A DNA stretch of 64,000 nt, taken from the NCBI RefSeq assembly GCF_018860635.1, contig NZ_JAHKPT010000029.1, positions 1-64,000 on the forward strand, written 5' to 3'. A model generated the notes under the pieces. It ran no database searches. It was given only the letters and a program-made list of their open reading frames with translations, and was not told the origin of the DNA. Shown piece after piece: positions 1 to 64,000 of the stretch (the stretch's first letter is position 1; every line of letters starts with the position of its first letter). This DNA is from Aliiglaciecola lipolytica. GTDB lineage: Bacteria; Pseudomonadota; Gammaproteobacteria; Enterobacterales; Alteromonadaceae. Both the position numbers and the translations under genes were made by a program.

Positions 1-100
1 ACGACGACACCATAAACTGGAAAACATCTCACCAGTTGAATATGAGATGAAATTAATGAAAAGTGCCTAATAAAGTGTCCAAGAAGAGTTGACCATTACA
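1..100 (+). mobile_element. Right end of an IS3-family insertion sequence
   Basis: The window opens inside the last codons of an IS3-type orfB, followed by a terminal-repeat-like stretch (about 75-100) that contains TGTCCAAGAAGAGTTGACC and ends in CA, as IS3-family ends do. The outer boundary at 100 also creates the stop codon of the small gene read on the other strand, so the element probably inserted into that gene. The left part lies outside the window. Confidence 0.7.
2..70 (+). CDS. C-terminal tail of IS3-family transposase (orfB), partial
   Basis: Twenty-two codons followed by TAA encode a tail reading RRHHKLENISPVEYE and then MKLMKSA. This 'R-x-H-x-x-L-x-x-x-S-P-x-x-Y-E' ending is characteristic of the integrase-core orfB of IS3-family elements. 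The gene continues off the left edge, so it cannot be judged intact or broken. The short inverted-repeat end that follows supports the assignment. Confidence 0.72.
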   Translation, partial: RRHHKLENISPVEYEMKLMKSA

Positions 101-221
101 CCATAGCAGCAACCGCCGATGTTTTTAAGTCCTCATCTCCATCTTTATCTAACACCAACAACACATAACCTTCTTTTATCGCATTTATCACGCGCTCTTT
201 ACTTGGGCCTAATTCTTTCAT
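96..221 (-). pseudogene. Small gene remnant cut by the IS3 element
   Basis: A 41-codon reading frame starts at ATG 221 after a GAGAGAAAA stretch that can serve as a ribosome binding site. It reads MKELGPSKERVINAIKEGYV and so on, and stops at a TAA formed by the end of the IS3 element, so the original C-terminus is lost. The pattern ERVINAIKEG...VLDKDGDEDL vaguely recalls the N-terminus of RibB (3,4-dihydroxy-2-butanone-4-phosphate synthase), but the match is too short to name it. It sits between two insertion sequences and is probably not functional. Confidence 0.45.
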
Positions 222-312
222 GGTTTTCTCTCACAATAATAATAGTCTCACTATTAAAGCACCGAATGAATAGCTTTTGATTAAGTAGAATGGTGCATGT
301 AAACGTTCTAGG

Positions 313-1304
313 TAACCCCAGAACGGTTTAAGCGATGACCATCGCATTCCTTTCAACGTCAGTTAAATTAAGGGATGGCTTATTTTCTTTGAGGCAATAA
401 GCCACCAGTCCACCCATCAAGTTGAGCGTAAAACCATTGATACTGCGATGACGGGAGTGTTCAATGAAAGATATATTCTTTAATTGGTCGTTAATCGTCT
501 CGATAATGAATCGCTTTGACAGCATTGCCCGATCCCATAATGACATCGCTTTTGCTTTCATGTTCTTGCGAACCGTTGTGATAAGCGTGACGCCTTTATC
601 AAATAAATTGTCTCTCAGAGCATTGCTTAAGTAGCCTTTGTCGCCGTAAAGTTTATCTGTTAAACCTTTCGCTAGTTCTTCGACTGGCTTGGTATCATGC
701 ACGTTACCAGTGGTGACTTTAGCAGCAACAATTTCACCCTTATAGTTAACAATTAAATGCAACTTGAACCCATAAAACCAGCCCATCGTACCTTTACCTC
801 TTTGTGCAACACCATCAAAGGTTTTATGCCTTGGTATACGAATGTTATGGCACACCTTTAACGTTGTAGAGTCAATGAATTCAATGCCTGTGGGTTTGCC
901 TTTGAGTGAAGTGAAATAAGCGCCCATGGGCACAATGAGGCTAGGCATCACTTCCAAAAATCGTGTGTAGCTCAATAATTTAGGGAAGTCATTTTTATAA
1001 AAACACGAGATATAGCCTAGGTAATAATTCTTGAAATCACGGTGATGACTCATATGGAAACCAATGACGACTGTCATCATTTCGCTTATAGACATACGGC
1101 TATCTCTGCGCCTTTGGCGACCACCATCTTCTAATAACTGCTTTTGCCATTGCGGAATGAATACTTTGCAAAAATCATCGACATCACAGTACAACTCTAC
1201 TAAATTCTTCATGCCTGTTCCTTGTGTTGATTGGTCTCTCTTGGTCGAAAGATCCGATCAGGGAACAGGCATTTAGTTCAATTTCTTAAACCGAGTTGGG
1301 GTTA
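313..1304 (-). mobile_element. Complete IS982-family insertion sequence
   Basis: Imperfect terminal inverted repeats bound a single transposase gene: left TAACCCCAGAACGGTTTAAG at 313-332 and, on the opposite strand, TAACCCCAACTCGGTTTAAG at 1285-1304 (17 of 20 identical). The left repeat overlaps the transposase stop codon. The span of about 990 bp is normal for the family. I could not see a convincing target-site duplication in the flanks, so exact tips may differ by a few bases. Confidence 0.8.
328..1212 (-). CDS. IS982-family transposase
   Basis: The 294-residue protein has the architecture of IS982 transposases: an N-terminal region with SISEMMTVVIGFHMSHHRDF and a DDE-type core with GIEFIDSTTLKVCHN (first Asp), GFKLHLIVNYKGEI, LYGDKGYLS (second Asp) and a C-terminal RFIIETINDQLKN (Glu). 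It cuts and rejoins the element's ends. No frameshift is visible and both terminal repeats are present, so it could be active. An 11-bp inverted repeat (1211-1221 with 1262-1272) straddles the start codon and its AAGGA binding site. Confidence 0.88.
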   Translation of the reverse strand: MKNLVELYCDVDDFCKVFIPQWQKQLLEDGGRQRRRDSRMSISEMMTVVIGFHMSHHRDFKNYYLGYISCFYKNDFPKLLSYTRFLEVMPSLIVPMGAYFTSLKGKPTGIEFIDSTTLKVCHNIRIPRHKTFDGVAQRGKGTMGWFYGFKLHLIVNYKGEIVAAKVTTGNVHDTKPVEELAKGLTDKLYGDKGYLSNALRDNLFDKGVTLITTVRKNMKAKAMSLWDRAMLSKRFIIETINDQLKNISFIEHSRHRSINGFTLNLMGGLVAYCLKENKPSLNLTDVERNAMVIA

Positions 1305-1368
1305 GTTAAAAAACACAACCGTGATATGCCTGCCAGGTTTGACATGATTAAAACACAAATTGAAAAAT

Positions 1369-1403
1369 CACTTAATTAAGCCTCACGAAGTTAAGTGTTT
1401 TTT
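1369..1403 (+). terminator. Candidate intrinsic terminator
   Basis: CACTTAA (1369-1375) pairs with TTAAGTG (1391-1397) and is followed by six T. An A-run lies before the stem, so it could also work on the other strand. It has no intact gene directly upstream and may be left over from the locus disrupted by the IS elements. Confidence 0.4.
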
Positions 1404-1530
1404 ACGCCTGTTAAATAGTAAATGGCCGTGGTTTATAGGGAATTTAAATTGTATAAAAAATTTCACATTTTTTGTTCTCATATTGACTAGGATCAATACT
1501 AATTTGATAAAAAACTGCTTTAATTATAAC

Positions 1531-1550
1531 TAGGACAGGGTTTCGTCCTA
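1531..1550 (+). promoter_or_regulatory. Small hairpin in the glgC leader
   Basis: TAGGAC (1531-1536) and GTCCTA (1545-1550) form a 6-bp stem with an 8-nt loop, about 25 nt before the glgC start. The AT-rich block just upstream (TATAAC at 1525-1530) could be a -10 element, but no well-spaced -35 is visible. Role unknown. Confidence 0.25.
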
Positions 1551-1574
1551 TTACATTTAAATGTGAGGTAAACC

Positions 1575-2960
1575 ATGTCGATGACGCAGCAAGTAAATAT
1601 AAATCAAGTGCTCGATGACACCTATGTTGTCCTCTTAGCGGGCGGCCAAGGCAGTCGATTACACGAGTTGACGCAATCAAGAGCCAAACCTGCGTTGGAA
1701 TTCGGTTGTAACCATCGAATTATTGATTTTCCCCTTTCCAACTGTGCCAATTCGGGACTGAAAAAAATTGGGGTAGTGACTCAATATAAAGCACAAAGTC
1801 TGATACGTCATTTGGTGAATGGTTGGGCTAACTATCAACGGGGTTTTAACACTTTCTTAGAGATTATGCCCGCGTCACAGCAAATTAATGCCGACTGGTA
1901 TACTGGTACTGCTAACGCACTTTATCAAAACTTAGAATTTTTGAAGTCTACCAAAGCAAAATTCATCTTGGTGTTATCTGGCGATCATATCTATAAAATG
2001 GATTATCGTACATTACTGACCGAGCATGTCCGTTCAAAGGCAGATATGACAGTGTCATGTATTGAAGTGTCAAAAAATGAAGCTGCAGGTCAATTTGGGG
2101 TGATGAACGTCGACAGCAAAGATAGAGTAACCTCATTCGAAGAAAAACCTAGTAATCCACCAAGTTTACAAGACTCCCCTGGTAAGGTGCTAGCCTCCAT
2201 GGGCAACTATGTATTTAATACTGATTTTCTTGTTCAACAGTTGGAAAAAGATGCTAAGGACCTTGCGTCAAATCACGATTTTGGTAAGGATATTATTCCC
2301 AATATTATTCAACAATTTCATATACAAGCATCTCGCTTTCATGCAAACGACGGTGACACAACCGCCTATTGGAAGGATGTTGGAACGATTGACGCTTATT
2401 GGCAAGCTAATATGGCGTTATTGGCGGCTAATCCTGCGGCAAAAGTGAATGATGTTAACTGGCCTATTTGGAGTAACCCTAGTTGTAATGCGCCTACGCA
2501 GATAATCAGTGATGAACTTGGACGTTCAGCTAGAATAAAAAATTCACTATTGGCAAATGGCACAACGCTTCAAGTTTGTAGCATAAGTGGCTCTTTGTTG
2601 TGCAGTAATGTAACTGTTGATGAAGGTGCGAATGTGATCGATGCGGTTATTTTACCAAATGTTAAAATAGGCAAAAACGCGGTGTTAACTCGTTGCATAA
2701 TTGATAATGATTGCCATATTCCTGCGGGTCTGAAAATAGGTCTAAATATGCAAGAGGATAGAAAACGTGGCTTTCGTATAAGTGCAAAAGGTATTAGGCT
2801 AGTAAATCAGAGTATGATTGATAAATTAGCCTATGTGCAACCGCAGCCTAATCTTTATCAATCTAGTGAAAAAAGTGCAGCCGAAACTGATAGAGCGGCT
2901 AATATGTTGCCGCTTTTAGTTGAACGAGAAAAAGAAAATACTCACATCTCAACATTTTGA
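1575..2960 (+). CDS. glgC: Glucose-1-phosphate adenylyltransferase (ADP-glucose pyrophosphorylase)
   Basis: The 461-residue protein makes ADP-glucose from ATP and glucose-1-phosphate, the committed step of bacterial glycogen synthesis, in the cytosol. Visible family motifs are the N-terminal nucleotide loop LLAGGQGSRLHELTQSRAKP (residues 20-39, including the Lys region that binds the activator in enterobacterial GlgC), RIIDFPLSNCANSG, SGDHIYKMDY with the catalytic Asp, FEEKP, and a C-terminal left-handed beta-helix. The start at 1575 follows GAGG with good spacing; an in-frame ATG two codons later is possible. No glgA or glgB is nearby. It lies beside the sucrose block, and amylosucrase also makes alpha-glucan. 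Confidence 0.95.
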   Translation: MSMTQQVNINQVLDDTYVVLLAGGQGSRLHELTQSRAKPALEFGCNHRIIDFPLSNCANSGLKKIGVVTQYKAQSLIRHLVNGWANYQRGFNTFLEIMPASQQINADWYTGTANALYQNLEFLKSTKAKFILVLSGDHIYKMDYRTLLTEHVRSKADMTVSCIEVSKNEAAGQFGVMNVDSKDRVTSFEEKPSNPPSLQDSPGKVLASMGNYVFNTDFLVQQLEKDAKDLASNHDFGKDIIPNIIQQFHIQASRFHANDGDTTAYWKDVGTIDAYWQANMALLAANPAAKVNDVNWPIWSNPSCNAPTQIISDELGRSARIKNSLLANGTTLQVCSISGSLLCSNVTVDEGANVIDAVILPNVKIGKNAVLTRCIIDNDCHIPAGLKIGLNMQEDRKRGFRISAKGIRLVNQSMIDKLAYVQPQPNLYQSSEKSAAETDRAANMLPLLVEREKENTHISTF

Positions 2961-3026
2961 ATAAAATTGTGAGACTTTTCGATGGTCATTTGGGACCATT
3001 GAATGGAGATTTTAATAGGAGGAGCC

Positions 3027-3374
3027 ATGCTCAAAACTATCCCTACTTTATTGCAGGAAGCGCGACAGAATGTGCGCATGTTAACCGCTGAAGAAGCGAA
3101 TGCGGAAAAAAAGCAAAATAATGGAATCATTATCGATGTGCGTGAACCCGCTGAATTCGAAGCTGGATCAGCCAGTGGGGCCATTAATGTTCCTAGAGGA
3201 CTGCTAGAAGTAAAAATGTTAGAGCTTGAGAAAGACCCCAAACGTCCTATTTATTTGCATTGTGCGTCTTCGCTACGGGCTGCGCTTGGAGCTGAGCAGT
3301 TGGCAAGAGTCGGTTATGAAAATGTCAGTGTCATTACGTGTTCATTGGATGAAATTAAAAAAGTTTGTTGCTAA
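3027..3374 (+). CDS. Rhodanese-domain protein
   Basis: A single-domain rhodanese of 115 residues. It contains IIIDVREPAEFEAGSASGAINVP, the usual first half of the fold, and the active-site loop HCASSLRA with a catalytic Cys followed four residues later by Arg (C-x4-R), so sulfur transfer from thiosulfate or a persulfide carrier is plausible. I chose ATG 3027 because a strong AGGAGG lies 7 nt upstream; an upstream in-frame start at 3003 lacks this. It begins 66 nt after glgC and may be read through from it. The C-terminus ends in a Cys pair (VCC). The physiological partner is unknown. Confidence 0.85.
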   Translation: MLKTIPTLLQEARQNVRMLTAEEANAEKKQNNGIIIDVREPAEFEAGSASGAINVPRGLLEVKMLELEKDPKRPIYLHCASSLRAALGAEQLARVGYENVSVITCSLDEIKKVCC

Positions 3375-3431
3375 CTAGGTTTTTTATCTACCTCAGCACA
3401 CATTTTCAAAGGTTATAAAAATGAGAGTGTG

Positions 3432-3462
3432 TGTGAGGGTAAGTTAATGTTTATCCCTCACA
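3432..3462. terminator. Candidate bidirectional terminator hairpin
   Basis: TGTGAGGG (3432-3439) and CCCTCACA (3455-3462) form an 8-bp stem in the gap between the convergent rhodanese and permease genes. There is no strong T-run, so rho-independent function is uncertain. Confidence 0.35.
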
Positions 3463-3538
3463 TTCGTAAGCAAATCATTTAAATTCTATCGCAAATTATG
3501 CAATTGTGAATCGTACTTATCTGTAGCTTATAGGTTTG

Positions 3539-4921
3539 CTATCGCTCGGTCATTGTTCTGGCTGTAGCTTCAGATTCGAATACTTCATCAGTCCCCATGT
3601 CCATTGATTGATCTTTCAAGCGCGTTGCAAAATAAGCTGCAATCAACATACAAATACCACACAATACCAGCGCATTGCGCGGATCACTTTGTAACAATGA
3701 GTCATAAAAAAGGCCCACAGTGAACATGCTGAATATTTGCGGTAAACAGATAAAGGCATTAACTAGTCCCATGTAAACACCGATTTGTTTAGCTGGAACA
3801 GAATCTGTGACAATAATGAAAGGCATGGTCATGATGCCTGCCCATCCCATCCCTACCAATACCATTGCTGCATAAATTAAATATAAGTTGGTGGTAAAAA
3901 GCATTGAGACAAAACCGATTCCTGCCAATCCTAACAACAACGCATAAGTATTTTTCTTACCTAACTTGTGCACAATGGATGGGACTAAGAATGACATACA
4001 CAAAGTGGTAATGTTCATTACGGTTAATGCAACACCGCCTCTGGCGACACCTTCTGCAAAAAGTTCAGATTCAGGGCCTGGCGCATTGAAGCTATGGCGT
4101 GCAATAGACAATCCAAGATATTGCCACATTAAGGGTAAGCCATACCAAGAAAAGAATTTAACCCACCATAGATTTTTAACTTCTTTAGGCATTGTTTTGA
4201 CTGCGCTGACAATATCCTTAACAGCGCTGAGCATGACATTCTTATTTTTACGTTCGGCTAAAATTTGCTGTAGATTTTCAGGAGGATCTTCTTTAGTGGT
4301 GATGGCTGTCCAGGTCATAGTGGTAAGCATGGCAATTACACCAATTACAAAAGAATATTTCACCACATCAGGAATTGAATTGACTGCGCCTTCTTCAGAG
4401 ATACCTGAAACCCCAACCGCCAGCATTATCAATGGCATTAATCCGGCAAGTATTTGACCGGCCGCCACCATAAATGTCTGAACCGCATAACCTACAGTAC
4501 GCTGGGGAGTGTTGAGTTTATCTCCCACCAGGGCACGATAGGGCTCCATAGCTGTATTCATACCTGCATCTAAAATCCAAAACAAGCCAACCGCCATCCA
4601 GAGATAGGGCACGTAAGGCATGAACATAACCGCAATACTGCCTACCAATGCGCCGATTAAAAAGAACGGTTTACGTCTACCAAAACGTGTCCAAGTACCA
4701 TCACTTAGCGCGCCGATTAACGGTTGAATTAGCAATCCGGTAATTGGCCCTGCTAACCATAATATAGGTAATTCCGATTCCACAGCGCCGTGATATCGAA
4801 AAATAGGGCTTAAATTGGCCTGCTGTAAACCAAAACCATATTGAATGCCTAAGAACCCGAAGCTCATGTTCCATATTTGCCAAAAGGACAAGGTTGGTTT
4901 TTGTTTACTGTATTGCGACAT
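3539..4921 (-). CDS. MFS sucrose/maltoside permease (SLC45-like)
   Basis: A 460-residue inner-membrane protein with about twelve hydrophobic segments. After the second segment it carries D74-GTWTRFGRRKPF86, the loop signature of the SUC/SLC45 sugar transporters and bacterial sucrose/maltose importers of that group. It probably imports sucrose by cation symport. ATG 4921 is preferred because AAAGAG precedes it at normal distance; an in-frame TTG 11 codons upstream would lie inside a small dyad. It diverges from the LacI-type regulator, and amylosucrase and fructokinase follow, which points to sucrose rather than maltose. The exact substrate cannot be read from the sequence. Confidence 0.85.
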   Translation of the reverse strand: MSQYSKQKPTLSFWQIWNMSFGFLGIQYGFGLQQANLSPIFRYHGAVESELPILWLAGPITGLLIQPLIGALSDGTWTRFGRRKPFFLIGALVGSIAVMFMPYVPYLWMAVGLFWILDAGMNTAMEPYRALVGDKLNTPQRTVGYAVQTFMVAAGQILAGLMPLIMLAVGVSGISEEGAVNSIPDVVKYSFVIGVIAMLTTMTWTAITTKEDPPENLQQILAERKNKNVMLSAVKDIVSAVKTMPKEVKNLWWVKFFSWYGLPLMWQYLGLSIARHSFNAPGPESELFAEGVARGGVALTVMNITTLCMSFLVPSIVHKLGKKNTYALLLGLAGIGFVSMLFTTNLYLIYAAMVLVGMGWAGIMTMPFIIVTDSVPAKQIGVYMGLVNAFICLPQIFSMFTVGLFYDSLLQSDPRNALVLCGICMLIAAYFATRLKDQSMDMGTDEVFESEATARTMTER

Positions 4922-5149
4922 AAGGTTCTCTTTCGATTCTAAAAACAACCGCAAATTAGCGGTTGATTGATGCTTGTTAATGTTTTGTTAGTTTAATCTT
5001 AATGGTTTAAGAGTTTGAATTCCAGCATTTATTAACTGGAAATTTACAAGTGAATAGGGTTAAACCCGGCACTTTCTAATCTAATTCCGACGATTTAGCG
5101 GCTGTTATCGAGCAAACCGTTCTTCTTTGGTTAGATTTAGCGGTCGATT

Positions 5150-5180
5150 TTTCACTAACTTAATGGTTAAGTTAGTGAAA
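5150..5180. repeat. Perfect 14-bp inverted repeat (candidate operator)
   Basis: TTTCACTAACTTAA (5150-5163), loop TGG, then the exact reverse complement (5167-5180). It lies about 230 bp before both divergent starts. Confidence 0.6.
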
Positions 5181-5367
5181 CTAATTGTATATTGAACATA
5201 GGTAAAGAGATGATTGCGCTCAATTTAGAGATTTAATTGTTTTTCTTTTGAATAAAAACAATTGAAAAAATGGATTAAAGTAGCTTTAATCTGAATAACC
5301 TTTAAGATTGTTAAGGATTTATTAAGATACTTCTTAAATTTAAGATATCGATTAAGAAGCTGTCTAA

Positions 5368-5376
5368 TTAAACGTT
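5368..5376 (+). promoter_or_regulatory. TTAAACGTT motif, candidate LacI-family operator core
   Basis: TTAAACGTT with the central CG step typical of LacI-family operators, 42 bp before the regulator's start. The same nine bases occur at 8605-8613 in the amylosucrase/fructokinase gap. With two sites only, the assignment is tentative. Confidence 0.3.
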
Positions 5377-5417
5377 GTCGATAATTTGGTGTGGGTCGTT
5401 TGCAAGGGGAAAGTTAA

Positions 5418-6464
5418 GTGGGAAGAGCAAAAAAGTTGAATCTTAAGCAAGTTGCTGAGGCGTTGGGCGTATCAACCGCGACTGTTTCCAATGCATTTAA
5501 CCGACCAGATCAATTATCAGCAAAATTGCGCGAGCGCATTCTACTTGAAGCCGCTGATTTGGGCTACCATGGCCCCAATTTAGCCGCTCGTACTTTGCGT
5601 CGAGGCGAATCAGACGTGATAGGTGTAATGCTGCTCGATTCACTTAAATACAGTCTGTCAGATCCCGTGGCCAATCAACTCTTGCAGGGGATTGCGGAAG
5701 TCTTAGTGGAACGCAATAAACATATGTTGCTGCTATCTAGTCATGCTGATGCGGATCAACAGCGAGGGGCTGAATCTTTACCTGATGGTTTCATTTTGTA
5801 TGGTGCTATCGATCCACGTTCTTTTGAGTTTATTTTAAAAACGGGTAAACCTGTGGTGGTTGTCGATTCTGAATATAAAGAGACGGCATCTATTAATATC
5901 GACAACCAAAATGGCGCATTCACAATTGCTGAATATGCTATTCGAGATGAAGACGAGCGAGTCGCTATTTTAGGACTTCGTTTAATTGATACTGACAGAG
6001 TATGTCGCCTCACCGAGGCCGATCTAAATGAAGACTCACAAGAAGTATCCCATGCCAGATTAGCCGGTTACCGAAAAGCAGCAGAGAAAATAAACTGCCA
6101 TATTGCAGCGGCTTCAATGTGGCATATTCCTATTAATGATGCTGAGTTGGCAGAAATTGCTGCCCGTGAAGCGTTAACGATGAACCCACGTCCGACGGTA
6201 TTGTTGTGTATGAGTGATATTATCGCTTTGGCTGCAATTCGTGTTGCTAGGGAATTGAATATTAAGGTGCCAGACGAGCTCAGTATCACGGGGTTTGATG
6301 ATATCCCTGAGTCTGCTAGATCAGAACCTGCATTAACCACAGTGTGTCAACAGAGTATCGAAAAAGGCCGAGTGGCGGCTACTTTGCTATTGGATGGCAA
6401 AACCAATGAAAATGTGGTGTTAGAAACCAAATTGGTGGTCAGAGACAGCTGCAAACCGAGCTAA
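5418..6464 (+). CDS. LacI-family transcriptional regulator of the sucrose genes
   Basis: A 348-residue repressor. An N-terminal helix-turn-helix and hinge (LKQVAEALGVSTATVSNAFN, about residues 8-27) is followed by a periplasmic-binding-protein-like effector domain with VIGVMLLDSL, GFILYG, VVVVDSEY, RLAGYRKAA and the typical late motif LSITGFDDIPESA. The start is GTG at 5418 after AAGGGGA; no ATG fits the conserved N-terminus. It is divergent from the sucrose permease and next to amylosucrase, so it probably represses these genes and responds to sucrose or a breakdown product. The Xanthomonas sux locus has a comparable regulator. Confidence 0.88.
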   Translation: MGRAKKLNLKQVAEALGVSTATVSNAFNRPDQLSAKLRERILLEAADLGYHGPNLAARTLRRGESDVIGVMLLDSLKYSLSDPVANQLLQGIAEVLVERNKHMLLLSSHADADQQRGAESLPDGFILYGAIDPRSFEFILKTGKPVVVVDSEYKETASINIDNQNGAFTIAEYAIRDEDERVAILGLRLIDTDRVCRLTEADLNEDSQEVSHARLAGYRKAAEKINCHIAAASMWHIPINDAELAEIAAREALTMNPRPTVLLCMSDIIALAAIRVARELNIKVPDELSITGFDDIPESARSEPALTTVCQQSIEKGRVAATLLLDGKTNENVVLETKLVVRDSCKPS

Positions 6465-6480
6465 CTTAGCATATAAATTG

Positions 6481-6504
6481 GCTCGGCAAGGTAGTTTGCC
6501 GAGC
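6481..6504. terminator. Hairpin between convergent lacI-type and amylosucrase genes
   Basis: GCTCGGCAA (6481-6489) and TTGCCGAGC (6496-6504) form a 9-bp stem with a 6-nt loop. T-runs are weak on both strands. The position suggests shared termination. Confidence 0.5.
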
Positions 6505-6553
6505 AACTGTTAATTATTTACTAGTGACAATTCCTAGTGCAACAAAAAGACTG

Positions 6554-8482
6554 CTATTTGGCGGTCAACCACATCACTTGATAGCCTGCGAGTTGAATGC
6601 CATTTTGAGCATGGCTTAAGGTGTTTTTAGAAATATGATCTTGATATTTACTGCCGTCAAGCTGCTGTAAAATTTCTGAGTCGATTAGCTGCGGATGCTC
6701 ACTGAAATTGTTAATAGCTAGCAAAACCTCGCCTTCATCAGAGTATCGTGTGTAAGCAAACACATGTGGGTTTTGATTGTCTAATATTTGAGTATTTGCA
6801 TCCCCTAATACCGGTAAGTTTTTGCGTAATGCAATTAAATTTTGCAGTTCTTTGGATACTGTATAAGACGTTGACTTAGGATTTTGCGCGTCGTTTATTG
6901 CCTGCTCAGTAAGTGTAATACGGTTGACCCATCGTGCATCATGCAATTTACTCTCATCAAGGCGATAACTGTAATCATTTAATAAGCCAATTTCATCCCC
7001 TGAGTAAAGCAATGGAATACCACCAATTGACAAGATAACTGCATTGATTAATTGAATTCGGGCAAGCGCATTTTGAATCAGTTCCTGATCGTTGAGTTCG
7101 ATACCTTGCTCTAAACCTGCCAATGATGCCATTGAACCACAGACTCTGCAGTCTCCGGTGCTTGGGTTCTCGCCAAATGCGACTCCTTTGGCGAAACTAC
7201 CGTCGAATCGTCCGGTGTAAAATTGGTTTAAAAATTGTCTATGATTGTGACCATCAATTCCTAAATGTTCAGCCACTTTGTCATCAAAAGTCCAACCAAT
7301 ATCATCATGACAGCGCACATAATTTACCCAACTACATTTGGGTGAAATACTGAAACTCTTTTGCATTGACTGGGTCAGTAAATTGGTCTTGCGCGTGGCA
7401 AGGCTATTCCACAATAACGCCATTAACAAAGGATTATAAGACAACTGACATTCTTCAGGATCAATGTACTTGAGCACTTCGTCTGGGTGCACAATTGCTT
7501 CAGATTTAAACACCACCGCTGGCGCTGATATTTGCAAACAGCTATTGAAAGCTTGAATTAATTTGTGTGCTTTATCTTGATTTTCACAGGTTGTGCCCAT
7601 TTCTTTCCAAATGAAGGCGAGGGCATCTAAACGCAATGCTTCGCAACCTAAGTTGGCAAGAAATAACATTTCTGAGGTTATCCCATTAAAAACCGCAGGA
7701 TTGGAGTAATTTAAATCCCATTGGAAATTATTGAAAGTAGTCCATACCCATTTCTGCGCATCTTCATTCCAGGTGTAGTTACCGCGTCGAACCTGAGGAA
7801 AGATCTCTCGTAAATTATGTTCGTACTGGTCGGGAATTGTGCGGTCATCGAACATATAATAAAAATCTTGGAATTCAGGATCACCTTGTTTCGCCGCCAA
7901 CGCCCATTTGTGTTCATCTGACGTATGGTTAAACACAAAATCCAATACTAAGCTTATACCTTCTTTATTCAAGGCTTTTGCCAGTGCGATTAAATCTTTA
8001 GTGGTGCCTAACTTCTGATTAACTTTGCGATAATCGGATACAGCGTAGCCACCATCACTATCGCCTTTTGGAGAATCATATAGCGGCATCAAGTGAAGGT
8101 AGGTTATCCCTAATGATTTTAGATAGGGTATTTTTGCTTGTAAATCTTGAAGGTCTTGAGCAAATAAGTCTACGTAGCACGCCATGCCAAGCATATTTTC
8201 ATTTTTATACCACAATGGATCTGCAAGACGTTGTTTGTCTTTTTGTTTTAACGCCCTAGAGCGTTCGCCAAAGCCTTTCGCAAGGCAAACTATAAGCTCT
8301 TGAAGATAATAGAAAACATCATAACGATGGCCGTAAATTTCTAGAAAAAGCGTAAATAATTTGGGAAAGTGATTGTGCAATCGTTGCTCAAATAATTGTT
8401 GGTCAGCTTTGCTCATCGAAGTCAGATCAATACTGTCTAAGATTCGTTTTAACGAGCGTTTACTCTCAATTTCTAGGTTCAT
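6554..8482 (-). CDS. Amylosucrase / sucrose hydrolase (GH13 subfamily 4)
   Basis: A 642-residue GH13 enzyme acting on sucrose: it releases fructose and either extends an alpha-1,4-glucan or gives free glucose. Visible motifs are DFVFNHTS (181-188), EALRLDALAFIWKE with nucleophile D286, VVFKSEAIVHPDEV with acid/base E328, and VRCHDDIGW with D393. These positions coincide with the catalytic D286/E328/D393 numbering known for Neisseria polysaccharea amylosucrase. There is no signal peptide, so it works in the cytosol on sucrose imported by the neighbouring permease. Polymerising versus hydrolysing activity cannot be decided by eye. The gene is divergent from the fructokinase that would use its fructose. 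Confidence 0.92.
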   Translation of the reverse strand: MNLEIESKRSLKRILDSIDLTSMSKADQQLFEQRLHNHFPKLFTLFLEIYGHRYDVFYYLQELIVCLAKGFGERSRALKQKDKQRLADPLWYKNENMLGMACYVDLFAQDLQDLQAKIPYLKSLGITYLHLMPLYDSPKGDSDGGYAVSDYRKVNQKLGTTKDLIALAKALNKEGISLVLDFVFNHTSDEHKWALAAKQGDPEFQDFYYMFDDRTIPDQYEHNLREIFPQVRRGNYTWNEDAQKWVWTTFNNFQWDLNYSNPAVFNGITSEMLFLANLGCEALRLDALAFIWKEMGTTCENQDKAHKLIQAFNSCLQISAPAVVFKSEAIVHPDEVLKYIDPEECQLSYNPLLMALLWNSLATRKTNLLTQSMQKSFSISPKCSWVNYVRCHDDIGWTFDDKVAEHLGIDGHNHRQFLNQFYTGRFDGSFAKGVAFGENPSTGDCRVCGSMASLAGLEQGIELNDQELIQNALARIQLINAVILSIGGIPLLYSGDEIGLLNDYSYRLDESKLHDARWVNRITLTEQAINDAQNPKSTSYTVSKELQNLIALRKNLPVLGDANTQILDNQNPHVFAYTRYSDEGEVLLAINNFSEHPQLIDSEILQQLDGSKYQDHISKNTLSHAQNGIQLAGYQVMWLTAK

Positions 8483-8833
8483 AAATTACCCTGATAAGAT
8501 ATCTTTCTAATTCGATTAAGATTTATTTTATTGATGATACAGCGTGATAAAAGCATTATCAATAACAAATAAATAACATTTGTTAAGAATTTAATGGATT
8601 TAACTTAAACGTTATAGTAAGGTTGCTTAAATTGCGTTTGTGAACTAACTAAACAGTTATTTGCAAAGGTCTGATACGAAAATCAAGCTAGGGCTTAAAT
8701 TAACCCGATAGCTTAATCATAGAGTCATAATTTAAGTGGCGCTGTAGCGGGATTAGGTCGTAAGTCAGACGTTAACATTTACTGGTTTAGCTAGGTTTTA
8801 ACAACATGAGTTAATAAAATTGAGATTTAGAAA
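8483..8833. promoter_or_regulatory. Divergent promoter region, amylosucrase and fructokinase
   Basis: No gene is visible in this 351-bp gap. It contains the dyad AACAAAT-N7-ATTTGTT (8564-8584), about 80-100 bp upstream of the amylosucrase start, and the TTAAACGTT motif at 8605-8613 shared with the regulator's own upstream region. Both are candidate binding sites for the LacI-type repressor. Confidence 0.35.
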
Positions 8834-9715
8834 ATGAATACATATTTTGCAGCGATAGAAGGTGGCGGTACTAAATTCAACTGTGCAATTATCGATAAAG
8901 AACGGAAAGTTTTGGCCAGTAGACGCATCGATACTCGCACTCCGGAATACACTATTGGCGAAACGATTACATTCTTTAAACAGCAACAAGAAGCAGGTTA
9001 TCACTTTAGCCAGCTCGGCTTGGCCAGTTTTGGTCCGATAGATCTTCAACCTCAATCGAAGACTTATGGATATATTACTAAAACCCCAAAACCGTCATGG
9101 TCGAACACGCCAATAGTCGGGCAACTGCAAAGCGCTTTAAACTGTAACGTGGTTATTGACACTGATGTGAATGCCGCGGCGCTTGCTGAATGTAAATGGG
9201 GTGCGGCCAAACATACATCTGTTTCTGTCTACGTGACCGTTGGCACTGGTGTTGGTGTCGGTATTGTTATCAACGGAGAAACCTTAAAAGGTTTGGTGCA
9301 TCCTGAGTTGGGCCATATGCTAATTCCTGCGCCAGAGGGAATTAAAGGTGTCTGTCCTTTTCATGGGAATTGTGTTGAAGGGCTGGCTTCAGGCAAGGCG
9401 ATGAGTGATATTTGGGGCACGCCTGCGGAAACTTTGGCTGATGATCACCGAGCCTGGGACGTGCAAGGGCAAGTGTTGGCAAAGTTAGCCCACAACCTTA
9501 CGATTAGTTACAGTCCAGAACGAATTATTTTTGGTGGTGGCGTAATGGCCAAACCAGGTTTATTAGATAGAGTGATTAAATACACTGAAGAATCTTTAAG
9601 TGGATATGTGGTTTTTCCTAAAGAAATCGATTTACAGCATATTATTCAACGTCCAGGATTAGGTGAGTTTTCGGGATTATTCGGTGCTTTAGCGCTTGTG
9701 ATCGATAAGGGATAG
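8834..9715 (+). CDS. Fructokinase, ROK family
   Basis: A 293-residue ROK sugar kinase. It has the phosphate loop EGGGTKF (residues 9-15), DTDVNAAALAE with catalytic D111, the glycine-rich VTVGTGVGVGIVI, and the ROK zinc site: H156-PELGH161 followed by C174-x2-H-x2-C180-VEG. The VHPELGH form and length match bacterial fructokinases of the ScrK/GmuE type. It would phosphorylate fructose released by amylosucrase, feeding glycolysis. Divergent from amylosucrase, about 350 bp apart. Confidence 0.88.
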   Translation: MNTYFAAIEGGGTKFNCAIIDKERKVLASRRIDTRTPEYTIGETITFFKQQQEAGYHFSQLGLASFGPIDLQPQSKTYGYITKTPKPSWSNTPIVGQLQSALNCNVVIDTDVNAAALAECKWGAAKHTSVSVYVTVGTGVGVGIVINGETLKGLVHPELGHMLIPAPEGIKGVCPFHGNCVEGLASGKAMSDIWGTPAETLADDHRAWDVQGQVLAKLAHNLTISYSPERIIFGGGVMAKPGLLDRVIKYTEESLSGYVVFPKEIDLQHIIQRPGLGEFSGLFGALALVIDKG

Positions 9716-9830
9716 TGGCGGAACTGGATTAAATTGAAAAATGTGAACACTTTCAACAAATAAGCATTTGTTTCTATCCGGCTGTCGAGATAAAGTTAAC
9801 GCTGTATTTTTCCGATTGTAAAAAGGTGTT

Positions 9831-10547
9831 ATGACAAATACTCCGACAGCCATCGAATTCGAAAACGTCTCTTTTGGTTATCCCAATCAAACGACTAGAT
9901 TTAAAATCGACTCGCCAAAGAATGCAATTGATATAAAAAAGTGGCATGTGGACCAAGGACGTTCGGTGTTTATCTCTGGGGAGTCCGGCTCGGGGAAGAG
10001 TACGTTATTGAATCTGATCTGTGGCACCTTGGTCCCAACTAGTGGCAAAATATCGATCTTAGGGCAAACTTTTTCTGAATTATCGGAAAGAAAGCGGGAC
10101 CGTTTCCGCGCGTTGCATATTGGGGTGGTATTTCAACAATTTAACCTCATTCCGTATTTAACGGTGAAGCAAAATATTGAGGTCGCCGCTTATTTTGGCA
10201 AGGGCCGAAAGTTTGCTCCAACTTCAAGTATTATAAATCTTTGTAGTCAGTTGAATTTAGCCAGTGAATTACTGCAAAAACCCGCCAATCAACTTAGTGT
10301 TGGGCAACAACAACGGGTGGCCATTGCTCGAGCTTTGATCAACCAGCCTGAACTGTTAGTTGTCGACGAACCCACCTCCGCCCTAGATACGTCAGCGCGA
10401 GATGGTTTCATCAAATTACTATTAGCATGTGCTAAGCAGTATCGGTTTACTTTGCTGTTTGTAAGCCATGATCTTAGTTTAGCAAACTACTTCGATCAGC
10501 ATTTAAAACTAGCAGAGATTAACCATGCTCAAGAGGTGGTTGAATGA
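9831..10547 (+). CDS. ABC transporter ATP-binding protein (LolD/MacB type)
   Basis: A 238-residue ATPase with Walker A G50-ESGSGKST58, Q-loop (VVFQQFNLIPYLTV), signature LSVGQQQRVAIARAL, Walker B LLVVDEPTSALD and switch His in FVSHD. The FNLIPYLTV region and short length match the LolD/MacB/FtsE group, which powers mechanotransmission rather than classical import. It overlaps the permease by four bases (ATGA), so the two are translationally coupled and form one complex. The substrate is unknown. Similar ATPase and permease pairs are found in zinc-responsive zrg-like clusters of vibrios, but the other zrg genes are absent here. Confidence 0.88.
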   Translation: MTNTPTAIEFENVSFGYPNQTTRFKIDSPKNAIDIKKWHVDQGRSVFISGESGSGKSTLLNLICGTLVPTSGKISILGQTFSELSERKRDRFRALHIGVVFQQFNLIPYLTVKQNIEVAAYFGKGRKFAPTSSIINLCSQLNLASELLQKPANQLSVGQQQRVAIARALINQPELLVVDEPTSALDTSARDGFIKLLLACAKQYRFTLLFVSHDLSLANYFDQHLKLAEINHAQEVVE

Positions 10548-11788
10548 TAATTAGTATTGCTGCACGCAGCCTAAAACATCGCTTACCAGCAGTATTACTG
10601 ACTATGTTATCGATTATTGTTAGCGTGTCTTTATTGCTCAGCGTGGAACATTTAAGAGTGCAGGCGAAAGCCAGTTTTGGTCGCACTATCTCTGGTGTTG
10701 ATTTAATTGTCGGTGCACCAACGGGACAGTCAAATTTATTGTTATATTCGGTGTTTCGTATTGGCAGCCCAACCAATAGTGTTTCCTGGGATAGTTATCA
10801 ATCTTTATCGAAACTACCTAGTGTGAAGTGGATTATTCCAGTGGCTTTAGGTGACTCCCATCGAGGGTATAGGGTGTTGGGCACTAATAATCAATATTTT
10901 AAGCATTTTCAGTACGGCAATAAACAGCCTTTAGTCATCAATAGCGGAACATCATTTGAGTCAACATTTGATGCTGTCATTGGTTCAGAAGTTGCTCGTA
11001 AACTCAATTATAAATTAGGCGATGAAATCGCGATGTCCCATGGCTTAGCTGACGTGAGTTTCAGCAAGCATGTACACTCGCCATTTACTATCACGGGTAT
11101 ACTCGCACCAACAGGTACGCCGGTTGATAGAACTATCCACGTCAGCATGAGTGGCCTGGAAGTTGCGCATATGAGTGAAGCAAAAATAGATGAAATACAG
11201 CATAATATCGAATCAGGACAACCAGTTAATATAGCTGTAGATAGCGTGACAGCAATGTTCATTGGCCTCAATTCGAAGATGCAAATTTTTCAATTGCAAC
11301 GTTCAATCAATACCTATAAACAAGAACCTATGTTAGCGATCATTCCCGGCGTGGCCTTTGCTGAGTTATGGCAATTAGTCGGTAGTGTCGAAAGTCTCTT
11401 GTTGTTTATTTCGGTGCTTATTTTGTTTTCATCGTTACTTGGACTTGCCACTATGTTGCTCACCACTGTGCGCGAACGACGTCAAGAAATGGCTGTGTTG
11501 CGGGCGATAGGTGCCCATTCGTGGGTGGTGTTTTTGCTGATCCAAATTGAAGCATTATTACTGAGTTTATGTGCAAGTTTGATTGCATTAGTGGTTGTTT
11601 GGGGTGGTTTTCAATATGGCGCGTCCTGGCTAAGCGCCGAGTACGGTCTATTTATTGAAAATACTATTTTAGGCACCCGTTCTCTAGTCATTATTGGGAT
11701 TGTCTGTGCGGCTACCTTTGTGATTGCAAGTATTCCCGCTTTGAGCGCTTATCGTCAGTCGATTCAACAGGGAATTCAAGGGAAATGA
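10544..11788 (+). CDS. ABC transporter permease, FtsX/MacB family
   Basis: A 414-residue inner-membrane protein with one N-terminal membrane segment (about residues 13-30), a large periplasmic domain of roughly 240 residues, then three C-terminal segments containing the FtsX-domain pattern TTVRERRQEMAVLRAIGAH. This layout is that of MacB/LolC-type permeases, which act on the outer leaflet or periplasm. An early SGVDLIVGAPTGQSNLLLYS recurs in permeases annotated with zinc-responsive clusters. Four-base overlaps with both neighbours tie it to the ATPase before it and the MoeB-like enzyme after it. Confidence 0.85.
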   Translation: MIISIAARSLKHRLPAVLLTMLSIIVSVSLLLSVEHLRVQAKASFGRTISGVDLIVGAPTGQSNLLLYSVFRIGSPTNSVSWDSYQSLSKLPSVKWIIPVALGDSHRGYRVLGTNNQYFKHFQYGNKQPLVINSGTSFESTFDAVIGSEVARKLNYKLGDEIAMSHGLADVSFSKHVHSPFTITGILAPTGTPVDRTIHVSMSGLEVAHMSEAKIDEIQHNIESGQPVNIAVDSVTAMFIGLNSKMQIFQLQRSINTYKQEPMLAIIPGVAFAELWQLVGSVESLLLFISVLILFSSLLGLATMLLTTVRERRQEMAVLRAIGAHSWVVFLLIQIEALLLSLCASLIALVVVWGGFQYGASWLSAEYGLFIENTILGTRSLVIIGIVCAATFVIASIPALSAYRQSIQQGIQGK

Positions 11789-12564
11789 GTGATACAAAAG
11801 AACCCGCTCAATTAACTCACTCACAAGCAATGCGCTATAGCCGGCATATCATGTTGTCCGGATTTGACTTGGAAAAACAAGAGTTACTATTATCCAAAAA
11901 AGTGCTGTTAATAGGAGTGGGAGGTTTAGGTTGTGCCGCAGCTCAATATATAGTGGCAAGTGGTGTGGCAGGGATTACCTTAGTTGATGATGACATTGTC
12001 GATGAATCTAATTTGCAAAGACAGATACTGCATAATGAATCCAATATTGGCGAGAACAAGTGCACATCTGCAAAACGCAAATTAGCGATGTTAAATAGCA
12101 GTACAAATATTACTGTAATTGAACGCCGTTTAGATACTTCAGCATTAGATAAGATAATAAAAAATCATCATATTGTAGTGGATTGCTGTGATAATTTAGC
12201 GACTCGAAATCAATTGAATTTGGCCTGTTTAAAAGCAAATAAACCGCTAGTTTCAGGTGCGGCTATTCGCATGGAAGGGCAAATATTTAGTATGCAACCG
12301 GCCAAACAAAGTGCCTGTTACGGATGTTTGAGCAGACATTTTGGAGAGCAGCAATTAAGTTGCAGCGAGGCAGGGGTATTGTCTCCTCTGGTGGGCGTTA
12401 TTGGTGCCATGCAGGCATTAGAAACACTCAAGATATTAGTCGATTTCGGACAAACATTAAGCAATAAACTGATGTTATTTGACGCTATGTCTATGCAATG
12501 GCAAACACTTAATCTAAATAGAAGTGCTAAGTGCCAGACTTGCTCTGTATTTGATTTAAAATAA
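11785..12564 (+). CDS. moeB: MoeB/ThiF-type E1-like adenylyltransferase
   Basis: A 259-residue enzyme that adenylates the C-terminal Gly of a small ubiquitin-like sulfur carrier (MoaD or ThiS). It has the ATP-binding loop LIGVGGLGC (42-50), DESNLQRQILH with the conserved Arg, VVDCCDNLATR with the Mg-binding Asp, a structural zinc site made of C178-YG-C181 and C250-QT-C253, and LSCSEAGVLSPLVGVIGAMQA as in MoeB. MoeB fits better than ThiF because no thiamin genes are near and the zinc Cys pairs match. It overlaps the ABC permease by four bases (ATGA), an unusual operon partner. No moeA is in the window. Confidence 0.82.
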   Translation: MSDTKEPAQLTHSQAMRYSRHIMLSGFDLEKQELLLSKKVLLIGVGGLGCAAAQYIVASGVAGITLVDDDIVDESNLQRQILHNESNIGENKCTSAKRKLAMLNSSTNITVIERRLDTSALDKIIKNHHIVVDCCDNLATRNQLNLACLKANKPLVSGAAIRMEGQIFSMQPAKQSACYGCLSRHFGEQQLSCSEAGVLSPLVGVIGAMQALETLKILVDFGQTLSNKLMLFDAMSMQWQTLNLNRSAKCQTCSVFDLK

Positions 12565-12644
12565 TTAAAATCGTGAACAAACTGAATGCTACCGTTAGCG
12601 TTTTAAAAGACCTTTTCACTGTTTGCTGAATAATAGGAGTTAGC

Positions 12645-14396
12645 ATGTCAGTACCAATTTCTTATCAAGGCATTTTTTTCTTAATCACAATGACTTGTGT
12701 CTCTGTGTTCGCTCACGCAGCCAAAACAGATAACACCGAGCTTTTTCAACAATTACTGGATGATCATTGGCAACATGAAAATCAGGAAAAAGTGTTTTTT
12801 AGAAACGATCCTGATGCGTTTAGAACGAATGGCAAATTACCCGATATGTCTGAAAAAGGACGGCAAAGAAGAGAAAAGTTTAATCAAACCTTGATTCAAC
12901 GTTTAGCCAGAATTGATGTATCGCAATTGTCAGAAAATAATCAGGTAACTTACAAGTTATTTTCTTATGAAAGACAAGCCGAAGCCAAAACCTATCAGCA
13001 ACTAGATCGCTATTTTCCATTAAATTATTATGCTGGGTATCACAGCTATTTCGCTGGCGCACCAGCAAATATGTCATTTTTAAGCGCTGAAGACTATGAT
13101 AATTATTTGCTTAGTTTGGCCGACTTTCCTCGTTATAATCAAACGTTTTTAAGTGATTTGTCTGAGGCCGTCAACAAAGGTTATGTGCATTACTGCGAAA
13201 CCTTTAAAAACTATGATAAATCTATCAGCAAACATATTGTAAACAATGTTGAAGACAGTGTTTTTTGGGCTCCATTTGCGACTCTTCCTGCGCGTATTTC
13301 TGCTCAAGAAAAACACAAATACCAGCAACAAGCTAAACGCCTGATCATGCAAACTGTCATCCCCGAGTACCAAAAGTTCTATGATTTTTTCACTCAACAA
13401 TACATGCCTAATTGTCGCAAAACTGCGGGTATTAGCAGCGTTGATAACGGTGCTCAATACTATAAATATCTAATCGAGTACTACACCACAACAGATTTAA
13501 GCGCTGAAGAAATCCATCAAATTGGCTTAGAAGAAGTGGCCCGGATCAGATCTGAAATGCAAAGCATCATTGCAAAAGTAGGCTTTGAAGGCAATTTCAG
13601 TGAATTTATACATTACTTGCGAACAGACGAGAAATTCTACACTGATACAGCACTGGACATGGTAGAAAAAGCCAGCTACATCACACGTAAGATGGCGGGC
13701 CAATTACCGAAGTGGTTTAGTGTGTTACCGCGCACTACATTCGACATTAAATCCAGTCCCAACGGCGGGGCCTATTATGTTTCCTCTGATGGCAGTGGCA
13801 CTACATCTGGTACATACTTTTTAGATACCAAAGATTTAAAAAGCCAACCTCTTTACACTTTAGAGGCGCTGACATTCCACGAAGCAGAACCCGGTCATCA
13901 TTTCCAAAGCTCCATTGCACAAGAAATTGATATGGCCAATTTTAGAAAAAAACTTTATCACTCCGCATATGGTGAAGGTTGGGGCTTGTACTCAGAACGT
14001 TTAGGCAAGGAGATGGGGTTCTATCAGGATCCAATTAGTGACTTTGGTCGACTAACCTTCGAAGCGTGGCGCGCATGTCGCTTAGTGGTCGATACCGGTA
14101 TCCATGCCAAAGGCTGGACTCGCCAGCAAGCTATCGATTATTTGGCAAAAAATACAGCGCTGAGTATGAACGAAGTGATTGGCCAAATTGACCGCTATAT
14201 TAGTTGGCCAGGACAGGCGTTATCTTACAAAATTGGTGAGCTAAAAATTATGCAGTTACGGCAATATGCTCAGACCGAATTGGGCGAACAATTCGATGTG
14301 CGTAAATTTCATGATCAAATTCTTAAAAACGGCAGTTTACCCCTCGATTTGCTAGAAGAGTTGACGAAAGACTGGGTTGCCCAACAGAAAATTTAA
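12645..14396 (+). CDS. Secreted DUF885 family protein, probable zinc hydrolase
   Basis: A 583-residue protein with a signal peptide (hydrophobic stretch 8-22, cleavage near AHA-AK), so it is exported. The DUF885 family includes probable metallopeptidases, and the key motif is present: TFHEAEPGHHFQSS, an HExxxHH-like zinc site, followed by YGEGWGLYSERLG, where the second Glu would complete the site. The substrate is unknown; peptides are the likely class. It starts at ATG 12645 after TAGGAG and is followed after 22 bp by a secreted carboxylesterase, perhaps in one transcript. Confidence 0.85.
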   Translation: MSVPISYQGIFFLITMTCVSVFAHAAKTDNTELFQQLLDDHWQHENQEKVFFRNDPDAFRTNGKLPDMSEKGRQRREKFNQTLIQRLARIDVSQLSENNQVTYKLFSYERQAEAKTYQQLDRYFPLNYYAGYHSYFAGAPANMSFLSAEDYDNYLLSLADFPRYNQTFLSDLSEAVNKGYVHYCETFKNYDKSISKHIVNNVEDSVFWAPFATLPARISAQEKHKYQQQAKRLIMQTVIPEYQKFYDFFTQQYMPNCRKTAGISSVDNGAQYYKYLIEYYTTTDLSAEEIHQIGLEEVARIRSEMQSIIAKVGFEGNFSEFIHYLRTDEKFYTDTALDMVEKASYITRKMAGQLPKWFSVLPRTTFDIKSSPNGGAYYVSSDGSGTTSGTYFLDTKDLKSQPLYTLEALTFHEAEPGHHFQSSIAQEIDMANFRKKLYHSAYGEGWGLYSERLGKEMGFYQDPISDFGRLTFEAWRACRLVVDTGIHAKGWTRQQAIDYLAKNTALSMNEVIGQIDRYISWPGQALSYKIGELKIMQLRQYAQTELGEQFDVRKFHDQILKNGSLPLDLLEELTKDWVAQQKI

Positions 14397-14418
14397 TGGT
14401 TTAAATTAGGATGTTAAA

Positions 14419-15948
14419 TTGAATAATTTGGAACGCTTTAAAATAGCTTATTTAAAGGCAGTAAGCATATTAATGTTGCTCGTATGCACCTTTAATGGGT
14501 ACGCTCAGGATACTTTGGTAAAACAAATACCACAGGGTTTTGTTACCGGGATTAAGCAAGATCAGAGTATCCAATTCAAAGGCATTCCTTATGCAAAGGC
14601 GCCGGTTGATGCGCTGCGTTGGCGACCTCCTGTAGCGCCTGAAAGTTTTGCGGGCCCCCTTGTTGCTGATCAATTTGGGCCAGCTTGTCCGCAACGAAAT
14701 GGCAATTTAACCCAAAGCGAAAACTGTCTAACCCTGAATATTTTCACCCCAGAAACCCCAACCAATTTGAGTGAAACATCTTTACCTGTTCTGGTCTGGA
14801 TTCACGGCGGAGGTTATGTTGCCGGTTCGGGGAATATTAAGCCTGATAGTCATAAAAACTGGACCGATAATGGGATTATATTGGTCACCTTTAATTATAG
14901 GTTAGGGGCGCTGGGAATATTTGCTCCAAGTGCCTTGGACTTGCCTGATGGAAATAACTTCAGCGTGATGGATATGGTCGCTGCGCTGAAGTGGATTAAA
15001 ACCAATATTGGTGCATTTGGTGGCGATCCCAATCGAGTTACTATTGCGGGCGGCTCCGCTGGCGGCATGGCGATTCAAATGCTTATGGTCAATCAGGAAA
15101 GTCGCGGATTATTCCAAGGGGCTATAGCGCAAAGTGGATACGGCGCTTGGCCACTTTCTAGAGTGTCATCTGTTATTGAACTAGCTGGCAGTCCTGATGC
15201 ACAAACAATTTCCGATAAAATTGCAATGCGCGCGTTAAATGCAGCGCAAGATAGTATAAATTCAGCGTCACTCTATGCACTGCCGGCTGATAAATTAGTT
15301 TCTGCAATTGATGGCTTTCATGTCCCCATTGTCGATGGAAAAACATTGCCAGAAGAGCCTGCGATAATGTTTATGCAAGGCAAACAACATGATGTTCCCT
15401 ATATCAGTGGTGGGAATAGTTTTGATGGTAGCGTGTATCCTTATTCTGGCGTCCCAGCAGAGCACTTATTGTCATTGATGGGGAATCAAAAGGCACAGGC
15501 GGAAAAAGTTTATGAATTAACAACGCCTTCTATTCAAGCGCTGCCTTATCAGCATTTGTTTGGTGATTTGAGGTATGTGATAGCCGCGAAAATCACCTCA
15601 CAAAGCATGAATCGAATAGGGCAAGCTGGTTATAGATATTTTTTTGATTATGTGAGTGATGCGCAGCAATACCCCAATGGTGCGAATCACGCTGCGGAGA
15701 CATACTTCTTATTTAGGCCAGACAATGTGCCAGTATTAAACAAAATGCGTCAATACTGGTACAACTTTATAAAATCTCACAACCCGAACGGAGATGATCT
15801 GCCTGCATGGCCTAATTTAACGGATAAAAACTCACAATGGTTAAAAATCTCCGATAAGATTTCCGCCACATCACAGGTGCGAGAAGATAAACTCAAGGTT
15901 CTTGAAAAAGTATTTCTGCAGCGCACTCGCGGGGTGATTAAGCAATAA
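14419..15948 (+). CDS. Secreted type-B carboxylesterase
   Basis: A 509-residue alpha/beta hydrolase of the carboxylesterase/lipase (COesterase) family. A signal peptide (about 1-29, ending NGYAQ) suggests periplasmic action. Family landmarks are GIPYAKAPVDALRWRPP, SENCLTLNIFTP, the oxyanion motif WIHGGGY, AGGSAGG with nucleophile S213, and a late GANHAAET carrying the probable catalytic His. The start is TTG 14419 behind TAGGA; a TTG start keeps the whole signal peptide. It converges with the NadD-like gene. The natural ester substrate cannot be inferred. Confidence 0.87.
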   Translation: MNNLERFKIAYLKAVSILMLLVCTFNGYAQDTLVKQIPQGFVTGIKQDQSIQFKGIPYAKAPVDALRWRPPVAPESFAGPLVADQFGPACPQRNGNLTQSENCLTLNIFTPETPTNLSETSLPVLVWIHGGGYVAGSGNIKPDSHKNWTDNGIILVTFNYRLGALGIFAPSALDLPDGNNFSVMDMVAALKWIKTNIGAFGGDPNRVTIAGGSAGGMAIQMLMVNQESRGLFQGAIAQSGYGAWPLSRVSSVIELAGSPDAQTISDKIAMRALNAAQDSINSASLYALPADKLVSAIDGFHVPIVDGKTLPEEPAIMFMQGKQHDVPYISGGNSFDGSVYPYSGVPAEHLLSLMGNQKAQAEKVYELTTPSIQALPYQHLFGDLRYVIAAKITSQSMNRIGQAGYRYFFDYVSDAQQYPNGANHAAETYFLFRPDNVPVLNKMRQYWYNFIKSHNPNGDDLPAWPNLTDKNSQWLKISDKISATSQVREDKLKVLEKVFLQRTRGVIKQ

Positions 15949-15959
15949 ACAAAGCACTA

Positions 15960-16499
15960 TTAAACTTGTTCGGTTAAATACAACCCGTGTTCATTGATAT
16001 ATTGAGCGACCTCTTTGGGGACTTGCTTATCAATGTCTTTGTGGTTTATGAGATTGTTACGCACCGCAGTTGAGCGTATAGCTACACGTTCAGGTACTAC
16101 CAATATTTCCCACTTATCTGAAACTTCTTGGGATTTATAAAACTTGTGCCAATTTATTTGATTATCAGGTCCCATGACGAATGTGAGTTTTGCATCAGGA
16201 AAGTATTCTGCTTGCAAGTAGGTTAATAAATCAAAGGTGTAAATTGGGTTGGTACCATCACTTAGTTGATCTTCAACCGGGAATACTTCAATCTTAGGTT
16301 CATTAAGTTGTTGTGCGAATAGGTGTAACATTGCCACTCTGTGTTCATAAGAGAGCATTTTTTTTGAGAAAGCATGAGCATATGAGGGAATTAATAATAT
16401 GCTGTCGAATGTCGGTTGTTGTGAAGCGATGTATTCTACTGCGTCTTGATGCCCTAAAGTGGGAGGGTTAAATGCCGCACCAAAAATCGCTATGTTCAT
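15960..16499 (-). CDS. NadD-like nicotinate mononucleotide adenylyltransferase
   Basis: A 179-residue nucleotidyltransferase. The N-terminus has GAAFNPPTLGH with the T/HxGH nucleotide motif at 14-17, then LTFVMGPDNQ, and near residue 148 the second motif IRSTAVR (iSxTxxR). These define the NadD/CoaD superfamily, and the length and NPPTLGH form suggest NadD. It is shorter than the usual 210-residue NadD, so it may be a second paralogue. It diverges from pncA and pncB, which produce nicotinate mononucleotide, so it would complete salvage to deamido-NAD. Confidence 0.78.
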   Translation of the reverse strand: MNIAIFGAAFNPPTLGHQDAVEYIASQQPTFDSILLIPSYAHAFSKKMLSYEHRVAMLHLFAQQLNEPKIEVFPVEDQLSDGTNPIYTFDLLTYLQAEYFPDAKLTFVMGPDNQINWHKFYKSQEVSDKWEILVVPERVAIRSTAVRNNLINHKDIDKQVPKEVAQYINEHGLYLTEQV

Positions 16500-16632
16500 A
16501 TGTAGGGTTCCAGTAAAAACAATTGTTATGACGAATTAGAGTAAGGGTTAACGCCTTACTATTGAGCCATAACTTTGGCGAAAAGTGTAGTAAAAACCAT
16601 TAAAAATTATAATCATAAAACTCAAAATGTTG

Positions 16633-16646
16633 TGTAAATGTATACA
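16633..16646. promoter_or_regulatory. Imperfect palindrome upstream of pncA
   Basis: TGTAAATGTATACA is a near-palindrome (5 of 7 positions pair) in the 185-bp gap between the divergent NadD-like and pncA genes, about 40 bp before the pncA start. NAD salvage genes are often under NrtR- or NadQ-type repressors, but I cannot match this site to a known consensus. Confidence 0.22.
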
Positions 16647-16684
16647 GCGTAAATGCGGTATTAAATTTCAGGAAAAAGGTGTTA

Positions 16685-17338
16685 ATGAAATCTAAAATAG
16701 CGTCAATTAATGTGGATCCACAAAAAGGTTTTACACCTCTTTGCCCAGATGAACTGCCAGTCAATGAGGGCGATCAAATTGTTCCTGAACTCCTTGCTCA
16801 AAATGCATTAGCAGATTTAATAATTGGCTCCAGTGATGCACATTGTGAACAGGCTTTGTTCCGAGTCGACAAAGATGAAGAGCAATTTAAACCGCTTGAT
16901 CACGCCAATACTGATTGCACTTTCAAAATGCATTGTCGTCCTGGAACCAAAGGATTTGAGCTTTTGGATGGCTTACCAACGGCCACTGAATACGATTTTT
17001 TTGTTTGGAAAGGTGTGGCACCAGACTTACATCCGTATGGCGCTTGTTATCATGACCTCGCGGAAAAATTATCAACGGGGATCATTGAATATTTAGTGTT
17101 TAATAATGTCGATACTGTGATTGTTGGTGGCTTAGCGACAGATTATTGTGTAGCCACCACGGCCTTACAATTGCAAGCTTCCCAGCGTTTTGATGTTGTC
17201 CTCAATTTAGCTGCGTGTCGTGGTATTACTCCGCAAGGGGTCACTGAGAAAATAGAGTTAATGCAAAGCCAAGGGATCACTATTTTGCAAAATAGTCATG
17301 AGCTAAAAAAATGGTTAGCTAATCGGAGTGCTGGTTAG
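16685..17338 (+). CDS. pncA: Nicotinamidase
   Basis: A 217-residue cysteine hydrolase of the isochorismatase fold, converting nicotinamide to nicotinate. The catalytic triad is visible: D11 in INVDPQKGF, Lys in VWKGVAPDLHPYG, and Cys in GGLATDYCVATTA. Metal ligands appear in SSDAHC. ATG 16685 is preferred over the GTG two codons earlier because AAAGG sits at the right distance. Its stop codon overlaps the GTG start of pncB by one base, so the two salvage enzymes are translationally coupled. Confidence 0.92.
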   Translation: MKSKIASINVDPQKGFTPLCPDELPVNEGDQIVPELLAQNALADLIIGSSDAHCEQALFRVDKDEEQFKPLDHANTDCTFKMHCRPGTKGFELLDGLPTATEYDFFVWKGVAPDLHPYGACYHDLAEKLSTGIIEYLVFNNVDTVIVGGLATDYCVATTALQLQASQRFDVVLNLAACRGITPQGVTEKIELMQSQGITILQNSHELKKWLANRSAG

Positions 17339-18567
17339 TGAAGTTTTCGAAAGCGTCAGTTAAGCGCAATTCTTTATTTCGGAAAAACCTCAATTTTTCC
17401 ACCTTAGATAATGACTATTATAAAATGAATATGTGGCAGTGCTTTATGCATCAATATCCCTATATTGAAGAAGCCGAATATCGTTTTTTTATGCGCAGTG
17501 ATGTGGACTTGAGACCTTACAAAGCTGAAATCCAGCAAGAGTTGCAAAAACTGGACGGCCTTAAATTTACAGATGATCAAATTCGCTGGTTGGAAAAGAC
17601 ACCTTGGTATACCAAAGATTTCATAGAATGGGCGCGAATGTGGTCCTTTCAGAGTCGATTTTTGTACATTACCGAAGAAAATGAGCAATTGTCGATAAGT
17701 GCCCGTGGCCCACTAATGCATATTCATAATTTTGAAATGCCAGTTTTATCGACGGTCGCTGAAGTGTATAACCGCCGTAATTATCCGAATAAGTCATATC
17801 AAGATGTGCGAAAACCTTTATTTAAAAAAATTGATTGGTTAAAAGAGCAACACCAGAAACATGACCTCAGCGGCTTAACCTTAGCTGATTTTGGGACTCG
17901 CCGTAGATTTAGCTATGAAACTCAATTAACCGTAGTTGATATGCTAAACAAGCAATTGCCTGAATTTTTTATTGGCACTTCTAACATGCACATTGCTAAA
18001 GAGTTAGGGGTTAATCCCATAGGTACTATGGCACATGAAATATTTATGCTATCGCAACAGGTAGGCGTGCAATTAGCACACTCCCAAAAGCATACGTTAG
18101 AATGCTGGGTGAAAGAGTTTCGCGGACAACTAGGTTACGCCCTAACTGATATTATTGGTATGGACGCATTTGTCCGAGATTTTGATTTGTATTTTGCAAA
18201 GTTGTTCGAGGGATTGCGACAAGACTCAGGCTGTCCTTTTGAATTCGGTGAAAAAGCGATAAAAATGTATTCAGATCTGAAACTCGATCCGAAAACAAAA
18301 ACGGTAATTTTCAGTGATGCCCTGAACTTTGAAAAAATGGTCGAGCTATTTCTGCATTTTCGCGGACGCATTCGCACATCTTTTGGTATAGGGACCTTTT
18401 TATCAAATGATGTGGACGGGGTTGAACCTCTAAATATGGTGATGAAGCTGGTTAAAGTAAATGGTAAACCTGTCGCAAAAATATCTGACACCGCAGGCAA
18501 AAACTTGTGTGATGATGAGAATTTTGTGCGCTATCTAAAAGACGTTTATAACGTTACTTGGGCTTAA
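17338..18567 (+). CDS. pncB: Nicotinate phosphoribosyltransferase
   Basis: A 409-residue enzyme joining nicotinate and PRPP to give nicotinate mononucleotide, with ATP hydrolysis. Landmarks are the N-terminal LDNDYYKMNMWQ (as in NAPRTase family), ADFGTRRRFS, GTSNMHIAKELGVNPIGTMAHE with the phosphorylated-His region, and VIFSDALNFEKMVEL. The start is GTG 17338, overlapping the pncA stop by one base. It ends just before a strong terminator shared with the converging M20 peptidase gene. Confidence 0.93.
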   Translation: MKFSKASVKRNSLFRKNLNFSTLDNDYYKMNMWQCFMHQYPYIEEAEYRFFMRSDVDLRPYKAEIQQELQKLDGLKFTDDQIRWLEKTPWYTKDFIEWARMWSFQSRFLYITEENEQLSISARGPLMHIHNFEMPVLSTVAEVYNRRNYPNKSYQDVRKPLFKKIDWLKEQHQKHDLSGLTLADFGTRRRFSYETQLTVVDMLNKQLPEFFIGTSNMHIAKELGVNPIGTMAHEIFMLSQQVGVQLAHSQKHTLECWVKEFRGQLGYALTDIIGMDAFVRDFDLYFAKLFEGLRQDSGCPFEFGEKAIKMYSDLKLDPKTKTVIFSDALNFEKMVELFLHFRGRIRTSFGIGTFLSNDVDGVEPLNMVMKLVKVNGKPVAKISDTAGKNLCDDENFVRYLKDVYNVTWA

Positions 18568-18582
18568 AAAAACATTTATGTG

Positions 18583-18618
18583 AAAAAAAGCCTGAACTCA
18601 CTGTATTCAGGCTTTTTT
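18583..18618. terminator. Bidirectional intrinsic terminator after pncB
   Basis: An A-run and AGCCTGAA pair with TTCAGGCTTTTTT (18606-18618). A and T tracts flank the stem, so it can serve both pncB and the convergent M20 peptidase gene. Confidence 0.88.
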
Positions 18619-18627
18619 GTTATATAG

Positions 18628-19938
18628 TTAATCTGTAGGATATTGTTGGCTAATCCGATAAATCAACAACGCCGCCTTGTGCATATTCTTCGCGAAGCTC
18701 GTCATATCAGCAATCTCGCCTTTTGTATGACCGCCGGTTCCCATTAAACCTAAACCATCAAGGGCCATGTCTACGTGCTCTGCGGCGAATGAAATATCAG
18801 CGGCCCCTGCGTTACGCGGGTTGACGGCTGCCACTTTACCGTAACCGAGGGATTCACTGATATCACTATACCATTGCAACAATTGATAATTCTGCTGAGT
18901 TGGAGCCATAGGTGGATAGCCTTCACCAATCACTAGCGTGGCGCTGGTATGCAGTAAGTTTTGTTTTACAATCTTATGCATAGTGGTTTTTGCGGTATTC
19001 AACTCATCTTGAGTCAATGCTCTTATTCCACCTTTTACTATTAGATGCTGAGCTACTACGTTATTTTTACCAAATGTTGTGCCAATGGCAGTTTCATCTT
19101 CGAAGTTTACTTCGGTACCGCCTAAGATAACCCCTGGATTGAAGGTTAAATCACCAAGGTTGGCTAACTCCTGACGAAATGTATCTAGGATACGAGCACC
19201 TTCAAAAATAGCGCCAAAGCCCACCTTTTGGCTAAATATTTGCGAGGAATGGGCTGGCCGTCCGGTTACATCTAGTTGCCAATCAACCGAACCTCTACGG
19301 GCAACCACTGCGGTTTCTATATTGCCATCACCATCTTCGAACCCAAGAGCGATATCTGCCCATTTGGCAGCGTTGATAATTGCCGCTTTTGAGGCGGATA
19401 AGGGTTTACCGCTGCGTTCTTCATCGCCAGTCATGACAATCTGAATACTTACATCATCAAGCAGTCCTAGGTGTTTAAGGGCGCGCATCACTTCAATAAT
19501 AATAACGTCTCCGCCTTTCATATCTGTGACACCAGGGCCTGAAGCTTTATTGTCAGCTAAAGCTTGGTAGGTTTGAAATGCATCTGTCTTAGCAAATACC
19601 GTATCTAGGTGACCGATCATTAGAATTTTCGGACCTTTTGTTCCATAGCGTGCAATCAAATGTCCAGCTCGTCCAAATTCAGCACCGTCTTGCCACTGGG
19701 TTTCAAATCCGAGTTGTTCTAATTCATTTTTAAATAACATTCCTACTTTTTTAACACCGCTAAAGTTCATGGTGCCGCTATTGATGTTAACCGACTCAAT
19801 TAACAGGGCTTGCGCTTGTGGAAGTTGTTGATTTAATGTGTCAACGATTTTAGATTCGATTTGTGGCTGAGTCTGGGCCGCGTTTATCGCCAATGAAATT
19901 AGCATTAAAGAACAGATAAAAGAGATTCGAAACTTCAT
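18628..19938 (-). CDS. Secreted M20-family metallopeptidase (glutamate carboxypeptidase type)
   Basis: A 436-residue protein with a signal peptide (about 1-20, ending AINAAQ). M20 zinc ligands and catalytic residues are seen: IGHLDTVF (His and Asp), GVTDMKGGDV (bridging Asp), TGDEERSG (general-base Glu and ligand), and a C-terminal GTGGHTKGE His. The dimerisation lid lies between. The pattern resembles carboxypeptidase G2-like enzymes that release C-terminal Glu from folates or peptides. Likely periplasmic nutrient scavenging. Confidence 0.87.
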   Translation of the reverse strand: MKFRISFICSLMLISLAINAAQTQPQIESKIVDTLNQQLPQAQALLIESVNINSGTMNFSGVKKVGMLFKNELEQLGFETQWQDGAEFGRAGHLIARYGTKGPKILMIGHLDTVFAKTDAFQTYQALADNKASGPGVTDMKGGDVIIIEVMRALKHLGLLDDVSIQIVMTGDEERSGKPLSASKAAIINAAKWADIALGFEDGDGNIETAVVARRGSVDWQLDVTGRPAHSSQIFSQKVGFGAIFEGARILDTFRQELANLGDLTFNPGVILGGTEVNFEDETAIGTTFGKNNVVAQHLIVKGGIRALTQDELNTAKTTMHKIVKQNLLHTSATLVIGEGYPPMAPTQQNYQLLQWYSDISESLGYGKVAAVNPRNAGAADISFAAEHVDMALDGLGLMGTGGHTKGEIADMTSFAKNMHKAALLIYRISQQYPTD

Positions 19939-20163
19939 AATAATCCATAGGGTTTGATTTATTTAACAGGATAAAATTTGCGTCTTATAAAGTCTAGTTA
20001 TAAGAAAAAAGAGTAAATCCGTTTATTTTTACTATCTGATTAAGTATCGAGCTATAAATATTCCCCATATTCCTGTAAATTACGCGCACTTTTTGTCATC
20101 ATGTAACGTCAATGCCACTTATCATCCGCTGTGGATTGACCACCAAATTCAACGAGGAATCAT

Positions 20164-21630
20164 ATGAAAACACTTTCTGACATAGCCGTAGTAGGCTTAG
20201 CCGTAATGGGCGAAAACCTAATTTTAAATATGGCCAGTAAAGGGTTTACGGTCACGGCTTATAACCGCTCGTATAGCAAAGTGGAAAATTTTCTCGCGAC
20301 CCGAGCGAAAGATAAAACGATTCGTGGTGCCGACTCTATTGAGTCATTAGTTGCATCATTGAGTTCGCCTCGCAAGATTATGCTAATGGTTAAATCTGGT
20401 CAGCCAGTAGATGATTTTATACAACAGCTCATTCCACATTTGGATAAAGGTGACATCATCATTGATGGTGGAAACAGCCAGTTTGAAGATTCTAATCGTC
20501 GTACCGCTATGTTAACGGACAAAGGTTTGTTGTATGTAGGGACGGGCGTGTCAGGTGGAGAAGAAGGCGCGTTGCTTGGTCCTTCAATTATGCCCGGTGG
20601 AAATCCTGAAGCATGGCCTCATGTGAAACCTATTTTTCAAGCTATTTCAGCGAAAGTTAAAGACGAAAATGGCGAGCTATCAATTCCATGTTGTGATTGG
20701 GTTGGTGAAGGTGGAGCGGGTCACTTTGTAAAAATGGTACATAACGGCATTGAATATGGTGATATGCAAATCATTTGCGAGGGCTTCATTTTAATGCAAG
20801 ATTTGTTGGGAATGAGTACCGACGAAATGCAAGCTGTCTTTAAACAGTGGAATGAAACTGAATTATCAAGTTACCTGACAGAAATCACCGCTGATATTTT
20901 AGGTTACAAAGAAAATGGTGAAGCGCTGGTTAATAGTATTTTGGATACTGCAGGGCAAAAGGGAACGGGTAAATGGACCGGTATTACGGCCTTGCACTTA
21001 GGTGTTCCTCTAACCCTAATAGGTGAAGCTGTTTTTGCTCGTTGTCTCTCTGCAATAAAAGATCAACGAGTACAGGCTGCTAAGACCATATCTGGACCAA
21101 AAGCAGAATTTACCGGCGATAAGTTGGCTTTCCTTGAAAGCTTACGCCAAGCATTGCTTGCTTCAAAAATAGTCTCTTATGCACAAGGGTTTGCGGTACT
21201 TCAAGAGGCAGCCAAAGAATATAAATGGAATCTCGATTATGGCAGTATTGCGATGATGTGGCGTGAAGGATGTATTATTCGTTCAGTATTTTTGGATAAC
21301 ATTAAAGCCGCTTACGATAATAACCCTAATTTGGATAATTTATTGCTAGATGATTATTTCAATCAAGTGGTTGCCAAGGCTCAACAAGGCTGGCGTGAAG
21401 TGGTTGCAACTTCAGCAATGCAAGGTGTGGCAGTGCCTTGTTTGTCGTCTGCACTGAGCTATTTTGACGGATATCGTACGGAAAACTTACCTGCTAATCT
21501 GTTGCAGGCCCAACGCGACTATTTCGGTGCGCACACTTATGAGCGTAAAGATAAACCTCGCGGAGAATTTTTCCATACAAATTGGACTGGTAGAGGCGGT
21601 GATACTGCTTCCACTACTTACGATGTATAA
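20164..21630 (+). CDS. gnd: 6-phosphogluconate dehydrogenase, decarboxylating
   Basis: A 488-residue enzyme of the oxidative pentose phosphate pathway that converts 6-phosphogluconate to ribulose-5-phosphate, CO2 and NADPH. It has the N-terminal dinucleotide fold VVGLAVMGENLILN, GVSGGEEGALLGPSIMPGG, and the catalytic block GGAGHFVKMVHNGIEYGDMQ with Lys and the following Asn/Glu. Full length for the long (dimeric) Gnd class. Start ATG after GAGGAAT; a strong terminator follows. It stands alone, without zwf or edd nearby. Confidence 0.95.
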   Translation: MKTLSDIAVVGLAVMGENLILNMASKGFTVTAYNRSYSKVENFLATRAKDKTIRGADSIESLVASLSSPRKIMLMVKSGQPVDDFIQQLIPHLDKGDIIIDGGNSQFEDSNRRTAMLTDKGLLYVGTGVSGGEEGALLGPSIMPGGNPEAWPHVKPIFQAISAKVKDENGELSIPCCDWVGEGGAGHFVKMVHNGIEYGDMQIICEGFILMQDLLGMSTDEMQAVFKQWNETELSSYLTEITADILGYKENGEALVNSILDTAGQKGTGKWTGITALHLGVPLTLIGEAVFARCLSAIKDQRVQAAKTISGPKAEFTGDKLAFLESLRQALLASKIVSYAQGFAVLQEAAKEYKWNLDYGSIAMMWREGCIIRSVFLDNIKAAYDNNPNLDNLLLDDYFNQVVAKAQQGWREVVATSAMQGVAVPCLSSALSYFDGYRTENLPANLLQAQRDYFGAHTYERKDKPRGEFFHTNWTGRGGDTASTTYDV

Positions 21631-21647
21631 TTGGTAATATCGCGACA

Positions 21648-21673
21648 AAAGGCTGCATATTGCAGCCTTTTTT
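21648..21673 (+). terminator. Intrinsic terminator after gnd
   Basis: AAAGGCTGCA (21648-21657), loop TAT, TGCAGCCTTT (21661-21670) and more T. A near-perfect rho-independent structure between convergent genes. Confidence 0.9.
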
Positions 21674-21684
21674 GCAGGCGTATA

Positions 21685-22701
21685 TTAATTTTCCGGCCAT
21701 CTTAACGATTGCTGTATTAACGGCATAAAATGCCTCGCTAACTGAGTGTGTTGGGCTAGGGTTGGGTGAGGATCAAAATTGTCTCCTTTACAATTAATAC
21801 AGGCTAAATAATCCAGTTGTGGCTCCTTTAGCTCATCCACAAGATCTTTTAAAGATTGGATTAAGATTCGTTTTTTGACTTCATTTTCAGAGGTGTCGCA
21901 TAACATGGGTCCTTCTGAAATCATGATTTGAACATCAGGATATAAATTCAACAAGTGTTTTACACCAAGGGCATAAGTTCGTTTAAAAATACTCAGGTCA
22001 GGCGTATTGATATAAAAATCATTTGTCCCCAAACAAATGAAAATGCCCTCTGGTATGTAGGCATCAACTGGCCATTTTTGGGTATAGGGAGGCACGGGTA
22101 TTGTCAGTGGAAAAATCTCTGGTAATTGGGCTTCACTCGCTAGCATGTTTGAACCTTGGATTAGTCCTCGGCCACCAAACCCAATAAGATGCACTTGAGC
22201 TTTGAGTAAACGTCCTAATTGCATACCAAAAGATTGATAAGCATTGGCCAATTGAGGTCCTTTTTTCGCATTAGGATGTCGCTCCATTAATGCGCCTGTC
22301 ACAATAGAATCACCTATGAATATCAACTTTCTATCAGGAAGTTGGGGCGGTTCAATAAGTTCACCATCTTGTATGAGTAATGAGATTAAATTAATAACCC
22401 CGTGCCAAGACTCCCCCCGATTAAGCAATTCAATTTTGACATTTTGTTTATGTTTTGCCGAAAATATGCGGAACGTTCTAGGTGTTTTCGCAATAACAAG
22501 CTGTTTGCTAAGCGTGTTATTGATGATCACATCTATTCTGCCTTTACCAACGGCACATTTAGCGACTAATTCGACATTTTTAGCCTGCACATTGAATGAA
22601 ATGCTTACACCTGGATAACTAAACGCGATTCCTTCATCTAACCTCAGGATTCTACCCATAACTGTTATTTTTGCGTTATTACAATCGATGATATTTTTCA
22701 T
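21685..22701 (-). CDS. SGNH/GDSL esterase with N-terminal beta-sandwich (CE2-like)
   Basis: A 338-residue protein. The first 110 residues form a predicted beta-rich domain, and the rest is an SGNH hydrolase: block I FIGDSIVTG (nucleophile Ser), GFGGRG (Gly oxyanion), LGTND (Asn oxyanion) and DPHPTLAQH with the catalytic Asp-x-x/His. This two-domain layout is that of carbohydrate esterase family 2, which deacetylates xylan or glucomannan oligosaccharides. No signal peptide is visible, so it would act on imported acetylated sugars. It is the only clear carbohydrate esterase here; no glycoside hydrolase sits next to it. Confidence 0.78.
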   Translation of the reverse strand: MKNIIDCNNAKITVMGRILRLDEGIAFSYPGVSISFNVQAKNVELVAKCAVGKGRIDVIINNTLSKQLVIAKTPRTFRIFSAKHKQNVKIELLNRGESWHGVINLISLLIQDGELIEPPQLPDRKLIFIGDSIVTGALMERHPNAKKGPQLANAYQSFGMQLGRLLKAQVHLIGFGGRGLIQGSNMLASEAQLPEIFPLTIPVPPYTQKWPVDAYIPEGIFICLGTNDFYINTPDLSIFKRTYALGVKHLLNLYPDVQIMISEGPMLCDTSENEVKKRILIQSLKDLVDELKEPQLDYLACINCKGDNFDPHPTLAQHTQLARHFMPLIQQSLRWPEN

Positions 22702-22739
22702 TTGCAGACTAAATTCAGTTAGTTATGCGATATTTGACA

Positions 22740-22959
22740 CTAATTATAAGGTAGATGGTATGACGAATTACACAGTAAAGAGTAAACTATCACTGAATTG
22801 TTTTGTTGGGTTACACAATCAGTACCACTCTCTAGTTGGAATTCAATAGATTCCATCCAGAACGGGGTTACTTTCCCGATTGTGACTTGTGAAACGCTTC
22901 TCCCCAATTTTCCAGAAAATCTGGACATTTTATGCCCCGCTTTTTGCGGGGCTTTTTTT
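22740..22959 (+). ncRNA. Candidate small RNA gene ending at an orphan terminator
   Basis: A strong terminator (22934-22959) is not preceded by any convincing protein gene on this strand. Upstream, TTGACA at 22734-22739 could be a -35 element, with a weak TATGAC-like -10 about 19 bp later, and the transcript would contain a small hairpin (GGAAT...ATTCC, about 22838-22854). Length would be roughly 180 nt. I do not recognise it as 6S, Spot 42, GcvB or CsrB. Boundaries are guesses. Confidence 0.35.
22934..22959 (+). terminator. Strong intrinsic terminator without an upstream gene
   Basis: GCCCCGC (22934-22940), loop TTTTT, GCGGGGC (22946-22952) followed by seven T. Orientation is plus strand; the neighbouring SGNH gene runs the other way. 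Confidence 0.85.
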
Positions 22960-23444
22960 ATTTCTGGCTTATCAATCTGGCACTTGCTGATATTTTAATC
23001 AATTTTCGGCGAGCTGAATTTTTCGTTTTAACTTTTTCGGTAATTTTTTTTCGATTTTTACAAAACAAAATTTCGATTATAAATTTCAAATTTATCTTGA
23101 AAATTAAGATTTCAAATGTGAAAAAGCAATATAAAACAACTGGTTAAATCTATGCAAACGATTGTTATTGATGTTTGGGTATATAAATTGCCCCGATTAA
23201 GTGTTGGTTTGTAATAAGTAACTTACTATTTTGTAACGTTTTTTTAGCAAAACAGGTTGATAAATTAGGCATATCCAACTATAAATAAAACTGTGATTAG
23301 GCTATAAAAATTCTTATACATCAAAAAATAGCTTATCCAACATGACGATTTCAGTATCGGTGCGCCAATAAGGACTTAACTGAATCGCATGATTACGTCG
23401 AACAATGGACGGAAAAACCAAACACTTAATTATGGGAACAACAC
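22960..23444 (+). promoter_or_regulatory. Leader region of the first TonB receptor
   Basis: About 485 bp of very AT-rich DNA with no credible gene before the receptor start. No riboswitch fold or clear operator was recognised. The receptor's binding site is a GGGAA stretch just before ATG 23445. Confidence 0.4.
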
Positions 23445-26090
23445 ATGAAGAATAACTTTTCTAAACTCTCTATGGGGATCAAAATGGGATTGTCAGCAAC
23501 AGCTGCATTGTCTTTGACAATGACCACACCGCTGATGGCTCAAGAGTCCACAGACAAAAATGCAAACGTTGAAAAAATAGCGGTGGTTGGTAGCCGCGCG
23601 GCACCACGTTCTGTTGGTGATTCTCCAGTACCAATTGATATTATTGGTTCTGATGAGCTAACAAAAGCCGGTAATACCGACATGCTAGAAATACTCAAAG
23701 GTACTGTACCTTCACTTAACGTTCACACTAACCCAATTAGTGATGCCGCTACTTTGGTTCGTCCTGCAAATTTACGAGGGTTATCAGCAGACAGTACCTT
23801 AGTTCTGTTAAACGGGAAACGCCGCCATCGTTCATCCGTTATTGCGTTTTTAGGCGGTGGCATTAACGATGGTGCACAAGGCCCTGATATTTCAGTTATC
23901 CCAAGTATTGCTTTGAAACAGGTCGAAGTGTTAAGAGATGGTGCTGCGGCACAATATGGTTCTGATGCAATTGCCGGTGTAATGAACTTTGTGCTCAAAG
24001 ATGATTCAGAAGGTGGTTCATTGGTTGTTCGCCACGGTGAATATTATGAAGGCGATGGCACTACAACAGAAATTTCTGGTAACGTAGGTATGCCATTTAC
24101 TGATGATGGTTTTGCAAACTTAAGCTTTCAGTACAAAAATGCAGATGCAACCAGTCGCAGTGTACAACGCCCAGATGCCGCAGCGTTTGCTGATGCTGGT
24201 TTGACCGTTGAAGATCCTGCACAAATATGGGGTTCGCCTGAAATAAACGACGACATTACTATCTTTGGTAACGTCGGTTTAGATTTAGGTAATGATAAAG
24301 AATTTTACATGTTTGGTAACTATTCCGAACGGGATGTTAGAGGGGGCTTCTACTACCGTAACCCTACAACCCGTCCGGGTGTTTATGGCGGTATTGTGCG
24401 TAACTTAGATGGCACACCTTCTTATCGTCCTGGTGATGATGATCCAACCGGTCAAGCTGCTTGGGATGCAGCACCTGCAACGGTTCTTGTTGGTTCTTTA
24501 GATGGTTTGGAGCAGCAATTAAATTGTCCAGTAGTTGAAATCGGTGACAATGGTCTTCCTGATCAAACGGCACTAGATTCATTAACTGCGGCAAATTGTT
24601 TCTCTTTCAACCAAATGCTCCCTGGAGGTTTTACTCCAAACTTTGGTGGTAATATAACTGATACTTCTTTAACAATTGGTACCAAAGGTGAAATTAAAGA
24701 AGGTTTCGCTGAAGGAATTTTATACGATATTAGTGGTGCTGTTGGTCGTAATGAATCGCAGTTTTTCATCTACAATACAGTCAATGCTTCCCTTGGTCCT
24801 GATACTCCTCGCGATTTCTCACCGGGTAAATACATTCAATTAGAGAAAACCTTTAATTTCGATTTGGTTAAATTGATTGATGCCGACTTATATGATGACA
24901 TTAACCTTGCCGGTGGTCTTGAATGGCGTGAAGAATCTTTTGAAGTGATTGCAGGTGACGAAGCATCTTTTGTTGCTGGCGATCTTTTCTCTCAAGGGTT
25001 TAGCGTAGGCTCTAATGGTTTCCCTGGATTTAAACCTTCAGATCAAGGGGTTTCAACTCGTCGCAGTGCTGCCTTGTATGTTGATGCAGAAGTTCCCTTC
25101 ACAGAAGCTTTCTTAATGGGTTACGCTTTACGTTACGAAGATTATGATACCTTTGGTTCAACGACTAATTACAAGATTTCAGCACAGTTTCATGCCACAG
25201 ATGATCTCTCATTCCGTGGTTCTGTAAGCACAGGTTTCCGTGCTCCTACTGTTGGTCAAGCGAACGTAAGTAACGTGCAAACTAACTTAGACAGTGGTGT
25301 ATTAGTTGATTCAGCGTTGCTTCCGCCTACTAATCCAATATCTGTGCAACTTGGTGGTACTGAACTAGAGCCAGAAGAGTCTCAAAGCTATACCTTTGGT
25401 ATGATTTATCAAGTTGGTAGCGTGTTCGTTACAGTTGATTACTACAACATTCAAGTTGAAGACCGTATTAGTCAATCGGATAAAATCAATCTGTCTGATG
25501 AAGATAAAGAAGTCCTTAAAGATGCAGGTGTACAAAACGTCGATGGTTTGGCACAGGTTAGCTTCTTTACTAACGACTTTGATACAACTACACAAGGGAT
25601 TGACGTAGTGGCAAATTACACTACCAGTCTTTTTGATGGGAGTTCAACGTTTGCCTTAGCGTATAACTGGAATGAAACCGAAGTTGATAGATATTCTGAT
25701 ATTACCGGTGAATTCAAAGTTAAGCGTATTGAAGAAGATCTACCTAACCACAGAGCTACGCTGACATGGTCACAAAGTTGGGATAGCTTCAGCATGTTTA
25801 CACGTTTGAATTACTATGGTGAATATCAAGGTGTGCATGTAGATTATGATGCAACGGCAATTACTGCTGATTCAGCCGTTACGGTTGATTTTGAAGCGAG
25901 TTATTTCGTGAATGATGCAATTACTCTATCTGCTGGTGCGCAAAACTTGTTTGATCAGGATGCTGAAAAAATCAATATTCCTGCGGATCAAGGCATTGCG
26001 AATAACACATGGGGTGGCGTTTATTACGAAACTTCTCCTATGGGATTCAATGGTGGTTTTTATTACTTAAAAGCAACCTACAACTTCTAA
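23445..26090 (+). CDS. TonB-dependent outer-membrane receptor
   Basis: An 881-residue outer-membrane importer. Signal peptide about 1-32 (ending LMAQ), then a TonB-box-like EKIAVVGSRA, a plug domain (VPIDIIGSDELTKAGNTDMLEILKG; later LRDGAAAQYGSDAIAGVMNFVLK) and a 22-strand barrel ending in the canonical aromatic YYLKATYNF. The plug motif RRHRSSVI is typical of large Alteromonadales and Caulobacter receptors. Substrate unknown; it is not flanked by sugar enzymes, but is followed after a terminator by a TPR-sulfotransferase, a pairing that recurs in this group of bacteria. Confidence 0.93.
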   Translation: MKNNFSKLSMGIKMGLSATAALSLTMTTPLMAQESTDKNANVEKIAVVGSRAAPRSVGDSPVPIDIIGSDELTKAGNTDMLEILKGTVPSLNVHTNPISDAATLVRPANLRGLSADSTLVLLNGKRRHRSSVIAFLGGGINDGAQGPDISVIPSIALKQVEVLRDGAAAQYGSDAIAGVMNFVLKDDSEGGSLVVRHGEYYEGDGTTTEISGNVGMPFTDDGFANLSFQYKNADATSRSVQRPDAAAFADAGLTVEDPAQIWGSPEINDDITIFGNVGLDLGNDKEFYMFGNYSERDVRGGFYYRNPTTRPGVYGGIVRNLDGTPSYRPGDDDPTGQAAWDAAPATVLVGSLDGLEQQLNCPVVEIGDNGLPDQTALDSLTAANCFSFNQMLPGGFTPNFGGNITDTSLTIGTKGEIKEGFAEGILYDISGAVGRNESQFFIYNTVNASLGPDTPRDFSPGKYIQLEKTFNFDLVKLIDADLYDDINLAGGLEWREESFEVIAGDEASFVAGDLFSQGFSVGSNGFPGFKPSDQGVSTRRSAALYVDAEVPFTEAFLMGYALRYEDYDTFGSTTNYKISAQFHATDDLSFRGSVSTGFRAPTVGQANVSNVQTNLDSGVLVDSALLPPTNPISVQLGGTELEPEESQSYTFGMIYQVGSVFVTVDYYNIQVEDRISQSDKINLSDEDKEVLKDAGVQNVDGLAQVSFFTNDFDTTTQGIDVVANYTTSLFDGSSTFALAYNWNETEVDRYSDITGEFKVKRIEEDLPNHRATLTWSQSWDSFSMFTRLNYYGEYQGVHVDYDATAITADSAVTVDFEASYFVNDAITLSAGAQNLFDQDAEKINIPADQGIANNTWGGVYYETSPMGFNGGFYYLKATYNF

Positions 26091-26108
26091 TCTAAGCGGA
26101 AGTATGAA

Positions 26109-26138
26109 AGCCTTGTCAGTAGACAAGGCTTTTTTTTT
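26109..26138 (+). terminator. Intrinsic terminator after the TonB receptor
   Basis: AGCCTTGTC (26109-26117), loop AGTA, GACAAGGCT (26122-26130) and a run of T. It would reduce, perhaps not abolish, read-through into the sulfotransferase. Confidence 0.88.
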
Positions 26139-26168
26139 GAGAAGTGCGATAGAAATGCGAGAGAAATA

Positions 26169-27593
26169 TTGAATAATCAAATTCGAATAGGAAATGACTA
26201 TTTAGCCAAAGGTGATTTGCTCAATGCGCAGAAGATATTTGTTCAGTCACTGAAAAATGATCCAAATAACGGGGCAGGGTATCTCGGCTTAGGCAAAGTC
26301 GCTAAAGCGGCGTTCCAATATGATCAGGCTATCAATTTACTGCAAAAAGCCTGTCATTTATTAGATAAACAACCTGAGCCACTGTTAGAGCTAGCAGATG
26401 CTTTCGGTATTGTACATGCCACTGAGGATGCTCAGACTGTATTACGTTACGCTTATGAAAATTGTTCGCAAAACAAAGCTGTGCTCGCAGCATTGATACA
26501 ACACTACATTGCCACTGCACAAAATACGCAAGCGCTGCCACTGCTTTGGTCACAAATTCGTTCTGCAGATCCAGAATTTTCAGCCTATGGATGGCTCGAT
26601 TTAATTCGCACACAAGTGACACCCTTAAATCCAGATGAATGGGCATTATTGACGTCTAGCTACGCCAGTTCCACACCTGCATCACAGCAACGAATGCTAC
26701 TTGATTACGCACTAGGTCAGGCATATGACAAACTGAAAAATTACCCCAAAGCCATAGAACACCTGCAAATGGCCAATGCATATCAGTTAACATTGTGTCC
26801 TTATAGAACGGAGCAGATGTCAGCATTTTTTTCGACACTTTCTGACAGCTATCAACAGGTTGCATTTGCGCAAAAGAAATCAAATGACAATACATATGCG
26901 GTTACCCCGGTTTTTATCCTAGGATTGCCCCGCACAGGCTCTACATTGTTGGAGCAAATGCTATGTCAGCACAGTGACATAAATAGCTGCGGTGAACAGG
27001 CATATCTAAGTCAATATAGTGTGCCTTTTTTAGAGAAAATGACGCAGTTGAGTTATCCTGAATTAGCTAGCAAGCTAAGCGAGTTTGATACCTCAAAGGT
27101 ATCAGAACATTATTTAAAATTGATAAAAATTGGTTTAAATGAAGCTTTTATCATTAATAAGTTACCGGCAAATTTTCAAAATATCGGTCTAATTTATCAA
27201 CTTTTCCCGAACGCAAAAGTGATTCATATTACTCGGCAGATTAAAGATGTTTCGCTATCGATTTATAAAAACTATTTCTACGAAAACGAACCATATTTTT
27301 GTGATATTGAGGAGTTTGATAAATATGTCAGTTTCTATCAGCAACAAATGCAGTTCTGGGAGGCGTTGATACCCAACAGAATCCTCACCATTACTTACGA
27401 AAATTTAGCCGCTGAGCCAAAACAAGTCATTAAAAACGTACTCAACCATATGGGACTTGAATGGCAGGCGTCTTGTGTGACTGCCATTGATGGCAAAGGA
27501 ACTATCAATACTTTAAGTGCGGCACAAGTACGTAAACCTATTCACCACAAATCAATTGGCCAGTGGCAAAACTATAAAGCGCTTTTCAATTAG
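26169..27593 (+). CDS. TPR-containing sulfotransferase family protein
   Basis: A 474-residue cytosolic-looking protein: about 230 residues of TPR helices (repeats start near 8, 36 and 180) followed by a sulfotransferase domain with the 5'-PSB loop GLPRTGSTLLEQML (252-265), HSDINSCGE and the 3'-PB region KVIHITRQIKDVSLSIYKNYF. It would move sulfate from PAPS to a hydroxyl or tyrosine acceptor. The start is TTG 26169 after GAGAG. It follows the TonB receptor by 78 bp across a terminator. Similar receptor/TPR-sulfotransferase pairs occur widely in Alteromonadales, but their shared role is unknown to me. Confidence 0.83.
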   Translation: MNNQIRIGNDYLAKGDLLNAQKIFVQSLKNDPNNGAGYLGLGKVAKAAFQYDQAINLLQKACHLLDKQPEPLLELADAFGIVHATEDAQTVLRYAYENCSQNKAVLAALIQHYIATAQNTQALPLLWSQIRSADPEFSAYGWLDLIRTQVTPLNPDEWALLTSSYASSTPASQQRMLLDYALGQAYDKLKNYPKAIEHLQMANAYQLTLCPYRTEQMSAFFSTLSDSYQQVAFAQKKSNDNTYAVTPVFILGLPRTGSTLLEQMLCQHSDINSCGEQAYLSQYSVPFLEKMTQLSYPELASKLSEFDTSKVSEHYLKLIKIGLNEAFIINKLPANFQNIGLIYQLFPNAKVIHITRQIKDVSLSIYKNYFYENEPYFCDIEEFDKYVSFYQQQMQFWEALIPNRILTITYENLAAEPKQVIKNVLNHMGLEWQASCVTAIDGKGTINTLSAAQVRKPIHHKSIGQWQNYKALFN

Positions 27594-28012
27594 CTAAAAA
27601 AACGCCAAATGGCTTCCAGCCATACTAAGGTTAATATGGTCAATGCGATAAAAACTGCGGAGGATCCCATATCTTTAGCACGTCCAATCAAAATGTTATT
27701 TTCTAGCGTAACGGCATCCGCGAGCGCTTCAATGGCTGAGTTAATAATTTCTGCAAACAACACAAATAGTAATGTACCAATAAGCGCCATTAGATGGACT
27801 GTTGAAGAGGATAAAACAAAAGCAAAGGGCAGCATGACCATTACCAAAATTAGTTCTTGGCGAAATGCTGACTCATGTTGCCATGCTGCGCTAAATCCAC
27901 GAAAAGAACACTGAGTAGCCTTGAATATCCGTGAAAATCCAGTGCCATTCGGTTTATTCACCAGCACCGATTCATCTTCAACCACCGATGCTTGAGTAAC
28001 TTTGTTTTTCAT
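27590..28012 (-). CDS. dgkA: Diacylglycerol kinase
   Basis: A 140-residue membrane kinase that recycles diacylglycerol to phosphatidate. Three membrane helices and the diagnostic catalytic stretch EIINSAIEALADAV...GRAKDMGSSAVF are present (Glu and Asn of the active site). It carries about 20 extra N-terminal residues compared with E. coli DgkA. Its stop codon overlaps that of the converging sulfotransferase gene by four bases. The dUTPase-like gene lies upstream on the same strand. Confidence 0.93.
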   Translation of the reverse strand: MKNKVTQASVVEDESVLVNKPNGTGFSRIFKATQCSFRGFSAAWQHESAFRQELILVMVMLPFAFVLSSSTVHLMALIGTLLFVLFAEIINSAIEALADAVTLENNILIGRAKDMGSSAVFIALTILTLVWLEAIWRFFS

Positions 28013-28073
28013 ATCTTTGTACTTCTGCTTTACTCGTCAACTCGCAACACTGTAACTTATCACTAAATGCGTT

Positions 28074-28727
28074 TTAGTTTGGGTAACGTTTTTGCAGTCC
28101 TTGATATACACAATCACTGTAATTGTGAAGGGTAATATCGAGTTCGTTTAACACTTCCACTAAGTGTTCATTGTCTTCACGACCTAGCCAAACTTTCAAA
28201 TAACTACCGTCTTTATACCCATTATCTTGTCGAAAGAAGTTAAGCACGTTTTTACCAACGTACTGACGGTAAAGTTCATCCGAATCCATTTCCGCTTGTT
28301 CGACAATTTTGATGAATAGAGGCACAGAAAATCGTTTTGCTGCACATAAACCCGCCATTAGTTCCAAATTTTCTAAAATATCTTGGTCATTAAACGCATA
28401 TTCTTTGCCGTCGAACGTAACTGACTGGACACCACTATTCAATTCACTTGCAATGGTTTCGGCAGAGGACTCTATGTTGCCATCAAAGTCGATAATGATT
28501 GCGGAAAGAGCAAAGTGCCAAATGTCCACTAATTCCATTTGCAACTGGGGTAGGTCTTTTTGTTGCGCTTTCCACCATTTCCAACCATGATGTTCAATCC
28601 CCTCGACCGCCTCTATCATTGCAGCTCTAAGGTATTGATATCCGGCAGTTAACCACTGAGCATTAACCTTTTGATTCATTTTGGCTTGAAGGTTAAGCAT
28701 GGTGTTAAGTTGAGTAGAGGAAAGCAT
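28074..28727 (-). CDS. Dimeric-type dUTP diphosphatase
   Basis: A 217-residue all-alpha protein resembling the dUTPase_2 family of the MazG/all-alpha NTP pyrophosphatase superfamily, which hydrolyses dUTP to dUMP. The metal-binding pattern is seen: AAMIEAVEGIEHHGWKWWK (ExxxE) with LQMELVDIWHFALS (ExxD), and a later GKNVLNFFRQDNGYKDGSY that closes the active site. Start ATG 28727 after AAGGA. It is followed on the same strand by dgkA, with a 61-bp gap. Confidence 0.83.
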   Translation of the reverse strand: MLSSTQLNTMLNLQAKMNQKVNAQWLTAGYQYLRAAMIEAVEGIEHHGWKWWKAQQKDLPQLQMELVDIWHFALSAIIIDFDGNIESSAETIASELNSGVQSVTFDGKEYAFNDQDILENLELMAGLCAAKRFSVPLFIKIVEQAEMDSDELYRQYVGKNVLNFFRQDNGYKDGSYLKVWLGREDNEHLVEVLNELDITLHNYSDCVYQGLQKRYPN

Positions 28728-28909
28728 AATAGTCCTTATGTAGAATTAGCGAGTGCATAGTGTACTTGTTTTGTGATAATCGGCATAGCCTGAAACAGAC
28801 TAATCATAATTATAATATTAACCTTAAGATAGTATGAATATCCTCATGTTTTAAGCATGGATTGGGCTTATTTCTATCAGGTAATAAACTAAAAATTTAG
28901 GAGACAGGT

Positions 28910-31297
28910 GTGAAAAAATACGTAGTTATTTGCTTGATGTTATTTTCATCAGTTGCGTTTTCCCAGAGTAAGTCGATAAATGACTTTACCAGTGGAATGC
29001 AATCAAAGGAGGGGTTTTACACCGTCTATTATGAACAAGATAGTGGGAAGTTGTATTTACAAATTGAAAACTTTGGGCAACAAGTATTGTTCCAAAGTAG
29101 TTTGCCACAAGGCATAGGCTCGAATGATATCGGCCTAGACAGACTCCAGCTTGGTAAAACTCGTTTAGTGGTTTTTGAGCGCTTTGGCGATAAAGTTTTG
29201 CTAAAACAGTTAAATACCATGTTTCGTTCTACAACCGATAATGCTGCCGAGGCTGCTAGTATCGATGAGGCTTTTGCTGACTCTGTCATTGCTGGTTTTA
29301 CGGTTGTTGCACAGCAAGATGGCGCCGTTTTAGTCGATTATACTGATTTCCTTTTGTCTGATATCCATGGTATTTCCCAGCGCCTAACTCGTGCTAAGCA
29401 GGGCAGCTTCAAAGTCGACTCGAAGCGCAGTGCAGTGTATATGCCGCGCACAAAATCCTTTGTTGATAATACCGAAATGGAATCATTAGTCACTTTTGGT
29501 GGCACCAATCCAGGCAAATACTTGCAGCAAGTAACCCCTTCTCCAGATAGTGTTACTGTGCATTTACATCATTCTTTGATCAGATTACCTGATGATAATT
29601 ATAAACCGCGGGCATTCAGCCCTAATTCCGGTTTTAACAAGATGACCTATCAGGATTATTCAGTTCCTATCGAAGCATCGATGGAACAAAGCTTAATAAC
29701 TCGCCACCGTTTGTTTAAGAAAGATCCAAAAGCAGCAGTAAGTGAAGCAGTTGAGCCTATTATCTATTATTTAGATCCAGGTGTGCCAGAGCCGGTCAGA
29801 AGTGCCTTGTATGAAGGTGCTATGTGGTGGGATCAAGCCTTTACTAAAATAGGTTATAAAAACGCGTTTCAAGTGAAAATGTTACCTGAAGACGCGGATC
29901 CAATGGACGTAAGATACAACGTCATTAACTGGGTGCACAGAGCAACACGCGGATGGTCTTACGGAATGTCAGTGCGTGATCCACGTACGGGTGAGATTAT
30001 AAAGGGGCAGGTTACCCTTGGTTCTTTGCGCGTCCGTCAGGATTATCTTATCGCCTTAGGTTTAACCAGTCCGTTTAAACAAAGCGATAGCAGCATTGAA
30101 GCGCAAAAAGAAATGGCGTTAGCCAGAATCAGACAATTATCTGCCCATGAAGTTGGCCATACGCTAGGTATTGCTCATAACTTCGCAGCCAGTGCCTATG
30201 GTCGCGAGTCGGTAATGGATTATCCTCATCCTACTGTGACGGTAAAAGATGGCAAAGTTGATATTTCCGATGCGTACGCAGTAGGTATGGGAAAATGGGA
30301 TGACCATGTGATCGCTTACGGTTATCAAGATTTGCCAGATAATGCTGATGAAGCCGATTATTTACAAAATACGATTCAAACCGCGCTCACTTCAGGTTTG
30401 CTCTATATCAGCGATCGTGATGCCAGACCTAGTCACGCCATTAGCCCAATTGGTCACTTATGGGATAACGGTAAAGATCCGGTAGAAGAGCTGCACAATC
30501 TGATCGAGGTGCGTAAAGTTGCATTATCACAATTTGGGATTAATTCTATTCCAGAAGGTACAACTTTAGCTTCATTGCAAGAAACCTTAGTACCTGTTTA
30601 TTACTTGCATCGTTATCAATTGGATGCAGTGGCTAAACTTATTGGTGGTTTAAACTACGCTTACGAAAGTAAAGGCGATTATAGTCAGCCCAAGGGTGTG
30701 TCGTTTGTTGAACAAAGCAAGCAGATGGCCGCGTTAGATGCCATGATCGAAACGCTTTCGCCGAAGTTTTTACATATACCTGAGAACATTAGTTCTTTGA
30801 TTACACCTAAAAGCCTTGGCGAGTCTAATACCCGTGAAAGCTTCAATGGTCGTAATGGTTTGAGTTTTGATCCTATCAGTGCCGCAGAATCAGGAGCGGG
30901 TTATACCTTGAGCTTAATGCTAACAGCTGAGAGATTAAACCGTCTCGCTGCGCGTCCTATTAATAGTCGTGATCAACTAACAATCCCTGTTTTATTAGAA
31001 AAATTATTCGCGGCTACTTTACAACAAAAGCCGAGTAAATTTGCTGCTGATGTTAAACAACGGGTAGATTATGTAGTGCTCAATAGTGTCATTCAAGCTA
31101 TGCAAGCTGAAGATATCGCACCAGAAGCTCAAGGGGCTTTATTAGCTGGCTTGATGGACTTACATAGTTGGTTGAAAAAGAACTCTCGTTATGGCCAAAA
31201 TAAAGTAATGGCTAAACAGTTAGACTGGTTTATGGCAACAGGTGACTGGAAAGGTAACTTTGAAGTGAAACCGCTTCCTCCAGGTTCGCCAATCTAA
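28910..31297 (+). CDS. Secreted zinc-dependent metalloprotease (metzincin-like)
   Basis: A 795-residue exported protein (signal peptide 1-19, ending AFSQ). The zinc site H413-EVGHTLGIAH423 is the full HExxHxxGxxH metzincin motif, and a Met-turn SVMDYP follows at 434-439. N- and C-terminal regions match the DUF5117/DUF4953-type proteases common in Bacteroidetes and marine Gammaproteobacteria. The start is GTG 28910 behind AGGAGA. It stands alone and ends at a terminator. Probable role: periplasmic or outer-membrane proteolysis. Confidence 0.87.
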   Translation: MKKYVVICLMLFSSVAFSQSKSINDFTSGMQSKEGFYTVYYEQDSGKLYLQIENFGQQVLFQSSLPQGIGSNDIGLDRLQLGKTRLVVFERFGDKVLLKQLNTMFRSTTDNAAEAASIDEAFADSVIAGFTVVAQQDGAVLVDYTDFLLSDIHGISQRLTRAKQGSFKVDSKRSAVYMPRTKSFVDNTEMESLVTFGGTNPGKYLQQVTPSPDSVTVHLHHSLIRLPDDNYKPRAFSPNSGFNKMTYQDYSVPIEASMEQSLITRHRLFKKDPKAAVSEAVEPIIYYLDPGVPEPVRSALYEGAMWWDQAFTKIGYKNAFQVKMLPEDADPMDVRYNVINWVHRATRGWSYGMSVRDPRTGEIIKGQVTLGSLRVRQDYLIALGLTSPFKQSDSSIEAQKEMALARIRQLSAHEVGHTLGIAHNFAASAYGRESVMDYPHPTVTVKDGKVDISDAYAVGMGKWDDHVIAYGYQDLPDNADEADYLQNTIQTALTSGLLYISDRDARPSHAISPIGHLWDNGKDPVEELHNLIEVRKVALSQFGINSIPEGTTLASLQETLVPVYYLHRYQLDAVAKLIGGLNYAYESKGDYSQPKGVSFVEQSKQMAALDAMIETLSPKFLHIPENISSLITPKSLGESNTRESFNGRNGLSFDPISAAESGAGYTLSLMLTAERLNRLAARPINSRDQLTIPVLLEKLFAATLQQKPSKFAADVKQRVDYVVLNSVIQAMQAEDIAPEAQGALLAGLMDLHSWLKKNSRYGQNKVMAKQLDWFMATGDWKGNFEVKPLPPGSPI

Positions 31298-31321
31298 ATA
31301 CTTATTTTATATTTACTGTAT

Positions 31322-31345
31322 AAGCCGGCTATTGCCGGCTTTTTT
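31322..31345 (+). terminator. Intrinsic terminator after the metalloprotease
   Basis: AAGCCGGC (31322-31329), loop TATT, GCCGGCTT (31334-31341) and T-run. Confidence 0.9.
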
Positions 31346-31533
31346 ATGGTTATCCTGAATTTTTTGACGTTACACAAATTGATACTCAGTAATTTTTATT
31401 TTTCATGTACTTAGCCGTCATAATTGTCAAAGTGATGGTAAAATGACTTTTGCTATCTTTGCTAAACGAGCATTGATTAATCCCTTTAATTTAAATTTTG
31501 TCACATGTGGTGTGTGCTTGGGTTGTGTTTTAA

Positions 31534-32154
31534 ATGAAAAGTAGAAGAGTGCATAAAGTCCTAGGGTTGCTATTAGTTTTACCTATGATTGGTTGGGTAA
31601 TTACGGGGCTCATATTTTTTATAAAGCCAGGTTATCAAGATGCATATGAACAGTTAGCGATTAAAACTTACCCATTGGAGCAATCATTTGTCATCCCAAA
31701 TTCAACTAATTGGATAGAAGCAAGAGTTGTTAAGACGATACTAGGACATCATTTACTGGTCAAAACAGCACAGGGATTTGAGCATCTAGATCCAGTTTCC
31801 TATCTACCTAAAACGCTTTCCGAACAATCTGAATTTCATACGCTGGTAAATGATGCTGTTTTGCATAATCCACAACGTTATGGAAATGTAGTGTCGAGTG
31901 ACGGTTATAAAGCAAAAACAAACACTGGGGTTGAAGTGAATCTTAATTGGAATCGCTTAACCTTAAGTCAAAGTGGTGGTGACACCAAGTTAATAAACAC
32001 CCTGTATAAAATTCACTATTTACAATGGACTCCGTTTAAAGAATTCAATCAAATTTTGGGATTTTCGGGTCTCATTTTATTACTTCTATTAACCATTTTA
32101 GGCATCAAAATATACCTATCAAGCAAAGGTAACATTAAGATTAATAGGGGATAA
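31534..32154 (+). CDS. PepSY-like small membrane protein
   Basis: A 206-residue protein with a membrane helix near each end (about 10-30 and 174-194) and a periplasmic middle. The N-terminal RRVHKVLGLLLVLPMIGWVITGL and the late LYKIHYLQWTPFKEFNQILGFSGLILLLLL are typical of PepSY-associated transmembrane proteins, which often accompany metal or redox systems. It lies 163 bp upstream of the arsenic operon on the same strand, but has its own gap, so a link to arsenic is only possible. Function unknown. Confidence 0.6.
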   Translation: MKSRRVHKVLGLLLVLPMIGWVITGLIFFIKPGYQDAYEQLAIKTYPLEQSFVIPNSTNWIEARVVKTILGHHLLVKTAQGFEHLDPVSYLPKTLSEQSEFHTLVNDAVLHNPQRYGNVVSSDGYKAKTNTGVEVNLNWNRLTLSQSGGDTKLINTLYKIHYLQWTPFKEFNQILGFSGLILLLLLTILGIKIYLSSKGNIKINRG

Positions 32155-32258
32155 ATTAAACCGCTAAAATTGCGACCTAATTTATGCCGTTTAAAAATTA
32201 ATTTTAATAACAGTGGCGACTCCTGCGACATTTATTACATCACTCACCTATATAATAT

Positions 32259-32286
32259 TTGACATGTGAAATTTAACATATATGAT
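32259..32286 (+). promoter_or_regulatory. Promoter of the arsenic operon
   Basis: TTGACA (32259-32264), a 16-bp spacer, then TATGAT (32281-32286): a near-consensus sigma-70 promoter. The -10 element falls inside the tandem repeat that probably binds ArsR, so repressor binding would block it. Confidence 0.7.
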
Positions 32287-32308
32287 TAATCGCATATGTG
32301 AATAATCG
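32277..32308 (+). promoter_or_regulatory. Tandem 16-bp repeat, candidate ArsR operator
   Basis: CATATATGATTAATCG (32277-32292) is followed directly by CATATGTGAATAATCG (32293-32308), 14 of 16 identical. Half-sites ACATAT and ATATGT also form an inverted pair within it. It overlaps the -10 element and ends 9 bp before the arsR start. Confidence 0.6.
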
Positions 32309-32317
32309 AATGTGTTT

Positions 32318-32653
32318 ATGAGTCCTTTACAAGTTTTTAAATGTCTTTCTGACGATACTCGACTTAAATCCTTAATGTTGATAGCTGAGTCTGGCGAGTT
32401 GTGTGTATGTGATCTCATGGAGGCACTTTGCCTCGATCAACCTAAAGTTTCCCGTCACTTAGCTGAGCTGCGTAAATGTTGCATTTTGCAGGATGAAAGA
32501 AGAGGGAAGTGGGTGTATTACCGTCTTCATCCAGAATTACCCGACTGGGTAAACAAAGTGATCACAGAATCTACTTTTCATAACCAATCCTATTTCGAAG
32601 CGGCTTTTAAACGACTTAAAGCTTCTCCTAATGCTCAATATAACTGTTGTTAA
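32318..32653 (+). CDS. arsR: Arsenic-responsive repressor, ArsR/SmtB family
   Basis: A 111-residue winged-helix repressor. The sensor motif ELCVCDL carries the Cys pair that binds As(III) in the alpha-3 site, next to the recognition helix (LDQPKVSRHLAELRK); extra Cys occur at KCC and the C-terminal NCC. ATG 32318 is preferred over the GTG two codons earlier because MSPLQVFKCLSDDTR is the normal start of the family. It is the first gene of the arsenic operon and probably represses it through the tandem repeat at the promoter. Confidence 0.92.
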   Translation: MSPLQVFKCLSDDTRLKSLMLIAESGELCVCDLMEALCLDQPKVSRHLAELRKCCILQDERRGKWVYYRLHPELPDWVNKVITESTFHNQSYFEAAFKRLKASPNAQYNCC

Positions 32654-32666
32654 CCGGGGTTCAACG

Positions 32667-33137
32667 ATGAAAATTTTATATATTTGTACTCATAATCGAT
32701 GTAGAAGTATTCTCTCAGAAGCAATCACTAATCAGTTAGCAGGTGATGTGATTGTGGCTCAAAGTGCTGGCAGTCAACCAGCAGGGCAGGTACACCCTTT
32801 ATCTATCAAATATCTGCAAGAAGCTGGAATTTCGGTGCAGGGACTCAAGAGTCAATCTTGGGATGATTTTGAACAATTTGATGCCGATGTGGTGGTCACT
32901 GTCTGTGATTCAGCCGCCGGTGAAGCTTGCCCCTTGTGGTTTGGGAATTCTCTGAAAGTGCATTGGGGACTGACTGACCCGTCAAAGGTGCAAGGCACGG
33001 AACAAGAGATAGCCGCCTCTTTTAAACATTGCATTGAAGAAATCACCGCTCGGGTTAAGCAATTGCAAATATTGGCCAAAAAGGATCTTAATCCAGACCA
33101 ATTGAAAGTTGCCTTAGCTGAATTAGGAGCACACTAA
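32667..33137 (+). CDS. Arsenate reductase, low-molecular-weight phosphatase type
   Basis: A 156-residue protein with the phosphatase loop C-THNRCR (C-x5-R) at the N-terminus ([17 protein letters not shown]), later Cys residues ([13 protein letters not shown]) that can form the reducing disulfide relay, and HWGLTDPSK with the catalytic Asp. This is the thioredoxin-coupled class that reduces As(V) to As(III). ATG 32667 gives the usual N-terminus; a longer frame from 32631 would overlap arsR. It lies 13 bp after arsR. Confidence 0.85.
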
Positions 33138-33139
33138 AT

Positions 33140-33856
33140 ATGCTACGGGACATGTCATTAGCGAATATTGAAGAGCAGAGTTTAGATAAACCTACATTTG
33201 AAAAATGCATTGCCGAACCGTTAGAACACGCACCGCGTATTTTACTTTTACATGGATCGATGCGTAAGCGAGCATTTAGTCGATTGGTTGTAGAAGAATG
33301 TGCACGTTTACTGATTCATTTCGGTGCCGATGTGAAAATATTTAATCCTGAGGGTTTACCGCAAACAGATACTGAAGATGAACATCATCCCAAGGTTAAA
33401 GAATTGCGTGAACTTATGATGTGGTCAGAGGGGCAGGTATGGTGTTCTCCAGAGCGTCATGGCTCTATGACTAGCATCTTTAAAAGCCAAATTGATTGGG
33501 TGCCATTGAATATTGGCGGTGTCCGTCCTACCCAAGGTAAGACCCTCGCGGTGATGCAAGTATGTGGAGGCTCGCAATCGTTCAATGTGGTTAATCAGCT
33601 ACGGGTTTTAGGCCGCTGGATGCGCATGGTGACGATTCCTAATCAATCAAGCGTGGCTAAAGCGTATTTGGAGTTTGATGAAAACGATCGAATGAAGCCT
33701 TCCGCCTATTACAATCGAATTGTCGATGTGATGGAAGAGCTAATGAAGTTCACCTTATTGCTACGTAACAATAAAGATTATTTTGTTGATCGCTATTCTG
33801 AACGTGTTGAATCTGCTGAGCAATTAAGCCAGCGAGTAAATCAACGTTCAATATAA
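33140..33856 (+). CDS. arsH: ArsH, NADPH-dependent FMN oxidoreductase
   Basis: A 238-residue flavodoxin-fold protein. FMN-binding loop [13 protein letters not shown], then [18 protein letters not shown] and [17 protein letters not shown] match ArsH, which oxidises trivalent organoarsenicals such as methylarsenite to less toxic pentavalent forms. Two bases separate it from the upstream reductase. Length is normal for ArsH. Confidence 0.92.
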
Positions 33857-33870
33857 AAGGAGAAAACAAC

Positions 33871-34890
33871 ATGGGATTGTTTGAGCGTTTCTTATCTGTT
33901 TGGGTTGGTCTGGCTATAATCGTGGGTATTTTCGCTGGCAGTATCGCACCGGATGCATTTGCGGTGATTGCAAGTTTTGAGTATGCCCATGTCAATATTG
34001 TTATTGCCGTGTTAATTTGGCTAATGATTTATCCAATGATGGTACAAATTGACTTTTCATCAATTAAAGATGTAGGGAAAAAACCAAAAGGATTAGTACT
34101 TACGCTTGTGGTCAATTGGTTAATTAAGCCTTTTTCTATGGCATTTTTAGGCTGGTTGTTCCTTAAAGGAATATTCGCCGATTGGGTCGATCCTCAAACC
34201 GCAACGGAATATATCGCAGGCATGATCTTACTCGGTGTGGCTCCTTGTACCGCGATGGTGTTTGTTTGGAGTCAACTGATCAAAGGTGACGCTAATTATA
34301 CTTTGGTGCAGGTCTCTTTAAACGACATTATTATGATATTCGCATTTGCGCCTATTGCCGGATTATTGTTGGGTGTAACGGATATTACAGTTCCTTGGGA
34401 TACCCTGTTTCTATCGGTTGTTTTGTATGTATTAATTCCTCTAGTTGCTGGGGCGATTACCCGTAAAAAATTAGATAAATCAGATGACCATTCTAAATTA
34501 GAACAGTTTCTTGCAACGATGAAACCTTGGTCGATCATTGGCTTGTTAGCCACAGTGACTTTGTTATTTGCTTTTCAGTCGGAAACGATTTTGGCGAAAC
34601 CCGAAGCTATCGTATTAATTGCGATTCCGCTGTTGATTCAAACTTACGGTATTTTTGCGATTGCTTATTTTATTGCAAAGAAAATGAAGATGCCCCATAA
34701 CGTCGCGGCACCAGCTTGTATGATAGGTACCTCAAACTTTTTTGAACTGGCTGTTGCGGTTGCAATTTCGTTGTTTGGTTTACATTCAGGGGCTGCTTTA
34801 GCAACTGTCGTTGGTGTGCTGGTAGAGGTACCCGTTATGTTGTCATTAGTTTGGTTTGCGAATCGAACTCGTCATTGGTTTACAGAATAA
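33871..34890 (+). CDS. Arsenite efflux permease, Acr3 family
   Basis: A 339-residue inner-membrane carrier with about ten helices. The segment [19 protein letters not shown] holds the conserved Cys needed for arsenite transport by Acr3, and [20 protein letters not shown] matches the second half. It exports As(III) made by the two reductases in the operon. Good binding site AAAAGGAGAAA upstream. Confidence 0.93.
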
Positions 34891-34908
34891 CCGTTTGGAG
34901 GATGAAAA

Positions 34909-35910
34909 ATGTTCGCCGTGTTCACTCAACTAGCTGATTGGATAGCCTATTCTTTATTGAAGTTGACCCCCGAGTCAAAGTTGGGTGACGCAGTTCATTT
35001 TTTTGTTGAGGACGTTAGTAAGATATTCGTTTTATTGATTGTCATGATTTACGTCATTGCGTTGTTACGCGCTTCAATGAAAGTTGAGCGTGTGAGGGAT
35101 TACCTTGCTGGTAAGAATAAAGGCGTGGGTTACGTGCTTGGTTCAGCTTTTGGTGCGATAACACCGTTTTGTTCTTGTTCAAGTATCCCGGTATTTCTTG
35201 GTTTTACCTCTGCCGGCATTCCAGTCGGGATTACGATGGCTTTTCTGCTGACCTCGCCATTGGTGAATGAAGTTGCGGTATTGTTGTTGATGAGTTTGCT
35301 TGGTTGGAAGTTTACCTTAATTTACGTTGTGACTGGCATAACCGTTGGGATTGTTGGAGGCTTCTTTTTAGACAGTATTAAAGCCGAGCGCTGGTTACAA
35401 TCCTTTGCCGCTGAAGCTCTCCACAAGGGGCAAAATAAACCCACTTCTGTGAATTCAACGGTAACGTCAGCACCCACTAAAATCCCCTTCTCACAAAGGC
35501 ATCAATTCGCTAAAGATGAAGCCCTCGAAATATTTGGTCGAGTGTGGAAATGGGTAATAATAGGTGTTGGTCTAGGTGCTGCACTGCATGGTTTTGTGCC
35601 AGATGGTTGGATTGAACAACATCTTGGAAATGGCCAGTGGTGGTCTGTTCCAGCGGCCGTATTATTAGGGATTCCGCTGTATTCAAATGCGACTGGCGTT
35701 ATACCCATTATGGAGAGTTTGATTGTTAATGGCTTACCGATAGGCACAACACTGGCCTTTTGTATGAGTACGGTTGCTGCGAGCTTTCCTGAATTTATTT
35801 TGCTTAAACAAGTGATGCAATGGCGCTTATTGGCGATTGTTTTTATGATGTTGTTAGTATCATTTTCTATTGTGGGTTGGATATTTAACGCATTTTCTTT
35901 TTTATTGTGA
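34909..35910 (+). CDS. ArsP-like permease for organoarsenicals
   Basis: A 333-residue permease of the PF03773 family with about eight helices. The segment GAITPFCSCSSIPVFLGFTSAGIPVG carries the Cys pair characteristic of ArsP, which exports trivalent methylated or aromatic arsenicals. A His/Lys-rich cytosolic loop (about 163-200) splits the two halves. Position between acr3 and a small dithiol protein supports an arsenical role; without this context the family alone would be ambiguous. Confidence 0.78.
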   Translation: MFAVFTQLADWIAYSLLKLTPESKLGDAVHFFVEDVSKIFVLLIVMIYVIALLRASMKVERVRDYLAGKNKGVGYVLGSAFGAITPFCSCSSIPVFLGFTSAGIPVGITMAFLLTSPLVNEVAVLLLMSLLGWKFTLIYVVTGITVGIVGGFFLDSIKAERWLQSFAAEALHKGQNKPTSVNSTVTSAPTKIPFSQRHQFAKDEALEIFGRVWKWVIIGVGLGAALHGFVPDGWIEQHLGNGQWWSVPAAVLLGIPLYSNATGVIPIMESLIVNGLPIGTTLAFCMSTVAASFPEFILLKQVMQWRLLAIVFMMLLVSFSIVGWIFNAFSFLL

Positions 35911-35918
35911 GGTGATTT

Positions 35919-36155
35919 ATGAAACATATAAAAGTATTAGGTACGGGTTGTTCTAAATGTATTAAAACTGCAGAGTTATTTGAAAAGTACGCAAAAGAGT
36001 TAAATGTGGCGATTGATGTCACAAAAGAAACCGATCCTCGGGTGATTATGGCTTACGGTGTAATGAGTACGCCAGCGGTCGTGATGGAAGAGGAGTTAGT
36101 TCACTCTGGTTCAATTCCCAACAGTGCTCAAGTTAAAGAGTGGCTCGCCGAGTAG
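35919..36155 (+). CDS. Small thioredoxin-fold dithiol protein
   Basis: A 78-residue thioredoxin-like protein with the redox pair C11-SK-C14 in GTGCSKC and the cis-Pro loop STPAVVM. Members often sit next to PF03773 permeases. It may reduce an arsenical or the arsenate reductase disulfide. It begins 8 bp after the permease. Confidence 0.85.
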   Translation: MKHIKVLGTGCSKCIKTAELFEKYAKELNVAIDVTKETDPRVIMAYGVMSTPAVVMEEELVHSGSIPNSAQVKEWLAE

Positions 36156-36229
36156 CGTTTTCGCATAAACGAATGTTTTACGTAAACTCAATTCACTCAG
36201 GTTTTGAGTTTTCAATTCTAAGGATTAAT

Positions 36230-36649
36230 ATGATAGTTATATATCACAAGCCAGAATGCGGAACCTCGAGGAATGTGCTTAAGATCATTGAGGATGCAGG
36301 ATATCAACCTATCATTATTGATTATCTAACCCAAGGGTGGACAAACAGTCAATTGTTGGGGTTGTTCGCTGCAGCCAATTTAACTCCCCGTGAAGCCTTA
36401 AGAACGAGTAAATCGCCAGCTAAAGAACTTGGCTTATTCGATGAAAGTGTAGCTGATGAGACAATTTTAGCGGCCATGCTGAAGTTCCCAGTATTAGTAA
36501 ATCGTCCAATAGTGTGCAGTCCAAAAGGCGTTAAGTTATGTCGCCCGAGTGAAGCAGTCCTAGCGCTACTAGAAAATTGGCCTGCAGGACCTTACTATAA
36601 AGAAGATGGTCAACAGATCCTCGATGAAAATAATAAACGGCTATGTTAA
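36230..36649 (+). CDS. arsC: Arsenate reductase, glutaredoxin-dependent type
   Basis: A 139-residue ArsC of the R773 type: catalytic C10 in HKPECGTSRN and the Arg-bearing LVNRPIVCSPKGVKLCRPSE. It uses glutathione and glutaredoxin to reduce arsenate. ATG 36230 follows AAGGA; an in-frame ORF reaching upstream to 36140 overlaps the previous gene and has no such signal. It is the last gene of the operon, which thus encodes two unrelated arsenate reductases. Confidence 0.9.
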   Translation: MIVIYHKPECGTSRNVLKIIEDAGYQPIIIDYLTQGWTNSQLLGLFAAANLTPREALRTSKSPAKELGLFDESVADETILAAMLKFPVLVNRPIVCSPKGVKLCRPSEAVLALLENWPAGPYYKEDGQQILDENNKRLC

Positions 36650-37079
36650 TTTTAAAGTACTTAAGGTGTACTTAATTTAGCATTGTAATAATGGCTGAAA
36701 TACCTAAGCAATGACTGTTATTAAGCGGGGGAGATTAACCTGTAAAAATAGTAATCTGCTTTTTACTTCCCCTCATATATTCCCTTCTATTTTAAGCGCG
36801 CCATATTTGAATGTGGTCATAAAGTAGGCAGATGTGTCAATCTGCCGTAAGCCGAAAAGCTAATTTTAGATAAAATGTAAATTATTTGTTATTGATTTTA
36901 CCTTTAATGAATATTTTGTCATGCTCTACAACCCAATAAAATCAGTGCTTAAGGATAGGGTGTTTAAAATTAGATTCAGCTTATATCTATTACTAATACA
37001 AAAGTATTCGAATAATTAATTAAACTTATACAACTAATCACTCTACTATTTTTGTATTCTAAAACAGAGGATACATTTC
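36650..37079. other. Intergenic region between the arsenic operon and the acyl-CoA genes
   Basis: No gene is visible in 430 bp. AAGTAC (36655-36660) and GTACTT (36668-36673) form a weak hairpin after arsC. A GC-rich patch near 36726-36776 (GGGGGA...TCCCC) could fold but lacks a T-run. The last 40 bp should hold the promoter of the acyl-CoA dehydrogenase; I could not assign one. Confidence 0.35.
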
Positions 37080-38306
37080 ATGCACTTTGATTACTCTCCA
37101 AAAACCCAAGCTTTACTTGACCGTCTTAACCAGTTTATGGACGAAAATATCTATCCCATAGAGCAAGAATACATAGAGCTTGTTGAAAATAATCCACAGC
37201 GTTGGACGACTCCTGCATTAATGCACGAGTTAAAAGAAAAAGCTAAGGCTGCGAATTTGTGGAATTTGTTTTTACCTGAAGAATATTTACCTTACGGTGC
37301 GGGTTTAACCAATTTAGAGTATGCCCCTTTATGCGAAGCTATGGGACGCGTGTTGTGGAGTCCTGAAGTTTTTAACTGTAGTGCTCCTGATACCGGCAAT
37401 ATGGAAGTATTGTCTAAGTATGGTAGTGAGGCTCATAAAAAACAGTGGTTAGAGCCTTTGCTTAATGGCGAAATTCGCAGCGCATTTGCAATGACTGAAC
37501 CTGCTGTTGCATCTAGTGATGCTACGAATATTGAAACATCGATAGTCCGCGATGGTGATGAGTATGTGATTAACGGTCGTAAGTGGTATACCAGTGGCGC
37601 TATGAACACTAACTGTAAAATCATGGTGGTTATGGGTAAAACTGATACCACAGCGGAACGTCACAGACAGCAATCGCAAATATTGGTGCCGATGGACACT
37701 GCCGGTGTAACCGTTGTGCGTCCGATGAAAGCCATGGGTTTTTATGATGAGCCTATTGGGCATGCCGAAGTGCTGTTTGAAAATGTACGAGTGCCAGCAA
37801 GCAACTTATTAGTTGGTGAAGGTGAAGGCTTTGCCATTGCACAAGGGCGCTTAGGGCCAGGCAGAATCCACCACTGTATGCGTTTAATTGGCTGCGCTCA
37901 ACGGGCACTAGATTTAGCCTGTGAAAGAGTAGAAGAGCGCATTGCCTTTGGTCAGCCTCTGAGCAAGCAACAATCCGTTAGAGAATCTATTGCACAAATG
38001 CACTGTGACATCGAGCAGGCCAGATTGCTTACTTTAAAAGCGGCTGACAAAATGGATCGTTACGGTAACAAAGTATCACGAGATATCATTGCTGCGATCA
38101 AAATCGTTGCGCCTAACATGGCTTGTCGCGTTATCGATCAATCGATTCAAATGCATGGCGCAGCAGGTACCAGTCAAGACTTTGTACTCTCAGCTATTTA
38201 CGCCTATGCGCGAACAATCAAACTTGCTGACGGGCCTGATCAGGTGCATATGATGCAATTGGGACGTAACTTAATTAAAGATCACGTTGGTACATCAAAA
38301 AAATAG
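37080..38306 (+). CDS. Acyl-CoA dehydrogenase, ACAD10/11 type
   Basis: A 408-residue flavoprotein. [16 protein letters not shown] and [10 protein letters not shown] are the usual acyl-CoA dehydrogenase substrate/FAD motifs, while [13 protein letters not shown] is diagnostic of the ACAD10/11 subgroup. Where most family members have the catalytic Glu in YEG, this one has ADGPDQVH (D384), also typical of the subgroup. ACAD10/11 and bacterial LvaC process 4-phosphooxyacyl-CoA made by an adjacent kinase. The next gene is such a kinase, so this enzyme may remove phosphate and isomerise rather than simply desaturate. Confidence 0.85.
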
Positions 38307-38366
38307 CGTTTAGGTCGTTTTTATTTACCTAATAGTTTGTAATTTAGATTATTTATCGAGGTTAAA

Positions 38367-39410
38367 GTGACAAAACCAGATCCAGTGAAGCAACTTGATA
38401 TGAAAGCGTTAGAGGCTTACTTCCGCACTCACGTAACAGATTTTACGGGTGCGTTTAGTGCTGAGAAATTTAGCGGCGGGCAATCTAATCCCACATTCAA
38501 GATTACGGCTGGGGATGCTAATTATGTCTTAAGACGGCAACCGCCGGGGAAATTACTCAAATCAGCGCACGCTGTAGATCGCGAGTTTAGAGTAATTTAC
38601 GCACTGCAAGATACTAAGGTGCCTGTTGCCAAGGTTTATCACCTGTGCGAAGACACTAGCATCATTGGCAGTATGTTTTATGTGATGGAGTATGTTGACG
38701 GGGCAGTCTACTGGAATAGTGCCCTGCCTGAGATTAACAGTAACGAAAAACGTAATGCTATGTATCAGCAAATGAGCCAAGTGTTGGCTGATTTGCATGC
38801 CGTAGACGTGGACAGTGTTGGCCTTAGTGATTACGGTAAACCTGGAAATTACTTTGATAGGCAACTCAGTCGCTGGTCTAAGCAATACAAATTATCCGAA
38901 ATAGATAGCATACCCGATATGGATAAGCTGATTAGTTGGTTGCAGCAAAATATCCCAGCCGATGATGGAAAAGTGTCTTTAGTGCATGGCGACTATCGTC
39001 TAGATAACTTAATGTTTTCGAAAACATCGGCGCAGATCATTGCCGTCTTGGACTGGGAATTATCCACCCTAGGACACCCCTTGGCTGATTTAGCTTATCA
39101 ATGTATGCAATTACGTTTACCTGCACACATCGGCCATTCCAGTGGTTTGGGAGGCGTTGATAGGCAAGCTTTGGGGATTCCTAGCGAGGAAGAATTTGTC
39201 AGTTGGTATTGTCAACGTGCAGGCTTAGCAAAAATTGATAATTGGCCTTTCTATCTCGCCTTTAGCTTTTTCCGGTTAGCTGCGATAGCACAAGGTGTCG
39301 CCAAGCGGGCATTAGAAGGTAACGCGTCAAATGAACAAGCCAGCAAAGTAGGGGCTATGGTGCCGCCGTTGGCCAAAATGGCAGTAGAATTAATCGAGGA
39401 ACATCAATGA
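38367..39410 (+). CDS. Phosphotransferase-fold kinase (ACAD10/11 kinase, LvaA-like)
   Basis: A 347-residue aminoglycoside-phosphotransferase-fold kinase. The catalytic loop is LVHGDYRLDNLMF (D209, N214) and the metal-binding motif is VLDWELSTLGHPLADLAY (D229). FSGGQSNPTFKI and YVLRRQPPGKLLKSAH match the family fused to dehydrogenase in ACAD10/11 and the LvaA kinase of levulinate catabolism, which phosphorylates 4-hydroxyacyl-CoA. Start GTG 38367 after GAGG. Its stop overlaps the next start (ATGA), and it follows the matching dehydrogenase by 60 bp. It is unlikely to be a drug-resistance enzyme. Confidence 0.82.
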   Translation: MTKPDPVKQLDMKALEAYFRTHVTDFTGAFSAEKFSGGQSNPTFKITAGDANYVLRRQPPGKLLKSAHAVDREFRVIYALQDTKVPVAKVYHLCEDTSIIGSMFYVMEYVDGAVYWNSALPEINSNEKRNAMYQQMSQVLADLHAVDVDSVGLSDYGKPGNYFDRQLSRWSKQYKLSEIDSIPDMDKLISWLQQNIPADDGKVSLVHGDYRLDNLMFSKTSAQIIAVLDWELSTLGHPLADLAYQCMQLRLPAHIGHSSGLGGVDRQALGIPSEEEFVSWYCQRAGLAKIDNWPFYLAFSFFRLAAIAQGVAKRALEGNASNEQASKVGAMVPPLAKMAVELIEEHQ

Positions 39411-40381
39411 AAGCAATAGTATGTAAGGAATTCGCCAGCGTAGAAAAATTAAGTTATCAAGATGTACCTGATCCAAAAGCTGGAAAGGGACAGGTTATTG
39501 TTGATATCAAGGCATCTGGGGTGAACTTTCCAGATGGATTATTAGTTCAGGGGCTGTATCAGAGCAAACCTGACTTTCCATTTATTCCCGGTGGCGAAGT
39601 TGCAGGGGTGATCAGTGAAATCGGTGAGGGAGTCTCACATCTAAAAGTGGGGAGCCGCGTTATCGCGCTGTGCACCTTAGGTGGTTATGCTGAAAAAGTG
39701 GCTGTTCCTGCTACTCATGTTTTACCTTTACCTGACGAAATTCCTGACGAAGAAGGTGCCGCTTTAGTAACAGCTCACGCTACTGCTCATCATGCTTTGA
39801 AACAGCGAGCCAATATTCAGCCTGGTGAAACCTTAGTTGTTACTGGTGCCGCTGGAGGTACGGGCTTGGCTGCTGTGCAAATAGGCAAAGCGATGGGAGC
39901 TAAAGTCATTGCCGTTTGTTCAACGCAAGAAAAGCTGGATATCGCTAAACAAAATGGTGCAGACATTCTGATTAACTACACCGAAAAAGACCTTAAAACC
40001 GCACTCAAAGAAGCAACTGGCGGAAAAGGCGCTGACGTGGTTTATGAATGTGTTGGTGGGGATACCTTCCACGCATGTTCAAGAAGCATGGGTTGGAATG
40101 GTCGTTTGCTGGTAGTTGGTTTTGCTGGTGGCACTATCCCTGAATTTCCGGTGAATCTAGCCCTGGTGAAAGGATATTCAGTGGTTGGCGTATTTTGGGG
40201 ATCGTTTACCCAGCACCAACCCAAGGATTTCCAAGACAACATGAAAGAGCTACTTAGCTGGTACTTACAAGGAAAGGTCAAAGTTATTGTTGATGAGACT
40301 TTGCCATTGGAACGAGCGCACGAAGCACTTAATAAAGTACTAGGGCGCGAAGTTAAAGGTAAAATGGCGCTACGCCCATAG
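39407..40381 (+). CDS. Zinc-free NADPH:quinone oxidoreductase family (MDR superfamily)
   Basis: A 324-residue medium-chain reductase. It has GVNFPDGLLVQGLYQ, GGEVAGVISEIGEGV and the NADPH fold VVTGAAGGTGLAAVQIGKAMGAKVIAV, and lacks the zinc ligands of alcohol dehydrogenases. Members reduce quinones or act as enoyl/2-alkenal reductases. The four-base overlap with the kinase suggests a part in the same acyl-CoA pathway, such as reducing an unsaturated intermediate; the substrate is not evident. Confidence 0.82.
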   Translation: MKAIVCKEFASVEKLSYQDVPDPKAGKGQVIVDIKASGVNFPDGLLVQGLYQSKPDFPFIPGGEVAGVISEIGEGVSHLKVGSRVIALCTLGGYAEKVAVPATHVLPLPDEIPDEEGAALVTAHATAHHALKQRANIQPGETLVVTGAAGGTGLAAVQIGKAMGAKVIAVCSTQEKLDIAKQNGADILINYTEKDLKTALKEATGGKGADVVYECVGGDTFHACSRSMGWNGRLLVVGFAGGTIPEFPVNLALVKGYSVVGVFWGSFTQHQPKDFQDNMKELLSWYLQGKVKVIVDETLPLERAHEALNKVLGREVKGKMALRP

Positions 40382-40456
40382 AAGTTTTAACTATGGCAGC
40401 CAGGGAAAGTGATTAAACATCATACTTGAATCCCTGCAAGTGAAATAATACACTGC

Positions 40457-40476
40457 GGCCTCATTTCTTTGAGGCC
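40457..40476 (+). terminator. Hairpin between the oxidoreductase and the lipoprotein gene
   Basis: GGCCTCA (40457-40463) and TGAGGCC (40470-40476) form a 7-bp stem with a 6-nt loop. The T content after it is moderate. It also encloses the GAGG that could serve as the next gene's binding site, so it may instead modulate translation. Confidence 0.4.
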
Positions 40477-40486
40477 TCATTTATTC

Positions 40487-41446
40487 ATGTATACATCTGT
40501 GCGTCAATTTCTGGTTTTATTGCTATCAGTGATTATATTACTCACTGGTTGCTCGGCTAAAAGAGTCTTGACCCAAGCCGAATTACAAGAGCTCGATGAG
40601 CACAATCAGTTATTCAATGATGCTGAGCAGTTTGTACATGCTAATCTTTTTACAGCTATGGTGCATGTGAGAGCAACCAATCTAGCCGATTGGAATGCGC
40701 TCTTAATCGCTTATTCGTGCTCTGCAGATATAGACCACAGTACCCTCGATAACTCCTATAATCGCAATCAACCGATTTTTACCGAGGCGATGAAGACGCT
40801 AGCCGAACAGGAAAATTTATTTACGGCCGAACAACAACAAGATGTTTTGACCGACGTTTCACAACTTGCTTATCGTCTATTTAGTATTAGTTACGCGAAA
40901 GGCTACGCCCGCCAGATTGAACTCGCCGACGACCTATCGCCAGGCATACGTGAAGAGTTGTGTGATGGCAAAGTAGGGGGGCTGAATAGCCCTTACCTAG
41001 GATATCGTAACTCAGTAGCTTGGCGCTCGTTTAATACGCCTTTATTGAAAAGCCTGAATGGGTTACAAGCGCATGCTCGAAATGGTGATAAAGCATTCCA
41101 AATTTTGCTTAATCAACAATATGTACAATTTGATGCATTAGTTTACAGTCACGCCTATCAGCAGACCGATGCTTATCAATCGTTATTTTTTGAAGTAAAT
41201 AAGTTTGAAAACGTAGAACTTTATGGCAACGAAGTATCCAAGTTATCACCTCAAATTAGCGATATAAAAGCGCAAAATAAACACAATGATTTTGCCTATT
41301 TAGTGTTATCTTCTGGCTATCATTGGGGCATGATGTCGGTGTTGGCTATGCTAGAAGAAGAATATCCGAGGGTGCATGATCTTAAAAAAGCCCAAGCGAC
41401 TCAAATGGTTTTAGAAACGTTAAAAAACTTGCAAGATAGCGCTTAG
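40487..41446 (+). CDS. Putative lipoprotein of unknown function
   Basis: A 319-residue protein with an N-terminal membrane stretch and a lipobox LLTGC (Cys about residue 20 from ATG 40487), so it is probably lipid-anchored. The rest is mainly helical, with no motif I recognise. GAGG lies about 10 nt before ATG 40487; an upstream in-frame start at 40469 would add six residues without a better signal. Its stop overlaps that of the converging DUF3718 gene by four bases. It has no obvious tie to acyl-CoA enzymes. Confidence 0.65.
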   Translation: MYTSVRQFLVLLLSVIILLTGCSAKRVLTQAELQELDEHNQLFNDAEQFVHANLFTAMVHVRATNLADWNALLIAYSCSADIDHSTLDNSYNRNQPIFTEAMKTLAEQENLFTAEQQQDVLTDVSQLAYRLFSISYAKGYARQIELADDLSPGIREELCDGKVGGLNSPYLGYRNSVAWRSFNTPLLKSLNGLQAHARNGDKAFQILLNQQYVQFDALVYSHAYQQTDAYQSLFFEVNKFENVELYGNEVSKLSPQISDIKAQNKHNDFAYLVLSSGYHWGMMSVLAMLEEEYPRVHDLKKAQATQMVLETLKNLQDSA

Positions 41447-41838
41447 ATTTTGTTTGATAAAGTGATCGCAATGGGGGAGTCACTCAAATTTTTGTCATCG
41501 ATCCATTGTTGTAATGTTTTACCATCGGATTCTGGCAAACGTAAATTCAATTTTGGTAATTTTTTGATTAATAGCTCAGCCGTTTGGTAGGCATCATTGA
41601 TTATGGCTGCTCTAATTAAACTCTGCCCATCACAACTAATACTATTATAATAATGTCGCAGCTTTAGTCGGTAATGTTTGTTAACTTCCTCGATTTTATT
41701 TCGTAAGTCTGATGAATCATCGGAAACCACGATAGTGCATATATTCATCAAAGTTGAATTGATATCAGCCTTTGCCTTGGTGGCAAAAACGATATTTGCC
41801 AGAAAAATAGACATCAAAAAAAATAGTATTTTTGGCAA
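41443..41838 (-). CDS. DUF3718 family secreted protein
   Basis: A 131-residue protein with a signal peptide (hydrophobic 4-19, cleavage near AKADI). The mature part has the DUF3718 pattern: ICTIVVSDD, LRNKIEEVNKHYRLKLRHYYNSISCDGQSLIRAA, ELLIKKLP, with two Cys that could pair. It is a diverged paralogue of the genes at 51937 and 52693. Start is a TTG after GGAGA. It begins 37 bp after the PEP-CTERM-like gene on the same strand, so both are likely transcribed from the promoter beyond 42421. Function of the family is unknown. Confidence 0.75.
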   Translation of the reverse strand: MPKILFFLMSIFLANIVFATKAKADINSTLMNICTIVVSDDSSDLRNKIEEVNKHYRLKLRHYYNSISCDGQSLIRAAIINDAYQTAELLIKKLPKLNLRLPESDGKTLQQWIDDKNLSDSPIAITLSNKI

Positions 41839-41875
41839 ATTTGAATTCTCCCTTTTTCAATTTTAGAATGCTGTT

Positions 41876-42421
41876 TTAGGTGGTTTTACGTAGCAGACTC
41901 TTTTGCCTTGTGCGTAAGCGACTTCTAAGCGCTATCACACCAATTAAAAACAGTAAAACAGTCGGTGCATTTGACACTGCTGCTGCATTGTTAGTGAAGT
42001 TCAATAATATGTAATCTTGCGATGACCAACGAGTATTATGTAAATTAAACGCTAGGAGTTCACCGTCAAAATCAATGTCTGACGCATCAAATCCCACCAC
42101 CGCGGTAATGAGATCAAAATCACTTGCAGAGAACAGGTTAGGCAGCAAAGAAAAGCTCAGTAATTCGTTTGCTCTCAACTGTAAATTGCTCTGAAGATTA
42201 CTGATCAGTAATGAGTCGCTTTCAAAATTAACACTGAAGTACGCGTTACCCATCAACAGGATATTAAATTCGCTATTGTTCTCTTGAGCAACTGAAATTC
42301 TGTTATCACATTCCCACAAAATTGAAGGTTCTATGTCACAAGCGACTTGTGTGCCTATGATCGAAGCATTCGCTGACCATGAAAAAATCACGAGCAGGAA
42401 GGAGACTGTAAATACTTTCAT
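41876..42421 (-). CDS. Secreted protein with PEP-CTERM-like C-terminal anchor
   Basis: A 181-residue protein: signal peptide 1-19 (ending ANA), a beta-rich middle, and a C-terminus SNAPTVLLFLIGVIALRSRLR. A short motif with Pro, a hydrophobic helix and an Arg-rich tail is the layout of exosortase sorting signals; here the motif reads N-A-P instead of P-E-P. Such variants are seen in Alteromonadales. It is likely sorted to the surface or exopolysaccharide. It leads a probable two-gene unit with DUF3718, with the shared dyad motif upstream. No exosortase gene is in the window. Confidence 0.6.
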   Translation of the reverse strand: MKVFTVSFLLVIFSWSANASIIGTQVACDIEPSILWECDNRISVAQENNSEFNILLMGNAYFSVNFESDSLLISNLQSNLQLRANELLSFSLLPNLFSASDFDLITAVVGFDASDIDFDGELLAFNLHNTRWSSQDYILLNFTNNAAAVSNAPTVLLFLIGVIALRSRLRTRQKSLLRKTT

Positions 42422-42501
42422 TCTGGGAAAGGCCTTTAACGAATAAAAAACGGTTAATAGCTCAATTTAAAGTGATTTAGAAGGTGAAAGGAAGTCATTG
42501 C

Positions 42502-42529
42502 TTGATACATCGGTATGAGTACTTATACC
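42502..42529 (-). promoter_or_regulatory. Shared dyad motif upstream of the PEP-CTERM/DUF3718 unit
   Basis: On the plus strand TTGATAC-N3-GGTAT-N7-TATACC. The same elements with the same spacing recur at 52421-52448 and 53181-53208, each 80-93 bp before a gene start on the minus strand. GGTAT and ATACC form an inverted pair with an 8-nt gap. Confidence 0.6.
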
Positions 42530-42586
42530 TGATGGCGGCATATCACAAAGCAGATTTTGCTTCATGATATACCGTTTTATAGTGGC

Positions 42587-44230
42587 TTAATGAGGAAATT
42601 CGTAGTCTTTGTAGTTGTCTCTTAATGCCAATTTATTAAGTTTTCCGGTGGCTGTATGCGGAAGTTCGTTGGCAAATACAACATCTTCAGGAAGCGACCA
42701 TTTGTGGATTTTGTCTTTCAAATAATCAATGACATCATCGCGGCTTAAGTTGGCGTTTTCATTTTGAACCACCACTAGAAGAGGTCGTTCTGTCCATTTA
42801 GGATGATAACGTCCTATTGCCGCCGCTTCGGCTATCTGTGGGTGACTTGCAGCGGCATTTTCAATGTCGATAGAACTTATCCACTCACCTCCAGACTTAA
42901 TCACATCTTTGGTTCTATCGGTTATTTGCAAATATCCTTGTGGATCTATAGTCGCAACGTCACCGGTATTCATCCAACCATCTTCATCAACTGGGCAGTC
43001 ATCGTCTCCAGGGGTTTGTGACATGCCGTAGTAGCCGGTTGCAATCCACGGTCCTTTCACTTTTAGGGCCCCAAATGCCACTCCGTCCCAAGGTAACTCA
43101 TTGTTTTCGTCATCGACTATTTTCATTTCAACGCCAAATACGGTTTTACCTTGTTTGAGTCGAAGTTCAGTATCTTCTTCATCGGAGAGGTTTTCCATGC
43201 CCGGCATTAAGGTAAATAAGGTACCTAGTGGGCTCATTTCCGTCATGCCCCAACCTTGTTTTACTTCTGTTTGATAATCATGTTTGAAGCGTTCAATGAT
43301 ACCTCTAGGACAAGCCGCACCGCCAGCAGTGACACACTTCAAAGTGGGTATCTTTTTGCCGGTTTTATCTAAGTACTCTAACAACGCCATCCATATTGTG
43401 GGGACACCAGAGCTGAGGGTAACGCCTTCGTTTTCAATTAGGGATTGTAATGTTTCTCCGTCAGCCATTTTAGGCCCCGGCATCACTAGCTTACTTCCAA
43501 CCATCACACCAGCATAGGGAATACCCCAAGCATTTACATGGAACATCGGCACTATGGGGAGGGTAACGCTGTTACTAGACGCGCATGTTGCATCAGGTAA
43601 GGAGCCTGCATAGGCGTGCAGTACCGTTGAACGGTGGCTGTACACTACGCCTTTAGGGTTACCTGTGGTACCTGAGGTGTAACACATACCCGCAGCGGTA
43701 TTTTCATCAAACTCTGGCCATTGATAGTTGTCATCAAATTGCGCTATGAGCTCCTCGTAACAGATAACGTTTTTAATAGTCGTTTCTGGCATATGTTGTC
43801 GGTCGGTCAACACCACAATTTTTTCAACACTTTTGAGATGATTCTGCAAGGCTTCAACTAATGGCATTACTAATACATCAACAAACAACACTTTATCTTC
43901 TGCGTGGTTGATAATGTAATTGACTTGCTCAGGGAAAAGTTTTGGATTAATCATATGGCAAACCATGCCAGTGCCAGAAATAGCATAGTAAAGTTCTAGG
44001 TGCCGATAATCATTCCACGCTAATGTGCCTACGCGATCTCCAAATTTAACTCCCATTGATTCCAAAGCATTGGCTAATTGGCGGGTGCGTTTGGCAAAAT
44101 CTGCGTAGGTATATCGATGTCGTGGATTGTCTGCGGTAACAGATACTATTTCACGAGTGGGGAAGTTTTTTTCAGCATGACGCAATATTGACGATATCAT
44201 CAATTGCGTATTCATCATTAGTCCTTTCAT
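42587..44230 (-). CDS. Acyl-CoA synthetase (AMP-binding)
   Basis: A 547-residue adenylate-forming ligase. P-loop [16 protein letters not shown], motif [13 protein letters not shown], the ATP-contact [22 protein letters not shown] and the C-terminal hinge [13 protein letters not shown] with catalytic Lys in [10 protein letters not shown] are present. The sequence type is medium- to long-chain fatty-acyl-CoA ligase (AlkK/LvaE-like). It activates a free acid for the neighbouring beta-oxidation enzymes. Start 44230 follows TAGGAG; an in-frame ATG four codons on is possible. It follows the SDR gene on the same strand across a repeat array. Confidence 0.87.
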
Positions 44231-44329
44231 GTATCAGCTCCTATTAAGCTAACTAGATTGTGATTAAAATCGAGAAATTATTTTTCGGAAAGTTCAGCGT
44301 TTGCTTTTTACTAAAAAATTGAATCAATG

Positions 44330-44475
44330 CCCCAAGCTATGACGCTGATTTACCGGGCGTCAACGCTATTTTCATCAAACGTTGACGCTATGTTTATTAG
44401 GTGCTTAGGCTATTTTTTTACCAAGCGCTGAGACTACTCTTACCAAGCGCTGACGTTACTTTTACCAAGCGCTGA
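44330..44475. repeat. Array of degenerate 22-bp tandem repeats
   Basis: TACCAAGCGCTGA recurs at 44419, 44441 and 44463, exactly 22 bp apart, and weaker copies occur at about 44395, 44373, 44351 and 44332. The copy at 44463 includes the final codons (V-S-A-W-stop) of the SDR gene, so the array seems to have grown from the gene's 3' end, with copies decaying with distance. Confidence 0.75.
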
Positions 44476-45229
44476 CTGCACCATCAATCGCGATGGTTTG
44501 ACCGCTCATATATGAGTTTCCAGGAGATAAAATCAGTATCATGGTGTTGACTATTTCCTGAGGTTGGCCCAATCGTCGCATCGGTGATCCTTGTGCTAAG
44601 CGTTGTTGATTTTCTGGTGAATCAAAACCGTCTAACGCTAAGATATTGGTCGGACTATAAAAAGGGCAGATAGCGTTTGCGCGTATGCCCTTTTTGGCAT
44701 ATTCCACCGCAGCAGTGCGAGTTAGACCTACCACCGCATGTTTGGCAGCTGCATAAGCTGCTCCTTTTGGAGCACCACCGATTCCGGCCATTGAACTTAG
44801 GTTCAAAATATGACCAAAACCTTGTTTTAACATGGCTTCAATTTGATACTTCATGCCAAACAGGACACCATTTACATTTACCGCCATTTGGCTGTCCATT
44901 GTCGCTTGATCTATTTTATGCAGAGGCGTTAAGTGATGGGCGATTCCTGCGTTGTTGACGCCGATGTCGAGTCTGCCGAAATTTTCAATTGCAGCATCAA
45001 CCATCGCCTTAACTTGATCTTCTTTGCTTACATCACAAAGCATTGATATTACTTTGTTTTCTCCCAATTTAAGGGATGAAACCGTATTCGCAAGTTCTTC
45101 ACTGTTGATGTCACTAATGACTAAGTTACAACCCCTCGCTGCCAAACCTTGTGAAAGTAAACGACCAAATCCACTGGCAGCTCCTGTTATCATGGCCACT
45201 TGGCCGCTAAAATCGAGAAGTGAGTCCAA
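44462..45229 (-). CDS. Short-chain dehydrogenase/reductase
   Basis: A 255-residue classical SDR: cofactor loop TGAASGFGR (16-24), VNNAG, catalytic Ser in NLSSMAG, and YAAAKHA (Tyr and Lys). It likely oxidises or reduces a hydroxyacyl or keto group of an acyl-CoA or related alcohol. An SDR (LvaD-type) also belongs to levulinate-like pathways. Its last codons lie in the 22-bp repeat array. It is upstream of the acyl-CoA synthetase on the same strand and diverges from the fadB-like gene. Confidence 0.85.
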   Translation of the reverse strand: MDSLLDFSGQVAMITGAASGFGRLLSQGLAARGCNLVISDINSEELANTVSSLKLGENKVISMLCDVSKEDQVKAMVDAAIENFGRLDIGVNNAGIAHHLTPLHKIDQATMDSQMAVNVNGVLFGMKYQIEAMLKQGFGHILNLSSMAGIGGAPKGAAYAAAKHAVVGLTRTAAVEYAKKGIRANAICPFYSPTNILALDGFDSPENQQRLAQGSPMRRLGQPQEIVNTMILILSPGNSYMSGQTIAIDGAVSAW

Positions 45230-45601
45230 AAAATGTACCTTCTTTTAAAATGGTTTAAATAATATTTACAGCCCATCAATCCTTACTTCTTGGATGAAGT
45301 ATCGTTGGTGTTTAACTACAAAAGTGAGTTGTAACCAACTAATTTTCTAAGGGATAAATAACGTTTTTGTGTTAACGGTATGTAAAGCTATGTATCTAGA
45401 AAATCAGATGCAAAACCGAAAGTCAATATCTAAGAATTCCCTGTTTACGGGCAGTTAGCCTTATAATCAACAAAATCAACCGCTATCAGCTATATCAATT
45501 TCATTTATTTGCAATTATAAAATCAATAAATTTGGATGATTGAGTGGGCTGGCCTAGTATCAGCGTTCTAATGAATTATTAATCTTTAAATTGAGGATTT
45601 T
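45230..45601. other. Divergent gap between SDR and fadB-like gene
   Basis: About 370 AT-rich bp with no gene. It must hold promoters for both directions, but I found no clear -35/-10 pair or fatty-acid regulator site. Confidence 0.35.
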
Positions 45602-47722
45602 ATGAGCACTGAACAATCTGCTGCTGTAGTAAGTCAAAATCAAGGTGAGATTGCCTTAGTTATGATGCAAAACCCGCCTGTTAATGCATTATCGAAGTCG
45701 GTACGTGTAGGACTAATTGATGAAATAAAAAGGGCCTTGGACGATTCAAGTATCAAAGCAATTGCCATTTCCTCTCAGTTAGGATTATTTTCTGGCGGGG
45801 CAGATATCAGTGAATTTTCCTCAGGAGACATGGAGCCGTTGTTACCGGTAGTACTGGATTTGATTGAGAATGCTAACAAGCCAATCATTGCAGTGTTAAA
45901 TGGTCCAGCTTTTGGTGGTGGACTGGAAGTCGCTTTGGCCTGTCATTACAGAATTACTTTTGCAGATAATAAAATTGGCTTGCCAGAAGTTAACCTAGGA
46001 ATTCTGCCTGGTGCAGGTGGTACTCAGCGTTTACCTCGTTTAGCCGGCGTGGCAAAAGCATTGGATATGATAGTTTCTGGTAAACCGGTTAAAGCATCCG
46101 CAGTGACTGGAGTTTTTGACTTAATTGTTGAGCAGCCAGCAAACTTACTAAACGAAAGTCTCGCATTTATCACTGCTCTGATTAAAGACGGTTGTTCAAT
46201 TAAACGAGTGAAAGATATTGAAATCGACCCAGCGACTGCTCCGGCAGAGTTGTTTGCTCAATATCGTCAAGGTATTGCCAAACAAGCCCGCGGATTTTTC
46301 TCTCCAGAAAGATGTATTCAAGCCGTCGAGGCCGCCGTTAGTTTGCCTTTAGAAAAAGGCCTCGAAAAAGAAGGCGAATTGTTTATGGAGTGCATGAAAT
46401 CTCCACAAGCAAGAGCTCAACAGCATTTTTTCTTTGCGGAAAGAGCTGCAGGACACGTTTCTGATTTCGACAAAAACACCCCAGTTCGAGAAATTAAAAA
46501 GGTCGGTATTATTGGTGCTGGCACCATGGGTGGCGGGATCGCAATGAATTTTGCCAATGCTGGTATCCCTGTGGTTATGCTTGAACTTAAGCAAGAGGCT
46601 CTTGATAAAGGGCTAGGCGTTATTCGTCGTAACTACGAAAACTCTGCGAAAAAAGGCAAGCTCAGTCAACAAGACGTTGAAGCTCGTATGGCCTTGCTAC
46701 AAGGCACCACTGAATATGCTGGTCTAGCGGATGTTGATCTAGTAATCGAAGCTGTATTTGAAAAGATGGACGTGAAAAAGCAAGTTTTCACTCAACTTGA
46801 TGCCGTGTGTAAACCAGGTGCTATTTTGGCATCCAATACCTCTACTTTGGATGTGAATGAAATAGCCGCTTGTACCTCGAGACCTGAAGACGTGATTGGT
46901 TTGCACTTTTTCAGTCCGGCAAACGTGATGAAACTGCTAGAAGTGGTTAAGGGTGAAAAAACCTCGGCTGATGTAATCAAAACGAGTATGCAATTAGCTA
47001 AGAAAATTCGCAAAGTTGCGGTATTGGTTGGCGTTTGTTTTGGTTTTGTCGGCAACCGCATGATTGAACCTTACGGACGTGAATCTAACCGAATGATGTT
47101 AGAGGGCGCTTCCCCAGAGCATGTAGATAAAGTCATTTATGATTTTGGATTGCCTATGGGGCCATTCACTATGGGCGACATGGCAGGTTTAGACATAGGT
47201 TATTTTGTTCGTCAATCTCGACAAGAACATATTGCTCATGATCCTAGTTATGCCGTAGTAGCCGATCGTTTGGTTGAAGACGGTCGTGTAGGGTTAAAAG
47301 TGGGTAAAGGTGTTTATCTTTATGAGCAGGGTAACAGAAAGCCCATTTTGGATCCCGACGTAGCAGAAATTGCTAAACAAGAAGCTGAGCGTTTAGGCGT
47401 GGAGCAACGTCAGCATAGTGATCAAGAAATACTTGAGAGATGTATTTTCACATTAATTAACGAAGGTGCACATATTTTGGAAGAGGGCATTGCTGCCAAA
47501 TCCAGTGATATCGACGTTATTTATGTATATGGATACGGATTCCCTGTCCATCGTGGTGGCCCAATGCAATACGCTGATGAAATTGGTTTAGATAAAGTGT
47601 ATGCCGCGATGTGTAAATATCGTGATGAGTTGGGTGAATACGGGAAAGCGTGGTTTGAACCAGCGCCTTTGCTGAAAAAATTGGCTGAACAAGGCAAGCG
47701 ATTTTCTGACTTCCGTAAGTAA
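45602..47722 (+). CDS. Bifunctional enoyl-CoA hydratase / 3-hydroxyacyl-CoA dehydrogenase
   Basis: A 706-residue fusion with an N-terminal crotonase domain (GGADISEF, GPAFGGGLEVALACHYRI, GLPEVNLGILPGAGGTQRLPR with catalytic Glu) and, from about residue 298, a 3-hydroxyacyl-CoA dehydrogenase domain (GIIGAGTMGGGIAMNFANAG; LHFFSPANVMKLLEVV with catalytic His). The length and AMTxE-free crotonase type resemble the FadJ/peroxisomal class. It catalyses the middle two steps of beta-oxidation. The thiolase and a dehydrogenase follow, forming one operon. Start ATG after GAGGA. Confidence 0.92.
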   Translation: MSTEQSAAVVSQNQGEIALVMMQNPPVNALSKSVRVGLIDEIKRALDDSSIKAIAISSQLGLFSGGADISEFSSGDMEPLLPVVLDLIENANKPIIAVLNGPAFGGGLEVALACHYRITFADNKIGLPEVNLGILPGAGGTQRLPRLAGVAKALDMIVSGKPVKASAVTGVFDLIVEQPANLLNESLAFITALIKDGCSIKRVKDIEIDPATAPAELFAQYRQGIAKQARGFFSPERCIQAVEAAVSLPLEKGLEKEGELFMECMKSPQARAQQHFFFAERAAGHVSDFDKNTPVREIKKVGIIGAGTMGGGIAMNFANAGIPVVMLELKQEALDKGLGVIRRNYENSAKKGKLSQQDVEARMALLQGTTEYAGLADVDLVIEAVFEKMDVKKQVFTQLDAVCKPGAILASNTSTLDVNEIAACTSRPEDVIGLHFFSPANVMKLLEVVKGEKTSADVIKTSMQLAKKIRKVAVLVGVCFGFVGNRMIEPYGRESNRMMLEGASPEHVDKVIYDFGLPMGPFTMGDMAGLDIGYFVRQSRQEHIAHDPSYAVVADRLVEDGRVGLKVGKGVYLYEQGNRKPILDPDVAEIAKQEAERLGVEQRQHSDQEILERCIFTLINEGAHILEEGIAAKSSDIDVIYVYGYGFPVHRGGPMQYADEIGLDKVYAAMCKYRDELGEYGKAWFEPAPLLKKLAEQGKRFSDFRK

Positions 47723-47759
47723 AGAACTATAAACATTGTAAAGAATTTAAGGATTGATT

Positions 47760-48941
47760 ATGAAAGAAGCAGTTATTGTTTCAACAGCACGTACACCAAT
47801 TGGCAGAGCTTATCGCGGTGCCTTTAATAATCTAGAAGCGCCGAGTTTGGCTGGTCACGCAATTAGCGCAGCGGTTAAAAAAGCGGGTATTGATCCAGCA
47901 AGTGTCGATGACGTTATTTTAGGTAGTGCCCTTACTCAGGGTTCTGGTGGAATGAATATTGGTCGTTTAGGTGCCCTTGCTGGTGGCTTACCCGTTACTG
48001 TTGGTGGCATGACGTTAGATCGCCAATGTAGTTCAGGTATGTACGCTATTGCAACTGCGGCAAAACACATTATCACCGATAATGTGCCCGTTATGGTTGC
48101 CGGTGGATTGGACTCAATCAGTTTAGTTCAGAACGACAAAATGAATATGTATCGTGCGGTAGACAAAGCCTTAGTTGCCAAACACAAAGATATCTATATG
48201 CCAATGTTACAAACCGCAGAAGTGGTTGCTAATCGTTATGGTATTGGCCGTGATGAACAAGATGAATATGCCTATCAAAGTCAAATGCGCACTGCAGCGG
48301 CACAACAAGCCGGTAAGTTTGATGATGAAATAGTGCCAGTTACAGCAACAAAAGTTGTCGTCAACAAAGAAACAAAAGAGCAGAGCCTAGAAGAGGTGAC
48401 TCTGACTAAGGATGAGGGAAACCGAGCTGAGACTACCCTAGAGGGACTAAATAGCCTTAAACCGGTCATTGAAGGTGGTTGTATTACTGCGGGTAATGCT
48501 AGCCAACTATCTGACGGTGCATCAGCCAGCGTTATGATGGACAGTAAATTAGCTGAGCAATTAAACCTTACCCCCCTTGGCGCGTATAGAGGAATTGCTG
48601 TGGCTGGTTGTGAACCAGATGAAATGGGTATTGGTCCCGTTTTCGCTATCCCCAAACTGCTGAAGCAACATGGTTTGAAAATAGAAGATATTGGCCTTTG
48701 GGAATTGAATGAAGCATTTGCCGTGCAAGTGCTTTATTGCCAGAAAACCCTTGGCATTCCTGCTGAATTACTGAATGTAAATGGCGGCGCTGTGTCGATT
48801 GGTCACCCTTACGGAATGAGTGGCGCACGTATGGTTGGACATGCGTTGATTGAAGGTAAGCGTAGAGGTGCGAAATACGTAGTCTGCACCATGTGTATAG
48901 GCGGCGGAATGGGCGCGGCCGGCTTATTTGAAGTGTATTAA
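47760..48941 (+). CDS. Acetyl-CoA acyltransferase (thiolase)
   Basis: A 393-residue thiolase. Nucleophilic C90 in [22 protein letters not shown] (Asn/His region), [17 protein letters not shown] with catalytic His, and [16 protein letters not shown] with the second Cys. It cleaves 3-ketoacyl-CoA to acetyl-CoA and a shortened acyl-CoA. ATG 47760 follows AAGGA at good distance; an in-frame TTG two codons earlier is less likely. It lies 37 bp after the hydratase/dehydrogenase fusion. Confidence 0.93.
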
Positions 48942-48965
48942 AGAATAATAAAGGTAGTAAAAAAT

Positions 48966-50765
48966 ATGCAAAATTATAAATCTCCGGTACGTGATACCTT
49001 GTTCGTTATGAACGAACTGCTTGGTTTCGAAAAGCATTATGAAAAATTAGGTTTTGAAGATGCAAACCCTGAAATGGTCGAAGCTATTACCGCCGAAGCG
49101 GCAAAGTTTACAGAAAATGTTTTAGCACCAATTAATGCAATTGGTGATGAAGTTGGGTGTAAGTGGGAAGACGGCAATGTCACAACCCCTCCTGGGTTCA
49201 AAGAAGCGTACAAAACCTATTGCGAGGGTGGTTGGCCTTCGATGACCCACCCAGTTGAATACGGTGGTCAAGCATTACCGTACTCATTGGCCTCAGCTAT
49301 TGCTGAGTGGACATCTGGTGCAAACCATTCGTGGGCTATGTATCCTGGCTTGAGTCAGGGGTGTATCGCTACAATTACTAGTCACGGTACCGACGAACAG
49401 AAACAAACTTTCTTGCCACCTCTTATTGAAGGTCGTTGGACAGGGACTATGTGTTTGACTGAGTCCCATTGTGGTTCAGATTTGGGGATGTTGAAAACCA
49501 AAGCTGTACCAAATGATGATGGTACTTATAGCCTGACTGGAACTAAAATATTTATTTCTGCTGGTGAGCATGATTTTTCTGAAAACATTGTGCATATCGT
49601 TCTAGCCCGTTTACCAGATGCGCCTGCAGGAACTAAAGGTATTTCTCTTTTCGTTGTGCCTAAGTTCAACGTAAATGAGCAAAGTGAAGTTCTTGACCGC
49701 AATAACGTTGCATGTGGTTCTATTGAACACAAAATGGGGATCAAAGCCAGTGCCACTTGTGTTATCAACTTTGATAACGCTAAGGGATATCTAATTGGTC
49801 CTCCAAACCGCGGTTTGAACTGCATGTTCACCTTTATGAACACCGCTAGAATCGGTACTGGTTTGGAAGGTCTAGCTGGCACCGAAGCTGCGTTCCAAGG
49901 TGCATTAGCCTACGCCAAAGATAGATTGCAGTTCCGTTCTACAAAAGGTCCGGTTAATCCAGAAGGTCCTGCAGATCCAATTATCGTTCATCCAGATGTT
50001 CGTCGTATGTTGTTGACCCAAAAAGCCTTTGCTGAGGGCAATCGCGCTCTGGCAATTTACTGTATGCAAATGGTGGATATCACTCTATACAGTGAAAATG
50101 AAGAAGAAAAACAAGTAGCTGAAGCTAAGCTTGCTTTATTAACACCGATTGTTAAGGCTTTCTTAACGGAAACCGCTCAAGAGACAACCAGTTATGGTAT
50201 GCAAGTATATGGCGGACACGGATTCATCAAAGAGTGGGGAATGGAGCAACTAGCCCGTGATACTCGAATCTGTACTATGTATGAAGGAACGACCGGTATT
50301 CAAGCTATCGATTTGTTGGGGCGTAAAATTCTTGGTTCCAATGGCGAATTGCTGAAAACATTTATTAAGGAAGTTCAAGAATATTGCTTGAGTGTAAGAG
50401 ATAAATCACAATTTAATGCTTGGTCTAATGCAATTGAATCACACATTGATGAGTGGTCTCAAATGACTCAGGAAATAGCCAAACGTGCAGCCGGAAATCC
50501 TGATGAAGTGGGCGCAGCGTCTGTGGACTACTTAATGTATTCTGGCTACATTATTGTTGGCTACCTATGGCTTAAAATGGCTGTCGTTGCCCAGCAAAAG
50601 TTAGATGAAGGAACTTCAGAAGTTGCGTTCTACGAAGCAAAACTGAAAACTGCTGGTTTCTACTTTGCTCGATTACTTTCACGCACGCGTTCTCATGCTT
50701 CGGCAATAGAAACCGGCTCTGAAAACTTAATGAGCATGCCAGTTGATTATTTCATGATTGACTAA
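48966..50765 (+). CDS. Long acyl-CoA dehydrogenase (FadE-type)
   Basis: A 599-residue flavoprotein of the long ACAD class with an extra C-terminal domain. FAD/substrate motifs TMCLTESHCGSDLGMLKT and the C-terminal catalytic region YGGHGFIKEWGMEQ...TMYEGTTGIQAIDL, with the usual Glu in YEG, are present. It opens beta-oxidation of saturated acyl-CoA, in contrast with the Asp-bearing ACAD10/11-type enzyme at 37080. It closes the fadB/thiolase operon before a strong terminator. Confidence 0.92.
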   Translation: MQNYKSPVRDTLFVMNELLGFEKHYEKLGFEDANPEMVEAITAEAAKFTENVLAPINAIGDEVGCKWEDGNVTTPPGFKEAYKTYCEGGWPSMTHPVEYGGQALPYSLASAIAEWTSGANHSWAMYPGLSQGCIATITSHGTDEQKQTFLPPLIEGRWTGTMCLTESHCGSDLGMLKTKAVPNDDGTYSLTGTKIFISAGEHDFSENIVHIVLARLPDAPAGTKGISLFVVPKFNVNEQSEVLDRNNVACGSIEHKMGIKASATCVINFDNAKGYLIGPPNRGLNCMFTFMNTARIGTGLEGLAGTEAAFQGALAYAKDRLQFRSTKGPVNPEGPADPIIVHPDVRRMLLTQKAFAEGNRALAIYCMQMVDITLYSENEEEKQVAEAKLALLTPIVKAFLTETAQETTSYGMQVYGGHGFIKEWGMEQLARDTRICTMYEGTTGIQAIDLLGRKILGSNGELLKTFIKEVQEYCLSVRDKSQFNAWSNAIESHIDEWSQMTQEIAKRAAGNPDEVGAASVDYLMYSGYIIVGYLWLKMAVVAQQKLDEGTSEVAFYEAKLKTAGFYFARLLSRTRSHASAIETGSENLMSMPVDYFMID

Positions 50766-50804
50766 TAGTAAACTTGGTTAGACTACACAGGTTTATGTTT
50801 GATA

Positions 50805-50833
50805 AAAGCGGATGATATTTCATCCGCTTTTTT
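50805..50833 (+). terminator. Intrinsic terminator of the beta-oxidation operon
   Basis: AAAGCGGATGA (50805-50815) and TCATCCGCTTT (50820-50830) with a following T-run. Confidence 0.9.
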
Positions 50834-50869
50834 ATTTACTCTGAACTAAGCAAAATTTTGGATACGTCT

Positions 50870-51769
50870 ATGCAAAGTAAACTCGCCCAAATTGATGACT
50901 GCTACATTCATTATGTAGAAATGTGTGATTGTGACGCTCCCAAGGGAACTCTGATATTTTTACACGGTTTTCCAGAAAATTGGCGAACCTGGCGAAATCA
51001 AATGACCCACTTTTGTAAACACTACCGAGTGATTGCCCCTGATCTTCCGGGTTATAATCAATCATCTAAGCCAAACGATATAGAATTTTATCAAGTTACT
51101 AATTTAGTCGAAGTGTTGAGTAGGTTTGTAACTTTTGTTGCTGCAGGACAGCCTGTTTCACTTATTGCCCACGATTGGGGTGGGGCAATCGCCTGGCCAC
51201 TTGTGGCTTTTCATGCAGATTTGTTTTCCAGTTTAGTGATTTTAAACGCAGCTCACCCGAGCACTTTTACCCGTGAAATGATAAGCAATCAAGTGCAACG
51301 AGAAAAAAGCGGCTACATACATCAACTTATTGCATCTGATGCGATTGAAAAAGTATCAGAAGATGATTTTCGCTTTTTAAAAGATATGTTCTTGGATGAA
51401 AATGGTAATTCTGCTTTGACCCCTGCAGAAATATTGGAATACCAACAAAGTTGGCAAATCTCTGGGGTTTTAGATGCAATGTTAAATTACTATCGAGTCA
51501 TGCCTCAGTTAGCACCAGTTAATACTAATGGGCATGCTTCTGGGCCTGTTAAAGATACACAAAAGATGAAGATCCCTAATATAAGAATCAATGTACCAAC
51601 ATTAGTGCTGTGGGGGATTCGTGATTTAGCGTTTGTTCCTGAGATATTAAATGGTTTAGATGATTATGTGCCCAATCTAAAAGTGGTTAGGTTTGAGAAT
51701 GCAAATCACTGGTTGCATCACCAATATCCTCAACAGGTAAATGAGCAAATTGAACGTTTTTTAGGTTAG
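50870..51769 (+). CDS. Alpha/beta hydrolase with Asp nucleophile (epoxide hydrolase-like)
   Basis: A 299-residue cytosolic hydrolase. The oxyanion motif FLHGFPENW and the elbow IAHDWGGAIAW with D102 in place of Ser place it with epoxide hydrolases and haloalkane/fluoroacetate dehalogenases. A late ANHWLHHQYP supplies the catalytic His, and LVLWGIRD the acid. Start ATG 50870; an in-frame TTG four codons upstream is the alternative. It follows the beta-oxidation operon after a terminator, and may open oxidised lipids, but the substrate is unknown. Confidence 0.82.
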   Translation: MQSKLAQIDDCYIHYVEMCDCDAPKGTLIFLHGFPENWRTWRNQMTHFCKHYRVIAPDLPGYNQSSKPNDIEFYQVTNLVEVLSRFVTFVAAGQPVSLIAHDWGGAIAWPLVAFHADLFSSLVILNAAHPSTFTREMISNQVQREKSGYIHQLIASDAIEKVSEDDFRFLKDMFLDENGNSALTPAEILEYQQSWQISGVLDAMLNYYRVMPQLAPVNTNGHASGPVKDTQKMKIPNIRINVPTLVLWGIRDLAFVPEILNGLDDYVPNLKVVRFENANHWLHHQYPQQVNEQIERFLG

Positions 51770-51847
51770 TCAGCCTTGGTCTATAGACGCTATTACTAGT
51801 ATGTAATGTTGTTTATCAATATTCATATTTTGTTTGATTAAACGAAA

Positions 51848-51869
51848 AACAGCCTCAAAAGAGGCTGTT
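51848..51869 (-). terminator. Terminator of DUF3718 copy 1
   Basis: AACAGCCTC (51848-51856), loop AAAA, GAGGCTGTT (51861-51869). Read on the minus strand it is followed by TTTTTCGTTT. Confidence 0.85.
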
Positions 51870-51871
51870 TC

Positions 51872-51936
51872 CCGAGGACGTAGGCAGCGCCCTGCCTACT
51901 TACCATGTTGAACTGGTTCAGTTCTAAGTAAAGTCC
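51872..51936 (-). other. Structured 3' UTR of DUF3718 copy 1
   Basis: Between stop codon and terminator lie two hairpins: GTAGGCAG (51880-51887) with CTGCCTAC (51892-51899), and GAACT (51910-51914) with AGTTC (51920-51924). Both recur in copy 2, with a base-pair swap in the first. Confidence 0.65.
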
Positions 51937-52332
51937 TTAGATGCGATCTTTAATCACCGCTGAGATAGGAGAAGCATCTAAGCCATTCTCTGCTATCCAT
52001 GCTTGCAATGTTTTTCCATCACTCTCTGGAGAGGTTAGGTCTGACTTTGGCATTTTTTTCACCATAAGCGTACCCGTTTCAATGGCGTCACTTAACATTG
52101 CTGTGCGGATTAGGCTGTTTCCGTCGCAGGATACACCTGTGTAATAGTCTTTTAATTTTAATCTGTAGTCAGATTGTACTTTTTTCATCTTCTTGCGAAG
52201 CTCACCTTTGTCATCAGTTTTCACGATGGTGCAAATATTTTGCAAAGCATCATTAATATCTGCTTGGGCTGTACCCGCAAGTAACAAAGAAGTGGCTGCG
52301 ATGGCGATAGAAGTTTTAACAATTTTCAACAT
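51937..52332 (-). CDS. DUF3718 family secreted protein, tandem copy 1
   Basis: A 131-residue protein: signal peptide 1-24 (ending AGTAQA), then the DUF3718 pattern ICTIVKTDDKGELRKKMKKV, DYRLKLKDYYTGVSCDGNSLI and LMVKKMP, with two Cys likely to pair in the periplasm. It is highly basic after the first Cys. It differs from copy 2 at seven residues only and the flanks are alike, so a segment of about 756 bp was duplicated. Function unknown. It has its own upstream dyad motif, leader and terminator, so it is probably a single-gene unit. Confidence 0.85.
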   Translation of the reverse strand: MLKIVKTSIAIAATSLLLAGTAQADINDALQNICTIVKTDDKGELRKKMKKVQSDYRLKLKDYYTGVSCDGNSLIRTAMLSDAIETGTLMVKKMPKSDLTSPESDGKTLQAWIAENGLDASPISAVIKDRI

Positions 52333-52600
52333 GGTTAAATTCCTCAGTAGTTAAAATTTTTGGTTCACGTTTTGACGGGATTAATTAAAAACGATTTCAC
52401 GGCACATTAAAATCTGCGCCTTGATACTTGGGTATGCGAAGCTATACCATAATGTGTGTGATATTGCCTAAAATACTGATATATATGATTAATATTTAAT
52501 TTTAAAAGTCTGTAAAAACGCATTTTTACTTTTTTGAGGTGTGTATAACTTGAGTTTTGGATTAAAAATTTGAGCTTAATAAATCCGTTACTAATAACGA
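52333..52600 (-). promoter_or_regulatory. Leader and upstream region of DUF3718 copy 1
   Basis: About 270 bp without a gene. It contains the dyad motif (52421-52448), 89 bp before the start, and lines up with the region upstream of copy 2, with more divergence than the coding part. Confidence 0.5.
52421..52448 (-). promoter_or_regulatory. Shared dyad motif upstream of DUF3718 copy 1
   Basis: TTGATAC-N3-GGTAT-N7-TATACC on the plus strand, with the same spacing as the motifs at 42502 and 53181. Confidence 0.6.
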
Positions 52601-52626
52601 AAAACAGCCTCAAATGAGGCTGTTTT
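52601..52626 (-). terminator. Terminator of DUF3718 copy 2
   Basis: AAAACAGCCTCA (52601-52612) and TGAGGCTGTTTT (52615-52626), the counterpart of the copy 1 terminator. Confidence 0.85.
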
Positions 52627-52692
52627 CCGAGGATGTAGACAGCGCACGTCTACTTACCATGTTGAACTGGTTTAGTTCTTTATAAAAAGTCT
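52627..52692 (-). other. Structured 3' UTR of DUF3718 copy 2
   Basis: GTAGAC (52635-52640) pairs with GTCTAC (52648-52653), and GAACT (52664-52668) with AGTTC (52674-52678). Relative to copy 1 the first stem has G changed to A on one side and C to T on the other, keeping the pair. Confidence 0.65.
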
Positions 52693-53088
52693 TTAGATGC
52701 GATCTTTGATCACGGCAGAAATAGGTGAGGCATCTAAGCCATTTTCTGCTATCCAAGCTTGTAATGTTTTACCGTCCTTTTCAGGAGTCGTTAAATCAGA
52801 TTTTGGCATTTTTTTAACCATTAATGTGCCCGTTTCAACAGCATCACTTAACATGGCTGTGCGTATTAGACTGTTCCCGCCACAGGACACACCGGCGTAA
52901 TAATCTTTTAATTTTAGTCTGTAATCTGACTGCACTTTTTTCATCTTCTTACGAAGCTCACCCTTATCATCGGTTTTTACAATAGTGCAAATGTTCTGCA
53001 AAGCATCGTTAATATCTGCTTGGGCGGTTCCCGTTAATATTAAAGACGTGGCTGCGATGGCGATAGAAGTTTTAACAATTTTCAACAT
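52693..53088 (-). CDS. DUF3718 family secreted protein, tandem copy 2
   Basis: A 131-residue near-twin of the previous gene, with the same signal peptide type (ending TGTAQA), the same two Cys and the same C-terminus SPISAVIKDRI. Differences include A for T after DYY and G for D in SCGGNSL. It likely duplicated recently, and the third copy at 41443 is much more diverged. Role unknown; the family is small, secreted and found mainly in marine Gammaproteobacteria. Confidence 0.85.
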   Translation of the reverse strand: MLKIVKTSIAIAATSLILTGTAQADINDALQNICTIVKTDDKGELRKKMKKVQSDYRLKLKDYYAGVSCGGNSLIRTAMLSDAVETGTLMVKKMPKSDLTTPEKDGKTLQAWIAENGLDASPISAVIKDRI

Positions 53089-53180
53089 GGCTAAATTCCT
53101 CAGTAAATAAAATTAATTGTTGTGTCTGCGTTTGACGGGGTTGATTAAACGCGGGTTTTACACCAGTTAAAATCTAACTG

Positions 53181-53208
53181 TTGATACTAAGGTATAGAGC
53201 CTTATACA
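53181..53208 (-). promoter_or_regulatory. Shared dyad motif upstream of DUF3718 copy 2
   Basis: TTGATAC-N3-GGTAT-N7-TATACA on the plus strand, 93 bp before the gene start. Only the last base departs from the other two sites. Confidence 0.58.
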
Positions 53209-53263
53209 TTGCCAATGATATGGGATGTCACGAGAATATGCGGGGAAATCCCAAATTTAACAA

Positions 53264-53293
53264 TCCAACTCCCGTAGTTTCTAGGGAGTTGGA
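53264..53293 (-). terminator. Hairpin after the LysR regulator
   Basis: TCCAACTCCC (53264-53273) pairs with GGGAGTTGGA (53284-53293), 10 bp, just beyond the regulator's stop codon. T content after it on the minus strand is modest. Confidence 0.6.
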
Positions 53294-53310
53294 ATCTAGT
53301 CAAGTGTGTA

Positions 53311-54213
53311 TTAGTGGTGATTAAATTGGCGGGCCACTTCTAAAATCTGTTCCCGCATCCAAATGTGCGCATGGTCATGATCTGCGCTTACGTGCCAATA
53401 CAGATAGTGTTCTACCAATGGAACTTCAAAGGGCATTTCATAAAATGACAGGTCATAGTGTTTTGCGAGGTGATAGGGAATACACGCAATCAAATCTGTT
53501 TTTACTATGATACTGGGAATAGTCAAAAAATGTTGGCCACGCAATACTATTTTGCGTCGTTTACCAATTTTGTCTAATGCTAATTCAATTGGGCCGGGAT
53601 CGCTGCGTCGATGGGATACATTGACTTGGCCGAGTCGCAAAAATGTTTCTAAATCAATACCATTACGCAAATCTGGGTGATTTTTCCGTGCCATCACCAC
53701 AAATCTATCTTGGGCAAATTGATGTTTGCACAAGTGTGGATCAGTGAAGGTTGATGAGTCAGCAAAGAAATCTAAACTACCACTTGCCATCGCGGACACG
53801 ACCGCATTTCGAGACAGTTCAAAATTCGTTATTGCTATTTTAGGGGCTCTGGTTTGCAAATTGGCAAGTAGCCTGGGCATTAAACTCGCTTCAAAAAGAT
53901 CTCGGGTGGCAAAGTGAAAGGTTTTTTCAGCTGTTTCAGGATTAAAAGTATGGCTGTCTTGCACACTTTTTCTTAACAATGAGAGTGCATCCCTAGCAGG
54001 TCCAATAATATTTTGAGCGACTGGAGTAGGGGTCATACTATGACCCGTACGCACGAACAATGGGTCATTCAACATATCCCGTAATCGAGCAAGGGAGTTA
54101 CTAACGGCTGGTTGGGTAATACATAAAACATCTGCTGCTTTGGTAAGACTGCCAGCGGTATAAATCGCATCAAAAACAGCAAATAAATTCAAGTCAATTC
54201 GATTTAAATTCAT
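53311..54213 (-). CDS. LysR-family transcriptional regulator
   Basis: A 300-residue regulator: N-terminal winged helix (LNLFAVFDAIYTAGSLTKAADVLCITQPAVSNSLARLR) and a C-terminal effector-binding domain. ATG 54213 follows AGGATCC, while an upstream in-frame start at 54237 has no such signal, and MNLNRIDLNLF is the usual beginning of this NodD-like subgroup. It diverges from the MaoC hydratase, so it probably controls it, and perhaps the TonB receptor and fatty-acid genes. The inducer is unknown. Confidence 0.87.
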   Translation of the reverse strand: MNLNRIDLNLFAVFDAIYTAGSLTKAADVLCITQPAVSNSLARLRDMLNDPLFVRTGHSMTPTPVAQNIIGPARDALSLLRKSVQDSHTFNPETAEKTFHFATRDLFEASLMPRLLANLQTRAPKIAITNFELSRNAVVSAMASGSLDFFADSSTFTDPHLCKHQFAQDRFVVMARKNHPDLRNGIDLETFLRLGQVNVSHRRSDPGPIELALDKIGKRRKIVLRGQHFLTIPSIIVKTDLIACIPYHLAKHYDLSFYEMPFEVPLVEHYLYWHVSADHDHAHIWMREQILEVARQFNHH

Positions 54214-54366
54214 ATGGATCCTATATTTAAATTTCACATAACCAAGACGGATAGTTTATTAAAAATCATGATAGAACATTATACATAACATTCATTTCAT
54301 TAATAGTGGTTAGGTTGGTAAGATTTAAAATATTTGTTAATTAATGTAAATAAATGAAGGTGATAC

Positions 54367-54813
54367 ATGTCAAAAGCTTTAATAGATTTAGTAGAAGGCG
54401 ATAATTTAGGCGAGACTAATTGGATTACTATTGATCAAGAAACAATTAATAAATTTGCCGATTCAACAAATGATCACCAATGGATACATGTGGATAAATC
54501 CCGGTGTGAAAAAGAGAGTCCGTTTGGGATGCCTATTGCCCACGGATTATTGTCAACGGCGTTAATGCCAAATGCATTTTATCAATTAATTGAATTGAAC
54601 TCTGCAACGCAAACTTTGCTGAATTATGGTATCGATACGCTACGGTTTTTAGAGCCAGTCAGAGTGAATGATCGGATTCGGTATCACGTCTCATTGGAAT
54701 CTAAGACGGTTAAACCCACAGGTGTTCTATATAGGTTTAACACCCAAGTAGAAATTGAAAACAGAGAAAAACCGGCCATGATTGGGAAGTTTCTGATGCT
54801 TCTAGTTCAGTAG
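54367..54813 (+). CDS. MaoC-like (R)-specific enoyl-CoA hydratase
   Basis: A 148-residue hot-dog-fold protein. The hydratase 2 motif is clear: FADSTNDHQWIHVD (D36 and H41 as catalytic pair) and PFGMPIAHGLLS. It hydrates trans-2-enoyl-CoA to (R)-3-hydroxyacyl-CoA, complementing the (S)-specific FadB-like enzyme, or linking beta-oxidation to another route. It is divergent from the LysR regulator. Start ATG after GAAGGTG. Confidence 0.87.
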   Translation: MSKALIDLVEGDNLGETNWITIDQETINKFADSTNDHQWIHVDKSRCEKESPFGMPIAHGLLSTALMPNAFYQLIELNSATQTLLNYGIDTLRFLEPVRVNDRIRYHVSLESKTVKPTGVLYRFNTQVEIENREKPAMIGKFLMLLVQ

Positions 54814-55047
54814 TATCTGGTCTACCTGTCTATCGACTGGTAGGGCCATATATTTAGCAAATGTTAACATATAAGTAACAGTAAATTTACATAGAGCGAT
54901 TATCCCCCTACTATTTGTGGGAGGCTGCGGGAAATCGCTAGCCCAAAACAAAAATTAAAAACTATCAAGTGAGAGTGTTGGTTTTATCACATTGCTATTA
55001 GATGTTGCTTAGACCGCTGCTGCTCACATTGATTTAGGGGACACTCA

Positions 55048-57744
55048 ATGAAAATCAAGACTCGTATTAGCGCGATAGCGGCAATAGTCTCTACGCAATT
55101 TTTAGCGATGCCTCAAGTGGCTGTTGCACAGGAGCAACAAGCTAATGAAGAAGTAGAACTAATAATGGTCACCGGAAGCTTTGTAAGACGTTCCGAAAAT
55201 TTTGAATCACCATCACCTTTAGCGGTTATCGATAGCGTAGCAATAGACGCCATCGGTGCTAAAAATATCGCAGATATTACGCAAACCCTCACCATTAACT
55301 CGGGCTCTGAAAATAATCCCGATGCTTTTACCCAAAATGCAACTGCAGGTACCTCTAATATCAATTTACGTGGTCTTGGGGTCGCTTCAACATTGGTACT
55401 GCTGAATAATCGTCGTCAGGTTGTAAATTCTCAACCAACTAATGAAGGGTTGAACTTTGTTGATACCAGTTCATTGGTGCCGATGATAGCAATAAATCGA
55501 ATGGAAGTAGTTAAGGACGGTGCCTCAGCGCTTTACGGATCTGATGCTGTAGCCGGTGTTGTTAACTTCATTACTAAACGCAATTATGAAGGCGCGATGA
55601 TGAGCTTTGATTACCAAGATGGTGCTCATGGCGATAATAAAGAATACGTGATGCAAGGCTTGTGGGGAGCTAACGGTGATAAAGGGAATATCATGGCTGC
55701 GGTCAGTTATACCAATCGTTCCCCTTTATTTATTAGCGACCGTCGTCTTAGTCGTCCTCAAGATGATACCAGTGCTTTAGGTAACCCTGGTTCGTATTTT
55801 TTAACCATTCCAGGGGTAGGAACCTTACCTATTATTGACCCCTATGGTTGCGAAGAGTTTGGTGGCTACCCTGATTTACGTGCTCCTAGTGGAACTATTC
55901 CTGGGCTTGAAATTGGTTTATGTGGATTCGACTTTGGTCCTTATTATTCATATGTTGCAGATGAGTCTCGTACTAATATTTATGCACAAAGTACTTATCA
56001 GCTAACGGAAGAAATTATGTGGACCACCGAATTTGGTTACGCAAGAAACCGTGCCGAGCGTGGTGGAGCGCCAAGCTTCCCTATATTAACTTCACCTATC
56101 GTACCTGCTGACCATCCGCAAAACCCATTCGGTGCGCCAGTTGCTTTCTTTGGACGTGCCGAAGGTAATGGTTTCGATGGAGATCCCGCGCAAACTGAAT
56201 CAGATACCTTTAGATTTAATACTGCTTTGCAAGGTGAGTTAGAAAATGGTTTCTGGGAAGTGAGTTATACCCGCGCCGTCAATGACTTCCTATTTAAAGT
56301 ACCTGATGTGTTAAATACAGAGTTTAACTTAGCGTTAAATGGGTTAGGCGGAAGTCAGTGTAATCCACTTACTGGAACGCCAGGGGAAGGGGACTGTGAA
56401 TACTTTAATCCATTCGCTAATTCTTTCACTACAGCACCTAACTCTCAGTATGTGGTTGATTCATTTACCGGTGAAGAATCGATTGATTCAAAAGCTGATT
56501 TAGAAGTGTTTGAAGGCTTTGCTTCATTCGAAGCATTTGATTTAGAAGGTGGTGCAGCTGGAGTTGCGCTAGGAATGCAATATAGAGAAGAAAAACTATC
56601 TCAAGATTATGATTCTTTGGCTAACCAAGACAGTTTTACGTTTGTAATTGGTAACCCTGACTTTGAAGGCTCTTTAGATGTGTGGGCTGTGTTTGGCGAA
56701 TTAGCTTTACCCGTTAGCGAAAATCTTGATATTCAAATAGCCTTGCGTTACGAAGATTACGGCGGTTCTATAGGTGATACTTTAGATCCAAAACTAGCTT
56801 TTTCTTATCGGGCTAGTGAGACCTTGTCGTTACGCGCATCTGTATCAACATCGTTCAGAGCGCCAACTGTATTTTTAAGAAATGGTGGTGCGACGTCTTT
56901 ACAACAGTTGATCGACCCGGTGCAAGAAGCACAGGCATTCGCAGCTGTCCGTACTTCGGGTAATGAAGATCTCACGCCTGAAGAATCGACTGCTTATAAC
57001 TTAGGTGTTTCTTTTGAACCTATTGATGACTTATCAATCGAGGTAGATTATTGGAGTTTCGAGTTTGATAATCTAATTATTCAAGAGAACGCTCAGGCGG
57101 TACTAAATGCTGAGCCTACGAATCCTGACCGCGTTGTTCGCGCCGGAGACCCTTTAACTGGTCCTGTTTTACAAGTTAATAATACTTATGTTAACGCTAG
57201 CTCGTTAAAGACCTCTGGATTAGATTTTGTCAGTAGCTACAAGATAGAAACAGAAAACGCGGGTACCTTTACGCCTTCAATTAATGCAACCTTTATTACC
57301 AAGTATGACTTGAATGATCCCCAGGCTGGTGAAATTGATGGTGCAGGCAGACGTAACTTTAATAATATTGGCGTATCTTCACCTGAATTACGTATGAATC
57401 TAGGATTACATTGGAATACAGGCGTTCACGCAGCTAACGTATTTGTTCGTTACATCAGCGGCTATGATGATGATCAAAACTGTAGCGATGGCACCTTAGC
57501 AACTGGCGGTGTATGTGCGACTAATAGTTTTTACGAAGTAGACAGTCACGTAACGGTTGATGCTCAATACAATCTTGATTTGGGAACAATGTTAGAGTCT
57601 GACATGAGTTATGTACTATCTATTGGTGGTATTAACTTGATGGACGAAGAGCCTCCTCAATTGTTCACAAACAGTGGTTTTGACTCCAAAGTACATGATC
57701 CACGTGGTCGACAAATTTACGCTAGATTAGCAATCGAGTTCTAA
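55048..57744 (+). CDS. TonB-dependent outer-membrane receptor
   Basis: An 898-residue outer-membrane importer: signal peptide 1-27 (ending AVAQ), TonB-box-like EVELIMVTGSF, a plug with SPLAVIDSVAIDAIGAKNIADI and VVKDGASALYGSDAVAGVVNFITK, then a long barrel ending in IYARLAIEF. It differs clearly from the first receptor in plug and loops. Its placement beside acyl-CoA genes, MaoC and a LysR regulator suggests uptake of a lipid-like or other substrate fed to that pathway, but this is inference. It is followed by a strong terminator. Confidence 0.92.
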   Translation: MKIKTRISAIAAIVSTQFLAMPQVAVAQEQQANEEVELIMVTGSFVRRSENFESPSPLAVIDSVAIDAIGAKNIADITQTLTINSGSENNPDAFTQNATAGTSNINLRGLGVASTLVLLNNRRQVVNSQPTNEGLNFVDTSSLVPMIAINRMEVVKDGASALYGSDAVAGVVNFITKRNYEGAMMSFDYQDGAHGDNKEYVMQGLWGANGDKGNIMAAVSYTNRSPLFISDRRLSRPQDDTSALGNPGSYFLTIPGVGTLPIIDPYGCEEFGGYPDLRAPSGTIPGLEIGLCGFDFGPYYSYVADESRTNIYAQSTYQLTEEIMWTTEFGYARNRAERGGAPSFPILTSPIVPADHPQNPFGAPVAFFGRAEGNGFDGDPAQTESDTFRFNTALQGELENGFWEVSYTRAVNDFLFKVPDVLNTEFNLALNGLGGSQCNPLTGTPGEGDCEYFNPFANSFTTAPNSQYVVDSFTGEESIDSKADLEVFEGFASFEAFDLEGGAAGVALGMQYREEKLSQDYDSLANQDSFTFVIGNPDFEGSLDVWAVFGELALPVSENLDIQIALRYEDYGGSIGDTLDPKLAFSYRASETLSLRASVSTSFRAPTVFLRNGGATSLQQLIDPVQEAQAFAAVRTSGNEDLTPEESTAYNLGVSFEPIDDLSIEVDYWSFEFDNLIIQENAQAVLNAEPTNPDRVVRAGDPLTGPVLQVNNTYVNASSLKTSGLDFVSSYKIETENAGTFTPSINATFITKYDLNDPQAGEIDGAGRRNFNNIGVSSPELRMNLGLHWNTGVHAANVFVRYISGYDDDQNCSDGTLATGGVCATNSFYEVDSHVTVDAQYNLDLGTMLESDMSYVLSIGGINLMDEEPPQLFTNSGFDSKVHDPRGRQIYARLAIEF

Positions 57745-57762
57745 GCTTAAATATGTTTATTT

Positions 57763-57792
57763 AAAATCCCCGACCTAGTTCGGGGATTTTTT
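57763..57792 (+). terminator. Intrinsic terminator after the second TonB receptor
   Basis: AAAATCCCCGA (57763-57773) and TCGGGGATTTT (57780-57790) with T-run. Confidence 0.92.
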
Positions 57793-57899
57793 GTAAATAA
57801 CCCCTTCCAAAAAATCTCGATACTTTTTTCACTAAACCCTTTTAATCTTTGCGGTTTTTTTCAACACTGGTAGCTCGTTTTTAATAAGGACACTTGGTC

Positions 57900-58202
57900 A
57901 TGGCTGAAAAATATACACAACAACAAATCATAGATGCACTTTTAGATATCAATGAAGGTAAAAGTGAAGAACAAAAGTGGCAAGTAAATGGTACTAAACT
58001 AATCAAGACTTTTAAGTTTAAAAGTTTTATTCGTGCGTTTGGTTGGATGTCTCAAGTTGCGATTTGGGCTGAAAAATTAAATCATCACCCTGAATGGTTC
58101 AATGTCTATAACAAGGTAGATGTTGAATTAACCACCCATGATGTGGGTGGGATCAGTGAATTAGATTTTAAACTTGCAGAAAAAATGGATTTATTTAATT
58201 AA
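57900..58202 (+). CDS. phhB: Pterin-4a-carbinolamine dehydratase
   Basis: A 100-residue protein with the family core [22 protein letters not shown], containing the catalytic His-His-Pro and the later His-Asp. It regenerates the pterin cofactor of phenylalanine hydroxylase by dehydrating 4a-hydroxytetrahydrobiopterin. No phhA is in the window, so it acts alone here. ATG 57900 is chosen, nine bases after AAGGA; a TTG two codons upstream is less likely. Confidence 0.88.
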
Positions 58203-58311
58203 TTTTTATCAGCAATAGTGGTCAAATCGTACGTAAATCAAGCCTTTTGTGTTATTTTTGACCGAACGGTCTGAAATATTAAAGTTTTATTGCATTTTTT
58301 GCATATCTTGC

Positions 58312-58339
58312 TTGCACAGCGTAAATGGCTATGTATAAT
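58312..58339 (+). promoter_or_regulatory. Promoter of the initiator tRNA
   Basis: TTGCAC (58312-58317), a 16-bp spacer and a perfect TATAAT (58334-58339), followed by a discriminator ACGCACC, as expected for stable RNA genes. Confidence 0.8.
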
Positions 58340-58397
58340 ACGCACCACTTGAGAGGGAAGAGAAACAAAACAACTACCCAATCAAACCAGTTTCAAG

Positions 58398-58474
<77 letters not shown>

Positions 58475-58480
58475 CATAGA

Positions 58481-58507
58481 AAGCCCTGATTTATCAGGGC
58501 TTTTTTT
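58481..58507 (+). terminator. Intrinsic terminator after tRNA-fMet
   Basis: AAGCCCTGAT (58481-58490), loop TT, ATCAGGGCTT (58493-58502) and T-run. Confidence 0.92.
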
Positions 58508-58543
58508 ATGCCTCAAATTCAGTAAATCTCACTCATTTTTCAC

Positions 58544-58585
58544 TTTTGGGCACGCGGTGCCCAAAACGTGCCCATTTTGTGCCCA
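58544..58585. repeat. Phased GTGCCCA repeats and dyad downstream of the tRNA
   Basis: TTTTGGGCAC (58544-58553) pairs with GTGCCCAAAA (58557-58566), and GTGCCCA recurs at 58557, 58568 and 58579, exactly 11 bp apart. Iterated short sites at helical spacing next to a tRNA gene resemble integrase arm-type or accessory binding sites of an integrated element. Confidence 0.5.
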
Positions 58586-58798
58586 GAATTCAAAACGTTT
58601 CTATCTCTTCTTAAGTGATCTTTTCGGATATCTGATTTACAAACTAAATTATCTTAAATAAAGATGAATCAAAATAGTATGCATCAAGGTCCTTTGAACC
58701 TGCGCATGTTAGTTGATCTTTTGTAAACATTCCCCAAACTCGTGGCATACCTCTTTAGAGTTCTCCGGCGCACACTGAGCCAAGAAGGAAAACTCCTA
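58586..58798. other. Gap between tRNA-side repeats and IS3 orfA remnant
   Basis: No gene is visible. It probably contains the decayed left end of the IS3-type element (a GTTAGTTGATCTTTTG-like patch near 58707 only loosely recalls the end seen at the window start). Confidence 0.3.
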
Positions 58799-59017
58799 AT
58801 GAAAAAGTCCCGATACACGGAAACAAAAATCGTTAAGATTTTAAAAGGGGTCTGCCGCGAATACGATATCTCAGAGCCAACGTACTACAACTGGAAATCG
58901 AAATACGGTGGTATGGAAGCCTCAGAAATCAAGCGCCTTAAGGACCTTGAGGATGAGAATCGCAGACACAAAGCGCTGTTTGCTGATCTGAATTTTGTGA
59001 ACCCTGTGTATGACTAG
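58799..59017 (+). pseudogene. IS3-family orfA with internal deletion
   Basis: Starting at ATG 58799 after AGGAAAA, the protein reads MKKSRYTETKIVKILKGV, then jumps to CREYDISEPTYYNWKSKYGG and MEASEIKRLKDLEDENRRHK. Intact relatives have about eleven more residues between the first two blocks (the start of the HTH), and a longer C-terminus. The last residues (NFVNPVYD) are off-family. Just after it a few codons recall orfB (TSQRRAAL at about 59011-59034), so most of orfB has been deleted. Not a working transposase. Confidence 0.7.
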
Positions 59018-59587
59018 TCAGCGTAGAGCTGCACTATGAGAACTGGGAGTCATTTATATGCGAACCGCAGTTAGCATATAAATAATTTCGCAAAATATTA
59101 GAAGCGATGCTAGCACAGTCTCAGCGAGGTAAGGGGAAAGGTCGGACAGTATAATAAAACTTAATACGCGGTTCTTGGTTTCCGCTGTGCAGAGATATAA
59201 TAGTTTATTAAAAAACATCATGGTTTGACATTTTACAATAATGTTAGTTATTTTCAGGTCTCTTCTGCTACGCTCAAATAGCGAGCAGGAGGCCGAACCG
59301 AACTTTCAACGAAATTGATGGTTTATGATTTCATTAAAATAATGCTAGTTTTTGAGATTAACCGCAACACGTTTGCCCCCAGAATGCTATGACTTTGAAT
59401 CTAATATGCCTACCGACTTGCCAGTAATACCTGTAAATTTATGGAATTGGTGGGGTAAGAAATAGAACGGGAGTGCTGAGGGGAAGTTGAACCAAAGCTA
59501 ATCTGTGTGAATATGTTACACCATAATAAGGCTACTATATCTCCCTTAAGTATACGTTTTAAAGCTATGTACTACCGTTGAATACAC
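59018..59587. other. Degenerate region without intact genes
   Basis: About 570 bp with scattered stops in all frames. The first 20 bases retain traces of orfB; the rest is not recognisable. It has the look of decayed accessory DNA. Confidence 0.4.
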
Positions 59588-60616
59588 TTACTTTTTTAGC
59601 GCAGAAGAATATAGCTCGCCCAGCTTTTCATTTATCTCGTCGAGTTTGAATTTGTTCTTTTCGGTCTTAGAAATCTCTTTGAGCGCCATTTCATGTGCTT
59701 TGGAAAGGGCCTTTTCAGAGTCGATTACTGCATGTGGAATAACGCCTACGCCCTCCCAATTGGATTTTGTTATTGGATTTATTGCCATTGCAACAGGGAT
59801 TCCGGCTCTATATCCGTGACCTATATCAAACCATTGCCATGGATTCGCTCCACCCTTACTCGGTTTACCCACGATTGTTGCCCGCCCTAAGTGTTTAAAG
59901 TTATAGGCAAACTCTTCCGCTGCAGAGAATGTGTTAGCGCCAATAAGAATGTAAACCGGCACATTTTCTGGGAAAATTCTATCGACTTCATCAAGTGTCC
60001 AAAAATCCGAAGTAAGCCCCGTTTGTCTTGTGTAAAAGCTGTTTAAATGGGTTTTCTCAGGTAAGAAATAGCTGCTAATAAACTGAACCATTTCTGCGCT
60101 GCCACCACCATTCTCTCTTAAATCAATAATCAAGGCGTCGGAATGTGATAACAGTTGCATCGCACTTTCTACGGTTCTTTTTGACTTGTCTGATAATGAA
60201 TCGAACCCCCAAAAATCAAGATATCCCACATTTCCTTTTAAAATTTCTACTCTATTAAATCCAGAATTACTTCTGTCCAGTTTTTCAAACCAGCTTTCTT
60301 TTACTCCTAGCTGAGCCTCTTTTAGTTGATTTGGAATAAATTGAACTGTGAAGTGCTTATCAAAAACCTGCAGTTCATCAGTAAGTAAAGAAGCAAACGC
60401 TTCTGAAGAGTTGATTTTTCTTACCGCGGAGGTCTTATTCAGACTGAGTAACAATCTGTCTATCTGAGGAATATTTTCAGTGAGAACATAGTTGCCTGCG
60501 ATAATTGCTTGTAACGACTTTATGACATCGTTTTTTTCATGAAGCTCAAGCGGCATTGTGCTAGCGCACCAAAACGTTACTACCAAGTACAATAAGTATT
60601 TCAATATTTTCACCAT
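59588..60616 (-). CDS. S41-family peptidase (tail-specific protease type)
   Basis: A 342-residue protein with an N-terminal hydrophobic stretch (4-18) that may be a signal peptide (STMPLE). S41 landmarks: NVGYLDFWGFD, LIIDLRENGGGSAEMVQ, ANTFSAAEEFAYNFKHLGRATIVG with the nucleophile Ser, and GGANPWQWFDIGHGYRAGIP near the catalytic Lys. It lacks a PDZ domain and resembles the retinoid-binding-like S41 subgroup. It is an intact gene inside the decayed accessory region. Its role is unknown. Confidence 0.82.
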   Translation of the reverse strand: MVKILKYLLYLVVTFWCASTMPLELHEKNDVIKSLQAIIAGNYVLTENIPQIDRLLLSLNKTSAVRKINSSEAFASLLTDELQVFDKHFTVQFIPNQLKEAQLGVKESWFEKLDRSNSGFNRVEILKGNVGYLDFWGFDSLSDKSKRTVESAMQLLSHSDALIIDLRENGGGSAEMVQFISSYFLPEKTHLNSFYTRQTGLTSDFWTLDEVDRIFPENVPVYILIGANTFSAAEEFAYNFKHLGRATIVGKPSKGGANPWQWFDIGHGYRAGIPVAMAINPITKSNWEGVGVIPHAVIDSEKALSKAHEMALKEISKTEKNKFKLDEINEKLGELYSSALKK

Positions 60617-61168
60617 TGGTTATTCAGGTAATTTAACGTGTTAATCATGCCTGTTCAAAGAATTACACGTGATTATTGATTTCAAGGTTAGAGTTGTTTG
60701 AGCATGCCGGACTAGTGAAGCATCTCAGTAAATTTATCTAGCACTTTGTCCTTACCTATTGCGTAGTCAACTCAATTTTGTTCTAGTTGTACATCGAGTA
60801 GTACACCGTTTGTTATTGTTTTTTGTAGTCGGAACAAACGGTTTGAAAAGGTAATTCGCAACTTCGAATTTGGCAAAATAAAATCTCCCATATCCTGATT
60901 GTCATTTTGATGATAGATACCGCAACGTAAACCATGGAGGGTAAAAAATAGGTAAAGGAATCCGTTTGTGGCTAGAACTAAATGTTTTACCTAAATTTTA
61001 CCCTCAATATCTTACGCTATTATTTCTTATAACATTCGCGATGCGATGGATGATGTATTCAATGCTGATGTCAATGTGAGTTATAAAGTAAAGCATAAGT
61101 AGTGGGTCACGATCATGACCTAAACTATGTGTTGTTGAATTTCGGTGACACGTTCTCTTGGAGAAATA
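60617..61168. other. Intergenic region with two inverted repeats
   Basis: No gene in 550 bp. ACCGTTTGTT (60805-60814) pairs with AACAAACGGT (60833-60842). A longer pair of 20-bp arms, 60937-60956 and 60986-61005 (18 of 20 match), flanks a 29-bp spacer about 165 bp before the SDR gene. Both could be binding sites or traces of mobile DNA. Confidence 0.45.
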
Positions 61169-61972
61169 ATGGCAAGGTTAAAAAATAAAGTTGCGCTTGT
61201 AACGGGTGCCGCGCAAGGCATTGGAAAAGCAGTGGCTGAGGTTTTCGCTAAAGAAGGAGCCCTTGTAATTCTCTCGGATATTGAACGTGTGAAGGGGCAG
61301 CAAGCCGCAGAGGCTATCGGCACCAACACGTCGTTTAGATATTTAGATGTTACCTCTGAGCAAGATTGGGTAAATGTAATACAGGCTATTTCAAAAGCGC
61401 ATGGCCACCTTGATATTCTCGTCAATAACGCAGGCATTACAGGGTTTATGGAAGCATCTGGGCCTTTTGATCCTGAACACGTTAGTATGGATACTTGGCG
61501 TAAAGTGCATAGCACAAACCTAGACGGCGTAATGCTGGGATGTAAACATGCGATAAGTCTTATGAAGTCTTCCGAAAAAGCGAGCATAGTTAACATTTCT
61601 TCTCGTTCAGGATTGGTAGGTATCCCAGGGGCCGCCGCTTATGCGTCGAGTAAAGCTGCGGTGCGAAATCATACCAAGTCAGTTGCACTATATTGTGCAC
61701 AGCAATCTTATCCAATTCGATGTAATTCAATACACCCCGGGGCAATATTGACACCCATGTGGGATGCAATGCTTGGAGAGGGGGAAAGTCGTTGCAAAGC
61801 CATTGAAAGTATTGCAGCAGAAATACCCATTGGAAAGATGGGAGAGCCAGAAGATGTGGCTTATGCTTCAGTTTATTTAGCCAGCGATGAGTCTCAGTAT
61901 GTTACTGGTATTGAGTTGAACGTAGATGGTGGCATTTTGGCTGGCACTGCGGCAGCGCCGAGTAAGAGTTAG
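61169..61972 (+). CDS. Short-chain dehydrogenase/reductase, second
   Basis: A 267-residue classical SDR: VALVTGAAQGIGKAV (cofactor loop), LVNNAGITG, SIVNISSRSGLVG with the catalytic Ser, and YASSKAAV (Tyr, Lys). The PEDVAYASVYLASDESQYVTGIELNVDGG ending is typical. ATG 61169 follows GGAGA; an in-frame ATG eight codons upstream lacks this. Related enzymes act on steroids or cyclic alcohols, but the substrate is not evident. It lies in the accessory region and is followed by a broken GNAT gene. Confidence 0.85.
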   Translation: MARLKNKVALVTGAAQGIGKAVAEVFAKEGALVILSDIERVKGQQAAEAIGTNTSFRYLDVTSEQDWVNVIQAISKAHGHLDILVNNAGITGFMEASGPFDPEHVSMDTWRKVHSTNLDGVMLGCKHAISLMKSSEKASIVNISSRSGLVGIPGAAAYASSKAAVRNHTKSVALYCAQQSYPIRCNSIHPGAILTPMWDAMLGEGESRCKAIESIAAEIPIGKMGEPEDVAYASVYLASDESQYVTGIELNVDGGILAGTAAAPSKS

Positions 61973-61975
61973 ATT

Positions 61976-62511
61976 GTGATAAGGTCGAACGATATAGCTA
62001 TTAGAACAGTACCCAGAAAAGACTTATCCTCTCTTTACGATTTAAGTCAGGACTTCAGTTATGCTAGTGCGTTTATGCCCGTATCGCTGGTCTCTGAAAG
62101 TTAATTTTATGACATGTTTAACCAAAATGGATTTTGGCAGAGTACCTGTGGCAGGCTCGTCATTGAAGATAATGATCACAACCTAGTTGGTGAAATAGGG
62201 AGCTTTACAACCTTTCACTATATAGACGGTAGAGTGGTTTACTATCGTACTTTCACAGGGCACAGGCAAAAGGGATATGCGAAAAAGCGTTGCGTTTGTT
62301 TCCGCAGTTTTTCTTTGAATCAACACTCTTCAACCGACTTCAGGCGGTAACGGTCTGCGGAAACGAAGTATCGTTAGCTATACTTACGAAGTAAGGTTTT
62401 GTCTGTGAAGGAACGTTCAGACAACCGATATGGTGTAGAGGTAGCCTTGTAGATTTAGAAATGTACTCATTACTTTGCAATGAATGGAAGGCTGCTACAA
62501 AGCGTGAATAA
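61976..62511 (+). pseudogene. GNAT acetyltransferase pseudogene
   Basis: Pieces of one GNAT-type protein can be read across frames: IAIRTVPRKDLSSLYDLSQDF, an in-frame stop at 62102-62104, FNQNGFWQSTCGRLVIEDND and IGSFTTFHYIDGRVVYYRTF, a frame change near 62287 to LRLFPQFFFESTLFNRLQAV, another frame change near 62390, and GFVCEGTFRQPIWCRGSLVD ending at TAA 62511. The order and the ...GYAKxALRLF...FNRLQAVT...GTFRQ... pattern match full-length N-acetyltransferases of the RimJ type. With one stop and two frameshifts it cannot be functional. Confidence 0.72.
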
Positions 62512-62620
62512 ATGCGGCTGCGTCCGCAGTCGTAAATTTTTGAAAATAATTTGACTCTGATTTCACCTCCTCATTGCTAGTGTTGGTGCCAGTTTGCTTC
62601 GACATAATCAGGAACTTTCA

Positions 62621-63406
62621 ATGCAATTGATAAAAGCAGCTATATTAGCTCTCTGCATTTTTCAATCAGCCGCGTCAACCGCTGATGATATTACAGTTAT
62701 TTTTGAGGCTGGGTTTGGCACGAAAAGTGACACTTGGAGCCCAGTGATAGCCTACTTGCCGAAAACCATAAGGATACTCAACGAAACCCGGAGTAGCTTG
62801 ATGGCTCGTGATGCTGAAACAACTACGTTGGCTCAAGATGTGGCGATAATGCGAAAAAGGGTGAAAGAAGCCAGTCTTTACGGCAACGTAATAGTGGTAG
62901 GCCACTCATACGGCGGCTTAGTAGCAACAGAAACGTTAAAAACCAGCTTGTCAGGTATTGACGGTATGGTGCTTGTTGAACCGACCACATCAGTGCATAG
63001 ACTGCGTTTCAAAGCACTAGACAAGGAACGAGTGATTGCTGATGACCAGATTTTAGCAAATTATATGCCTCCGCACCTTCAGTCCCAGTATCAGTTGCTA
63101 GTTGATACGCTTGACAGTGCAAACCCAGAATTAATTCCATTACCCGCAACTCTGCCGACAATTATTTTTACTTCCACAAAAGTACATTCAAAACCAATGT
63201 TCATTGAAGAAACCGCACAAGGTAAAACACTTTGGTTATCGCTTCACAACAAACTGTTTGAGCAAGTAATAAATGGACAACATATCCGCTCAGATGAATG
63301 GGGCCACTCGGTTCACACTGAGGCGCCCGACGAAATAGCAAAAGCGATCATGAATGTTGTTGGTATGGTGACTGAAAAAAGTAAACAAGATATGAACGAT
63401 GATTAA
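62621..63406 (+). CDS. Secreted alpha/beta hydrolase
   Basis: A 261-residue protein with a signal peptide (1-21, ending ASTA). Nucleophile S96 sits in VVVGHSYGG, and a late SDEWGHSVHTEAPDEI supplies the catalytic His. An early EAGFGTKSDTWSPV provides the oxyanion-side loop. The family covers esterases and lipases acting in the periplasm. ATG 62621 is preferred, since upstream in-frame codons from 62594 would spoil the signal peptide. It lies after the GNAT pseudogene in accessory DNA. Confidence 0.75.
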   Translation: MQLIKAAILALCIFQSAASTADDITVIFEAGFGTKSDTWSPVIAYLPKTIRILNETRSSLMARDAETTTLAQDVAIMRKRVKEASLYGNVIVVGHSYGGLVATETLKTSLSGIDGMVLVEPTTSVHRLRFKALDKERVIADDQILANYMPPHLQSQYQLLVDTLDSANPELIPLPATLPTIIFTSTKVHSKPMFIEETAQGKTLWLSLHNKLFEQVINGQHIRSDEWGHSVHTEAPDEIAKAIMNVVGMVTEKSKQDMNDD

Positions 63407-63430
63407 GTTGATAAGACATCAGAGAATTGA

Positions 63431-63583
63431 GTGTTAACGCCGATTATATTTTTGGGGCTGCGACTTGTTTCACCAGTGCTTTGTGCTAGCCAAAAAGTCG
63501 ATTCAGAACTTGAGCCTGCGTCGTTTGATTGCAAGTATTGTAATACAGCGAGTAAGCAGGGAGACCCTACTAAGGCTATTTAA
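63431..63583 (+). other. Short possible gene or fragment (50 codons)
   Basis: A GTG-initiated frame gives VLTPIIFLGLRLVSPVLCAS, a signal-peptide-like start, then QKVDSELEPASFDCKYCNTA and a stop at 63583. The CxxC pair suggests a secreted small protein or the N-terminal fragment of a broken one. No good binding site is seen, so I rate it low. The rest of 63407-63731 shows nothing else. Confidence 0.28.
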
Positions 63584-63731
63584 GTTGTTGGTCCAATTTA
63601 TTTCACCCTCTTTTTACTTGTTTCAGTTCAGAATGTATTTCGCTATCGTGTAGCCTATATTTGAATTCACGCTATTACCGCCGTCTTTTAAGGCTGTATC
63701 ACCTTAACCACCGAGGTGAGGTTGGAACCCG

Positions 63732-63998
63732 TCAACGCTGCTTTTTACGCTTTGTCAGTGTATGAAGGGTGTGTATTGCCGAAGCGCGTTCCGGCGTAAG
63801 TGGGTGACAAAAGCTAATGCGTAAGAAGTTAGAAAAGTTGTCTTGAGAGCTAAACAGTGCCCCTGGGGTCAACACAATCTTATGCTCCAATGCACGGTAA
63901 TATAGTGCGAGCGTGTTAGTATCGTTTGGCAACTGCACCCACAATGACAATCCTCCTAATGGAAGTGTGTAGCGAACCGAAGCTCCAAACTCTTGATG
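63732..63998 (-). CDS. C-terminal part of MocR/PdxR-type GntR regulator, partial
   Basis: The 88 codons visible before the right edge read HQEFGASVRYTLPLGGLSLW, then VQLPNDTNTLALYYRALEHK and IVLTPGALFSSQDNFSNFLR, and stop at 63732. GGxSLWVxLP...LTPGxxF...NFLRLSF is the standard end of the aminotransferase-fold domain in MocR-family regulators, which have an N-terminal GntR helix-turn-helix outside this window. Such regulators bind PLP and often control vitamin B6 or amine genes. The gene start lies beyond position 64000. Confidence 0.83.
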   Translation of the reverse strand, partial: HQEFGASVRYTLPLGGLSLWVQLPNDTNTLALYYRALEHKIVLTPGALFSSQDNFSNFLRISFCHPLTPERASAIHTLHTLTKRKKQR

Positions 63999-64000
63999 CA

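Follow-up and report, generated by a model that had tools for sequence, protein, structure and literature searches.

Among described systems, the CrbS/R (MxtR/ErdR) regulon of Pseudomonas and other Gammaproteobacteria is one of the closest to the promoters analyzed here. Its ACTU motif was found by promoter comparison, and a LuxR-family regulator requires it in order to activate the targets (PMC5715377). In the accessible part of that report, most of the tabulated ACTU sites read GAC or TAC-N4-GTC, and the targets are acetate-use genes (PMC5715377). No regulon similar to the module of DUF3718 genes reported below was found in the literature on Alteromonadales regulons, as judged by title, and no mention of DUF3718 or PF12514 was found in a collection of 5.39 million open-licence papers.

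We analyzed a stretch of 64,000 nt (the window), in which a pattern scan located three exact copies of TTGATAC-N3-GGTAT-N7-TATAC, at 42502-42528, 52421-52447 and 53181-53207, all of them on the plus strand. The sense form of this 27-bp motif is GTATA-N7-ATACC-N3-GTATCAA. An earlier note had described one spaced motif, with the same spacing and orientation, 81-93 bp before three gene starts, and the exact matches confirm it: the distances are 81, 89 and 93 bp (starts at 42421, 52332 and 53088, respectively). On the minus strand, the corresponding three-half-site operators are those of a PEP-CTERM-like/DUF3718 unit (42502..42529; matrix score 30.2), of the downstream gene of a DUF3718 tandem pair (52421..52448; sense GGTATAGCTTCGCATACCCAAGTATCAA; score 32.9) and of the upstream tandem gene (53181..53208; score 24.1). 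When up to three mismatches were allowed, these remained the sole matches in the window; shuffled windows gave 0.23 matches on average and none of 100 reached three, so the motif exceeds shuffled sequence as had been expected. In the whole genome of the organism (5.03 Mb, 36 contigs), the three sites are likewise the sole matches at 0-2 mismatches, and the 17 further matches at three mismatches are background (20 in total versus 19 for the reversed pattern).

The tandem genes, both on the minus strand, encode DUF3718 proteins of 131 aa with 95% identity (51937..52332, PF12514, 8.2e-21, with two Cys and a signal peptide recognized by eye; and 52693..53088, PF12514, 2.9e-19). A terminator-like hairpin on the same strand (52598..52629) lies 3' of the upstream gene, and the tandem genes therefore look like separate units, although the consensus scan that found this single hairpin gave a mean of 1.2 in shuffles. 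A similar hairpin was seen by eye near 51848-51873. The third unit, also on the minus strand, begins with a gene for a PEP-CTERM-like secreted protein of 181 aa (41876..42421; C-terminal signal by eye), followed after 37 bp by a diverged DUF3718 gene (41443..41838; TTG start as listed; PF12514, 2.9e-15), which is the order given in the earlier note. All three DUF3718 proteins match PF12514 with 56.7-74.5 bits against a gathering score of 22.5. The 181-aa protein has no Pfam or NCBIfam family at E <= 0.01; an exosortase is present in the genome. Signal peptides, the names of neighbour genes and the PEP-CTERM label were all assigned by eye.

To describe the motif beyond the window, a matrix trained on 57 sites was used. 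The genome contains eight PF12514 matches, including a weak one that is interrupted by stops, and the motif precedes five: the three in the window, C13:91812 (23.7) and C11:1652 (18.6). One of the three window genes is counted via the PEP-CTERM-like gene ahead of it. The DUF3718 genes on contigs C25, C1 and C4 have no motif in the matrix scan. Over both subfamilies in this genome and its relatives, a score of at least 10 was reached by 65 of 149 distinct DUF3718 genes among the matches listed, and by 0/149 shuffled sequences; this set includes loci fetched via the motif pattern itself (e.g. L058), which gives a small bias towards the motif, and leaves out at least three of the matches on the list (G021:C1:432324, G046:C10:14037 and G072:C5:322716). 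Among independent loci of relatives, outside the training set, the motif was found in 56/58 and in 0/58 after shuffling, in agreement with the expectation that orthologous DUF3718 genes carry it. For one of the two misses the contig supplies no more than 121 bp ahead of the gene, and the other has a degenerate copy in place (9.5). Independence was judged by genome, and no site equals a training site (121/121 distinct). The 71 DUF3718 loci of relatives came from the best 80 of 218 stretches and thus represent the relatives closest to the window.

The motif-bearing genes stand in several different neighbourhoods, in unrelated chromosomal places. The genome scan with the full pattern, as earlier suggested, worked in the organism itself and failed to separate more widely (98 genomes, up to two mismatches: 84 matches versus 74 reversed), and a refined core was what separated. 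The core pattern gave 107 matches versus 24 reversed in 58 genomes, and the composite pattern, in which a downstream hexamer is added, gave 105 versus 3 in 196 genomes of the family, with up to seven composite promoters in one genome; these totals are sums over per-genome tables, and the 105 composite matches are only partly classified. The 31 sites in 30 loci from the composite scan include 23 before DUF3718 genes, three before genes for 91-94-aa proteins and two off a contig end; the remaining three look like chance. Six of the 124 distinct composite promoters in the loci examined, which were often chosen because of their DUF3718 content, precede no plausible secreted gene. These data support one cis element common to these genes and kept well beyond the window. 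As in a transcription-factor regulon, units that are not linked to each other share one promoter site more often than chance would give.

Within DUF3718, the motif is nearly restricted to one subfamily, reading NIC-x-IV and LRKK: by a crude residue rule, and among the matches listed, it precedes 62/70 genes inside and 2/78 outside, and ICEYV-type genes among those examined have none. Both motif-bearing genes outside read like diverged members. Eight of the 70 have no motif directly upstream; one of them follows the PEP-CTERM-like gene, and another is probably misassigned by the rule. Genera such as those of G012 and G050 possess the subfamily but not the motif. The earlier claim that the motif marks DUF3718 units consequently holds for all three window units and has to be narrowed, in the family and in the genome, to one subfamily and five of eight genes. 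On a tree of 148 DUF3718 genes among the matches listed, the motif state changes six times, so that it marks nearly one clade. Since most targets are paralogues, gene and promoter could have been passed on together, and the motif might be a relic carried along by DUF3718 duplication without present function; the near identity of the tandem copies would fit this. We consider such a relic improbable, because eleven positions are near-invariant across genera while the spacers diverge. Over the 57 sites, the eleven core columns hold 1.7-2.0 bits, and of the eight spacer columns six hold <0.5 and two 0.5-0.7 bits. In addition, the three within-species changes inside motifs all avoid the core, albeit in a very small sample, and the motif also precedes a few genes without detectable kinship to DUF3718. 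For the 52421..52448 operator, the second genome of the species differs at positions 11, 12 and 18 only, all outside the core, and the 42502..42529 operator is identical in the same-species genome G205. The earlier suggestion that shared ancestry could keep the motif is thus right for its origin, given that most targets are paralogues, whereas the invariant core would be explained by selection.

The motif forms part of a rigid module, GTAT-N8-ATACC-N3-GTAT, 34 bp, TTTAAT. The -10-like hexamer, at positions 59-64 from the first GTAT, is TTTAAT for both the downstream (52384..52389) and the upstream tandem gene (53144..53149) and TTAAAT, at the same offset, for the PEP-CTERM-like unit (42465..42470), all on the minus strand. 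At least five of the six TTTAAT bases occur at offset 58-60 in 56/56 independent promoters (shuffled, 3) and in 50/65 training promoters (shuffled, 5), and the distance from motif to start codon varies from 77 to 132 and from 72 to 116, respectively. The earlier idea of a dimer pair on alternating half-sites is not borne out, the arrangement GTAT-N8-ATAC-N4-GTAT being asymmetric. A structured RNA leader or hairpin was rejected for lack of compensatory changes between half-sites: position 1 is T or A in 35/121 sites while its partner stays C.

Three half-sites could serve a repressor as well as an activator. If TTTAAT is the -10, however, about 10 bp separate the end of the motif from the -35 region downstream of it, and a site just upstream of the -35 region is a typical activator position. 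The -35 region is also weak, with 1-3/6 matches to TTGACA in 116/121 promoters (17-bp spacer); with spacers of 16-18 bp allowed, 24/121 reach 4, and 15/121 reach 4-5 when spacers are shuffled. We therefore regard a repressor operator as unlikely. T at the second place of a -10 hexamer is unusual for sigma-70, and here it occurs in 95% of the 56 promoters, with T36-T38 and T54 nearly invariant as well. The module or its TTTAAT part might accordingly be read by an alternative sigma factor, the half-sites being an activator site or an extended element. We give this reading a low probability too: with at least 34 bp between them and TTTAAT, the GTAT half-sites are too distant to act as a -35, and we know of no alternative-sigma consensus that fits the module. 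A scan for TTTAAT as a house-keeping -10 was uninformative, in that TATAAT itself was not enriched. It is hardly credible that the motif is instead a divergent sigma-70 promoter on the plus strand (TTGATA-N16-TATACC). A sigma-70 scan does mark both tandem motifs on that strand (TTGATA, 18 bp, TACCAT or TACATT), but such sites are at shuffle level (4 found, mean 4.5), the well conserved ATACC block would fall between -35 and -10, and conservation does not extend to every base that such a -10 requires (position 5).

Targets other than DUF3718 are few, and most of them adjoin DUF3718 genes. The PEP-CTERM-like gene carries the motif in three species of one genus (G000, G001 and G003; the 42502..42529 element also precedes the orthologues in the latter two). 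The motif and the -10-like hexamer are present at the same offset in this genome, in a second genome of the same species and in a second species; in the third species the motif is there too, and TATATA occupies the hexamer place (counted along the sequence). Homologues in G004 and G007 lie at another location and lack the motif. The earlier proposal that a surface-anchored protein is switched together with DUF3718 proteins is thus backed by three species of one genus and does not extend to these homologues, and its activation is a supposition. Six composite promoters precede genes for secreted proteins of 91-94 aa, which show 19-33% identity to the first of them; a profile built from them gives no match to DUF3718 (probability 0.3%). 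At four of these loci, the gene lies about 0.4-1.8 kb behind DUF3718, and the other two (L368 and L371) have no DUF3718 neighbour within the 3 kb examined. Because the PEP-CTERM-like gene is the first of an operon with DUF3718 and the 91-94-aa genes follow DUF3718 at those four loci, local promoter copying could explain them. Flagellin and 7TM-sensor genes with single motif matches, in one genome each, were excluded from the targets, and a match at a PadR gene in G109 (L319), which has its own repeats by eye, was taken as chance.

As for the regulator, the LysR-family gene adjoining the tandem pair (53311..54237, minus strand; PF00126 + PF03466) is present in 24/71 DUF3718 loci and absent from the DNA examined around the other 47, all from the best 80 of 218 stretches. 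Of the genomes searched in this genus, all but a 59%-complete one have an orthologue, but the motif-bearing G020, G021, G025 and G029 have none at E <= 1e-60. Its distribution does not track the motif, for which reason it was rejected; that it is the regulator seems very improbable. Nor does the distribution of a CsgD-like NarL-family protein (L346) track the motif: it has no match at E <= 1e-15 in the motif-bearing G002, G004, G006, G009, G011, G017, G021, G022 and G025, and it does occur in G014 and G015, where the DUF3718 genes stand without the motif. Autoregulation of one of the NarL-family genes of this genome was likewise rejected, the best score near the 14 matches being 8.7, below the cut-off.

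Taken together, it is likely that a stereotyped promoter module switches on paralogous small secreted proteins of one DUF3718 subfamily, and a few others, in Alteromonadaceae via a putative activator. This DNA-binding activator would recognise GTAT-N8-ATACC-N3-GTAT at about -70 to -47 and would compensate for a poor -35 (the AGATTTTT region) and for TTTAAT, an unusual -10 whose distance from the site is fixed, and all copies of the module in one genome would respond to one signal. We infer that TTTAAT serves as the -10 and that the regulator is a single protein acting as an activator. The data suggest that marine bacteria of the Alteromonas family turn on scattered small secreted proteins together via a putative common regulator. 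DUF3718 promoter sequence would then predict which genes are expressed together as well as their promoter positions, which gives a handle on a family of unknown function; it also appears that members of a gene family scattered over the genome can retain the same precise promoter layout even though their spacers and 5' leaders drift. More tentatively, a dedicated new regulator, perhaps with a non-standard sigma factor reading TTTAAT, might control a secreted small-protein regulon of Alteromonadaceae, comprising ankyrin-like, possibly disulphide-bonded proteins with surface-anchored and other secreted partners. If so, these proteins would together form a single system, deployable at the surface or for self-protection.

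With respect to known systems, the structure model of a DUF3718 protein (mean pLDDT 83.9) is predicted to be ankyrin-like: among the best 50 of 487 matches to solved structures, nearly all belong to ankyrin repeats or DARPins, or to a chain from an entry that contains one, although the similarity is weak (best E 0.36, TM about 0.5; 0/487 at E <= 0.001). To that extent the predicted fold would resemble periplasmic ankyrin-repeat proteins, one of which is reportedly the Bdellovibrio self-protection protein; DUF3718 differs from them in its two conserved Cys. On the DNA side, the DUF3718 motif has three half-sites, and no third half-site is mentioned in the accessible part of the ACTU report. DUF3718 sites depart from the tabulated form GAC/TAC-N4-GTC in reading GTA (A follows GT in 98% of the 57 sites), and a GACTAAAGTC site near a NarL-family regulator gene of this genome (L348) is unlike them. 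As far as that report is accessible, the ACTU and DUF3718 sites are alike in being short inverted repeats that have AC-N4-GT as their core and precede genes at scattered places, and it is this CrbR-type spacing in the inner half of the motif that makes a NarL/FixJ (LuxR-type) two-component regulator a candidate, as a class, for the activator of the DUF3718 module.

The motif GTATA-N7-ATACC-N3-GTATCAA, read along the genes, has exact matches only at the three sites preceding the DUF3718 units (minus-strand, sense sequences GGTATAAGTACTCATACCGATGTATCAA, GGTATAGCTTCGCATACCCAAGTATCAA and TGTATAAGGCTCTATACCTTAGTATCAA), both in the window and in the whole Aliiglaciecola lipolytica genome, and a scan of both detected no copies with one or two mismatches. 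Proteins downstream of all three sites match DUF3718 in Pfam, and the first gene of the third unit encodes a PEP-CTERM-like protein. In a second genome of this species, the three motifs are changed only at positions 11, 12 and 18, all in one motif. The DUF3718 pair is located at the end of a cluster (44462-51769) resembling, by eye, acyl-CoA degradation genes (FadB-like, thiolase and acyl-CoA dehydrogenase).

The earlier note had proposed a regulon defined by this dyad pattern. With up to two mismatches, this full pattern gave 84 matches versus 74 for the reversed control in 98 genomes (summed per-genome table); it is a poor probe at this stringency, and the analysis was therefore switched to a gene-based collection. 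PF12514 was present in 68 of the 98 related genomes, among the matches listed. A total of 149 distinct DUF3718 genes were collected with their upstream DNA, some loci having been picked by the motif pattern itself, which introduces a small motif bias. Within 350 bp upstream, the motif occurred with 0-2 mismatches in 19 genes and 0-3 in 42, and in none of the shuffled sequences. A scoring matrix trained on 57 of these sites (score ≥10 taken as motif) identified it in 65/149 genes versus 0/149 shuffled. The remaining genes mostly belong to another DUF3718 subfamily (ICEYVAADDK); by a crude residue rule, 62 of the 70 genes inside the motif-bearing subfamily (NIC-x-IV and LRKK) carry the motif, compared with 2 of 78 outside, and the trait switches state six times on a tree of 148 genes. 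As an independent test set, 71 named loci were chosen by protein similarity alone from the best 80 of 218 stretches, covering Aliiglaciecola, Paraglaciecola, Alteromonas, Aestuariibacter and Salinimonas; 56 of the 58 lying outside the training genomes have the motif. Their neighbourhoods vary (names by eye): fatty-acid degradation genes plus LysR in 24 of 71, and alcohol dehydrogenase-like, mechanosensitive-channel, transaldolase, fumarase or DNA polymerase genes in others.

Alignment on the motif revealed the columns TTTAG-GTAT-N8-ATACC-(T)(A)(A/T)-GTAT-CA, followed by AGATTTTT at positions 33-40, T at 54 and TTTAAT at 59-64. This hexamer is found at its fixed offset with at least 5/6 matches in 56/56 independent promoters (shuffled, 3) and 50/65 training promoters (shuffled, 5), whereas the distance from motif to start codon varies from 72 to 132; thus, the motif is tied to the transcription start rather than the gene start. 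If the hexamer is the -10, transcription would start near position 71 and the motif would span roughly -70 to -47. The -35 is poor at a 17-bp spacer (1-3 of 6 matches in 116/121 promoters). In 95% of the independent promoters the hexamer has T as its second base, unusual at this place for sigma-70. The refined core pattern gave 107 matches versus 24 reversed in 58 genomes, and the composite of motif and hexamer gave 105, spread over 32 of 196 family genomes, versus 3.

Pairing of the half-sites as an RNA stem is possible, but no covariation between them was detected, and the motif is therefore most likely a DNA site. An activator bound there may touch RNA polymerase; this reading is favoured by where the motif lies, by the weakness of the -35 and by the constant phasing with the hexamer. 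Against it stand the odd -10 and the fact that 8/70 subfamily members lack the motif immediately upstream. LysR and a CsgD-like protein were rejected as regulators, as their genome distributions do not track the motif. The CsgD-like gene (L346, own-genome contig C9) adjoins csgG- and csgF-like curli genes (by eye). The LuxR-family DNA-binding domain has 14 own-genome matches, 13 above cut-off.

Own-genome targets comprise the three window units, DUF3718 genes on contigs C13 and C11, and a 99-aa gene on C2. Of the eight genus genomes examined, 7 have the motif in front of a gene for a 96-103-aa protein, the exception being a genome that is 59% complete; these proteins are diverged relatives of DUF3718 (98.1% in a profile comparison that partly spans the signal peptide). 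The PEP-CTERM-like gene, with no detectable kinship to DUF3718, carries the motif in three genomes, including our own, each time with DUF3718 behind it; its homologues in G004 and G007 have neither the motif nor DUF3718 within the ~3.5 kb examined. Exosortase is present in the own genome. Six composite promoters (three Alteromonas, one Aestuariibacter, two further genomes) precede 91-94-aa proteins, whose profile does not match DUF3718; since these genes lie ~0.4-1.8 kb behind DUF3718 in four Alteromonas/Aestuariibacter loci, they possibly copied the neighbour's promoter. Targets are mostly paralogues or paralogues' neighbours, which speaks against an activator regulon, and the main sober rival is that the motif is a relic of gene descent; however, descent leaves an invariant core amid drifting spacers unexplained.

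Several further loci were observed. Proteins of 139-141 aa that contain two CNG segments and match DUF3718 weakly (L230:2362-2784 in G007; L208:1631-2047 in G029) have upstream motifs scoring 29.8 and 26.6, respectively, neither a composite match. A motif-like site kept in two species (L217:3251-3274, score 17.7; L218:2802-2825, score 20.6), also without a composite match, lies upstream of a DeoR-type regulator gene beside glmS (by eye) but faces away. In G007 (L090, G007:C1:1621882-1632315), a segment of LysR and two DUF3718 genes occurs twice with equal scores ~8.2 kb apart, and is therefore probably a recent tandem duplication. At L171-L173, L232, L318, L322, L376 and L379, contigs end no more than a few hundred bases from a promoter of the DUF3718 type, as expected if near-identical copies exist within one genome.

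An AlphaFold2 model of DUF3718 from 41 sequences (window and named loci) is helical (mean pLDDT 83.9); among solved structures, ankyrin repeats and DARPins rank highest against it (probability up to 0.99, E >0.3). DUF3718 may be a secreted, possibly disulphide-bonded binding protein.

The open-licence papers searched yielded nothing under DUF3718 or PF12514, and, judged by title, nothing similar among those listed on Alteromonadales regulons. In kind, the DUF3718 promoter system would be a regulon. A CrbR(ACTU)-like site, GACTAAAGTC, is found near a NarL-family response regulator gene in the own genome (L348, contig C15, minus strand, near 2186). CrbR is a LuxR-family regulator whose ACTU site has AC-N4-GT spacing (PMC5715377), and the inner ATACC-N3-GTAT of the DUF3718 motif shares this spacing; by analogy, this spacing may serve as a lead to the regulator class, rather than indicating membership in the CrbR/ACTU regulon.
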